Origin: a virus
Direction: 5' to 3' (one strand)
DNA length: 37,240 bases
IMG/VR virus record: IMGVR_UViG_3300049629_000421
Span: 1-37,240 of that record
The notes under the pieces are model-generated. The model worked only from the letters and a program-made list of their open reading frames with translations. It ran no database searches and had not been told where the DNA came from. Positions 1 to 37,240 of the stretch are shown one piece after another; position 1 is the stretch's first letter, and every line of letters begins with the position of its first letter. A program made the position numbers and the translations under genes.

Positions 1-317
1 CTTTTGTTCATTTTTTTGTTGTCTTATTAAATCTCTTTCGCTTTCGGCATTTTGAAACTCTGGAGTATTTTCTATTTTAGTTACAGGTGCGACTTTGATA
101 GCATCACTTTTAAGATTAGGAACTGTCGCATCACCATCTTTAAACAATACGTCAGCATCTTTAACGTCTATTTCTATTTTAGTTGGTTTGACTACAATAG
201 GTTTTATAACATTAATAGGCTTATCTATTTCATCTTGACCAGCATTTGGATTAATCGATTTGGTACTTGTAGATATATTTGCATTGAATCTTTGAAGCGC
301 TAATAATTTACCCTTAC
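1..317. repeat. Left copy of the contig-end overlap
   Basis: Bases 1-317 match 36924-37240 over their full length with three differences (127 C/T, 163 A/T, 190 G/T, left/right). The repeat lies inside the tape measure coding region. All three differences are third-position and synonymous (Ala, Val, Val). The simplest reading is assembly overlap of a circular or circularly permuted genome in which the two ends sampled slightly different strains. Confidence 0.93.
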
Positions 318-1641
318 GTTCAATTAATTCAATCTCCGCTTTAGCTATTCGTTCCTCAGCTAACCTAGTTTCCTTTACTGACCTATGTTGGCTTATTATC
401 TTCTGATTTCCATCGATTATTTTTTCGATAAATTCAACCTCTCTCTGTCTTACGTCTATTGCTTTACTTAACTCCTCTTCTCCTAACTTTTCACCCTTAA
501 CTTTTAAGACATTGTAAAATCTATCAGCACGTTCTTCTATTGCTTGATTTAACTTGTCAGTTGGTGTTGATAGTGCATCTGATATAGCACTTACAACACC
601 CAACTTCAATTTATTTAACGCCTTTTGAAGTGGCAATAACTTACGCCCTAGTTCCTCTTCTAAGTTCGCTAATTCCTGCTTTAACTGCTTTGTTTGCCCT
701 TGAGTCGTTTGCAACGCTGTATCAACCGAACCACTTAACAACGTAGCAAAATCACCTGTAATCTCGTTTACTCTTTCGGTTTCATTTCCTAAACCCTTCA
801 TGTCTAATCCTAGACGTTTCAATTCTGGGCTTGTTCTACCTATAATAGCATTTACAAGCATTTCACTAGCTGTGGTAACATCTGTACCTAGTTTGGCTGC
901 TAACTCAACTGCAACAGGCATCAACTTACTAAGCTGTTCCTCACTTACTCTAGTACCTTCGATAAATTTAGCTTGACCTGCTAATATATCATCATTATCA
1001 AATAGATTTTTATATGCACCTGCTAGTTGGTCGGCTTGATTTACCAACTTATCAAATAACCCACCTTGACCAATATTGTCAAGGCTTTGTTTAAATTTCA
1101 ATAAACCTTGTTCGGCTTCGGCTGCTTCAGCTAAAGCACTTTGAAAAAAACTACTTATACCAGTCAAAGCCATTGCACCTATTGCAGCACCGCCACCTAG
1201 TCCAAAACCTTGTAACAAACTTTGACCAATACCGCCAAACTTAGCACCCATTGTAGTTGCCTTCGTTGTTAATACCGACATTTGATTTTCTACCTTATAC
1301 AAGCCTTGCAATAATCCTTTGACTTGATTAGGGTCGTTGGTTTTGCGTAATTCGGTATGAAGTTTCTTTTGTTGGTCAACTAATTGTTTACTAACTTCTA
1401 CTTGTTTCTTTTGTGAATCCGTAATAGCGTCGGCACTCTTACGGACCGCTTGTAATTGCTTGTTATATTCAGCAACCTTTTTAGGGTCGTTGGTCTTTAA
1501 CATTTGAGCCTCAAGATTACGACCTTTGTTTCTAAGTTCTTCAAGCAACTTATTTTCCTCACCTAACTTTCGATTAAGTGTATCAAGTTCTTTCGAATTG
1601 GTGTCCCAACTAATCTTAGCGATTAAATCTAATATTTCCAT
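1..1641 (-). CDS. Tail tape measure protein, N-terminal two thirds (continues at right end)
   Basis: The frame opens with ATG at 1641 and stays open to base 1. Joined through the 317-bp overlap it continues in the same frame to the stop at 36093, giving 823 aa. The first ~130 residues are Lys/Glu/Gln-rich and predicted coiled coil, with the phrase KTNDPKK and later RKTNDPNQ. A Gly-rich hydrophobic stretch follows around residues 150-185, then long helical, Gln- and Glu-rich segments. This composition, the length and the position after a frameshifted tail assembly chaperone are typical of tape measure proteins, which set tail length and assist DNA ejection. It starts 3 nt after the lipoprotein stop. 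It looks cut only because the window opens inside it; nothing suggests a pseudogene. Confidence 0.88.
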   Translation of the reverse strand, partial: MEILDLIAKISWDTNSKELDTLNRKLGEENKLLEELRNKGRNLEAQMLKTNDPKKVAEYNKQLQAVRKSADAITDSQKKQVEVSKQLVDQQKKLHTELRKTNDPNQVKGLLQGLYKVENQMSVLTTKATTMGAKFGGIGQSLLQGFGLGGGAAIGAMALTGISSFFQSALAEAAEAEQGLLKFKQSLDNIGQGGLFDKLVNQADQLAGAYKNLFDNDDILAGQAKFIEGTRVSEEQLSKLMPVAVELAAKLGTDVTTASEMLVNAIIGRTSPELKRLGLDMKGLGNETERVNEITGDFATLLSGSVDTALQTTQGQTKQLKQELANLEEELGRKLLPLQKALNKLKLGVVSAISDALSTPTDKLNQAIEERADRFYNVLKVKGEKLGEEELSKAIDVRQREVEFIEKIIDGNQKIISQHRSVKETRLAEERIAKAEIELIERKGKLLALQRFNANISTSTKSINPNAGQDEIDKPINVIKPIVVKPTKIEIDVKDADVLFKDGDATVPNLKSDAIKVAPVTKIENTPEFQNAESERDLIRQQKNEQK

Positions 1642-1644
1642 TTA

Positions 1645-1896
1645 TTATTGGCATTTTGCGAAGTTGTGAGTACCATTTGGATTAGCAGCCAACAACTCAG
1701 CTTCTGTTTGTTGTGCTGATTTTGTAACGTCTATAAATGGTTGCGAAAAGTAAACACTCGTATCACCTGTTGTAAATGAAATCATATAAACTGTGCAGGT
1801 GTAAGAGTATGTCGGTGCTTTCTTGTTACATGAAAATAATGAAGCTAGCAAAAGCATACCAGCGCAAAATAAAAATAAAGTACGAATAGTTTTCAT
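1645..1896 (-). CDS. Phage-encoded lipoprotein, candidate superinfection-exclusion factor
   Basis: The chosen ATG at 1896 gives 83 aa starting MKTIRTLFLF; an upstream in-frame ATG (1923) would add nine residues before the signal and is less likely. A short basic start, a hydrophobic core and the lipobox LFSC indicate a signal-peptidase-II lipoprotein with the acylated Cys near residue 23. The mature ~60 residues are not recognised. The gene sits between a terminator-like hairpin (2003-2028) and the tape measure start, so it may be transcribed separately. Some phages encode lipoproteins that block superinfection (T5 Llp, TP-J34 Ltp; Ltp acts against the tape measure protein). A similar role here is inferred from the lipobox and location only. 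Confidence 0.75.
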   Translation of the reverse strand: MKTIRTLFLFCAGMLLLASLFSCNKKAPTYSYTCTVYMISFTTGDTSVYFSQPFIDVTKSAQQTEAELLAANPNGTHNFAKCQ

Positions 1897-1927
1897 GGTA
1901 ATATTTTTTGTAAAATTAAACATTTTA

Positions 1928-1957
1928 TTTGAAAGTTGATATTTATGTTTATATTTG
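1928..1957 (+). promoter_or_regulatory. Bacteroidota-type promoter on the plus strand
   Basis: TTTG at 1928-1931, 18 nt, then TATATTTG at 1950-1957 fits the Bacteroidota -33/-7 pattern with a spacer one base short. It points away from the lipoprotein and towards a hairpin with a T-run only about 45 bp downstream, so any transcript would be very short. AT-rich DNA makes chance matches plausible. Confidence 0.4.
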
Positions 1958-1963
1958 TACCGA

Positions 1964-2031
1964 TTCTTTTAGTAAATGGCTATTAGCTTGCAACCAAAAA
2001 GAAAAGCCTAACTTAATTGCTAGGCTTTTTT
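1964..2031 (+). ncRNA. Predicted short RNA between plus-strand promoter and hairpin
   Basis: Expected start about 7 nt after the -7 box at 1950-1957; expected end in the T-run after the hairpin at 2003-2028, giving roughly 65-70 nt. It contains a possible 11-codon frame (ATG 1976, stop 2009-2011), so it could be a leader peptide rather than a non-coding RNA. It lies where all neighbouring genes are on the other strand, so its 3' end touches the tail chaperone stop. Prediction only. Confidence 0.3.
2003..2030. terminator. Bidirectional intrinsic terminator
   Basis: AAAGCCTA (2003-2010), a 10-nt loop, and TAGGCTTT (2021-2028) form an 8-bp stem. On the plus strand it runs into seven T; on the minus strand it is followed by TTTTCTTTTT. 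On the minus strand it sits directly after the stop of the tail chaperone extension (2031), separating it from the lipoprotein gene. Confidence 0.7.
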
Positions 2032-2387
2032 TATTTACCATTTCTATTATTCTGTGTTTTTTGTTGTGCTTCTAATTTTCGAGCATGAATATTGTTTGCA
2101 TAAAGGAATTGATACCAACCCTCAACCGACCATGTATTTAGTTCTTTTATCTGCAATGGGTTTCTATCAGCTATTGTAAAGAGTAGATAATTATGTTCTT
2201 CGATGTGGTTTTCTACTAACCTGGTAACGTCGGTAACTGGCTTATTCTTTCTTCGACTGCTTGCCATACGTTTAATATATCTTTCAAAGACGTAGTTAGT
2301 GAGGTGTTCGTGTGCTTGAACACCTCGGTAATAAAAAAATCTTGTTCTTTTGCACCCCTCCATATGGCTATCTTTTTGTTTTGCCAT
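2031..2387 (-). CDS. Tail assembly chaperone, -1 frame extension (gpT-like part)
   Basis: This 118-codon frame overlaps the 174-aa frame by 172 nt in the -1 register. Its first ~18 codons are probably not used by themselves. At the slippery T7 (2339-2333) ribosomes can shift from the upstream frame, joining its residue 136 to the last 100 residues encoded here (from YYRGVQ) for a 236-aa fusion. Residues past the overlap include a conserved-looking W-rich segment (LNTWSVEGWYQFLYANNIHA). This matches the lambda G/GT arrangement found just before tape measure genes in many siphophages. Independent translation from the ATG at 2387 cannot be excluded. Confidence 0.72.
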   Translation of the reverse strand: MAKQKDSHMEGCKRTRFFYYRGVQAHEHLTNYVFERYIKRMASSRRKNKPVTDVTRLVENHIEEHNYLLFTIADRNPLQIKELNTWSVEGWYQFLYANNIHARKLEAQQKTQNNRNGK

Positions 2388-2740
2388 TCAACATCGTATT
2401 CCATTGGTTCATCTTCTAACATGAAGTAAACACAAGCTAACTGCTCGTACATTTTGCGCTCAGCTATCATACCTAACCGCCCTTTAAGATTTTGCCCTAT
2501 TGCTATAACATCTTCTTTGAGCGTACGAATATCCTTTGCATCCATCGCTCTATCTATCATTAATTGACTAATCTCTTTCAAAAAAGATTCGCTTATACCA
2601 GCACGAATGTAGAGTTCTTGTATTTCGGCAACCATAAACCGATTATATAGTATTTGGTCGGCTTGTCGAATGTCGTAGAACTTGTGTTCGCCTATGACTT
2701 TAATAGGTTCTTGTGTTTTGGATGGATGGGTGGGTGTCAT
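2216..2740 (-). CDS. Tail assembly chaperone, zero-frame product (gpG-like)
   Basis: 174 aa, ATG at 2740, four nucleotides after the large terminase stop at 2744. The protein is mostly helical, with no signal or membrane segment. The family call rests on gene position (packaging genes before, tape measure after), the -1 overlapping frame behind it and the frameshift signal at 2301-2339, rather than on recognisable sequence. In siphophages the short form and a rarer frameshifted long form coat the tape measure protein and recruit tail tube subunits. Only terminase, this pair and a lipoprotein precede the tape measure; head genes are far away. Confidence 0.7.
   Translation of the reverse strand: MTPTHPSKTQEPIKVIGEHKFYDIRQADQILYNRFMVAEIQELYIRAGISESFLKEISQLMIDRAMDAKDIRTLKEDVIAIGQNLKGRLGMIAERKMYEQLACVYFMLEDEPMEYDVEWQNKKIAIWRGAKEQDFFITEVFKHTNTSLTTSLKDILNVWQAVEERISQLPTLPG
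2301..2339 (-). other. Programmed -1 ribosomal frameshift signal
   Basis: Read on the minus strand: slippery heptamer T TTT TTT at 2339-2333, with zero-frame codons TTT 2338-2336 and TTT 2335-2333; a 6-nt spacer ATTACC (2332-2327); then a perfect 9-bp stem, GAGGTGTTC (2326-2318) paired with GAACACCTC (2309-2301), loop AAGCACAC. A slip by -1 enters exactly the frame of the overlapping reading frame. Slippery site, spacer length and stem all fit known -1 signals. Confidence 0.85.
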
Positions 2741-2743
2741 TGT

Positions 2744-4057
2744 TTATAGTTTTCGTTTCATATAGTTATTAAAATAAGTCGTTAGTAAATACATAAACCC
2801 ATCCGTCAAGTGATTACCATGTTCAGTATTACCGCTTGTTTTGAATAGTTTGTCTTTACCATCCTCAGTGGTAGCACGTTTTAAATCGTGAATCAAATCT
2901 AAGCAATTTTTTTTACAAATAAAAAAGTTTGGATGATTTTGTAAAATAGTATTTGCAAATATACGTAATTCGGTCCATGCATCGTGCCTATTATAGTTTA
3001 GTAAAGGTTTATCCATTTGGTTAATGCCTATACCTAATTCCCTACGTATAATCGAATGCATTGTAGTATTGACCGATTCATAACCAGCGGACCTAGCACC
3101 ACCTGCAGGGTCGGCGGTAACTCTAAACACCGCTTGAGGAAAGTCGGACTTGATACGCATGATTAAATCCTTCAACGTGCAATTATGTATTTTATAAGCC
3201 TTGATGATGTTACAGAAAGTACCTGGTAATAGTTGTGCTACAACGCACGTCATAGGGTCAATATTGAAGTCAAACGCTAAATAAACAGGATAAGCCTTGT
3301 TATATTGAAGTTCAATGTTAGATACGTGCTTGTTTTCATCGAATGCGTAAAAGAAAGGGTTTGCGTTTTCGGGAACGCCCCATAAGCCTAATCCATCGAC
3401 TTCGTATCTTGATGGATGTGTTACTCTTAGTTTTTCTAAGAAGTCTTTAGCACTTTGAGGACAATAAGGATTATCGGGATAATTAGCTGTTAAAATATTC
3501 ACTTCGCTTTCATCGTATAGTTTTTCATCACTAAAGAAATCTTTGTAAATGAAATTATCCATACCAATAGGATTAAAGGTAAAATGAAACTTTGGAGGCA
3601 CTCCATAACTATTACGCAATGAACCGACAATATCAAAAAAAGATTCCCTATCTATTGAAAATGTCCTAGTTATTGGTTCTTCTGCCCAAAAGTCGGTAAC
3701 GTCGGCTGTGGACCTTAACGTATCTGGCTGTTCAAATGAACCTCCTATCATGAAGTTTCCATTACGTTTATTGGTTATTTGCATATCAGTACCTCGAAAG
3801 TCAAACTCTTTAAATAGTCCAAACTTCTTAGATATGTCTATGAATAATTGATATTGCGATTTCCTAACGTTCTTTTGAGTGTCCCTTGCATAAACCAAAC
3901 GAAAGTACTTATCACTTCGACAATGAAGCAAAAAGAATAAAGCCTTAGTCCAACTCTTAGCACTATAACGACTACCTTTCCATATCTGATATGGTCGTTC
4001 ATCGTTGTAGTGTGGCAAGTAGATTTTAGGAACGTCTATTTCAATATTACTTACCAT
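2744..4057 (-). CDS. terL: Terminase large subunit (packaging ATPase/nuclease)
   Basis: 437 aa. Residues 27-34 (GSRYSAKS) are the Walker A-like ATP-binding loop typical of PBSX-type terminases; FWAEE at 122-126 is Walker B with the catalytic Glu. The C-terminal half has the RNase H-like nuclease signs: AFDFNIDP near residue 260 and VTADPAGG near 315, followed by a conserved Asp late in the protein. It pumps DNA into the prohead and cuts the concatemer. The start overlaps the preceding gene by 11 nt, so the two are likely translationally coupled. Confidence 0.93.
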   Translation of the reverse strand: MVSNIEIDVPKIYLPHYNDERPYQIWKGSRYSAKSWTKALFFLLHCRSDKYFRLVYARDTQKNVRKSQYQLFIDISKKFGLFKEFDFRGTDMQITNKRNGNFMIGGSFEQPDTLRSTADVTDFWAEEPITRTFSIDRESFFDIVGSLRNSYGVPPKFHFTFNPIGMDNFIYKDFFSDEKLYDESEVNILTANYPDNPYCPQSAKDFLEKLRVTHPSRYEVDGLGLWGVPENANPFFYAFDENKHVSNIELQYNKAYPVYLAFDFNIDPMTCVVAQLLPGTFCNIIKAYKIHNCTLKDLIMRIKSDFPQAVFRVTADPAGGARSAGYESVNTTMHSIIRRELGIGINQMDKPLLNYNRHDAWTELRIFANTILQNHPNFFICKKNCLDLIHDLKRATTEDGKDKLFKTSGNTEHGNHLTDGFMYLLTTYFNNYMKRKL

Positions 4058-4481
4058 TTATTGTTACGTTTGGCAGGTCGTTACCTTCTGTGTCCGTTTG
4101 TGCTGTTTTGGTTGGTGCATAATCACCTTCTATCTTAGATAAATAATCCAATGCTTTTAGTTGCTCAGATGGTGTTGAGTTCATTTCTGTATTCATGGCT
4201 ATTGATTCAGCAATTCTCATTCTATCTATTTTGGTCAAATTAAGCGTTTTTAGCCTATCTATCTCATTTGTGATAGTTTGTACCTCTTTAGCTTCTTTAA
4301 TCGCTTGTTGAGCTTCTTTATAGCTTTCGTTGGCTATTTTCCAGTATTTGTCAAAAGTTTGTCTAGTACACGCAAATTTACGCAAAAATACGTTGCAAAC
4401 ATCTTTGTACAATACATTGCTATTTTCAAGTTCAGAAACTATAAAATCTATGTATTGTTGTTTATTCGCTTTCATAGCCAT
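4047..4481 (-). CDS. terS: Terminase small subunit
   Basis: 144 aa, ATG at 4481 (a second ATG two codons later is possible). The N-terminal ~55 residues look like a helix-turn-helix DNA-binding region (ACTRQTFDKYWKIA), followed by a Lys/Glu-rich helical middle and a tail with EQLKALDYLSKIEGDYAP, a phrase common near the C-terminus of small terminases. It recognises the packaging site and loads the large subunit, whose gene overlaps its 3' end by 11 nt. A TAACTTTG -7-like box lies at 4486-4493 (minus strand), just before the start, without a matching -33 element. Confidence 0.82.
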   Translation of the reverse strand: MAMKANKQQYIDFIVSELENSNVLYKDVCNVFLRKFACTRQTFDKYWKIANESYKEAQQAIKEAKEVQTITNEIDRLKTLNLTKIDRMRIAESIAMNTEMNSTPSEQLKALDYLSKIEGDYAPTKTAQTDTEGNDLPNVTINGK

Positions 4482-4509
4482 ATTGCAAAGTTACTATTAT
4501 TTTTTAAAT

Positions 4510-4544
4510 CTACTATTGTTGTTATAACAACTATTGTATAGTAG
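4510..4544. promoter_or_regulatory. Palindromic operator-like site upstream of terminase
   Basis: A perfect 14-bp palindrome GTTGTTATAACAAC (4518-4531) is flanked by inverted CTACTAT (4510-4516) and ATAGTAG (4538-4544). It lies in the 78-bp gap between the small gene at 4560-4814 and the terminase small subunit. It could be a repressor site or a weak hairpin in the late transcript; no T-run follows on the minus strand. Confidence 0.45.
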
Positions 4545-4559
4545 TAGTATTTATTTATT

Positions 4560-4814
4560 TTAAAATTGTCCAGTTACCCAACACTTGAACTGATCTACAT
4601 TGAAAATCTTACTTTCGTTCATGTATGTAGTCGTCAATTCACGATTGTCTTGAACTTTAAGTTGTTTAGCATAGTGATGCAATGATGATATAGGCATATT
4701 GAGTTCATCTGCTAATAGCTTAGAATCTACATGATAGTAGTCTGCATGGATTCGTGTTTCCTGGTAGTGGTTAAGCCTTAGTTTGCGAGGTTTGGGTGTG
4801 GGAGTCATGTTCAT
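4560..4814 (-). CDS. Small basic protein with HTH-like segment, possible late regulator
   Basis: 84 aa from ATG 4814; ATG 4808 is an alternative start. It begins with a basic stretch (PKPRKLRLNHYQ). The middle (VDSKLLADELNMPISSLHHYAKQ split by eye into two helices and a turn) resembles a helix-turn-helix. It is the first gene after a strong promoter (4852-4882) and precedes the terminase genes, with a palindrome in the following gap. A role in late gene control is an inference from location. Family not recognised. Confidence 0.6.
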   Translation of the reverse strand: MNMTPTPKPRKLRLNHYQETRIHADYYHVDSKLLADELNMPISSLHHYAKQLKVQDNRELTTTYMNESKIFNVDQFKCWVTGQF

Positions 4815-4851
4815 TCATGGCTGTGAGTAGCCTTACTTTTGTTTCATAGGA

Positions 4852-4882
4852 CAAAGATACACCTAATATCCATACTACCAAA
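4852..4882 (-). promoter_or_regulatory. Strong Bacteroidota-type promoter for the packaging/tail block
   Basis: On the minus strand TTTG (4882-4879), exactly 19 nt, then TATCTTTG (4859-4852), a full match to the Bacteroidota -33/-7 consensus. Transcription would start near 4845 and reach the ATG at 4814 after about 30 nt. It is the clearest minus-strand promoter before the terminase and tail genes. Confidence 0.75.
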
Positions 4883-4903
4883 TTTATTTTAAAATTAATT
4901 ATA

Positions 4904-5416
4904 TTACTCAATAGGTTTACTAATAAATTCATCATACCATTGCATCAAGTCACCAATAGTTCTAACTATGATGTAGATACCACCTGCTTGATTGATAGAT
5001 TGTTCGTATTTGCGCTGATGGTCTGAAATTCTATCCTTACCATACTTAATTTCTATCTTAACACTTATACCAAACTTTGACCATTCTGGCTTAATTGTAG
5101 CCGAAATATCGGCACTTCCTTTCGTTCCTGTACCTCTTTGCCACTCAACGCTTCCAATGGTCTTACGATGCCCTAGAATATCAGTTACTACTTTAGTCTT
5201 ATCTATCCTGCGCCCCATTGTATTAATTCGCTCGGCTTGATGTCCGTTGTAGGTTAAGAAATCAATACAGCACCTAGTTAATCCATTCGCTGAATTATCG
5301 GTTTTGTCATAGAAACCGAAGTAAGCACGTTCCTTATCGCTTAGGGTTGTATTGTACTTTAGCTGGTGGTGTGAAAGTTTTAAGGCTATCATACGGAGTT
5401 TTTGGTCTTTAGTCAT
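4904..5416 (-). CDS. VRR-NUC-like PD-(D/E)XK nuclease
   Basis: 170 aa. The C-terminal half has the VRR-NUC pattern: GSADIS (metal-binding Asp), then KIEIKYGKD (E-x-K catalytic pair), then HQRKYEQSINQAGGIYIIV, where the Gln-rich helix and following strand are typical. The N-terminal half (residues 1-75) is not recognised. VRR-NUC proteins in phages are thought to cut branched or flapped DNA in replication and recombination. The start overlaps the stop of the upstream methyltransferase by one base. Confidence 0.82.
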   Translation of the reverse strand: MTKDQKLRMIALKLSHHQLKYNTTLSDKERAYFGFYDKTDNSANGLTRCCIDFLTYNGHQAERINTMGRRIDKTKVVTDILGHRKTIGSVEWQRGTGTKGSADISATIKPEWSKFGISVKIEIKYGKDRISDHQRKYEQSINQAGGIYIIVRTIGDLMQWYDEFISKPIE

Positions 5417-6129
5417 TAGAATAGTGTTTGTTGTTGGATGGCTAGTTCATATCGTTTAACTGAAGCATCGAAGTACTCCTTGTCGATTTCAAAGCCAGTA
5501 AATGATAGTTTAGCTTTGTGCGCAGCTATTCGGCTTGAACCTGAACCTAAATGGGTGTCGAGTATTTTGAAGTCAGTTTGGGAATAACGCTTTAATATCC
5601 ATTCATACAATTTAATAGGCTTTTGGCAAATATGTAATCTCACCTCGTCAGATTGCGTTGCTCTTAATACTTTGCATATTTTAGCATTACTATCAATACT
5701 GCACCATGCAAATTCACAATCAGCCATTGTAGGAAGATGCGCTATTTTATCCCAAATTATAAATCCTCTTGATGGTGGCAATTCATCCATAAAATAATTA
5801 GCACCCCAAACTATCTGATTTTTAGAAACCCTAAATAATTGTTCCCAATATTCTTTTGTAGGTTTTATATCCCAACTAGCGTCACCTTTTTTGTATTTAC
5901 TTGCCCATGTTCCCCCTTGTGTTAGTTTATCGTCACCTATCCCATACGGCGGGTCAACTATCGCCAAATCAAAATATTTATCTGGGTACATTTTCATCCC
6001 TTCAATACAGCACATATTGTAGGCTTTGTTTTCTATCATATCTAGTGAGTTTAAAATAAAAGTTTTTCTATCCGATTCCTTGCAATATTTCATTGCTTTT
6101 AAAATTAATTGTTTCGTTTTTGGTGTCAT
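5416..6129 (-). CDS. DNA N6-adenine/N4-cytosine methyltransferase, beta-type motif order
   Basis: 237 aa. Catalytic motif IV DPPY at residues 59-62 precedes the SAM-binding motif I-like DTHLGSGSSRIAA near residue 193, the beta-class order. DPPY is compatible with N6-adenine or N4-cytosine methylation. No restriction partner is adjacent, so it is probably a solitary phage enzyme protecting DNA from host restriction or marking it for replication or packaging. It has a clear paralogue at 17521-18198: both share DLAIVDPPYG, EYW-QLFRVSKNQIVWG-NYF, and the LDTHLGSG block. It follows the repeat-rich putative origin. Confidence 0.9.
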   Translation of the reverse strand: MTPKTKQLILKAMKYCKESDRKTFILNSLDMIENKAYNMCCIEGMKMYPDKYFDLAIVDPPYGIGDDKLTQGGTWASKYKKGDASWDIKPTKEYWEQLFRVSKNQIVWGANYFMDELPPSRGFIIWDKIAHLPTMADCEFAWCSIDSNAKICKVLRATQSDEVRLHICQKPIKLYEWILKRYSQTDFKILDTHLGSGSSRIAAHKAKLSFTGFEIDKEYFDASVKRYELAIQQQTLF

Positions 6130-6145
6130 AGTGGGTTGTTTTTTA

Positions 6146-6395
6146 GGTGTGACATGGGTGTGACATTAGGTGTGACATAAATCGACCAAATGTCACAGTA
6201 GTTTTTCAATGTTTATGCATGTTTCAAAGGAAAAATAGGTGTGACATGTCACACTTGCGTTTTTTTTATTTTTTTTATTTTCCATTTTTATTTTATTTTT
6301 TTTCTGTTTTTTTTGATGTCACAGTGACATTTCGCTGAAACTCAATGCCACACTACATTACAGGTGTGACATGGGTGTGACATTTACTGTGACAT
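6146..6395. other. Iteron cluster with T-rich tract, candidate replication origin
   Basis: The motif GGTGTGACAT occurs exactly at 6146-6155, 6157-6166, 6169-6178, 6238-6247, 6363-6372 and 6374-6383. Shorter copies occur at 6190-6198 (inverted), 6246-6254 (inverted), 6316-6322/6324-6330 (inverted pair) and 6388-6395. Copies at 6239-6254 form the perfect palindrome GTGTGACATGTCACAC. Spacing within clusters is 11-12 bp, one helical turn. Between the clusters, 6260-6314 is almost pure T/A, suited to strand opening. The last copy overlaps the end of the primase-helicase gene. Iterons plus an AT-rich element beside a replication gene suggest an origin; a regulator-binding region is the alternative. 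Confidence 0.6.
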
Positions 6396-8672
6396 TTCTT
6401 TGATATATCGTATAATTTGCCTTCTCGACACTCCGAGCAGTTCCGCAACTGCTGTTCTGTTCAAATTTTGATTAGCTTGATACATTTCGTTAAATATTTC
6501 TTGTGATGATTTACCTGTATTTGCCTTAGTAATCGTTTTCAATTCACTATGTTCCATCGTATTTACTTTGACTTTTTTAGCCATTTGGATGAAGTATTTA
6601 GATAACTTTTCGGCCTTCAACATAGATTCTTTAGATATTGTAAACGGATCTTTTGTATCAATATCCATAAAATAATCAATGGTATTAATCAGCAAAGCAA
6701 ATCTAGGAATATAAGATTTTTGTTTCGGCAGCATAGATTTCATGTATTCGTTTTCTTCATCTGAATTTTGAACTTCGGTAATCTCATTAAATATCCTTTG
6801 CCATTCTTTACGTGCGCTTTGCGTTAAAACAGTCGTTCTAGGCTTTATTTCTCTATCCTCGTCATAATCTACCATCTTATGCTTAATATGGTCGTAAAAC
6901 GAAACTATGAACGTTTGATACCACTCTATTGTATCTTGTCGCATTTCGTTTGTATTGTACTTCTCAATTTCTAAATCGGGATAGGTTAGTAGCATCCTAT
7001 CAACAAACCCATTATCTTTGTTTTCATCGGTATATGCCATTGCTAGTATAGATGGTTGAATACCACCCAATACAGGTATAAAAGGCTTATCAACAAAAGC
7101 CGAAGTAGCACTTTTACGATTCATAGATACAGCCTTGCCACTCCATGATGACAACCAAAACTCCAAATCAGAACCAGCACGATATTTATTCATATCCTTA
7201 AACCAACCATTCAATTCATCTTTAAATACGCCTATTGCGTTCTTTGATTCTTGATGAAGGTCTATTAAAGCCTCTAGGGTAATATCATTGGCAATAAATT
7301 GTTGTTTTATTGGCTTCTTAACATGTTCGTGTTGTTTCTTTTGTTCTTCAGATGCGTTATGATAAATCTGATACTTTTCATATTGCCTTATGTAGTCTTT
7401 AATCTTCTTAGAATTAACCTGTTGCAATGGGTATATGATATTGTTGATAGATGGTGTTTTACCTAATCCAGCACGACCTACAACCGCCACCCAAATATTA
7501 GCCATTTCATACCATCCTTTCTTAACTTCTATTTGCATTGAGTTACCAACAATAACCGATATTAACCATAGCATTGAGCAACCCATGTAATCTATTGAAC
7601 TATCTAATGTTTGATTACATTCAATGATATACTCTTGTATTTCTTTAGGGAAAATGTCAATAGGGAATAGTAGTTGGTCTTGATTAACCTTAATAGTTTC
7701 TTTGATTTCGGTTGTTTTCTTATAAACCCTACGTGATCCAAAACCTTTGTTGTATAAATCCTTAGCTGATGCAGTATAATCACCTTTATGATATTTTATC
7801 GTGTAGGCTTGAAAAGGTGTAATAAGTTTCTCATTTGGGTATATTGTGCCAGTTGAAAATAAATACATACAACCCGAATCTATGTAAACATATCCACTTT
7901 GAGTAGATGTTGCACCATGTCGAAGTATGATGTAATGCTTAGATATTTTCTTGACTATCTTAAAATCATCACCTATAATGTCGAAAATATTAGTTTTGTC
8001 GTTGTAGTCTTGCCATGGTGTTATCCCCTCATTCGATGGGTAAATAGTTGCAGGTTTCTTAGTTGGTATAATTTCTTCTTGTGGTTCAACATAGTCATAC
8101 GTTCTACATATATCCCATAGTATTTGTCTGTCACGTTCCGTTATTTCTTGTATTTCGGTGTAATCTAGTTTAGATATTTTATTCTCATAAACTACAACGT
8201 AACCTCCTTTTCCTCGTGATTCAATAACACATTCTTTATGCCCTTCTAATTTTGCTATCTTAGAATTGCCTACAATAGTTTTGCATTTGTAGAGTATGTG
8301 ATAGCCTTGATTCTTAGTTTTGTATATTACGAATTTCAAATCGAAATCATCAATGTTCGTATGAAGATAATCGTATAGTTCTTTCCAAAATGCTTCTTGT
8401 TCTGGTAATGTTGGGAATACTTTTAAATCTACGTCTATCACTTCAACATTGTTATACCCTGTTATGATAGCTATATTTTCGGTTGGTAGCATTTCAAAGC
8501 CATCCTTTTTAATATAACCACCTTTGTAGTTGTATCGAGTAGTAAATTCCTCTTTACTAAGTTGAGTAGTTTGATTCTTTGACCATGTATAATTCGATTT
8601 CTTATCACTACCTAAAGTAGCTAAAGATAATCCGCTGTCTAATAGTCGTAAACTCCTGTTGAGTGTAATCAT
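6384..8672 (-). CDS. Bifunctional primase-polymerase/helicase (prim-pol + DUF3987)
   Basis: 762 aa from ATG 8672; a TTG 12 codons upstream is a less likely start. The N-terminal ~200 residues resemble an archaeo-eukaryotic primase (prim-pol) with the metal-binding DxD in EVIDVDLKV (residues ~76-84). The central part has the Walker A loop GRAGLGKTPS (~395-404) and the overall look of DUF3987 helicase-like ATPases. The C-terminus (~738-762, RTAVAELLGVSRRQIIRYI) is a helix-turn-helix. It likely primes and unwinds at the phage origin, which may be the iteron cluster that overlaps its stop codon. Upstream is a -7-like TATATTTG (8768-8761) without a clear -33 box. Confidence 0.87.
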   Translation of the reverse strand: MITLNRSLRLLDSGLSLATLGSDKKSNYTWSKNQTTQLSKEEFTTRYNYKGGYIKKDGFEMLPTENIAIITGYNNVEVIDVDLKVFPTLPEQEAFWKELYDYLHTNIDDFDLKFVIYKTKNQGYHILYKCKTIVGNSKIAKLEGHKECVIESRGKGGYVVVYENKISKLDYTEIQEITERDRQILWDICRTYDYVEPQEEIIPTKKPATIYPSNEGITPWQDYNDKTNIFDIIGDDFKIVKKISKHYIILRHGATSTQSGYVYIDSGCMYLFSTGTIYPNEKLITPFQAYTIKYHKGDYTASAKDLYNKGFGSRRVYKKTTEIKETIKVNQDQLLFPIDIFPKEIQEYIIECNQTLDSSIDYMGCSMLWLISVIVGNSMQIEVKKGWYEMANIWVAVVGRAGLGKTPSINNIIYPLQQVNSKKIKDYIRQYEKYQIYHNASEEQKKQHEHVKKPIKQQFIANDITLEALIDLHQESKNAIGVFKDELNGWFKDMNKYRAGSDLEFWLSSWSGKAVSMNRKSATSAFVDKPFIPVLGGIQPSILAMAYTDENKDNGFVDRMLLTYPDLEIEKYNTNEMRQDTIEWYQTFIVSFYDHIKHKMVDYDEDREIKPRTTVLTQSARKEWQRIFNEITEVQNSDEENEYMKSMLPKQKSYIPRFALLINTIDYFMDIDTKDPFTISKESMLKAEKLSKYFIQMAKKVKVNTMEHSELKTITKANTGKSSQEIFNEMYQANQNLNRTAVAELLGVSRRQIIRYIKEMSQ

Positions 8673-8787
8673 AATGTATGGTTTTTTGTTGCGTTTAAAT
8701 AAAACCAAAGGAAAGAAACGCTAACTTTTACGGATATGCCTACCCAACCTTTGATTGTTACAAATATAGTTAATTTAAGATATAATT

Positions 8788-9270
8788 TTATAGTATTTTT
8801 TTAGCATAGATACTATCAGGCTGTCCACAATATGAAAGTACATCATCTGCAAATACTTCATATAATTCTATGTTGTCGCGACCAAAAAAATCATTTATTT
8901 TAGCTATTTTACTTTCTGATACAGAATTAGTATGTACTATTTCTATTAATATCTTTGGGCAACCTTTATGGAATATTGTAATATCAGGTACAAAAAGTAT
9001 TTCACCTCTATTATAATCTGGATAAAAATAATCATTCGGGTTAGTACTTCTTTCATCCCATTGTTTCACCCCATCAGAACATTCAAAATAATACAAATCA
9101 TCTCCTTTATGGAATTTTAGTTCTTCAAAAACTCCATAATTCCTTCTCCAATTAAATGGATTAAGTGAACAGAAGTCGTCTTTAGATTCTAAATCCCTTA
9201 ACCACGATGCTAATAAGTTTTTAGCAAATTTGTGGTTGTAACTTTCTTTTTCTATAAATTGTTTTTTCAT
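8788..9270 (-). CDS. CoiA-like / PD-(D/E)XK nuclease-like protein
   Basis: 160 aa. The segment FVPDITIFHKG then PKILIEIVHTN gives a PD...(E)xE-type arrangement as in CoiA-like and related restriction-fold nucleases; the usual Lys is not obvious, so activity is uncertain. The N-terminus (NHKFAKNLLASWL) is also typical of this fold's first helix. It has its own promoter at 9379-9409 and a hairpin with a T-run immediately before its ATG, suggesting attenuated expression separate from the replication block. Confidence 0.6.
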   Translation of the reverse strand: MKKQFIEKESYNHKFAKNLLASWLRDLESKDDFCSLNPFNWRRNYGVFEELKFHKGDDLYYFECSDGVKQWDERSTNPNDYFYPDYNRGEILFVPDITIFHKGCPKILIEIVHTNSVSESKIAKINDFFGRDNIELYEVFADDVLSYCGQPDSIYAKKIL

Positions 9271-9281
9271 AAAATAAAAAA

Positions 9282-9331
9282 TGCCACTTTCGTACTCAAA
9301 ATGTTAAGGGCATTTCTTTCCAAAAGTGGCA
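9282..9331 (-). terminator. Terminator/attenuator hairpin before the nuclease gene
   Basis: TGCCACTTT (9282-9290) pairs with AAAGTGGCA (9323-9331), a 9-bp stem. Inside it is a smaller stem AAATG (9299-9303)/CATTT (9311-9315). On the minus strand the hairpin is followed by ATTTTTTATTTT and then directly by the ATG at 9270. It lies ~40-90 nt after the predicted start of transcription, so it could end the replication transcript, produce a short RNA, or attenuate the nuclease gene. Confidence 0.6.
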
Positions 9332-9378
9332 ATAAAGTTAGTTTTAAATCAGCATCCCTTAAATGCCTATACTATCTG

Positions 9379-9409
9379 CAAATATAATAAACTACTTTGA
9401 CACCTCAAA
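9379..9409 (-). promoter_or_regulatory. Bacteroidota-type promoter upstream of the nuclease gene
   Basis: On the minus strand TTTG (9409-9406), 19 nt, TATATTTG (9386-9379): a full consensus match. Predicted start near 9372, giving a leader of about 100 nt that contains the hairpin at 9282-9331. Confidence 0.68.
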
Positions 9410-9430
9410 ATAATCCATCAATTCTTTTAC

Positions 9431-9742
9431 TCAAAAGGGAAGCTGATCATCTACAACCTCCGTTGCAGTACTAGCCTGTTGTGCTTGTTCCTGCTTTTCG
9501 GCTACTTTAATCACGCCATCAGTCCAAAAGACTTTCCCATTGCCAAAAAAGTACTTTGGTTGTTTTGCTTCACGTTGTTCTTTCGTTTGTTCAGCAAAGA
9601 ACGATACGTTTTGCCCAAATTGATTAGACTGCTCGGATATTGACACCGAGAATTTAAAGCCTTTTTCTTGTTTAGATTTCGTAACTCTTACGATTTCTTC
9701 TAGTTTTTCTAGGGTAATGTAACCCGATAGTAATGCTCCCAT
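9431..9742 (-). CDS. Single-stranded DNA-binding-like protein
   Basis: 103 aa. The last residues, EVVDDQLPF, match the acidic tip with terminal Pro-Phe through which bacterial SSB proteins contact partner enzymes (DDDIPF in E. coli). The body has a short basic and aromatic beta-rich region (residues ~20-75) and a Gln/Ala-rich linker (~80-94), as in SSBs, but is shorter than the usual OB-fold protein and not clearly alignable by eye. Its position among recombination and replication genes supports the call. Confidence 0.72.
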   Translation of the reverse strand: MGALLSGYITLEKLEEIVRVTKSKQEKGFKFSVSISEQSNQFGQNVSFFAEQTKEQREAKQPKYFFGNGKVFWTDGVIKVAEKQEQAQQASTATEVVDDQLPF

Positions 9743-9780
9743 TTTTATTTTAGTCGTTCGTGACCAGCGTTTTTTAATTG

Positions 9781-10620
9781 TTAAAGTTTTTTGTTGATAA
9801 GTTTCATTCCGTAGTTATTTATTCCAGATTCTATATTTATTCCTTCTTTTTTTATTAGTATATTTTTTTCAAATGGTTTGTAATTTACTTGATGATGCCA
9901 TCGATTAAATTTCCATGTAACTTTTACAACGTCTGGGTGTTGTTGTTGTAAACTTTCAGCAAATACCTTTCTTTTATCTCCTGTATTGTAAATGGTATCT
10001 GTATTACCGCCACCTTGTGTCATTGTTGCCCTTTTACCAATTAAAAATGAATTAAATAAAACAGTACACCAACCATCTTTTAAAACTCTTAAACTAAGGT
10101 CAGTATCTTCGTTATATCTTCCACGCCATCTGTAAGGTATGCTATTTTTAATTAAAATACATGAGTAAATTCTAGTATTAAATCTTAATGGCGGTCTTGC
10201 CTCAATAGCAGGACAAAATAAAGCGTAATTCATTCCAGAAATAGCTATATTTTCATATCGCAATACAAAATCTTCGATTACATAAAATGGAGTACCAGTA
10301 TTGCATTTAACTTTAAGATTATTATTAAATCTCTCAATAGATTCGATATTATCATCTAAAATCCAATGATATTCATGCCCTTCATTAATTGAATGTTCCC
10401 AAACCCAATTCCTAACTGGTATAGAACCTTTGCCTAATTCACTATAATCAGAAGGCAAAACAAGTATTTTATTTGCGTCAATAACTTTTGCGTAATTTTC
10501 ATATTCTTTAGGCTCAACAACTATTCTATAAGGCACACTCATAAACTCCAAAGTTTTACTTGTTTGCCTTCTATCCCATCTTCCTTTGCTTATGATATAA
10601 ATAGGGTATCTAGGATTCAT
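9781..10620 (-). CDS. TAGT-type (TET/JBP-associated) DNA glycosyltransferase
   Basis: 279 aa from ATG 10620 (an ATG 10 codons upstream would overlap the previous gene by 41 nt). It starts with YPIYIISKGRW, has HWILDDN near residue 105 (the DxD-like nucleotide-sugar site) and RYNEDTDLSLRVLKDG near residue 180, all features of GT-A-fold TAGT enzymes. These add sugars to modified bases in phage DNA, usually after hydroxylation by a TET/JBP dioxygenase or use of hydroxymethylated nucleotides. No such partner is visible here, so the acceptor base is unknown. Glycosylation would protect phage DNA against restriction. Stop at 9781. Confidence 0.82.
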   Translation of the reverse strand: MNPRYPIYIISKGRWDRRQTSKTLEFMSVPYRIVVEPKEYENYAKVIDANKILVLPSDYSELGKGSIPVRNWVWEHSINEGHEYHWILDDNIESIERFNNNLKVKCNTGTPFYVIEDFVLRYENIAISGMNYALFCPAIEARPPLRFNTRIYSCILIKNSIPYRWRGRYNEDTDLSLRVLKDGWCTVLFNSFLIGKRATMTQGGGNTDTIYNTGDKRKVFAESLQQQHPDVVKVTWKFNRWHHQVNYKPFEKNILIKKEGINIESGINNYGMKLINKKL

Positions 10621-10900
10621 CTGTATATAGGTATTTATTTGGTTTTTCATTTAAAGGAAACCATGTAGACTTAACGTCTTTTCTTTGCATCCCATCAAAA
10701 GGCTTTTCATTATTGTATAAATTTTCTTTAACGAATTTATAAAACTTATCAAAGTCCTGCTGGTTTCTAAATTTAAAAGTAGCAGTAATAAAAGGCGGTT
10801 TTTGTTCATAATTGTTATACTCTGGCATACCAACCCATTCATTTTCCCAATTATTAGTATCTGTTTTTACTTCGTTTCCGAATAAATCCGTGTTGTTCAT
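10610..10900 (-). CDS. Small domain protein found near DNA-modification genes
   Basis: 96 aa. NEWVGMPEYNNY, a central FKFRNQQDFDKFYKFV and KSTWFPLNE resemble a small domain I recall beside, or fused to, ParB-like and DNA-methyltransferase proteins in phages (W-GMPEF... ...kSIWFP). The function of that domain is unknown to me. It overlaps the glycosyltransferase start by 11 nt, indicating coupled expression and a probable shared role in DNA modification. Confidence 0.65.
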   Translation of the reverse strand: MNNTDLFGNEVKTDTNNWENEWVGMPEYNNYEQKPPFITATFKFRNQQDFDKFYKFVKENLYNNEKPFDGMQRKDVKSTWFPLNEKPNKYLYTDES

Positions 10901-10985
10901 GTTTTTTTTGTTTTAGTTTGTTGAATAAATTTTATACCCCATCGAAGTAAAAGCCTCCGTAGTTGACTGAATTACCATCTTTGGA

Positions 10986-11336
10986 TTAAGCACTAGCAAG
11001 TTCATTTTTTTCTATTGATTCCAACATTGATTTATAAAGATTTTCAACTTTCTTTACGTTTCTTACTATTTTTTCATCTTTGATGGAAAGTAAATCAGAT
11101 ACTTTTGCCCTATTATACATAACCATTGTATGGTCGGACATTATGTATTTACCTACGTACACTAGAGGAATTTCATAATGATAAATAGAACCAAATTTAA
11201 ACCTATTTTTTGTGGCAATATAGCAAAATATTTGCCTAGCCATTACAAGGTGTGCTGTTCTTCTTTTAATTGAAATATCAACGTGAAAAATTGCGTTAAC
11301 TATGTCTTTGAGTATTTCTAATTTATTCAGCTCCAT
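10986..11336 (-). CDS. DnaA domain IV-like DNA-binding protein
   Basis: 116 aa. Residues ~22-80 match the DnaA C-terminal DNA-binding domain: RRTAHLVMARQIFCYIA (basic helix) and VGKYIMSDHTMVMYNRAKV, like the DnaA signature GGRDHTTVxHA. There is no ATPase domain. Such stand-alone domains occur in phages near replication genes, where they may bind the origin or compete with host DnaA. Binding to the iteron region at 6146-6395 is a testable guess. The start overlaps the upstream gene by 10 nt; a 77-bp gap follows. Confidence 0.75.
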   Translation of the reverse strand: MELNKLEILKDIVNAIFHVDISIKRRTAHLVMARQIFCYIATKNRFKFGSIYHYEIPLVYVGKYIMSDHTMVMYNRAKVSDLLSIKDEKIVRNVKKVENLYKSMLESIEKNELASA

Positions 11337-11488
11337 AAGTTTTTATCTCTTTTTAGTTTAGAATCTTCTTGATAGATGTATGCCCTTAGTAACTTAGTTA
11401 TATGGTCAAGATAAGCCTCTAATCGTAGCTTCTCTTCGAGTATTATCTTATACTCCTCTGCTGTGTTTATTTTGTCTTTTAGTTTCAT
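11327..11488 (-). CDS. Small helical protein, unknown
   Basis: 53 aa from ATG 11488 (MKLKDKINTAEEY); an upstream in-frame ATG (11530) would run into the preceding 51-aa gene. Highly charged, predicted two-helix or coiled coil. It overlaps the DnaA-like gene by 10 nt. Not recognised. Confidence 0.6.
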   Translation of the reverse strand: MKLKDKINTAEEYKIILEEKLRLEAYLDHITKLLRAYIYQEDSKLKRDKNLWS

Positions 11489-11501
11489 GTTTTTTATTTT
11501 T

Positions 11502-11657
11502 TCATGGTTGTATTTTCTTTTTATAAGCATCAGAAACTTTATCTTGATCGTCTTTGCTTAGATGTTTCTTTGCATAAGCTAATATTCGTAACAGCTTAAA
11601 TCGGTTAACCCCTGCATTGGTAATAAGTACCAAACACTTCTCTAGTATTGTATTCAT
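11502..11657 (-). CDS. Small basic protein, unknown (51 aa)
   Basis: ATG at 11657, TGA at 11504-11502. It fills the gap between the 70-aa gene (stop 11660) and the 53-aa gene (start 11488) with good spacing. Rich in Lys and Leu, with NRFKLLRILAYAKKHLSK as a likely amphipathic helix. Not recognised. Confidence 0.6.
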   Translation of the reverse strand: MNTILEKCLVLITNAGVNRFKLLRILAYAKKHLSKDDQDKVSDAYKKKIQP

Positions 11658-11659
11658 AG

Positions 11660-11872
11660 TTAATCCATTTTATGTATTTCGTTAATAAGTTCGGGTGTCA
11701 TAGACTTGATGCCACATATCGCCAGGTGTTCTGTTCGTATTTGAATCTCGTTTAAGGCTTCGATGTAGGCTTGTTGGTCATTGATGTAGATGTAGTCTAA
11801 GAACTTAACGCACGTTTCTAGTTGCGGTATCGTATTGCATGAGTGTATAATGCTTTTAATTTTTTCGTTCAT
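11660..11872 (-). CDS. Small protein, unknown (70 aa)
   Basis: ATG 11872. Acidic, helical, with TIPQLETCVKFLDYI followed by NEIQIRTEHLA; no membrane segment or metal motif. It lies 19 nt after the HhH-like gene in the same direction. Not recognised. Confidence 0.62.
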   Translation of the reverse strand: MNEKIKSIIHSCNTIPQLETCVKFLDYIYINDQQAYIEALNEIQIRTEHLAICGIKSMTPELINEIHKMD

Positions 11873-11890
11873 TATTTAAGTTTTAATTGT

Positions 11891-12169
11891 TTAATATCCT
11901 CTTAATTCTATAAATTGGTCGATACTTTTTTGACCTGCACCCCTAACTTTAGCTAACCCTTTGACATCTATTAATTCAATGAACTCTTGATGATATGGTA
12001 TATATTGCCCCCCTTTAAGCACTTGCCTAAGTACGTTATATAACCTCATATCGCATTCATGAAGTTTATCCCATTGGTCAATTCTAGTAAGTTTAGGTGC
12101 TATTGGATTTTGTCTATGGTATGTTTCAACCACATCTAGTGCTTCTAAATATTGTTGTCTAGTTATCAT
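11891..12169 (-). CDS. Small protein with helix-hairpin-helix-like C-terminus
   Basis: 92 aa. The last ~25 residues, IDVKGLAKVRGAGQKSIDQF, resemble a helix-hairpin-helix or RNA-polymerase-alpha-CTD-like DNA-binding turn (GLxxVRGxGxKS). The N-terminal part is helical. It lies one base after the exonuclease stop (12171), so it probably acts with the recombination pair. Assignment is by motif only. Confidence 0.62.
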   Translation of the reverse strand: MITRQQYLEALDVVETYHRQNPIAPKLTRIDQWDKLHECDMRLYNVLRQVLKGGQYIPYHQEFIELIDVKGLAKVRGAGQKSIDQFIELRGY

Positions 12170-12170
12170 C

Positions 12171-12869
12171 TTATTTCAATTTTAATGTGTTATAATAATT
12201 TTTAGCCTTTTCAATTTGTCCTTTCAACTTCTCGATTAACGCTTCATCATAAGCAAACTCGAATACCTTAACTCTATCTTCTTTGGGTATTTCGTTTATC
12301 AAGTCGTTATTGCGTTGGATTTGTTGACATTCTTCGATGTAATCAAGGTTATCATAGTTACCGCCATACGAGTATGATAGTTTCTGCATTTGGTTTGCAA
12401 CGATGTGTTGCGGTGTAGGCACAAGACAATAGATTAAACGATATTTTAACTTACCTGTTAGCCACATATAGCATTGAGCCTGTGTTATGTACATAGTTGT
12501 AGGTTCGGCGTTAAAATAGGTCTTTAAATTCCATGAAGTCTTAATATCCTCAACGTAATCAGCGATTACCACATCTGGAGTGCCTATGACGTAGTCGTTT
12601 GATAGCTTAGTATTGAATCTTGAACGAAATCCACCACCTAAAACATCTTGAGTTAACTCCATAGAATTTTGTTCGCATTCTATACCTTTATCCATGTAGT
12701 CATTTTTAATGCTTTCACGAAATCCATAGGTATCAAATAGCCATTTATCTTCGACAAATGTTTTTGCGGTATCGGATAGTAAACCAGCTTCTTTATCAGC
12801 CTTTAATCGTGGTTCGGTGAGTAATGCACCGCATCCACTACAACGAAATAGTACTTTATTTGTTTCCAT
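12171..12869 (-). CDS. PD-(D/E)XK exonuclease (recombination partner)
   Basis: 232 aa from ATG 12869; ATG 12893 would add eight residues and overlap further. The N-terminus carries a CSGCG zinc-like pair. Core motifs: DKGIECEQ (early Glu), GTPDVVIADYVEDIKTSW (PD...D-x-K), and QAQCYMWLTG (Gln-Tyr helix), as in lambda-exonuclease/YqaJ/Cas4-type nucleases. It would resect double-strand ends so that the overlapping Rad52-type gene product can anneal strands. Overlap with that gene is 14 nt. Confidence 0.8.
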   Translation of the reverse strand: METNKVLFRCSGCGALLTEPRLKADKEAGLLSDTAKTFVEDKWLFDTYGFRESIKNDYMDKGIECEQNSMELTQDVLGGGFRSRFNTKLSNDYVIGTPDVVIADYVEDIKTSWNLKTYFNAEPTTMYITQAQCYMWLTGKLKYRLIYCLVPTPQHIVANQMQKLSYSYGGNYDNLDYIEECQQIQRNNDLINEIPKEDRVKVFEFAYDEALIEKLKGQIEKAKNYYNTLKLK

Positions 12870-13497
12870 TGAGTATAGCTTTTTTAGATTCATAAATAGT
12901 TACCAAATCATACTTACCAACTAAGTCGAACACCTGTACAAGTTCATCTTCTGTACTAGCTTGTAAGATATGCTTCTCTACACGCTGTTTTTCCTTGCTG
13001 TTATGGGTTTCTTCAGCTGATTCTGTATTAACCGCAATTTCTCTAAATTCATCTTTGCCATAAATATCACTAGCTATGCCAATATCAGCAGCACATTTCT
13101 TTAACGCATCGGTAGCTGCAGCCTTGTAGTCATTCCCTAAGTTCAACGGGTCTTGTGTACCACGTTTATACATGATTTCTTTACACCCAAATTGCGTCTT
13201 TACTATTGCTTTGCCATTCACACGACAAGTCAATTTACCTTTAACGATTACTTGATTTGCTTGTACTACTTCGCTTAGTACTTCAAAATCCCAGTCCCAT
13301 CCAAACATTAAGTTTAGGACTTTGCGAATATACCCACCGCTAACGTATGTCCACGTTCCACCACCTTTAGCAGGTCTAGTACGTACAAACTTGTCGGGAG
13401 TACGTTTCATTAATAATGCGAGTTGGTTCGCATTGAGTGAATTGTCACTTACTAGCGATAATTCTTTTGCTTCGATTTTTACGATTTCTTTGCTCAT
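12856..13497 (-). CDS. Rad52/Rad22-type single-strand annealing protein
   Basis: 213 aa. Diagnostic phrases are YVSGGYIRKVLNLMFGWDWDFEV, read in two pieces around residues 50-75, the strand KGKLTCRVNGKAIVKTQFG, and LGNDYKAAATDALKKCAADIGIA split near residues 120-142, all typical of the Rad52/22 family. The C-terminal ~65 residues are a charged linker and a small helical end. It anneals complementary single strands in phage recombination and is paired with the exonuclease gene that overlaps its 3' end. Confidence 0.88.
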   Translation of the reverse strand: MSKEIVKIEAKELSLVSDNSLNANQLALLMKRTPDKFVRTRPAKGGGTWTYVSGGYIRKVLNLMFGWDWDFEVLSEVVQANQVIVKGKLTCRVNGKAIVKTQFGCKEIMYKRGTQDPLNLGNDYKAAATDALKKCAADIGIASDIYGKDEFREIAVNTESAEETHNSKEKQRVEKHILQASTEDELVQVFDLVGKYDLVTIYESKKAILNGNK

Positions 13498-13516
13498 GTT
13501 GTTTTGTTTTTAAATG

Positions 13517-13759
13517 TTATAAATCTTGTGTCTTATACAAGTAGTTCCAGTCTATTGAATCAACCAAATCATCGGTTAAATTATTCATGTCGCAAAACTC
13601 GGTAATGTCAACCGAATGTATCCGATGGTCGCTACCTTTTTGTTCTGCATAAATCTTAATGACTTCTACTGAATCATTGTACTCTACATCGGCTACAATG
13701 GTAATCAATGTTGGTCTTTTTGAGCTGTTTTCTATTGTGATGTGTGCTGTGAGTTTCAT
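13517..13759 (-). CDS. Small acidic protein, unknown (80 aa)
   Basis: ATG 13759, overlapping the upstream gene stop by 4 nt. Beta-rich N-terminal half (KLTAHITIENSS), acidic C-terminal half ending NYLYKTQDL. It precedes the Rad52-type gene by 19 nt. Not recognised. Confidence 0.65.
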   Translation of the reverse strand: MKLTAHITIENSSKRPTLITIVADVEYNDSVEVIKIYAEQKGSDHRIHSVDITEFCDMNNLTDDLVDSIDWNYLYKTQDL

Positions 13760-14022
13760 GATATAGAAATGGTTTTTATAGCGACATTAAAAAAGGTTTC
13801 AAATTCTTCGGCTGTGATAGGTTCACTTGGTGTTGAGAATACAGTACTAATATGGCACGTTGATATACCGAATCCGATATGCTCACTATTATGGACTTGT
13901 ATCACATCGTTTTCAGATTTGATACGATAGTAGAACGTTCCCGATGTAGTTCTATAAAAAGCAGGTAATTGAATATCAACTTCTACTTCGTTTGTAATTG
14001 TTTGTTTGATTTTTGTTTTCAT
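13756..14022 (-). CDS. Small protein, unknown (88 aa)
   Basis: ATG 14022. N-terminal strand pattern KQTITNEVEVDIQLPAFYR followed by SGTFYYRI suggests a small beta domain; the C-terminus has TAEEFETFFNVAI. Overlaps the next gene by 4 nt. Not recognised. Confidence 0.65.
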   Translation of the reverse strand: MKTKIKQTITNEVEVDIQLPAFYRTTSGTFYYRIKSENDVIQVHNSEHIGFGISTCHISTVFSTPSEPITAEEFETFFNVAIKTISIS

Positions 14023-14081
14023 GTTTTGTTTATTTTAATTGTTTGTAATCTTGTTATTTATACATTTTATGCACTAATAAG

Positions 14082-14303
14082 CTATTCAGCATCTAAATCC
14101 TCGACTAATAAGTCAAATGGTTTGTTTAATTTTTCAACAAGAAAATGCATACCATGCCAATTTTTAGCAATGCTTCTACCTCTGTTATAGTTTACAGATG
14201 ATATAATAGCCATTTGACCTACATTCATACATTTGGCTAAGTCTAGTTGAAGATTCGCATCTTCTCTAATAGTTCTAAGTGTTTCTTCATTTAATCGTGT
14301 CAT
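14082..14303 (-). CDS. Small protein at the divergent junction, possible regulator
   Basis: 73 aa from ATG 14303 (MTRLNEETLR). A TTG seven codons upstream overlaps the -7 box and is unlikely. The middle (LDLAKCMNVGQMAIISSVNY) could be a helix-turn-helix; the end is acidic. As first gene of the leftward replication block facing a divergent promoter region it may be a transcriptional regulator, but the family is not recognised. Confidence 0.6.
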   Translation of the reverse strand: MTRLNEETLRTIREDANLQLDLAKCMNVGQMAIISSVNYNRGRSIAKNWHGMHFLVEKLNKPFDLLVEDLDAE

Positions 14304-14321
14304 AGTTTTTATTTTAGACCA

Positions 14322-14329
14322 CAAATATA
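14322..14329 (-). promoter_or_regulatory. -7 box of the leftward (replication) promoter
   Basis: TATATTTG on the minus strand, about 20 nt before the ATG at 14303. No TTTG lies 19 nt upstream, so only half of the consensus is present. Position in the divergent gap supports it. Confidence 0.4.
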
Positions 14330-14383
14330 AATCGAGTAAATCAATATTCCTAATTTATTTTTAAAAAATAATTTAAAATATTA

Positions 14384-14414
14384 TTTGGTTGAATGGAATT
14401 GTTGACTATCTTTG
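14384..14414 (+). promoter_or_regulatory. Strong rightward Bacteroidota-type promoter
   Basis: TTTG (14384-14387), exactly 19 nt, TATCTTTG (14407-14414): full consensus. It drives the plus-strand block. Because it overlaps codons of the longest reading frame (ATG 14393), it shows that the true start of the first gene is the later ATG at 14444. Confidence 0.8.
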
Positions 14415-14443
14415 CAGTAGAAATAACAAATAAAACAAAAAAA

Positions 14444-14653
14444 ATGGCACAATTAACAAACATAAGAAACATTGAAGTAGGCGATACAATAGTTTTGACT
14501 TACAATAGCGGTTCAACTAAAAACATGCTAGTTACTAGAGTTGAGGCCAAAAGTTGGTATTCAGGTATTAGTCGTAATAGTTATGGTACTCTTGAAAGAT
14601 TATTAAATAATTCAGGCGATATTGTAAAGTCAGAAATAATTAAAGGCAATTAA
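14444..14653 (+). CDS. First rightward gene, small unknown protein (69 aa)
   Basis: Starts MAQLTNIRNI after an A-rich leader; the frame extends upstream to 14393 but that region is promoter. Beta-rich: VGDTIVLTYNSGS, LVTRVEAKSWYSG, with a basic tail. It has its own promoter and terminator (14690-14711), so it is a single-gene transcript unless read through. Not recognised. Confidence 0.7.
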   Translation: MAQLTNIRNIEVGDTIVLTYNSGSTKNMLVTRVEAKSWYSGISRNSYGTLERLLNNSGDIVKSEIIKGN

Positions 14654-14689
14654 AGATAAAAATCCCACAGTATTCGTACAGGGTTGACA

Positions 14690-14711
14690 GGCTGGAAAGA
14701 CAGCCATTTTT
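14690..14711 (+). terminator. Intrinsic terminator
   Basis: GGCTG (14690-14694), loop GAAAGA, CAGCC (14701-14705), then ATTTTTT. Placed 36 nt after the first rightward gene. Confidence 0.65.
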
Positions 14712-14735
14712 TACTAACATTCTAAAACAAACAAA

Positions 14736-14858
14736 ATGAACAACGAACAAGACTTCAACGAATCAGAAAACCAAATCCTAGACCTATCATTGGCAGTTAC
14801 AATGATAGCACTCGGAGTATTTAGCTTATGTACAATTATTTACACTTTAATCTCATAA
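14736..14858 (+). CDS. 40-aa single-span membrane peptide
   Basis: ATG 14736, TAA 14856-14858. Charged N-terminal ~15 residues (NNEQDFNESENQ), then a hydrophobic span from ~15 to 39 (LSLAVTMIALGVFSL...). Two nucleotides separate it from the next ATG, so they are likely co-expressed. Not recognised. Confidence 0.5.
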   Translation: MNNEQDFNESENQILDLSLAVTMIALGVFSLCTIIYTLIS

Positions 14859-14860
14859 CC

Positions 14861-15103
14861 ATGTACCACATAAAAGACACCAAGGTGATTGCCACCGCAA
14901 AGCAACACAACTGCACACTATTTGAATCTATTGCTATTCTTAGTGCTGATGAATGCGATATAACCCCTTATGAAATGCCACTATACATGGCATATTTCAA
15001 TGATAATATGAAAAATGGTCTTACATACATGGATGCAATAGAAAAAGCACTAAAGGCTATTATATTGAATGTTGAACTGGTTAATAAGATTTTGTGGAAT
15101 TAA
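14861..15103 (+). CDS. Small unknown protein next to the cassette array (80 aa)
   Basis: ATG 14861 (MYHIKDTKV); the longer frame from 14828 would overlap the 40-aa gene. Mixed composition, with FESIAILSADECD and YMDAIEKALKAI helices. Its TAA stop is part of the first attC-like site (15100-15104), but no matching 5' boundary is found upstream, so it may be a resident gene at the array's left edge rather than a cassette. Not recognised. Confidence 0.6.
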   Translation: MYHIKDTKVIATAKQHNCTLFESIAILSADECDITPYEMPLYMAYFNDNMKNGLTYMDAIEKALKAIILNVELVNKILWN

Positions 15104-15197
15104 CGGTTCGGGGCTTGGCGAAGTGGCTGCTTTTAAGAACTTCTGAATTGAAAACAAATGCTGATAGCAGCCATTTTTGTTAGGTGCTGTTATAAGC
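15100..15197 (+). repeat. attC-like site 1
   Basis: Left box TTAAC at 15100-15104 includes the preceding gene's stop codon; right box GTTATAAGC at 15189-15197. Inner arms TGGCTGC (15124-15130) and GCAGCCA (15167-15173) pair; the outer arms are degenerate. A second GTTAGGTGC sits at 15179-15187, in the place where the other sites have their arm. The weakest of the sites. Confidence 0.6.
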
Positions 15198-15213
15198 TGT
15201 AAAAATTACGGAT

Positions 15214-15360
15214 ATGAAAGACAAAAAATCAATTGAATACGCACTTTTAGTATTTGCATTAACTACAATTATGTGGTGTACTGCATTTGCTTGGATGATT
15301 GGTAAAATAGATAAAGACTATAAGCACAGAATAGAAATTTTGGAGCAGAAATGCAAGTAA
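15214..15360 (+). CDS. Cassette 1: 48-aa single-span membrane protein
   Basis: ATG 15214, TAA 15358-15360. Residues 1-8 are charged, ~9-30 hydrophobic (YALLVFALTTIMWCTAFAW), then a basic/acidic tail HRIEILEQKCK that could form a short coiled coil inside the cell. The frame fills its cassette from 17 nt after the right box of site 1 to 9 nt before the left box of site 2. Not recognised; toxin-like or phage-exclusion peptides are possible but unsupported. Confidence 0.6.
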   Translation: MKDKKSIEYALLVFALTTIMWCTAFAWMIGKIDKDYKHRIEILEQKCK

Positions 15361-15368
15361 TTTTTATT

Positions 15369-15503
15369 GCTTATAACGTTAAAGCATTGGCGAAGGCAGG
15401 GAATTTTAGCACAACTGCCGAACCAAGTATAAAAGTTTAATAGTGCTACCATTGTTGAAAGTAGAACGTCTGCCCTGCTTTTGCCAATGCAATGTTGTAG
15501 GCA
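15369..15503 (+). repeat. attC-like site 2
   Basis: Left box GCTTATAAC (15369-15377) and right box GTTGTAGGCA (15494-15503). Eighteen-base arms 15384-15401 and 15473-15490 are complementary except for two G-T-type mismatches (GCGAAGGC vs GCTTTTGC). The central 70 bp is not conserved. Confidence 0.78.
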
Positions 15504-15560
15504 GTGCTTTTAAGTCTTAAATAATGGTTTGAGCGACCTTAAAAAACTCAATAAATAATT

Positions 15561-15785
15561 ATGGATATGTCAATAACAGAAAACGAAAAAGTATCACTTA
15601 AATATTTTGAGTGGTTAGGCTACAAAAATGTAAATGGTGCATTAGTAAAAGAAAATTACGAAGGAGAGGTGCAATTTTATGATGGTAATTTTTGGTATTG
15701 TATCGACAATAAAGCTGTCAAAAAACTTGAAATTGAAAAAGACTTTAATAACATCTATTTAAAGTTGAAGTATGGCAAAAATTAA
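15561..15785 (+). CDS. Cassette 2, first gene: small unknown protein (74 aa)
   Basis: ATG 15561; a second in-frame ATG lies two codons later. Aromatic-rich: LKYFEWLGYKNVNG, FYDGNFWYCIDNKA. Overlaps the next gene by 14 nt, showing a two-gene cassette with coupled translation. Not recognised. Confidence 0.65.
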   Translation: MDMSITENEKVSLKYFEWLGYKNVNGALVKENYEGEVQFYDGNFWYCIDNKAVKKLEIEKDFNNIYLKLKYGKN

Positions 15786-16089
15786 GTTTATAAAAGACGT
15801 TGATATATTATCTTCAAAATTCTCAATTGTGTGGGATAAAACAACCGATGGTGGTTCTTTTAGTTGGAATGATAGCAAAATTACTGTTGGTATAAAATCA
15901 TACTCAAAAGACCCACTTTATACAATGCAAGTATTATCACACGAAATAATGGAAGTAATATTAGTAGGAATGGGTGCAAGGTTTTCAAATAGTAGAACTG
16001 GCGATAATTATTTGTTTAATTTTTGCCACCAAACTTTTGAAAATGCAATACAAATACATACTCAAACTTTTAATAAGTTTCTATTATGA
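15772..16089 (+). CDS. Cassette 2, second gene: HExxE-type possible metalloprotease-like protein
   Basis: 105 aa. LSHEIMEVILVGMG (residues ~46-60) resembles the zinc-binding helix of small metallopeptidases (HExxH), with Glu in place of the second His. A later FCHQTFE could supply another ligand. Residues 1-45 are beta-rich. Stop is 17 nt before attC-like site 3. Activity uncertain; the family is not securely recognised. Confidence 0.6.
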   Translation: MAKIKFIKDVDILSSKFSIVWDKTTDGGSFSWNDSKITVGIKSYSKDPLYTMQVLSHEIMEVILVGMGARFSNSRTGDNYLFNFCHQTFENAIQIHTQTFNKFLL

Positions 16090-16105
16090 GTATGTGTCGC
16101 TACAT

Positions 16106-16195
16106 TGCCTACAACGTTATCGGGCTTGGCGAAGTGGCTTTTGTGCGTTGGCTTGTGTGTCGGAAAGCCATTTTGCCAAACCCGTGTTATATGAA
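16106..16195 (+). repeat. attC-like site 3
   Basis: Left box TGCCTACAAC (16106-16115); right box GTTATATGAA (16186-16195). The 21-base arms 16121-16141 and 16164-16184 are complementary except for three G-T-type mismatches. At 90 bp it is the most compact and clearest site. Confidence 0.82.
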
Positions 16196-16262
16196 GTGCC
16201 GACTTGTTTAGCAGGATGTTCAATTGGAACACTAAACAGAAAAACAAAAAGAAAAAAAAGCG

Positions 16263-16490
16263 ATGGAAAAAATAAAAGAAAAAGCAATTGAATTGATTGA
16301 TAAGTTTAAACCTTTATGCGGAGGTTATAACGGAGGTAAAATAAATAAAGATTTTGCTAAGAAGTCAGCAATAATTGCGGTTAATGAAATAATTGCAGCC
16401 ATACCAACTCAACCAAGCACAAATGAAACTGAAAGACTTGATGCTATAATGTTTTGGATTAATGTTAAACAAGAAATAGAAAATATATGA
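16263..16490 (+). CDS. Cassette 3, gene 1: small unknown protein (75 aa)
   Basis: ATG 16263. Charged helical N-terminus (KIKEKAIELIDKFKPL), a Gly-rich loop (CGGYNGGK), and a helix with AVNEIIAAIPTQPS. This style is common for small Bacteroidota phage and prophage proteins. Its stop overlaps the next start (ATGA). Function unknown. Confidence 0.68.
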   Translation: MEKIKEKAIELIDKFKPLCGGYNGGKINKDFAKKSAIIAVNEIIAAIPTQPSTNETERLDAIMFWINVKQEIENI

Positions 16491-16735
16491 AAACAGCAGT
16501 AGATTGGTTAATAGAACAATTAACTCCTTCAATATCGTTGCAACAAAAACATATTGATGAATTAAAAGAGAAAGCTAAAGAAATGGAGAAAGGTCAAATA
16601 GTCGATGCAGGAGTTTTTTCATTTCAACTAAATGATAAAACGCCTTACGGAATGGAATATCTAAGCAAGCTTGATAATGCAATTTCAAATGCTGTGTATT
16701 ATTATAATGAAACTTATAACAAACAAAATAAATAA
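16487..16735 (+). CDS. Cassette 3, gene 2: small helical protein (82 aa)
   Basis: Starts MKTAVDWLIEQL, an opening I associate with a frequent small-protein type in Bacteroidota phages and prophages, followed by a charged coiled coil (HIDELKEKAKEMEKGQ) and a Tyr-rich end. Overlaps gene 1 by 4 nt. Function unknown. Confidence 0.68.
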   Translation: MKTAVDWLIEQLTPSISLQQKHIDELKEKAKEMEKGQIVDAGVFSFQLNDKTPYGMEYLSKLDNAISNAVYYYNETYNKQNK

Positions 16736-16736
16736 C

Positions 16737-16994
16737 ATGGAAACAAATAACGAATTAAAAACACCAACACAACACATGATGATATGGGTGTTGCAAAACT
16801 TTGAAAAGGAGTTAGAAAACGATATTGATAAAGACAAGTCGCTTGATGAAATATTTGATGAAACACTAACTTTTGAGCAACGAAAAATGAAAGAGTTTTT
16901 TGTGGCAGGAATATTTAAAGGTAAACAGAATATAGATTTTGACTTAGATGAAGAATTTAAAAAGTTTTACTCAAAATTATTCCCAGAAGAATAA
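16737..16994 (+). CDS. Cassette 3, gene 3: acidic small protein (85 aa)
   Basis: ATG 16737 (METNNELKTP); the frame extends upstream to 16671 but that would overlap gene 2. Strongly acidic with DIDKDKSLDEIFDETLTF and ends KLFPEE. Follows gene 2 by one base. Function unknown. Confidence 0.65.
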   Translation: METNNELKTPTQHMMIWVLQNFEKELENDIDKDKSLDEIFDETLTFEQRKMKEFFVAGIFKGKQNIDFDLDEEFKKFYSKLFPEE

Positions 16995-17020
16995 AATTAC
17001 ATAAATAAAAAATATCAAAA

Positions 17021-17383
17021 ATGAAAGCAAGCGAATTAAGAATTGGAAATTTTGTTTATGTTAGTGATAATGAAACTAATATAATATTTAAAGAAATTAC
17101 TCCAATAAACATACATAATTTAATGCACTTAACAGGATGGGATAAATCTCCTATCGATATTGAATTTGAACCAATACCATTAACAGAAGAATGGTTATTA
17201 AAATTGGCATTTAAAAAAGATGGAACAAACGCTATTTTTTGGACTTTAAACAATGTTGATGTTTGGGAATTAAATGGAGTATTTGCGAATGATTTAGATT
17301 TACCTATTCAATACATTCATCAATTACAAAACTTATACTTTGCATTAACTGGTAAAGAATTAGACTATGAAGAAGATTTTTAA
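17021..17383 (+). CDS. Cassette 3, gene 4: conserved Bacteroidota phage-type protein (120 aa)
   Basis: The layout MKASELRIGNFVYV at the start, EPIPLTEEWLLKLAF in the middle and YIHQLQNLYFALTGKEL near the end matches a protein type I recognise as common in Bacteroidota phages and prophages, without known function. Its presence inside a cassette suggests the array includes ordinary phage genes. It is the last of four genes in the longest cassette. Confidence 0.72.
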   Translation: MKASELRIGNFVYVSDNETNIIFKEITPINIHNLMHLTGWDKSPIDIEFEPIPLTEEWLLKLAFKKDGTNAIFWTLNNVDVWELNGVFANDLDLPIQYIHQLQNLYFALTGKELDYEEDF

Positions 17384-17452
17384 AAGTGCGGTGGCTTTTT
17401 TCTTTTTGTTTTTCCTTCACGGAACTTCAATTGGAAACGGTCAGCAAGGCAT

Positions 17453-17577
17453 TTCATATAACGGTTTGCAGATTGGCGTTGTTGCCACAAATGTTTAATT
17501 GAAACACTAAATTTAATAATATGGAAAATGATAATTTGAAAACGGAAAGCAATAACGCCAATGTGCTGTTAGGTGCA
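17453..17577 (+). repeat. attC-like site 4, containing the start codon of the next gene
   Basis: Left box TTCATATAAC (17453-17462); right box GTTAGGTGCA (17568-17577). Arms 17468-17483 and 17551-17566 are complementary except for two mismatches. The centre contains the ATG (17521) of the methyltransferase frame, which then reads through the arm and the right box. Confidence 0.72.
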
Positions 17578-18198
17578 GTGCCTTCTGTGGTGTATAATGA
17601 GGATTGTGTAGAGGGTTTAAAACGCTTTTCTGATAATCATTTTGACCTTGCGATAGTTGACCCACCATACGGATTAGGTAAAAGAACTACTGATGGTGGA
17701 AGCAAGAAAAACACACAAACTAAATTTATGGAGGATATTCGTAGAAGTAATTGGGATGATAATGTGCCGACTGCCGAATATTGGAAACAGCTATTTAGAG
17801 TATCTAAAAATCAAATTGTGTGGGGTGGCAATTACTTTGGACTTCCTGCACATAGAACATTCATTGTATGGGATAAAATGACCTATGTGCCAACTATGAG
17901 CCAAATAGAACAGGCCTGGACTTCATTTGATAGCCCAGCAAGGCTTTATAAAATAAATAGCAATAATGCTAATAGAATACACCCAACTGAAAAGCCTGTT
18001 GCATTATACAAAAGGCTATTAAATGAATATGCAAAGGAAGGCGATTTGATTTTAGATACACACTTGGGAAGCGGTGCGAATAGAATTGCTTGTGCTGAAA
18101 TGAAATTTAGTTTTGTGGGTTTTGAATTAGATAAAATTTACTATGAAAAACAAGAAAAGCGTTTTAAAAATTTTGTCAGCCAACTCCGAATGTTTTAG
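17521..18198 (+). CDS. Cassette 4: DNA N6-adenine/N4-cytosine methyltransferase
   Basis: 225 aa from ATG 17521. DPPY at residues 47-50 and the SAM-binding DTHLGSGANRIA near residue 180 give the beta-class order. It is a paralogue of the enzyme at 5416-6129, with shared blocks DLAIVDPPYG, LFRVSKNQIVWG and LDTHLGSG. Residues 1-16 are encoded by the preceding attC-like site and residues 17-19 by the junction box; the alignable part begins at about residue 24 (VYNEDC). In-frame GTG codons from 17578 could be the original start. So the N-terminus may have been gained on insertion. No restriction enzyme is adjacent; protection of phage DNA is likely. Confidence 0.85.
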   Translation: MENDNLKTESNNANVLLGAVPSVVYNEDCVEGLKRFSDNHFDLAIVDPPYGLGKRTTDGGSKKNTQTKFMEDIRRSNWDDNVPTAEYWKQLFRVSKNQIVWGGNYFGLPAHRTFIVWDKMTYVPTMSQIEQAWTSFDSPARLYKINSNNANRIHPTEKPVALYKRLLNEYAKEGDLILDTHLGSGANRIACAEMKFSFVGFELDKIYYEKQEKRFKNFVSQLRMF

Positions 18199-18213
18199 GG
18201 TGTCCGCTGGCAT

Positions 18214-18349
18214 TGCACCTAACGTTGAGCATATACGAAGGCAGGGCTTTGAAATACAAAAGCTCGTTTACTTCCGAAAGTTCAACCAACGTACAAAAGC
18301 TGAAAGTTTGCACTTCTGCCCTGCTTTTGTATATGTATTGTTGGCAGTA
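18214..18349 (+). repeat. attC-like site 5
   Basis: Left box TGCACCTAAC (18214-18223); right box GTTGGCAGTA (18340-18349). Arms 18229-18247 and 18318-18336 are complementary except for a few G-T-type mismatches. Shares the core GCGAAGGCAGGG-like/CCCTGCTTTTG motif with sites 2 and 6. Confidence 0.78.
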
Positions 18350-18384
18350 GTGCGGTTTATTAAACACAAATTAAATTTTAAAAT

Positions 18385-18765
18385 ATGCAACCAAAAGAGT
18401 TTTTAAAAAAGAGAAAGTTCTATCAAGACGAACTTAAAAAGTTCCAAAAGCAAGTAGATATTGCTTATACTAAAATAGTAAATGAATTTATTAAAGAAAA
18501 TTCACCTGTCAAAAATTTAAAAGTTTATGAGCTTTTAGAAAATGGGATTAGACGAAAGGGGTTTAAGCGATTTATTATTTACACGCAAGAAGTTAGCATA
18601 TTTAGTAAAAATCCAATGATTAGAGTTGGTGGGTGGTGGTTAGACAAAAATAATATTCCTAAAAAATGGGATAATATGACTGTTTATGGTGTTGGTAATC
18701 CTGCAAAATTTGTTTTATCAGAAAGTCAAGAAAATGAAAACCATCCTGATAGTGTCGATAAGTAG
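18385..18765 (+). CDS. Cassette 5: unknown protein with coiled-coil N-terminus (126 aa)
   Basis: ATG 18385. Residues 1-40 form a Lys-rich helix (FLKKRKFYQDELKKFQKQVD); the rest looks globular, with aromatic and Gly patches (IRVGGWWLDKN, MTVYGVGNPAKF) and an acidic tail. No signal, membrane span or catalytic motif seen. Single-gene cassette; stop 3 nt before the next left box. Not recognised. Confidence 0.65.
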   Translation: MQPKEFLKKRKFYQDELKKFQKQVDIAYTKIVNEFIKENSPVKNLKVYELLENGIRRKGFKRFIIYTQEVSIFSKNPMIRVGGWWLDKNNIPKKWDNMTVYGVGNPAKFVLSESQENENHPDSVDK

Positions 18766-18768
18766 CAT

Positions 18769-18905
18769 TACTGCCAACGGATTAGGGCTTTGCGAAGGCA
18801 GGGCTTCAAGGCACAAAAGTTCAAATTTAGCACAATGTTTAATAGTAGTACAAATGTTCAATAAACCACTAATGCCCTGCTTTTGCAAAACCCTTGTTAT
18901 GGGCA
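18769..18905 (+). repeat. attC-like site 6
   Basis: Left box TACTGCCAAC (18769-18778); right box GTTATGGGCA (18896-18905). Twenty-one-base arms 18784-18804 and 18874-18894 complementary with three G-T-type mismatches; the intervening 69 bp is AT-rich and unique. Confidence 0.8.
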
Positions 18906-18936
18906 GTTGCTTTCGTGGTGTTCAAAATTTTAAGTA

Positions 18937-19695
18937 ATGATTTTAAGAAGATTAGGTAATAAACAAATGATTGCAGATGATATAGTAAAGCACTTTCCGC
19001 AACACACTATTTACATTGAATTGTTTTTTGGTGCAGGAGGAATATTTTTTAATAAACCAAAAGCAAAATTTAACATCTGTAATGATATTGATGAGGATGT
19101 GATAAACCTTTACGATGTTGTAAAGGAACGAAAAGCAGAACTTGTTGAAGCACTTGAAACAACACCTGTACACGATACAATTTATAAGCGTTGGAAAAAG
19201 GAAAAAGAAACAGAACCAATAATGAAAGCAGTAAGATTTTTATTCCTATCGAATTATAGTTATATGGGTAGTGGTTCATTAAGGTTTGGTGCTGATTACA
19301 GCGTAAAAACATTGCTAAATAACTGTATGGCTTTATCATTTGACAATTACGATGTAAAATTTACGAATACGGATTTTAGAAGTGTAATAAAAAAAATAGC
19401 TTGGAGAGATGAAGATGAAAAAACAAGGGCTTTTGTTTATGCAGACCCGCCATATTTAGGAACATCTGGAAACTATGATAATTTTTCAGAGCAGGACACA
19501 TCCGATTTATTTCAATTGCTTGTAGAAAGTAAATTGAAGTTTGCAATAAGTGAATTTAATAACGACTTTGTAACACATCTTGCAAAAGACTATAATCTGA
19601 ATATAATTGTAATAGGAGAAAGAAACAATTTAAGAAATCGTAGGACAGAAATATTAATAACGAATTATGAAAAACAAAAAGGGCTTTTCGATTAG
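18937..19695 (+). CDS. Cassette 6: Dam-type (D12 class) adenine DNA methyltransferase
   Basis: 252 aa. Motif order is alpha class: SAM-binding YIELFFGAGGIFF near residues 28-40, then catalytic ADPPYLGTSGNY near residue 168. The N-terminal RRLGNKQMIADDI is the usual lead-in of D12 enzymes (RYxGGKxxI...). It methylates adenine N6, recognition sequence unknown. No endonuclease is adjacent, so it is an orphan, probably anti-restriction. Size is close to the family's usual 250-300 aa. It fills the last cassette, 31 nt after its left boundary. Confidence 0.9.
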   Translation: MILRRLGNKQMIADDIVKHFPQHTIYIELFFGAGGIFFNKPKAKFNICNDIDEDVINLYDVVKERKAELVEALETTPVHDTIYKRWKKEKETEPIMKAVRFLFLSNYSYMGSGSLRFGADYSVKTLLNNCMALSFDNYDVKFTNTDFRSVIKKIAWRDEDEKTRAFVYADPPYLGTSGNYDNFSEQDTSDLFQLLVESKLKFAISEFNNDFVTHLAKDYNLNIIVIGERNNLRNRRTEILITNYEKQKGLFD

Positions 19696-19713
19696 CAGGG
19701 TGTTTCCTGCAAT

Positions 19714-19723
19714 TGCCCATAAC
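19714..19723 (+). repeat. attC-like half-site closing the array
   Basis: TGCCCATAAC complements the 5' boundary of cassette 6 (GTTATGGGCA). No arms or right box follow; the sequence continues TACTCGCTACAACC into the next gene. The last site is therefore truncated or was lost at the phage junction. Confidence 0.65.
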
Positions 19724-19743
19724 TACTCGCTACAACCACCACC

Positions 19744-19947
19744 ATGATACAAGTCATTCATAAACAACCTTTTGTATTCCAGTACGAAAATGAGCAATAC
19801 GAATTTGTAAAGCCTTATTACTTGATGCCGAAAGATGATTTTAAGTTGATAAAAGCTAAAGTTAAAGGCTCAACTCTAGGGTGGCAAATAGGCAATAATT
19901 TTCTATCTTACAACGAAATAAAAAAAGAATATAAAAAAAAGTATTAA
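19744..19947 (+). CDS. Small unknown protein (67 aa)
   Basis: ATG 19744. Starts MIQVIHKQPFVFQYENEQYEF, then KPYYLMPKDDFKL and a Lys-rich end. First gene after the cassette array, probably resident phage DNA. Not recognised. Confidence 0.6.
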   Translation: MIQVIHKQPFVFQYENEQYEFVKPYYLMPKDDFKLIKAKVKGSTLGWQIGNNFLSYNEIKKEYKKKY

Positions 19948-19958
19948 ATTTGCATATC

Positions 19959-20201
19959 ATGTACGAACAAATCAGAGAAGAATTTAAACCATTATTCGTC
20001 AAAGCTAACTTAGACTTTGACATAGCCTACAACAACGCTTACAACCAACATGGATATAAACCAGACGTAGTACGCAACGTTTTACAAGCTATTTTAGATA
20101 ATTACTATCTAAGTAAGGCTACTACCAAAGGTGGTCGTATTGGTCGGTTTCTCGCTCGTATAGCATCAATTATTTTACCATTTATAAAGATTAAGAAATG
20201 A
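19959..20201 (+). CDS. Small basic protein, unknown (80 aa)
   Basis: ATG 19959 (MYEQIREEF); a TTG three codons upstream overlaps a TAAATTTG -7-like box (19945-19952) and is less likely. The C-terminal ~25 residues (GGRIGRFLARIASIILPFIKIKK) are basic and amphipathic/hydrophobic, as in membrane-active peptides; given the endolysin gene downstream it could help lysis. Inference only. Stop overlaps the next start by 4 nt. Confidence 0.6.
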   Translation: MYEQIREEFKPLFVKANLDFDIAYNNAYNQHGYKPDVVRNVLQAILDNYYLSKATTKGGRIGRFLARIASIILPFIKIKK

Positions 20202-20386
20202 GTGAAAGAAAATATGAAATAATCCCACATGAATCTTTTAAACAAGTAGAAGAATTAACTACTTGTATGGCTGAATTATTACGAATACATGAAAAGTTTA
20301 AATTACTTGGAATAGATTTAGATGAATGTATTAATGTCGAAAAACTAGAATTACAAATAGATAAAAAAATAAGTTCAATTATATGA
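20198..20386 (+). CDS. Small helical protein, unknown (62 aa)
   Basis: Overlaps the genes on both sides by 4 nt, so part of a tight translational unit with the endolysin candidate. Acidic, helical (QVEELTTCMAELLRIHEKF). No membrane span. Not recognised. Confidence 0.6.
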   Translation: MSERKYEIIPHESFKQVEELTTCMAELLRIHEKFKLLGIDLDECINVEKLELQIDKKISSII

Positions 20387-20928
20387 CACAACCTAAAATA
20401 ACACGCCCTGAATTAATCGACAAGTTAAAACCCCTTTATCCTGCTTTAGAAGATGAAATACTAATCATTGGGATTCGAGGGTATTATAAGAACTCAATGG
20501 GTAAAACAGGTGTAAATGATAGGTCTATCTATGATGATGCGATTATTATAATGACCGATAACGAATTTCATACTTTCAATGCTAATTGTGATCCATCAGC
20601 ATATCGCAAAGGAATTGCATCATTAAATCCAGGTGTATGGAGAGTTTACAAGTTTGATATTCATGGCGGTCGTTCATCTCAATACCCTGCAATATGTCAA
20701 CGTGCTGGAGTTGTTACTGTTACTCGTGATGGTGGCAAAGTTGATACAGGTATGTTTGGTATCAATATTCATAAAGGAGGTTATAAAGGCACGTCAAGCG
20801 AAGGTTGCCAAACTATACACCCCGACCAATGGCAACGATTCTATTCAACTATGGAAAGACTAGCAAAGTCTATTCATGGTGACAAATATAAATCACAAGT
20901 GTATGCCTACGTGCTAATAAATAATTAA
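20383..20928 (+). CDS. Putative endolysin (peptidoglycan-active enzyme)
   Basis: 181 aa. FGINIHKGGYKGTSSEGCQT (residues ~125-144) recalls the catalytic H...S-x-GC signature of L,D-transpeptidase/YkuD folds, and a DIHGG earlier (~88) gives another conserved His. Proteins ending in an INIH-GG...S-GCQTI-P-QW block are often annotated as lysis proteins in phages, but I cannot assign a bond specificity. No signal peptide, so export would need a holin; a holin-like gene faces it at 20985-21215. Last gene of the plus-strand block. Confidence 0.6.
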   Translation: MTQPKITRPELIDKLKPLYPALEDEILIIGIRGYYKNSMGKTGVNDRSIYDDAIIIMTDNEFHTFNANCDPSAYRKGIASLNPGVWRVYKFDIHGGRSSQYPAICQRAGVVTVTRDGGKVDTGMFGINIHKGGYKGTSSEGCQTIHPDQWQRFYSTMERLAKSIHGDKYKSQVYAYVLINN

Positions 20929-20957
20929 CTCTCTGTTTTGTTCGGTTGTTTCATGTT

Positions 20958-20987
20958 AACCCTACCTAAATTGGTAGGGTTTTTTTA
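20958..20987. terminator. Bidirectional terminator between convergent blocks
   Basis: AACCCTACC (20958-20966), loop TAAATT, GGTAGGGTT (20973-20981), then a T-run to 20986. The 9-bp stem is flanked by T on the plus strand; on the minus strand it follows the stop at 20985-20987 and has GTTAACATG after it, so termination is stronger for the plus strand. Confidence 0.82.
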
Positions 20988-21215
20988 TTCACTCGGAGTG
21001 TCTTTAGGTTGTTCAACATCAGCTAAAAGCAAATCGAAAAACTCCATTGAACCACTTTGAATCAATTTACAAACAAGTAATGTTTTAGAATCTTCGGGAA
21101 TGTAAAGTACTAAAATAGCTAGTGTCAAATTCGATGCCCAACTTACTATTTTCTTTGTAAGTCTAAACCAATAAGGTGCAGGTAAATGTGTGTTATTAAT
21201 TGATAACTTTGCCAT
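20985..21215 (-). CDS. Small membrane protein, holin candidate (76 aa)
   Basis: ATG 21215. One moderately hydrophobic segment (NLTLAILVLYIP, residues ~29-40) preceded by basic RLTKKIVSW, and a charged C-terminus ending QPKDTPSE. Size and position next to lysis-type genes suit a holin or accessory lysis protein, but sequence alone does not prove it. Four nucleotides after the PAS protein. Confidence 0.45.
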   Translation of the reverse strand: MAKLSINNTHLPAPYWFRLTKKIVSWASNLTLAILVLYIPEDSKTLLVCKLIQSGSMEFFDLLLADVEQPKDTPSE

Positions 21216-21219
21216 AGTT

Positions 21220-21873
21220 TTATTTTTTTTTGATTTCTTTGATTTCTTGATTTAGCTTAAGCATCGTTGGCGTTCCTTTCAAATCTTGTATGAAGTTGAA
21301 AATACAAGTCAGTTTTTCATCTGCTGTTTCCTTTTCACCAACCACCCATACGCTACCTATAGCACGATTTAGTTTATTATCTGCATCATAACGAAATATA
21401 GCTTTGTAATGGCACTCATTTATAACCTTGTAAGTGTCTTTATCTACAACTCTATAATGGTCTGTAATCTTGATTGTATAGCTATTAACAGCCATTTCCC
21501 ATGTTTTCTTAACTCTATCAACATCATCTGGATGAATAAACGATAACCAACCATAGCCATACATTTGGTCGGCTGTTGTGTTGAATATACTTAACAAGGC
21601 ATCGTTAACCTCTACACATAAGCCTTTACTATCACATATGAATAATGCTGTACCACTCATATCAAACGTACTTTCCTGCATCATCTGAAGTATCTGAACG
21701 TCTTTTTTTATAGCTTTCACATCGGTAACTAAACCTTTTAAAGTGGTCAATGATTCTTCTCTAAAATCTTTCGTTGATTTGTATGATGTATAAAAATGTC
21801 GAATCACAAAAGGTACAGCCACACCGCCTACCCATTTGATACCTTCTGTCGCTATTTCGGGAATGTCAATCAT
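21220..21873 (-). CDS. Membrane-anchored PAS-domain protein
   Basis: 217 aa. Residues ~10-28 (EGIKWVGGVAVPFVIRHFY) are a likely membrane anchor; 30-65 a coiled coil; ~70-170 a PAS fold with PAC end: FICDSKGLCVEVNDALLSIF, YGYGWLSFIHPDDVDRV, GSVWVVGE. PAS domains bind small ligands or sense redox or light; they are unusual in phage virion or lysis gene blocks. There is no kinase or other output domain, only a charged C-terminal helix. The anchor plus coiled coil resembles small phage holin-like proteins, so a ligand-gated lysis or host-envelope function is conceivable (inference). Confidence 0.75.
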   Translation of the reverse strand: MIDIPEIATEGIKWVGGVAVPFVIRHFYTSYKSTKDFREESLTTLKGLVTDVKAIKKDVQILQMMQESTFDMSGTALFICDSKGLCVEVNDALLSIFNTTADQMYGYGWLSFIHPDDVDRVKKTWEMAVNSYTIKITDHYRVVDKDTYKVINECHYKAIFRYDADNKLNRAIGSVWVVGEKETADEKLTCIFNFIQDLKGTPTMLKLNQEIKEIKKK

Positions 21874-21899
21874 GTAAGTAATAATCGTTTAGTACTTAT

Positions 21900-22106
21900 T
21901 CAGTCTATATTTTTAGGTACATAATCAATTTTGTCTAACGTAGATAAATCTTCGTGAATTTCAGCAAATGCAACATCATTCAATACTTCCTCACCAACAA
22001 CCCAATTATCATTGGCGTCACTTACAAATTCAAGCAATGAATTGCCATTTTTATAGCCATTTAATCTATCGAATATATCTTGTGTTGCTAGTAGTACTAT
22101 TGCCAT
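21900..22106 (-). CDS. Small acidic protein after the adhesin gene (68 aa)
   Basis: ATG 22106, sharing one base with the stop of the preceding gene. Acidic, no membrane span. Small genes directly after receptor-binding proteins are often chaperones, but nothing in the sequence proves it. Not recognised. Confidence 0.58.
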   Translation of the reverse strand: MAIVLLATQDIFDRLNGYKNGNSLLEFVSDANDNWVVGEEVLNDVAFAEIHEDLSTLDKIDYVPKNID

Positions 22107-23275
22107 TATAATGAATTTATATAAGTGTCTAATATTATTTTTAACTGAGCATTTTCAGCAACTAGCGAAGCACCCATAGCATAGACAGAAGCACACGCAT
22201 CACATCCGCTTGGGAGAACATATTGATTACCGCTAGCGATACTTGTACTCGTTGCTGTACGACTTATTTGGGTACTTCCATTAAATAGTTCAACGTTGGT
22301 AGATGATGTACGATTTATGACTTTCAAACCTGCACCGCTTAAATCTGCATTCGATGAAATAACTCCACTTGTTTGATTTATCTTTTGGTCATTACTATTT
22401 CTATTTTGGAAAGTGTTTTGCGTAAATGTTAGATAAGAATCTAATAAGTAATAAGGACTTGTTATAAACGCAGTTTTTAAATAAATGAATCTTGAGGCGT
22501 TATTCAATGTGTATTGAACTCCGCTTGTGGCTGGGTTAAAATTCGTATTCAAATATGATGTAGAAGCATTACCCTTGAATCCTTGACTAGCTGTAAACGA
22601 TGGTGAATTAACTAATGTAACTTGGTGTGATGAAGGTGCTTTGAAATTCAACGTAGCCATGTTGCTGTTGTTGGTAGCAAACAAATAAAGTATATCTAAC
22701 TTAGACCATATTCCTGCACTTTTTAGACTTAATACTGTTGCGTTTTGTTTCGTTTGTAATGTCGCATCTGGCAAAGTATAGCCTAGTGTTGTCCCTCGTG
22801 ATAATACAGCGTAGTAGTCAGCGTCTAAAATATAACTACCTGCACTCGTTGCGTTCGCACTACCATCATCATCACTAGCGGTTTCTACTATTGTAATCGT
22901 CTTACCTGCATCACTTGTTATTGGCACATACGTTGCTCCGCCTGTTTGAACTGTTACGCCATTAGATTTCCATACCCATGTTATAGTTATAGGCAAATCA
23001 GCAGTCCATGTACCTGCAACTCTAGTCAATGTTTGACCAACCGCTAAATTTCCTGTTATTGAAGGTAAGACTGTATTTACAGGTGCATTACCATCGCTAC
23101 ACAAATTATTAGCCAAAAAAAATTGTTGCCATTCATACTCATTTTTAGCTTCGTTATTCGTAAACCAAACCGAATCTGAATAATTGCAACACGTGAAATC
23201 CTTAGTACAAACCAATGCGCTAAACTCCTCTTGAGTTAATACTTTTAATGTTGCTATGTTAGTATATGTAGGCAT
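22106..23275 (-). CDS. Receptor-binding/adhesin-like virion protein with Ig-like and LamG-like parts
   Basis: 389 aa from ATG 23275, which overlaps the upstream stop by one base; the longer frame from 23314 is unlikely. An N-terminal ~60-residue part carries CTKDFTCCNYSD. Residues ~65-140 look like an Ig-like domain (VGQTLTRVAGTW, SDAGKTITIVETASDDDG). The rest (~145-389) is beta-rich, Ser/Thr/Asn-rich, like concanavalin/laminin-G-type domains in Bacteroidota phage tail proteins. Last large virion gene, so a host-recognition protein is likely. Confidence 0.65.
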   Translation of the reverse strand: MPTYTNIATLKVLTQEEFSALVCTKDFTCCNYSDSVWFTNNEAKNEYEWQQFFLANNLCSDGNAPVNTVLPSITGNLAVGQTLTRVAGTWTADLPITITWVWKSNGVTVQTGGATYVPITSDAGKTITIVETASDDDGSANATSAGSYILDADYYAVLSRGTTLGYTLPDATLQTKQNATVLSLKSAGIWSKLDILYLFATNNSNMATLNFKAPSSHQVTLVNSPSFTASQGFKGNASTSYLNTNFNPATSGVQYTLNNASRFIYLKTAFITSPYYLLDSYLTFTQNTFQNRNSNDQKINQTSGVISSNADLSGAGLKVINRTSSTNVELFNGSTQISRTATSTSIASGNQYVLPSGCDACASVYAMGASLVAENAQLKIILDTYINSL

Positions 23276-23541
23276 TATGGTAATGTTGTTGTATTTTGTC
23301 TGAATGATGTACAAGCATAGTAAACGTTGAATAGATTATCGACTATCACATCCGATTGATCACCTACCATGTCGAATGCGACTGAGGACCGATATGCAGT
23401 AACCGCTGAAACGCCCGACGTTACCGATACTCTATTTTGTGTGAAAGTAGTTCCTGCGGTTGTTAGCACCCCTACATAGTATTTTGAAGCGTATGATAGA
23501 TGAACTAAATCCGTTCCGTTTGGTATAGTTTGAATAAACAT
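23275..23541 (-). CDS. Small virion-block protein, unknown (88 aa)
   Basis: Beta-rich, Thr/Ser/Val-rich (YYVGVLTTAGTTFTQNRV). Shares one-base overlaps with both neighbours. Probably a tail or decoration subunit by position. Not recognised. Confidence 0.6.
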   Translation of the reverse strand: MFIQTIPNGTDLVHLSYASKYYVGVLTTAGTTFTQNRVSVTSGVSAVTAYRSSVAFDMVGDQSDVIVDNLFNVYYACTSFRQNTTTLP

Positions 23542-23894
23542 TATAACTCTAGTTTTTGTGAATTAACAATAGGGTTAACCGACTTTTCAGTTAATGATGT
23601 AGCATAGAATACTAAGCCACCAAATACGCAATATAAAGGCAATACAAGCCATATATTCATATGAGTGAACAAAGCATAAGCTATGAATATAACATCCGCA
23701 AATCGTTGAATAGTGCAAATTTTACAACCTCCTAACGACTTGTACATGAATACGTTTTTATCTTTGAAATAATCCAAAGGTTTTTGCATGAATGACAATA
23801 GTTGCATAGGCTTAATCAAGTGAAGATATAACGAACCTAATCCACTTGCACCAACCGAAAGCATTAAGAATAATAGTATGTTATTAGTTGCCAT
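23541..23894 (-). CDS. Membrane protein with GGCKIC motif (117 aa)
   Basis: Hydrophobic segments at ~5-25 (ILLFLMLSVGASGLGSLYL), ~62-76 and ~78-98 (WLVLPLYCVFGGLVFYA). Between them GGCKICTIQRF has a CxxC pair, possibly metal- or redox-active. A membrane protein inside the virion block may act at DNA entry, exclusion or lysis. Overlaps the upstream gene by 11 nt. Not recognised. Confidence 0.62.
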   Translation of the reverse strand: MATNNILLFLMLSVGASGLGSLYLHLIKPMQLLSFMQKPLDYFKDKNVFMYKSLGGCKICTIQRFADVIFIAYALFTHMNIWLVLPLYCVFGGLVFYATSLTEKSVNPIVNSQKLEL

Positions 23895-24576
23895 TTTGTA
23901 TAGTGTTTGAAATTTGTTGAAGTCCTATTGATGTTCCTGTTGGTAAGTTTGAGAAACAAGCTAAATAGGCATTTGTTGTTAAATCAGCGTTGCAGTCATC
24001 AATGACTACGTTTATTTGAATTTCAATAGTATTGTCGGTTAATTGAGTTATATCGGTAATCGTTATAGTATGGTTAGGACTATTCGAAACGCTAATACCA
24101 CTTGATACCGCAACTATTCCATAAGCCTCACCATCACTCATATTTGCAACAATATCAATAGTGCTACCATCTTGCAACAATGATAAATCATTGAATACGA
24201 TAGTCGCATTGATAGGTAATAGAGCAGTTGGTACACCCGATTGGCATAGGTCCTTCTCTAGTGTGATAGTACTAGTCAACGCGGTTGTATCTTGAGCAAC
24301 TACAACGCTAGGAGTTACTTTAACTTTGAAACAATTTATATACGTTCCACCCGAATCATATACCGCAAATGTAGTATTTGAATTTTCGTTGAATATGCCA
24401 CTTGGAATAGTTACAAACCCAATGCCATTGTGCGAAATAGTTTTTGTAATCGTTGCACCATTAAAATCAAATGTCATTGTAAACGAAGATGCACATGATG
24501 AAGCTATGTTAGTCACAACATCGTTACAACTTCCTACACATCCTAAGTCTATTGGGTTTTCACAACACATTAGCAT
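23884..24576 (-). CDS. Cys-rich beta-sandwich-like virion protein (230 aa)
   Basis: Begins MLMCCENPIDLGCVGSCND; six Cys lie within the first 30 residues. The rest is beta-rich with Thr/Ser/Asn, typical of tail or decoration proteins. An alternative ATG two codons in (24570) coincides with the previous gene's stop. Not recognised. Confidence 0.6.
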   Translation of the reverse strand: MLMCCENPIDLGCVGSCNDVVTNIASSCASSFTMTFDFNGATITKTISHNGIGFVTIPSGIFNENSNTTFAVYDSGGTYINCFKVKVTPSVVVAQDTTALTSTITLEKDLCQSGVPTALLPINATIVFNDLSLLQDGSTIDIVANMSDGEAYGIVAVSSGISVSNSPNHTITITDITQLTDNTIEIQINVVIDDCNADLTTNAYLACFSNLPTGTSIGLQQISNTIQNGN

Positions 24577-25055
24577 TCACAATTTAAGGTTTTACAATTC
24601 TTTGCTGAAATCAAACTCGTTTGCTCGAAGTCCAACAAAAGCAAAGATACATTTTTAAATGAATCTGTTATATTTCTAGTACCTGTTTCTTCAAAGAAAA
24701 CTTGTGTCTTACTACTAACTGACCTACTGACCACACATCCATTTTCACTTATAGCGGTTAGTAAAGCTAGTTGCAATTCTTCTTCATTTAATCCAGTTGT
24801 TATCGATACAATTCGATAAGTACTTGTTTTTTCGTATGATAATACTCTACATGATCTATTAAAAGGTCTATATGTAGCCTCTTTTAAATCTCGAATATAA
24901 AAGTAATTACCTTTGTTGTCCGATATGCCTGAATAGTTTCCGTTTTCATCCATTACTATCTCCGTTCCAGATGGCTTAGAAACGTTGGCATACCCATCAT
25001 TGTATTGAGGGTAATTAGTTAGTAAATCTGTTTTTATTTTGTCTAGTATGTTCAT
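24570..25055 (-). CDS. Head-tail connector/tail-completion-type protein (161 aa)
   Basis: Placed after the head genes in the position of neck proteins. Mixed alpha/beta; ends LNCEC with three Cys in the last eight residues. Overlaps both neighbours by a few bases. Role inferred from order only. Confidence 0.55.
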   Translation of the reverse strand: MNILDKIKTDLLTNYPQYNDGYANVSKPSGTEIVMDENGNYSGISDNKGNYFYIRDLKEATYRPFNRSCRVLSYEKTSTYRIVSITTGLNEEELQLALLTAISENGCVVSRSVSSKTQVFFEETGTRNITDSFKNVSLLLLDFEQTSLISAKNCKTLNCEC

Positions 25056-25603
25056 TTTTTAGCAACGATTATAGCCTTATCAACTATGGCTTGTTTTAAA
25101 AATTCACCCTCCGCAACACTCAATGAAAATATAGTCCCATATTTTTCATCTTGACTTTCTATTTTTATGTGTTCGGTTTTATCAGCGTTCCCAAATAGCA
25201 CCTCACTACCAAATTTATAAACTCTTAACGCCCTTTCCTCACTTCCAGAATATTTTAAATTAATGTTTGGTGTTTCACGACCTTGTATATCTCGAAATTG
25301 ATTATAACCTTGCGCTAAGAACATTGATTTACGTTGGTTACCATTCTTAAACTTACCTTTATTAACCTTACCTTGAGGCTTAAATGAGGCTTTACGAATG
25401 AATGAATCTTTATCGAAGTAGCTAGGTTTAGTTGAATAAGTACCTATTGGACTACCATCCGTTTTCAAGCCTTTCGCAAACACTCTATCTTTAAACTCCG
25501 CTTCGACTTCTATCATCGACTGCATAGCAATAGTAGTAGGAAATTGTTCGTCTAAATTCCTTGCTATTTCTGCTAATCTTTCCGATAGAATTTCAAAACC
25601 CAT
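25052..25603 (-). CDS. Tail completion/virion morphogenesis-like protein (183 aa)
   Basis: Basic and helical with DGSPIGTYSTKP (residues ~48-60), a style seen in phage virion morphogenesis proteins that join tail to head. One-base overlap with the upstream gene and 4-nt overlap downstream. Family assignment tentative. Confidence 0.55.
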   Translation of the reverse strand: MGFEILSERLAEIARNLDEQFPTTIAMQSMIEVEAEFKDRVFAKGLKTDGSPIGTYSTKPSYFDKDSFIRKASFKPQGKVNKGKFKNGNQRKSMFLAQGYNQFRDIQGRETPNINLKYSGSEERALRVYKFGSEVLFGNADKTEHIKIESQDEKYGTIFSLSVAEGEFLKQAIVDKAIIVAKK

Positions 25604-26577
25604 TACACATTAGTTTTAAGTTGTACGCCCGAGCAATCAACACATTTACAGCCTCCATCGTTATTGACTAAGAACGACCTCATGCCATTCATCGCATTGG
25701 TTAAATATCCATTGTATGTAGCAAATCCTGCTTGTGCTTGTTGAGCTAGTTCTTCACCTTTATAAATAGTTAAATAGTTTAAACGATGGTTTTTAATCAT
25801 TTCATCATAGAACATTGCACCACATAATTCATAGGCACTTTGCCCGATTAAATTAGTCGTAGCCATGTCGCATATCAACGTTGATAAATCACATTTGCAT
25901 ATCGTACTAACATCTATTCCATAAGCCTCCGTTGTATTCGTCGTTGAGTTGTTTAACCCATTAACACGTACACATTCATTTTTCAACGTGCCACTACATC
26001 CAGTTCCACATGAAGGAGTATTCGTGTAAACGCTAATATCACTAGGTAACGTTATTTGTACTTCATTCCCTTCGATAGTTAGATTCAAATCAAATTCACT
26101 TATTTCACCTGCTACCAAACTAACAATAGGGTTATAAGTTACACCGCTAGTATCAGCTATTTTCAAAGTCACATCACCTGTATAATTCGAGTAAACTCTT
26201 ACTTTAGTAATGACTATTTTTTTAAATCTACATTTAGGATTTTGTTTATAAATAACTAATCCTCGACGTTGACCGCTTGTACCTGCACTTATTGTAGTAG
26301 TGCCATAATTGCCCGTACTCCATAAGTTTGATGGTATCGTATTCACTCGATAATTAGAAGCTATAAACGCTTGTATATCGTTGTTCAAACGCAACATAGC
26401 ACGTCGACGCAAATCAACTAGATAATTAAACCCTGTGATAGTTTTTTCATCATTGTAGTTTGATGCGCTTTGTATTGTTATGCCAGGATAATCAGTTATG
26501 AAATAACCGCTTAACGATTCCGTATCAGCACCATCACATTGAGCCTTAATGCCTATAATATTTTCTAAACAATTCAT
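25603..26577 (-). CDS. Cys-rich head/neck protein following the major capsid gene (324 aa)
   Basis: Thirteen cysteines, several in tight pairs (CGTGC, CKC, GGCKCVDC). The central part (residues ~110-190) is beta-rich. Preceded by a terminator after the capsid gene, so expressed at a lower level than capsid. Probably a connector or minor structural protein by position. Not recognised. Confidence 0.58.
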   Translation of the reverse strand: MNCLENIIGIKAQCDGADTESLSGYFITDYPGITIQSASNYNDEKTITGFNYLVDLRRRAMLRLNNDIQAFIASNYRVNTIPSNLWSTGNYGTTTISAGTSGQRRGLVIYKQNPKCRFKKIVITKVRVYSNYTGDVTLKIADTSGVTYNPIVSLVAGEISEFDLNLTIEGNEVQITLPSDISVYTNTPSCGTGCSGTLKNECVRVNGLNNSTTNTTEAYGIDVSTICKCDLSTLICDMATTNLIGQSAYELCGAMFYDEMIKNHRLNYLTIYKGEELAQQAQAGFATYNGYLTNAMNGMRSFLVNNDGGCKCVDCSGVQLKTNV

Positions 26578-26588
26578 TTGGTAAATTT

Positions 26589-26613
26589 AAAAAAGGGAGG
26601 TTATTAGCCTCCC
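26589..26613 (-). terminator. Intrinsic terminator after the major capsid gene
   Basis: On the minus strand GGGAGG (26613-26608), loop CTAATAA, CCTCCC (26600-26595), then TTTTTT. It lies 16 nt after the capsid stop and would raise capsid output relative to the downstream genes by partial termination. Confidence 0.85.
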
Positions 26614-26628
26614 CATTATTTAATCAGA

Positions 26629-27708
26629 CTATTCACAAGTTACAGTTGCTTCAGGGCAAACGTCGTATTTAACGACACCATTGAAACATGAATCATTACA
26701 ACCTTGTACAGGAAGTAACAATGTCTTGTAGTAAGAACCCAAACGATACTGCCATTTTTGACATTTTGGTTCGTAAACCAAATCTAAGTCAAATAAATGA
26801 CCAGTTGCAGGGTCTTCTACTACTGTATGTAAAAACGATTCACCTTCACGAATCAAAGAACTAGGGTCTACTGAATCCCATCTTTGCGGTGAGTTACGAG
26901 ATGCAAACATACCAGCATTTTTAGACCATGACAATACGTTCACGATGCCTGGCAACGCAGCTAACATAACCTCATTACCTTCGGTTGTAGGTGCGCAATT
27001 CGCAGCAACAATATTCTTATCATAGAATGAAGCAAATCGGTCAGCAATAGACAAGTTCACACCTGCATCACCAACACCACCTGCATTGATTCCACGAGAA
27101 TATTTTTTAACGATACGATTACCCAACAACAATGGACTAACACCGCTGAATCCTGCATCCGCAAAATCAGAAAGAATGTCATAATCTACATTGAAGTTTG
27201 GACCGCCCAAAGCGTTCAATAGTTTGTAAGTCTTAGTATCAACACCAGTTGCAACACAACCAGCACCAGCACATAAGTCAGTAACTACATCCACATCAAT
27301 AGCGTTCTTGATTTTCTGCATTTGATCCCAAATTGCTGAAGCGAAAACGTCTTGAACTTCTAACGAACCTAAATCACGTAAAGACGTAATAGGTAAGTTC
27401 TTCCAAACAGGCATTGACTTACAATCGAATGAATTGAAAGTTAAGCAAGTTGTTAAAGTTCCCGAATCAGTACCAGCCCCAGCACAATCAAACGAATCAC
27501 AATCAATAGGTGTATCGCATTGCGGTGCTGCATAAGTGATAGAATATTGCGAAGTCTTACCATTCGCTTGAATCATTTTAGCTTGTACTTCAGCTCCGTT
27601 TTGTGCTGAGTAAGCCATTTCTAAAGCACCTGTTGGAGCTTGAAATCTTGATAAACGATACAGGTTATTTAATTTTTCCTGTACGTTCAAAGTGCAATTA
27701 TTTGCCAT
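26629..27708 (-). CDS. Major capsid protein
   Basis: 359 aa. The call rests on position: after a coiled-coil scaffold-like gene and before neck-type genes, with a strong terminator behind it. The protein has an N-terminal helical part (residues 1-35), a Cys-rich Asp/Gly loop (CDTPIDCDSFDCAG) and mixed alpha/beta core with no signal. It contains 14 cysteines, many for a capsid protein, so disulfides or metal sites may stabilise the shell. The 162-bp leader contains no full consensus promoter that I can see, only TTG-N19-TATTTAAA. Confidence 0.78.
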   Translation of the reverse strand: MANNCTLNVQEKLNNLYRLSRFQAPTGALEMAYSAQNGAEVQAKMIQANGKTSQYSITYAAPQCDTPIDCDSFDCAGAGTDSGTLTTCLTFNSFDCKSMPVWKNLPITSLRDLGSLEVQDVFASAIWDQMQKIKNAIDVDVVTDLCAGAGCVATGVDTKTYKLLNALGGPNFNVDYDILSDFADAGFSGVSPLLLGNRIVKKYSRGINAGGVGDAGVNLSIADRFASFYDKNIVAANCAPTTEGNEVMLAALPGIVNVLSWSKNAGMFASRNSPQRWDSVDPSSLIREGESFLHTVVEDPATGHLFDLDLVYEPKCQKWQYRLGSYYKTLLLPVQGCNDSCFNGVVKYDVCPEATVTCE

Positions 27709-27870
27709 TTGTTTTAATTTTTAAGAGTTATAAAATATGTAACAATTAAAATAGGTTTGTACAGACCAAATTAAGAAAAAGTTTAGTTTTTTTAAATAGG
27801 ATAAAACTTTGAAAATCCAAGTTGTTTTTTGTTGTTAGCGATTACCCATCGCAAAGGGTTGCAAGTATCG

Positions 27871-28719
27871 TTATGATGCGACAACAGTAGCTAGTTTAGC
27901 AGCTAATCCTGTTGCACCTGTTTTAATATTATCGTTTTGAGTTGTAGTCGTTGTTGCTTGTCTTGTTTCCGTTCCGTTTGACTTCTTACCTAATCCAAAA
28001 TTCTCAACTAAATCATCTACTAAGCCTTCAAAAGTTTGCAAAGTTGTATCGTTTTTCTTTAGTGGTGTATCTGTATTCACTAAGTCGTAAAGTCCAATAT
28101 TACCATCTTCTTTCAAACGTAGCAAAGCCTTATTGGATAGTTGACCACGTATTAACTCCGCCACCGCTGTTGGTGCAATAGACGTTTTGCCATCTAGTAC
28201 CTTCAAAAGTTTTTCGGTTATTACGCCATCCAACTTGAACTTATTGATAGCCTCCGTTGCTTCGTTCTTATACTTAGTTTCCAATTCGGGCAACTTAGTT
28301 TCATACTCAAGGATTTTGCCATTGGCGGTATCAAGCATCTTTTGCAGTTCGTGTTCACTCGTTCCTAACTTGTTTGATACTTTCGTTTTCAAAAGTTCAA
28401 TAGCTACATCATAGGTCTTGCCATCGTTTGCAGGATCGTTCAATACATCGTCAATTTCCTTGTTAGTCAAAGCACCACCGAAAGCCTTATTTGCTTTTAA
28501 TAAGCCTTCTTTCAAGTATTTACCTTTCAATGATTTTCTTTCTTCATTAAACTTACCGCTTAGTTCCGATTCAATAAAAGGCTTTGAATAGCTTTGAGCA
28601 GATTTCAAGATAGCATCCAATGTTTCTGGATTTTCTTCATCACTTAACAAAGACGCTGATAATTCAGTCACGTCTTCAATTCCCAATGCTTTCAATAAAT
28701 TTTCAATGTTTTTTGACAT
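27871..28719 (-). CDS. Capsid scaffold protein
   Basis: 282 aa from ATG 28719 (MSKNIENLLKAL); a GTG ten codons upstream is less likely. Long charged helices and coiled coil between residues ~40 and 180 (LDTANGKILEYETKLPELE), then a less ordered tail rich in Thr/Asn and a hydrophobic end. This shape and the place just before the capsid gene are typical of GP20-like scaffolds that shape the prohead and are then removed. Confidence 0.78.
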   Translation of the reverse strand: MSKNIENLLKALGIEDVTELSASLLSDEENPETLDAILKSAQSYSKPFIESELSGKFNEERKSLKGKYLKEGLLKANKAFGGALTNKEIDDVLNDPANDGKTYDVAIELLKTKVSNKLGTSEHELQKMLDTANGKILEYETKLPELETKYKNEATEAINKFKLDGVITEKLLKVLDGKTSIAPTAVAELIRGQLSNKALLRLKEDGNIGLYDLVNTDTPLKKNDTTLQTFEGLVDDLVENFGLGKKSNGTETRQATTTTTQNDNIKTGATGLAAKLATVVAS

Positions 28720-28797
28720 ATATTTTAGTTTAGTTTTACTATTTCCCACAGTTAGCGCAACCGCCTGTTGTTATTTGTTTTCCGTTGTTAAAGAAAG

Positions 28798-29001
28798 TTA
28801 TTTTTTTTTTGAATCTATTACTTCCCAATCTGATTCTTTGTATAAAGTTCCGTATTGTTTAGCGTTTACGATTATGTCTTTTCCTTGTTTTACCTTATGT
28901 CGAATAGTTAACCAACCAACTTTTACAGGGTTTGTTACCTTTGATTCAACAACTGGATTAACTTCTTCTTGTTCTATATTTAATTCTAATTCGTCAGCCA
29001 T
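28798..29001 (-). CDS. Small protein with possible frameshifted Cys-rich extension (67 aa)
   Basis: ATG 29001, TAA at 28800-28798. Ends DSKKK at a run of ten A on the coding strand (28810-28801). In the -1 frame the reading would continue as KITFFNNGKQITTGGCANCG plus Lys to a TAG at 28741-28739, close to the scaffold start. Either the run is a homopolymer assembly error or slippage makes a longer form with a C-x-x-C end. Acidic N-terminus (ADELELNIEQEE). Role unknown. Confidence 0.6.
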   Translation of the reverse strand: MADELELNIEQEEVNPVVESKVTNPVKVGWLTIRHKVKQGKDIIVNAKQYGTLYKESDWEVIDSKKK

Positions 29002-29003
29002 TT

Positions 29004-29264
29004 TTATAATATTGATAAGTTAGGATTTTCGGCACATTTACGCTCGGCAAACTTTCTATCAACCGCCATAGCTATTATTTTACCATTCTTCAAAAGTTTA
29101 ACTTTGTCGGTATGAATTAATACATTACCTTGTAGTTTTACAGGTGTAACTTCTTCTATGGTTGGTACTAGCTTAGTGACTTCGGGTGTAACTTCGAATG
29201 TTTGTTCTATCTTAGGTTCGATAGTTGGTGTTAAATCAACTTTCTTTTTTGTAGCCTTTGCCAT
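29004..29264 (-). CDS. Small Lys/Thr/Val-rich protein, unknown (86 aa)
   Basis: Low-complexity N-terminal half (Lys, Thr, Pro, Glu), then a small compact part with IHTDKVKLLKNGKIIAMAV and DRKFAERKCAENP. Two nucleotides before the next gene. Possibly a small head protein. Not recognised. Confidence 0.6.
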   Translation of the reverse strand: MAKATKKKVDLTPTIEPKIEQTFEVTPEVTKLVPTIEEVTPVKLQGNVLIHTDKVKLLKNGKIIAMAVDRKFAERKCAENPNLSIL

Positions 29265-29333
29265 GATGTAAAATTAAACCCAATATGTTAATTATTTTTT
29301 TACTATCTATTATTATAAATTATTATTAATAAC

Positions 29334-29341
29334 TATCTTTG
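29334..29341 (+). promoter_or_regulatory. -7-like box before the inverted gene pair
   Basis: TATCTTTG lies 4 nt before the ATG at 29346, which would give a leaderless mRNA. No TTTG 18-20 nt upstream in this very AT-rich stretch. Confidence 0.35.
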
Positions 29342-29345
29342 TAAC

Positions 29346-29513
29346 ATGGCAAAAAATATCTTAATTCAAAACATGGATAGTATGGCTAATGAAGCTATAA
29401 ATTTGAAACGTGCTGAACTATTGCAACAAGGTAAAGACTTGAAAAAAAGTCAAGTAGTAGTTGAAATATTACACGATTGGGTAATCAATAAACGAAAGGT
29501 AAAAACTAACTAA
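29346..29513 (+). CDS. 55-aa small protein on the opposite strand to the head genes
   Basis: ATG 29346, TAA 29511-29513. Starts MAKNILIQNM with a short strand, then helices with NLKRAELLQQGKDLKKSQVV, which recalls a ribbon-helix-helix DNA-binding fold, though not proven. Codons are ordinary for this phage. Together with the next gene it is the only plus-strand unit within the 20985-37240 block. Confidence 0.6.
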   Translation: MAKNILIQNMDSMANEAINLKRAELLQQGKDLKKSQVVVEILHDWVINKRKVKTN

Positions 29514-29599
29514 TGGATAAACTCAACATAATACCACTCGTAATGATAACTCTCGCATTAATTGCGTTGTATTTTGTAAATAAAATAAATGATGAATAA
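29513..29599 (+). CDS. 28-aa hydrophobic membrane peptide
   Basis: ATG 29513 overlaps the previous stop by one base; TAA 29597-29599, immediately next to the convergent stop of the MuF-like gene (29600). Residues ~5-23 (NIIPLVMITLALIALYFVN) form a single membrane span between charged ends. Size resembles small toxin or holin-like peptides; function unknown. Confidence 0.5.
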   Translation: MDKLNIIPLVMITLALIALYFVNKINDE

Positions 29600-30472
29600 C
29601 TATGGCTTCTTTCTAACTGGAATAGCAGTATGGGTGCAATTCCATCCTCCCCTACGTACAACAAAGTTTTCCTTAGTAGTACCTTTTATCATACCGCCCC
29701 ATCTATGTATCCCATCATCAACCTTCTTTAACTTCTCATTCTTATAAGCTAGTCTAATTTCTTCATCTAACTTATCCCACGCTATGAATCCTTTTAAGTC
29801 GCGTACCCAATGCGTACATTGACCTCTTGAATCTTTTAATAACCCACCTACATATCGCACTCCAGCGGTTTCAATGTTAGCTGATATACTTTGGAATTGC
29901 TGACCTTGTAATTGACCAACTGAATCTCTAGCTGTTTGAGTTAAGTATGAATGTAGTTTGCCCGATTTATCCTTACCACCTACTACAAATTCTGTTAAAC
30001 TTTTTTTAGCTGATTCAATAGAACCCCCATAGCTAATAGTTTCATCAAGTATTTTTAGTATAGGTCGTTTAAAGTTTTCGTTGATGCCCGAATTTAATAA
30101 ACTTTCGGCGGTTGCATTTTGCCATTTTTTCTCAATGCTCGATAGTGGTAATTTATTGAACGAATAACCGCCTACGTTATCAAGTATTTGAGCGGTATTG
30201 AGTGTTACCTTACCAAAATCACTTATGAACGTTCTAACGTCTGTTACATATCCATTCCTTACCAATGACTGCTCAATAACGTTTGAGAGTTCTATTAATT
30301 GTTCCGCATTTAGTACACCACCTGTGAATAAACCACCTGCCGAATTATAAGTATCAATGATCTTAAATATATCATCTAGGACACGTTGTTCGATTAAAGG
30401 CATTTTATCCCTCAAACGATTAACTATATCTTCTTTGAATAAGTCATTTTGTGTTATGATACTTTTAGCCAT
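29600..30472 (-). CDS. Minor head protein, SPP1 gp7/Mu gpF-like
   Basis: 290 aa. The C-terminal third has the family's features: RYVGGLLKDSRGQCTHWVRD, a following Gly-containing turn, then GWNCTHTAIPV near the end (compare the D-R-x-C and HPxCRC blocks of gpF-like proteins). The N-terminal two thirds are helical. It overlaps the portal gene by 8 nt, the usual partner. MuF-type proteins act in head assembly and may be ejected with DNA. No toxin domain is appended. Confidence 0.82.
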   Translation of the reverse strand: MAKSIITQNDLFKEDIVNRLRDKMPLIEQRVLDDIFKIIDTYNSAGGLFTGGVLNAEQLIELSNVIEQSLVRNGYVTDVRTFISDFGKVTLNTAQILDNVGGYSFNKLPLSSIEKKWQNATAESLLNSGINENFKRPILKILDETISYGGSIESAKKSLTEFVVGGKDKSGKLHSYLTQTARDSVGQLQGQQFQSISANIETAGVRYVGGLLKDSRGQCTHWVRDLKGFIAWDKLDEEIRLAYKNEKLKKVDDGIHRWGGMIKGTTKENFVVRRGGWNCTHTAIPVRKKP

Positions 30473-32096
30473 AAACTCCTTGCGGTGTTATTTCGTCAAT
30501 TCTAGCCAATAATTGCGCTTTTAATACATTCGTATCTGATTCAATAAAAACATCCTCTGTGAGTTCCCTGGATATGTTTAATAGGATTTTATACCCTTTT
30601 TCATGTATTGTTAAGTCTTGAGTTGAATAGATACCGCTTAATACTTTCGATTTCAAAGCCATACCACTTACTCCAAACAACGGATCGGTATAATACATCA
30701 CCTCATTAATCTTTAATTGCACCGAATCATCCCGAAAGATTTTATTATTAACTACAAAATTCAACTCTCCTAATGTTTGACTATCATCTGTTTTAGTTTG
30801 TAATAACGCAAACTCATTTACCAAATCAGTATCACTCATTAAATCGAATTGCTTAGGCTGTACGATATAAATAGGATAATCTTCATTCGTAACATTAATA
30901 TACTTTGAAATGAATCTTACTGACTTTCTTACTTGCTCGAATAGAAAGTTAGATACTGTTTGTAGGAATATGTATTGGTCTTTTCTATCTTCTTTTTTAG
31001 CATCACCACTTTGAACACCTATATTAGTCGGTGAAATGAATAAGCTATTTTCAACTCTTTCATAGAATGTTTGCCATCGTTTCAAATGATATTCTGGAAT
31101 ACCTACGTCGGGTGTTATGAACTTCGCTAAGTCATACATATTACCACCATTTTTCATAATGGTTTCTTCGCTAATCGTTAGGAAATCTCCAGGATTCCAA
31201 CTAATAGTTCCACGCCCATGACAAGTATTGCATTCGGTTGTGCATGGATTATTTGCGTCGTATGGTTGTGATAAGTCTGGTACTACCTTTTGTCCCATAC
31301 ACGTCGAACATTCCTGCTCAACTATTTGCAATTTAGGATATGAATAATGTTTAACCATTGCTTCATCGTCGTTCATATTACGGACCAACAAATCACTCCA
31401 AAATTGATAAGGTTGTAAAAAGCTATTTGAATAACGCCATATCGGTAACTCGCCAAAATTGTGTGTATATTCTACATATACGCCTGTTTTGATATTAACC
31501 TCCGCTTGTATTTCATTATTGACAAACCAATACTTACCATCATGCATAAACGCCATTGATTCGCCATCGTTCATTATCATGTTTTCGGGCGAAATCATAA
31601 TGATAGTCGGTCGTGTTGGTTCGTTTGGTGTAATCTCACCTTTAGATATAACACCAATATAGCCTATTGGATTAACGCTAATAAACTCTATCATGTCACT
31701 AATGACTGAATCAAGTTTGTAGCTTGTTAGATACTCATTCGTTCTATCATCAGCGCTTATTGAGTAGTTGTTAGGCTGTAAAATTGAACCTTTACAAAGG
31801 CTCATAAATTTATCAAATATTTCTTTTGCAACTGGAGAATAAACGCTTAAACGCCAGTTGTAATGACTTGGATTCTCATTTGGGTGTCGATTCAACAACC
31901 TTGTTTGAAACAATGTATCGAATTTCTTTTGATACGTTTCAGGCGTTATAAATCCACGTTTCGATTCATAAGCAGGTCGAGCGCCTGTTGTATGTATCTG
32001 AATAGCATTACACGCCTCAACATCCTGACTGTGGGTCGGATATTGAGGCATTGTGTTTTGCTTTTGTCTTTTGGCTATAAATTGATTTATATCCAT
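30465..32096 (-). CDS. Portal protein with DnaJ-like zinc-finger insertion
   Basis: 543 aa. Length, position before the MuF-like gene and the overall pattern (long helices, RHPNENPSHYNWRLSVY near the start, central DVGIPEYHLKRWQTFYERVE) fit portals. Around residues 260-300 there are four Cys pairs, including CSTCMG and CNTCHGRG, like the CxxCxG repeats of DnaJ-type zinc fingers. The portal forms the DNA gate and docks the terminase. In this genome it follows tail genes rather than the terminase. Confidence 0.8.
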   Translation of the reverse strand: MDINQFIAKRQKQNTMPQYPTHSQDVEACNAIQIHTTGARPAYESKRGFITPETYQKKFDTLFQTRLLNRHPNENPSHYNWRLSVYSPVAKEIFDKFMSLCKGSILQPNNYSISADDRTNEYLTSYKLDSVISDMIEFISVNPIGYIGVISKGEITPNEPTRPTIIMISPENMIMNDGESMAFMHDGKYWFVNNEIQAEVNIKTGVYVEYTHNFGELPIWRYSNSFLQPYQFWSDLLVRNMNDDEAMVKHYSYPKLQIVEQECSTCMGQKVVPDLSQPYDANNPCTTECNTCHGRGTISWNPGDFLTISEETIMKNGGNMYDLAKFITPDVGIPEYHLKRWQTFYERVENSLFISPTNIGVQSGDAKKEDRKDQYIFLQTVSNFLFEQVRKSVRFISKYINVTNEDYPIYIVQPKQFDLMSDTDLVNEFALLQTKTDDSQTLGELNFVVNNKIFRDDSVQLKINEVMYYTDPLFGVSGMALKSKVLSGIYSTQDLTIHEKGYKILLNISRELTEDVFIESDTNVLKAQLLARIDEITPQGVYG

Positions 32097-32117
32097 TTTA
32101 GATTTTTAGTAATTAAA

Positions 32118-32588
32118 TTAATCTTCAACTGCATAGGCTTGTACGCCACTAATGTAAGTCTTTTGCGTTCCTGTACCTACAAACTTAATTCTGATTCTCT
32201 TAGCTTTACCAGCGTTAGTAGTGGTTGAAGGCATAGAAGCAAAGATAAACGATGCAGGTGAACCCGATGTTACTTGTAAAGTATCACACGCAATTCCATT
32301 AGTACCTGCAACTTGATGCATATTAGTCCAATTAGTACCATCAATAGTACTTTGGTAAATAGCTTTAAAAGTTGAAGTTCCCGAAATGTTAGCATTAGAA
32401 AATTGAATACGATAAATATTCGATTGACTATTCGCTAACGCATTGATAGGCGTTGTAAAGTACATAGTACTAGCATCGCTTAGTGTGTCTGTTACCGTTC
32501 CATCTACGGAACTGATTAACGTAATTTGAGCCTGTGAGGCTATTGCTGTTGATAATGTCAGCATCATTAATAAAAGGATTTTTTTCAT
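32118..32588 (-). CDS. Secreted protein with signal peptide (156 aa)
   Basis: MKKILLLMMLTLSTAIASQA followed by QITL is a clear Sec signal peptide, with cleavage expected after A-Q-A or S-Q-A around residue 20-21. The mature part is beta-rich (Thr/Ser/Ile) and resembles jelly-roll or carbohydrate-binding-like folds; no catalytic motif is evident. An exported protein encoded inside the structural block is odd: it may modify the host surface, block other phages, or join virions in the periplasm. Family not recognised. Confidence 0.7.
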   Translation of the reverse strand: MKKILLLMMLTLSTAIASQAQITLISSVDGTVTDTLSDASTMYFTTPINALANSQSNIYRIQFSNANISGTSTFKAIYQSTIDGTNWTNMHQVAGTNGIACDTLQVTSGSPASFIFASMPSTTTNAGKAKRIRIKFVGTGTQKTYISGVQAYAVED

Positions 32589-32607
32589 TTTTTATGAATT
32601 TTTAAAT

Positions 32608-33255
32608 TTAAGAAAATAACCAACCTAATTGACTTTCGGCACTTGCTTCAATAATGTCAAGATATGGAGTAGTCCAATTAACAGGATCACCATTGAAGGT
32701 AAGCACATAGTTTTTGAACTCTACATTTTGACCATCTATTTCAGTATCGAAACCAGTAAAGAAATGAGCGGTATAAGACGCAAACGTTCCGTTTGGATTC
32801 AAGAATAGATATATCTTACCATCGCACGTTACATATCCTCGTATTGCTACTGCAGGATTCTTAACTAAGTTTTGGAAGAATAATCTGTCTTGATAAGGTG
32901 AGGCTGTACCGGCTGAAACTTTGTCTGTTGCGTTGAAGTCCTTACCTGTTAATTGTCTTGATACATTAATCGTTGACGATGGTCGGCATCTTGCACGATA
33001 ATTTTTTTGAGCTGTTGTTGGGTCTGCCCATGCGACCTCCGAAAGTTCGGGTGTTACTGAAATCTCACCTGCGGTTATCGCACCCTCAATAGCGGTTGCT
33101 AGAACGTTATCGTCATAGTCACCTGTTGGGAAATCGAAATCACAAAGAGATAAAAGTAATCTTACGGGAACTTCGGAACGTTGATAAACGTCGCATTGGT
33201 CGGTCTTAGTTAATAAAACTGAGCCAACACACGCTGAATTACACGTTGAAAACAT
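32608..33255 (-). CDS. Probable tail protein (215 aa)
   Basis: Cys-rich start (MFSTCNSACVGSV), then beta-rich with FNPNG-like turns (LFLNPNGTFASYTAHFF). By size and abundance-type composition it could be the major tail tube protein or another tail subunit, but the order here (after baseplate-type genes) is unusual. Follows a 49-bp gap from the upstream gene. Assignment tentative. Confidence 0.5.
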   Translation of the reverse strand: MFSTCNSACVGSVLLTKTDQCDVYQRSEVPVRLLLSLCDFDFPTGDYDDNVLATAIEGAITAGEISVTPELSEVAWADPTTAQKNYRARCRPSSTINVSRQLTGKDFNATDKVSAGTASPYQDRLFFQNLVKNPAVAIRGYVTCDGKIYLFLNPNGTFASYTAHFFTGFDTEIDGQNVEFKNYVLTFNGDPVNWTTPYLDIIEASAESQLGWLFS

Positions 33256-33304
33256 AATTTTTATTTTTAATTGTTATAAAATTTGGACTTGCAACCCTTA
33301 TTTT

Positions 33305-34387
33305 TTAACAAACAAAAACATTCTCACACTTGCATTGCGACAAAGGTAAATCAATATTTTGATAATTTTGCCCATTAATGTCAGAATTTTGAAAAATATT
33401 ATTTGCATCCTCTATAAGTACAGGCAAATTATCAACGCTTATAGTTTGAGCCATTAAAATATTCTCGACTTCATCTACCATCCATTCGGGCATCGGGTCA
33501 GATTTCATTCTATGACGTTTGATTTTTTCGGCTTTAAAATTATAACACTTTGAATTATACGACTTCTTAATTTCATTCGGTTCGCGTTCCATGTCGGCTG
33601 GTATTCGAATAAATAGTCTGTTTTCTGCTACAATGTTTGCAATATTAAAGCTACTTGTATGCTTATACCCATTGCAGTCTATTGTGTCCGTTGGGTATTG
33701 TGCTTCGATATGTATTGATTCTGTGCAACGTTCTATTCTAAATGGTTTGGTATAGTATATCTCAGCACTACCCAATGTTGTGAAACTAACCCTTAATCGA
33801 TACCTAAAGCAGTCAAAGTTTTCGAAATCGCAATTAGTTGTACTTGAGTATAATAAAACTTGAGTTGCAGGTGTTCCGTTAATTGTGGCATTGTCTGTAA
33901 CGTTGATAGTCGATGGATCACCTGCACGAACTATTCTACCTGCCTTTACTTCGATTAACGACGATGGTAATTGGTCAACTCCATAAATGAAGTTTACATC
34001 TAGTGAGGGTATGAACACAATATCACCTTTAGTAACATCTAAGTAGTAGTGTGAATAATACACGCCTATTTCGTCTTTAAATGGAACAGGCGCATAGATT
34101 TGGTATTCAGCAATATAGTTAGTTGCATCGTTAGTTACACCTAGAATGAACTTACCCGAATTGGCTGCACCAAGTGTACACAGATTATTTCCAATTTCGT
34201 CTGTAAGTGATAGACTTACATTTGCGCCAATAGGAACGCCACCGCCATTATTGATTACGTTTTGGTATGGTATTTGAAACCTTAACGCAACTAAGTCGGT
34301 ACGTTTCAAAGGCATGATGAAAGGTGCGTCATTATTGCATATTAAGCAATTAGCTTGAATGTTGCTATTTTCCCAAAGATTATTCAT
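33305..34387 (-). CDS. Tail/baseplate-associated protein (360 aa)
   Basis: Shares one base with the upstream stop. Beta-rich, with several Cys near both ends (CLICNND early; QCKCENVFVC at the end). RIERCTESIHIEAQYP and a basic KAEKIKRHRMKSDPMPEW segment lie in the middle and late parts. Lies third after tape measure, the usual place of tail-tip proteins. Not recognised by family. Confidence 0.55.
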   Translation of the reverse strand: MNNLWENSNIQANCLICNNDAPFIMPLKRTDLVALRFQIPYQNVINNGGGVPIGANVSLSLTDEIGNNLCTLGAANSGKFILGVTNDATNYIAEYQIYAPVPFKDEIGVYYSHYYLDVTKGDIVFIPSLDVNFIYGVDQLPSSLIEVKAGRIVRAGDPSTINVTDNATINGTPATQVLLYSSTTNCDFENFDCFRYRLRVSFTTLGSAEIYYTKPFRIERCTESIHIEAQYPTDTIDCNGYKHTSSFNIANIVAENRLFIRIPADMEREPNEIKKSYNSKCYNFKAEKIKRHRMKSDPMPEWMVDEVENILMAQTISVDNLPVLIEDANNIFQNSDINGQNYQNIDLPLSQCKCENVFVC

Positions 34388-36099
34388 TATATTAGATTTC
34401 CTTTTACTGTTATTTCTCGATTCGCAAAATTAAACTCAATATTGTTAATTTCACCACTATCCCCATTTTCAAACAATACCGACTGATATAATTCTAATGA
34501 GTTATATCTACAACAATAGTTTAGTTTAAAATTAAAAGATATGTTTGTTTTCTTTGAATTACTAGGGACTTCGATTTGCCAATACTCCCAAAGGTTTTGT
34601 TGAACTGCGTCGGCATCTGGACTAAACGACATTTGAGGGTTATAGTTCTTTAAATCACCCAATAAAATAGGAAAGAACGGACCGCTATCATCAGCAAACT
34701 CAGGTAGTGAATCATAGTCTGAATATGTTGCACCTATTGTCCTTGCATCCTCAATGTCTGTGGATTCATCATATATTAATATCTTAGCAATTCCTATTGT
34801 ATCTGTGGTCGTTTTTAAACATCCAGCTAAATCTATTTGACTGAATATAACCCCTAAACTATTGACTAAATTTGCATCGTATAACGAATCTTGACCATCT
34901 AATACAAAAGCAGGTGCGCCAAACTCTAACGCTGTAACTTCTCTGCTTTCTTTAAAGTTTAAATTCGGTGAGGCTTCTAAGTATTCCCCATTGAAACGTT
35001 TAAGCATCTCATTTCCTATTGCATCCGTTGGATCGGTTGCGTAGTTCATGTTTAAACGCCTTAACTTTCCTTCACCATTCCATTCAAAACATACATTTCC
35101 GATTAGTTGGTCCTTATCCAACGACGCTGTAAAATCTATTGCAGGTGTTGAACCCCATAGTAATTGACCTATCAAGTCTTTGCGTTCAAAATAAACATCA
35201 GTACCTTTCACAAACCATCTAGCATTCCAAAAGGTTTTTATCTTAGATAATAATGCATCTAATGTCCATGATGGTCTATTGCCTACAATGTAGTCTTGTC
35301 CGCTTGTATCTTTCACACCTTGATTTGTATAGGCTGTCAATAAACACGCTTGATAATATGCACTATCTTCATCGTATAAAATAGGGTTTGTAGTATCATC
35401 CATTGTCATACCACATATATCACATACATTGTCTATATAAGTCCTTATAAATGGTGCAGGGTGCAACCTTCCACAACCTGCCCAATTAACTCCTGCCCAT
35501 GGAATTAAAGCTAGTTGAAAGCTAGTTCCTAGTATTACATTTATTGCATCTAAAATAAGATTCATGGATATAATACTACCATTTATGGCAAATAAAAATC
35601 CATCTATCAAATTGAAAAAGGTTATAAACATTCCGAAAACTAACGTCGGTTTAAATACATCGCAATATCTAAAACGTGGGTGTATAGTACCACCAATAGG
35701 GTTATCTTGAAATAATCCGTTAGCGTTATCGCTTATGACTGTTTGTTTAATGCAGTCCAATAATGGATTATACTCCTCCATACTAAACGACATACGACAT
35801 TCACCATTATCACACCATTTCAACGAATCCGTTTCAAGTTTAAAATTATATTCATCATTTGAACATAAATTGTCTACTATCTTAACACATATTGAATTGG
35901 AATATAAGTTAACGCTATCAATTAAATTAGTTCGTATGAAATTGTAAGCACTTGCATATACTTCGATTTCGGCTACTTGATTTTTTTGCGGGTCGTTTTC
36001 ACCATTCAATGACTTGTTTAGTTTCATTGCTGTAACATCGACTGAATCTGAATAATCAGTCCAAGCACCTGTACAATTTAAACGCATTGATACTACCAT
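34387..36099 (-). CDS. Large tail/baseplate protein downstream of tape measure (570 aa)
   Basis: First gene after tape measure, overlapping it by 7 nt, the position of distal tail (Dit) or tail-associated proteins. Beta-rich N-terminus, two paired Cys segments (CDICGMTM, near residue 225; CCRYNS near 530) and GWVNW-like aromatic motifs (WAGVNWAGCGRLHPAP). Long hydrophobic stretch near 155-195 (FGMFITFFNLIDGFLFAING). Likely part of the tail tip; exact family not recognised. Confidence 0.6.
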   Translation of the reverse strand: MVVSMRLNCTGAWTDYSDSVDVTAMKLNKSLNGENDPQKNQVAEIEVYASAYNFIRTNLIDSVNLYSNSICVKIVDNLCSNDEYNFKLETDSLKWCDNGECRMSFSMEEYNPLLDCIKQTVISDNANGLFQDNPIGGTIHPRFRYCDVFKPTLVFGMFITFFNLIDGFLFAINGSIISMNLILDAINVILGTSFQLALIPWAGVNWAGCGRLHPAPFIRTYIDNVCDICGMTMDDTTNPILYDEDSAYYQACLLTAYTNQGVKDTSGQDYIVGNRPSWTLDALLSKIKTFWNARWFVKGTDVYFERKDLIGQLLWGSTPAIDFTASLDKDQLIGNVCFEWNGEGKLRRLNMNYATDPTDAIGNEMLKRFNGEYLEASPNLNFKESREVTALEFGAPAFVLDGQDSLYDANLVNSLGVIFSQIDLAGCLKTTTDTIGIAKILIYDESTDIEDARTIGATYSDYDSLPEFADDSGPFFPILLGDLKNYNPQMSFSPDADAVQQNLWEYWQIEVPSNSKKTNISFNFKLNYCCRYNSLELYQSVLFENGDSGEINNIEFNFANREITVKGNLI

Positions 36100-37240
36100 T
36101 GTCTACGCTTATTTTTTAAAGTGATACCGCCCATTTGTGTTGCAACTGCCATGCCAAAACCATCGGCATCGAAGTTGTTTTCTACTTTGATTTCACGTTG
36201 TTTTAATAGGCTTCTAATGCCTTGCATTTCCATTAATAAAGGCATCATTGACATATCATTTTTAACCGAATAGTGGTCGTTCACCATTGCGTTATTATCT
36301 AATCCATTTTGTGTGATATACCACTTGCCATCGTCTAGTTTATTTACAACTAAATCTTTATTATGAAGTCCATCGAATAAGTCACGATGTTTTCTAGTTA
36401 GTTCCTCATTCATCACAAACTCTTTCTTGTGATACTTGTAAGGTCGTTTACCTATTGCTGTTGATTCGCTACTAGGATCACCATCGCCAGTATAACCACC
36501 TTCTTTGAATCCAGGGTCGGTATTAATTGAACGTATCGAAGCTACAACTGCTCCGATACCTGCTAGTATAGATAGAACGTTTGCAGCTATTGTAATTGCA
36601 TTACCACCTTTGGCAATAGTAGCAATAGCACCACTAATAGCAACCGCTGTATTGGCGGTTATTACCGCTGCATCAATTACCCTTTGCGCACGTTCATATT
36701 GTTGTCTTTTTTTCAACAACTCATTTAATCTATCTTGTTCGATTTTTAATGAAGCACTACTTTGATTTCTAACTGATTCTACACGCTTTTCTTGCAAAGC
36801 TATTAAACGATTTGTTTTATCTTCTTCGATTCTAATTTGGTCTTGTGCTGCACGTGCTAAGTCTAGTGTATTATTATATAAATCTATTCTTTCTTGACGT
36901 GCCAATTCTTCATCATCCTTTATCTTTTGTTCATTTTTTTGTTGTCTTATTAAATCTCTTTCGCTTTCGGCATTTTGAAACTCTGGAGTATTTTCTATTT
37001 TAGTTACAGGTGCGACTTTGATAGCATCACTTTTAAGATTAGGAACTGTTGCATCACCATCTTTAAACAATACGTCAGCATCTTTTACGTCTATTTCTAT
37101 TTTAGTTGGTTTTACTACAATAGGTTTTATAACATTAATAGGCTTATCTATTTCATCTTGACCAGCATTTGGATTAATCGATTTGGTACTTGTAGATATA
37201 TTTGCATTGAATCTTTGAAGCGCTAATAATTTACCCTTAC
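36093..37240 (-). CDS. Tail tape measure protein, C-terminal part (continues at left end)
   Basis: Stop at 36093; the frame is open to the right end of the window and continues in frame at base 1641-1 through the overlap. The part contains coiled coil with many Arg/Glu/Gln, a long hydrophobic run (VITANTAVAISGAIATIAKG and following) suited to membrane insertion during ejection, and the tape measure C-terminal signature GGYTGDGDPSS...KKEFVMNEEL. The apparent ATG at 37070 is internal, not a start. Confidence 0.9.
   Translation of the reverse strand, partial: KGKLLALQRFNANISTSTKSINPNAGQDEIDKPINVIKPIVVKPTKIEIDVKDADVLFKDGDATVPNLKSDAIKVAPVTKIENTPEFQNAESERDLIRQQKNEQKIKDDEELARQERIDLYNNTLDLARAAQDQIRIEEDKTNRLIALQEKRVESVRNQSSASLKIEQDRLNELLKKRQQYERAQRVIDAAVITANTAVAISGAIATIAKGGNAITIAANVLSILAGIGAVVASIRSINTDPGFKEGGYTGDGDPSSESTAIGKRPYKYHKKEFVMNEELTRKHRDLFDGLHNKDLVVNKLDDGKWYITQNGLDNNAMVNDHYSVKNDMSMMPLLMEMQGIRSLLKQREIKVENNFDADGFGMAVATQMGGITLKNKRRQW
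36924..37240. repeat. Right copy of the contig-end overlap
   Basis: Matches 1-317 with three synonymous differences (37050, 37086, 37113). Because it begins and ends in the middle of a gene that is intact only if the ends are merged, it is not a gene-flanking duplication. Confidence 0.93.

Follow-up and report, generated by a model that had tools for sequence, protein, structure and literature searches.

A phage protein with a PAS sensor domain is encoded in a probable lysis locus. The protein comprises 217 amino acids, and its gene is found at positions 21220-21873, minus strand, of a viral DNA stretch of 37,240 nucleotides (IMG/VR record IMGVR_UViG_3300049629_000421), termed the window here. 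The source phage is Bacteroidota-type. The favoured reading, given about an even chance of being correct, is that the protein is a regulator of the lysis module that has an exchangeable PAS input domain and acts through the holin-like protein encoded next to it. For phages, the moment of lysis is a central trait of life history, and its best-studied input is superinfection sensing in T4. If exchangeable PAS or GAF domains are a feature of lysis modules in Bacteroidota phages, host metabolites or redox state could influence that timing. The literature searched, the coverage of which was incomplete, yielded no account of PAS proteins in the lysis modules of phages.

An earlier note, made from the letters of the sequence, had described a complete PAS domain and no enzymatic output, and both descriptions hold. 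The Pfam model PAS_3 (PF08447) matches the protein with E = 7.4e-9 (36.2 bits against a cut-off of 25.6) over positions 3-87 of the 89 in the profile. The NCBIfam S-box model TIGR00229 concurs at 23.2 bits (cut-off 22.9), and PAS_9 also matches, barely over the Pfam cut-off. Neither Pfam nor NCBIfam shows an enzymatic or output domain; two predicted helices follow the PAS domain. The two databases likewise yielded no HisKA/HATPase transmitter, the domain that marks a sensor histidine kinase. Cellular sensor kinases and diguanylate cyclases also carry a complete PAS_3 domain, but the window protein is devoid of a kinase, cyclase or other output domain.

Structure prediction, which the note had proposed, was performed with AF2 and gave a mixed result. 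The secondary structure of residues 77-179 follows the PAS order b-b-a-a-a-b-b-b, but the model is poor (pLDDT 44), its input being three near-identical rows. The best Foldseek match of this low-confidence model in the PDB is a PAS domain at 2e-3; nothing was found at E<=1e-3. A direct reading of the PAS sequence shows that the LOV-type Cys motif and the His expected in the F-helix are both missing. Light (LOV) and classical heme sensing by the domain are thus without sequence support and were set aside.

The known close members of the PAS protein number three, all metagenomic; the orthologs are in two IMG/VR contigs and are 98% and 87% identical. A tblastn search of 50,697 phage genomes gave no match, the PAS core alone gave only chance matches in phage genomes at E<10, and a profile search of genome contigs with the PAS alignment detected no relative. 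Plasmid matches are to generic cellular PAS domains with about 20-25% identity, whereas the window domain is found in the context of a phage lysis module.

The PAS gene is under purifying selection, with dN/dS values of 0.09 against the ortholog in contig L001 and 0.15 against that in L002. Synonymous divergence from L002 is unevenly distributed: the PAS core (residues 67-180; 21334-21675, minus strand) has a dS of 1.11, compared with 0.155 for residues 1-66 and 0.36 for residues 181-217, and the contrast between the core and the rest is significant (Fisher p 5e-6). The dN/dS of the core itself is 0.13. Because the dS of the core far exceeds that of the N-terminal and C-terminal parts, the core is seen as an exchanged module. 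In the single sequence pair behind this result, the core evidently moved as one block whose edges are near those of the domain. A constrained input domain that can be swapped while its stalk and tail stay constant is more in keeping with a sensor than with a structural filler.

The PAS gene is penultimate in a leftward late operon, which consists of genes for proteins of 402 and 68 amino acids, the PAS gene and a gene for a 76-amino-acid protein, followed by a hairpin. The 402-amino-acid product (22106-23314, minus strand) is a tail/adhesin-like protein that matches phrog_26223 at 3.5e-33 and resembles a Flavobacterium phage 'putative YapH protein'. The earlier note had placed the PAS gene between an adhesin-linked gene and a holin-like gene. 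The holin-like gene does adjoin it on one side, but on the other the 68-amino-acid gene (21900-22106, minus strand), conserved in L001 and L002, separates it from the adhesin-like gene. The 76-amino-acid gene (20985-21215, minus strand) starts 4 nt past the PAS stop codon, and its product has one hydrophobic segment at residues 24-40. No convincing family match to this product was found in Pfam, PHROGs or NCBIfam, so its role as a holin is putative.

The facing, rightward operon ends with a candidate endolysin gene (20383-20928, plus strand), which matches phrog_3000, a family of unknown function, at 5e-17. The two operons converge, and a hairpin with a T tail (20958-20981) sits at the point of convergence; one such match against 1.3 expected by chance makes it weak on its own. 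The order of the 68-amino-acid gene, the PAS gene and the 76-amino-acid gene is kept in L001 and L002, and the pairing of the last two is conserved in L001/L004 and L002. In L002 the place of the phrog_3000 gene is taken by an M15 peptidase gene (L002:2216-2701) with matches to Peptidase_M15_4 (1.2e-11) and to the endolysin family phrog_17001 (2e-54). The flanks of the swapped enzyme are retained, with 99.6% and 88% identity. Such a natural swap between two candidate lysis enzymes at a single site is a good indication of a lysis locus.

The N-terminal part of the PAS protein contains a hydrophobic segment at residues 11-27 (21793-21843, minus strand), which had been read as a membrane span. 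The segment is present, but it is weak: its maximum 19-residue Kyte-Doolittle mean is 1.13, under the usual thresholds, and its crude insertion energy is +4.6. That of gp31 of the Polaribacter phage P12002S is +5.2, and comparable proteins of most other phages have values of about -1.5 to +1.7. A membrane span is plausible from the sequence, and the protein may be just membrane-associated. There are no K/R residues before the segment and three after it, and this positive charge predicts that the PAS side is cytoplasmic (C-in). The segment is followed by a predicted helical stalk at residues 38-66 (21676-21762, minus strand), also helical in the low-confidence model. Within it, heptad spacing of 3-4-3-4-3 can be read directly at residues 45-62 (L45, L48, V52, I55, V59 and L62). 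The coiled coil named in the note is therefore plausible, and short. The tail, residues 181-217 and the stop codon (21220-21333, minus strand), is conserved, with one nonsynonymous change relative to L002; the low-confidence model places helices at 184-199 and 202-216.

Proteins of similar layout are found at the same position in related lysis loci. Through relatives of the phrog_3000 protein, 80 viral loci were collected. In the closer of these, a gene shortly before that of the enzyme encodes a protein that has a charged helical stalk and, N-terminally, a single hydrophobic helix. Such stalk proteins account for 10 of the 24 open reading frames in the 1.8 kb upstream of the enzyme, compared with 5 of 126 elsewhere (p = 3e-6; nine loci, not all independent, as L012, L013 and L018 are one lineage). 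In L008, L009 and L012-L018 the protein stops after the stalk. In L010 and L109 it extends into a further domain, and directly downstream of its gene lie a two-helix holin-like gene and then that of the lysis enzyme, a phrog_3000 protein in L010 and an M15 peptidase in L109.

The extended proteins belong to phrog_29276, which matches those of L010, L109 and P12002S at 1e-12 or better. Members are encoded at L109:445-1077, L010:808-1482, L107:3821-4444 and L110:4821-5444 and are annotated as unknown. In the cultured Polaribacter phage P12002S the gene is immediately upstream of the annotated endolysin. The AF2 model of the L109 protein (pLDDT 70) matches the sensor-kinase GAF domain 3o5y in Foldseek at 2.5e-5, and VIA gives a Z of about 13 over about 140 residues against GAF domains. 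Thus phrog_29276, including the proteins of L010, L109 and Polaribacter phages P12002S and P12002L, models as a membrane-anchored GAF-like protein beside lysis genes. This gives a lead to what the family may do in cultured marine phages. The P12002S gp31 protein and its P12002L homologue resemble the window protein in size (about 207 amino acids), in the order of short N-terminal hydrophobic segment, stalk and C-terminal sensor-like domain, and in their place beside a late-operon endolysin. Like the phrog_29276 genes of L010 and L109, the PAS gene adjoins both a holin-like gene and a gene for a lysis enzyme, although the enzyme of the window is on the facing strand.

The slot can thus hold helix-only, GAF-bearing or, in the window lineage, PAS-bearing proteins, a likeness claimed for position and architecture. 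The domain of phrog_29276 models as GAF and not PAS, no sequence homology between this family and the window protein could be detected, and the phrog_29276 profile is not among the PHROGs matches of that protein at E<1. Comparisons by hhalign among the PAS, GAF and slot proteins, made with shallow profiles, gave no homology. They are uninformative because a link of the window PAS domain to phage PAS domains was also missed. The matching slot proteins beside holin-like and endolysin genes, together with the enzyme swap in L002, support the placement of the PAS gene in a lysis region, as the earlier note had it.

In the proposed regulatory mechanism, the short hydrophobic helix and the helical stalk would hold the protein at the inner membrane, with the PAS domain, carried on the stalk, probably on the cytoplasmic side. 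The PAS domain would bind a small molecule or a protein. Its state would alter the action of the stalk and C-terminal tail on the 76-amino-acid holin-like protein, such that hole formation would be delayed or released. The proposal draws on the conserved gene order, the enzyme swap in L002, the enrichment of stalk proteins in the slot, the block exchange of the PAS core and, by analogy, T4 holin T with its regulatory globular domain. The PAS protein may tune lysis timing to a small-molecule or redox state, which is compatible with the data. A broader proposal is less likely than not: that phages of this group set the moment of lysis by the chemical state of the infected cell, through a membrane-tethered stalk protein whose sensors are interchangeable (PAS in the window, GAF in some relatives and no sensor in others) as a one-protein input to the holin. 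Points that weigh against a regulator are the weak membrane segment, the lack of a family match for the 76-amino-acid neighbour, the failure to detect homology with the GAF-bearing proteins, the small number of close members, the partial dependence among the nine loci and the location of the PAS gene on the strand opposite the enzyme.

PAS domains commonly dimerise, and the protein carries no output domain. Both properties would suit a membrane-located protein that disturbs host signalling or superinfecting phages, for instance by pairing with host sensor kinases as a decoy PAS subunit; late expression would then account for the gene's place near the lysis genes. PAS/GAF histidine kinases also adjoin a homologous enzyme in large phages. 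This explanation is nevertheless unlikely. The late-operon site adjoins a holin-like gene, helix-only proteins without any sensor domain occupy the same slot in other phages, and no defence or exclusion system model in PADLOC matches the PAS protein.

A second explanation is that the PAS protein is itself a one-helix, class III-like holin, with the PAS domain as its regulatory part and the 76-amino-acid protein as an accessory or antiholin. The plan is that of the T4/T5 holin T family (PF11031, class III), whose members likewise combine a single membrane helix with a helical stalk and a globular domain for regulation. T4 holin T has a bridge helix and the globular domain besides its membrane helix; on the periplasmic side, lysis is reported to require the bridge helix alone, the globular domain having a regulatory role (PMC12162936). 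Regulation runs through the antiholin RI (PMC11413866). The holin T gene adjoins the endolysin in T5-like phages, and its domain controls lysis timing in T4 by way of antiholins (PMC12162936, PMC11413866). In addition, Foldseek gives a weak match (3e-4, TM 0.38) between the model of the GAF-bearing L109 protein and the Proteus phage Stubb class III holin, which belongs to PF11031 (1.6e-51).

A class III-like holin is nevertheless very unlikely. The window protein differs from holin T in having a PAS domain in place of the T domain, and a separate small holin-like gene is present. PF11031 gave no match to the window protein at E<1 and none to the L109/P12002 slot proteins. The globular domain of T is periplasmic (N-in, C-out; PMC11413866), whereas the window PAS domain is predicted, from charges alone, to be cytoplasmic. 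Further points against it are the weakness of the hydrophobic segment and, in L010 and L109, the presence of a distinct two-helix holin-like gene after the gene of the GAF version. A T holin domain is not among the 50 matches listed from VIA for the L109 model, a list short enough that one may lie beyond it. Membership of the PAS protein in the T holin family was rejected on the lack of a PF11031 match, and holin T is retained as a working analogy.

The alternative raised in the earlier note, a minor virion protein tied to the tail tip or adhesin, draws on the position of the PAS gene downstream of the tail/adhesin-like gene in one operon, but it is less likely, with only a slight chance, given the hydrophobic N-terminus, the tight pairing with the holin-like gene and a lysis-slot architecture matched in other phages.

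Some additional features were observed. Many large aquatic phage contigs have GAF/PAS/HATPase sensor histidine kinases of 523-707 amino acids, encoded divergently beside a distant homologue of the phrog_3000 enzyme of the window. The contigs that carry them (L019, L021-L023, L025-L031, L044, L051, L053-L055, L057, L065, L070, L080 and L084) are related and not independent, and some have a second kinase of about 480 amino acids. Elsewhere in the window, a RecE-like exonuclease adjoins a phrog_37405 protein (1.3e-56, unknown function) at 12171-13497 on the minus strand. A glycosyltransferase-like protein is encoded at 9781-10650, also on the minus strand, and matches phrog_842 (beta-glucosyl-HMC-alpha-glucosyltransferase) at 4e-45. 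Together with three DNA methyltransferases, at 5416-6129, 17521-18198 and 18937-19695, it points to possible DNA hypermodification.
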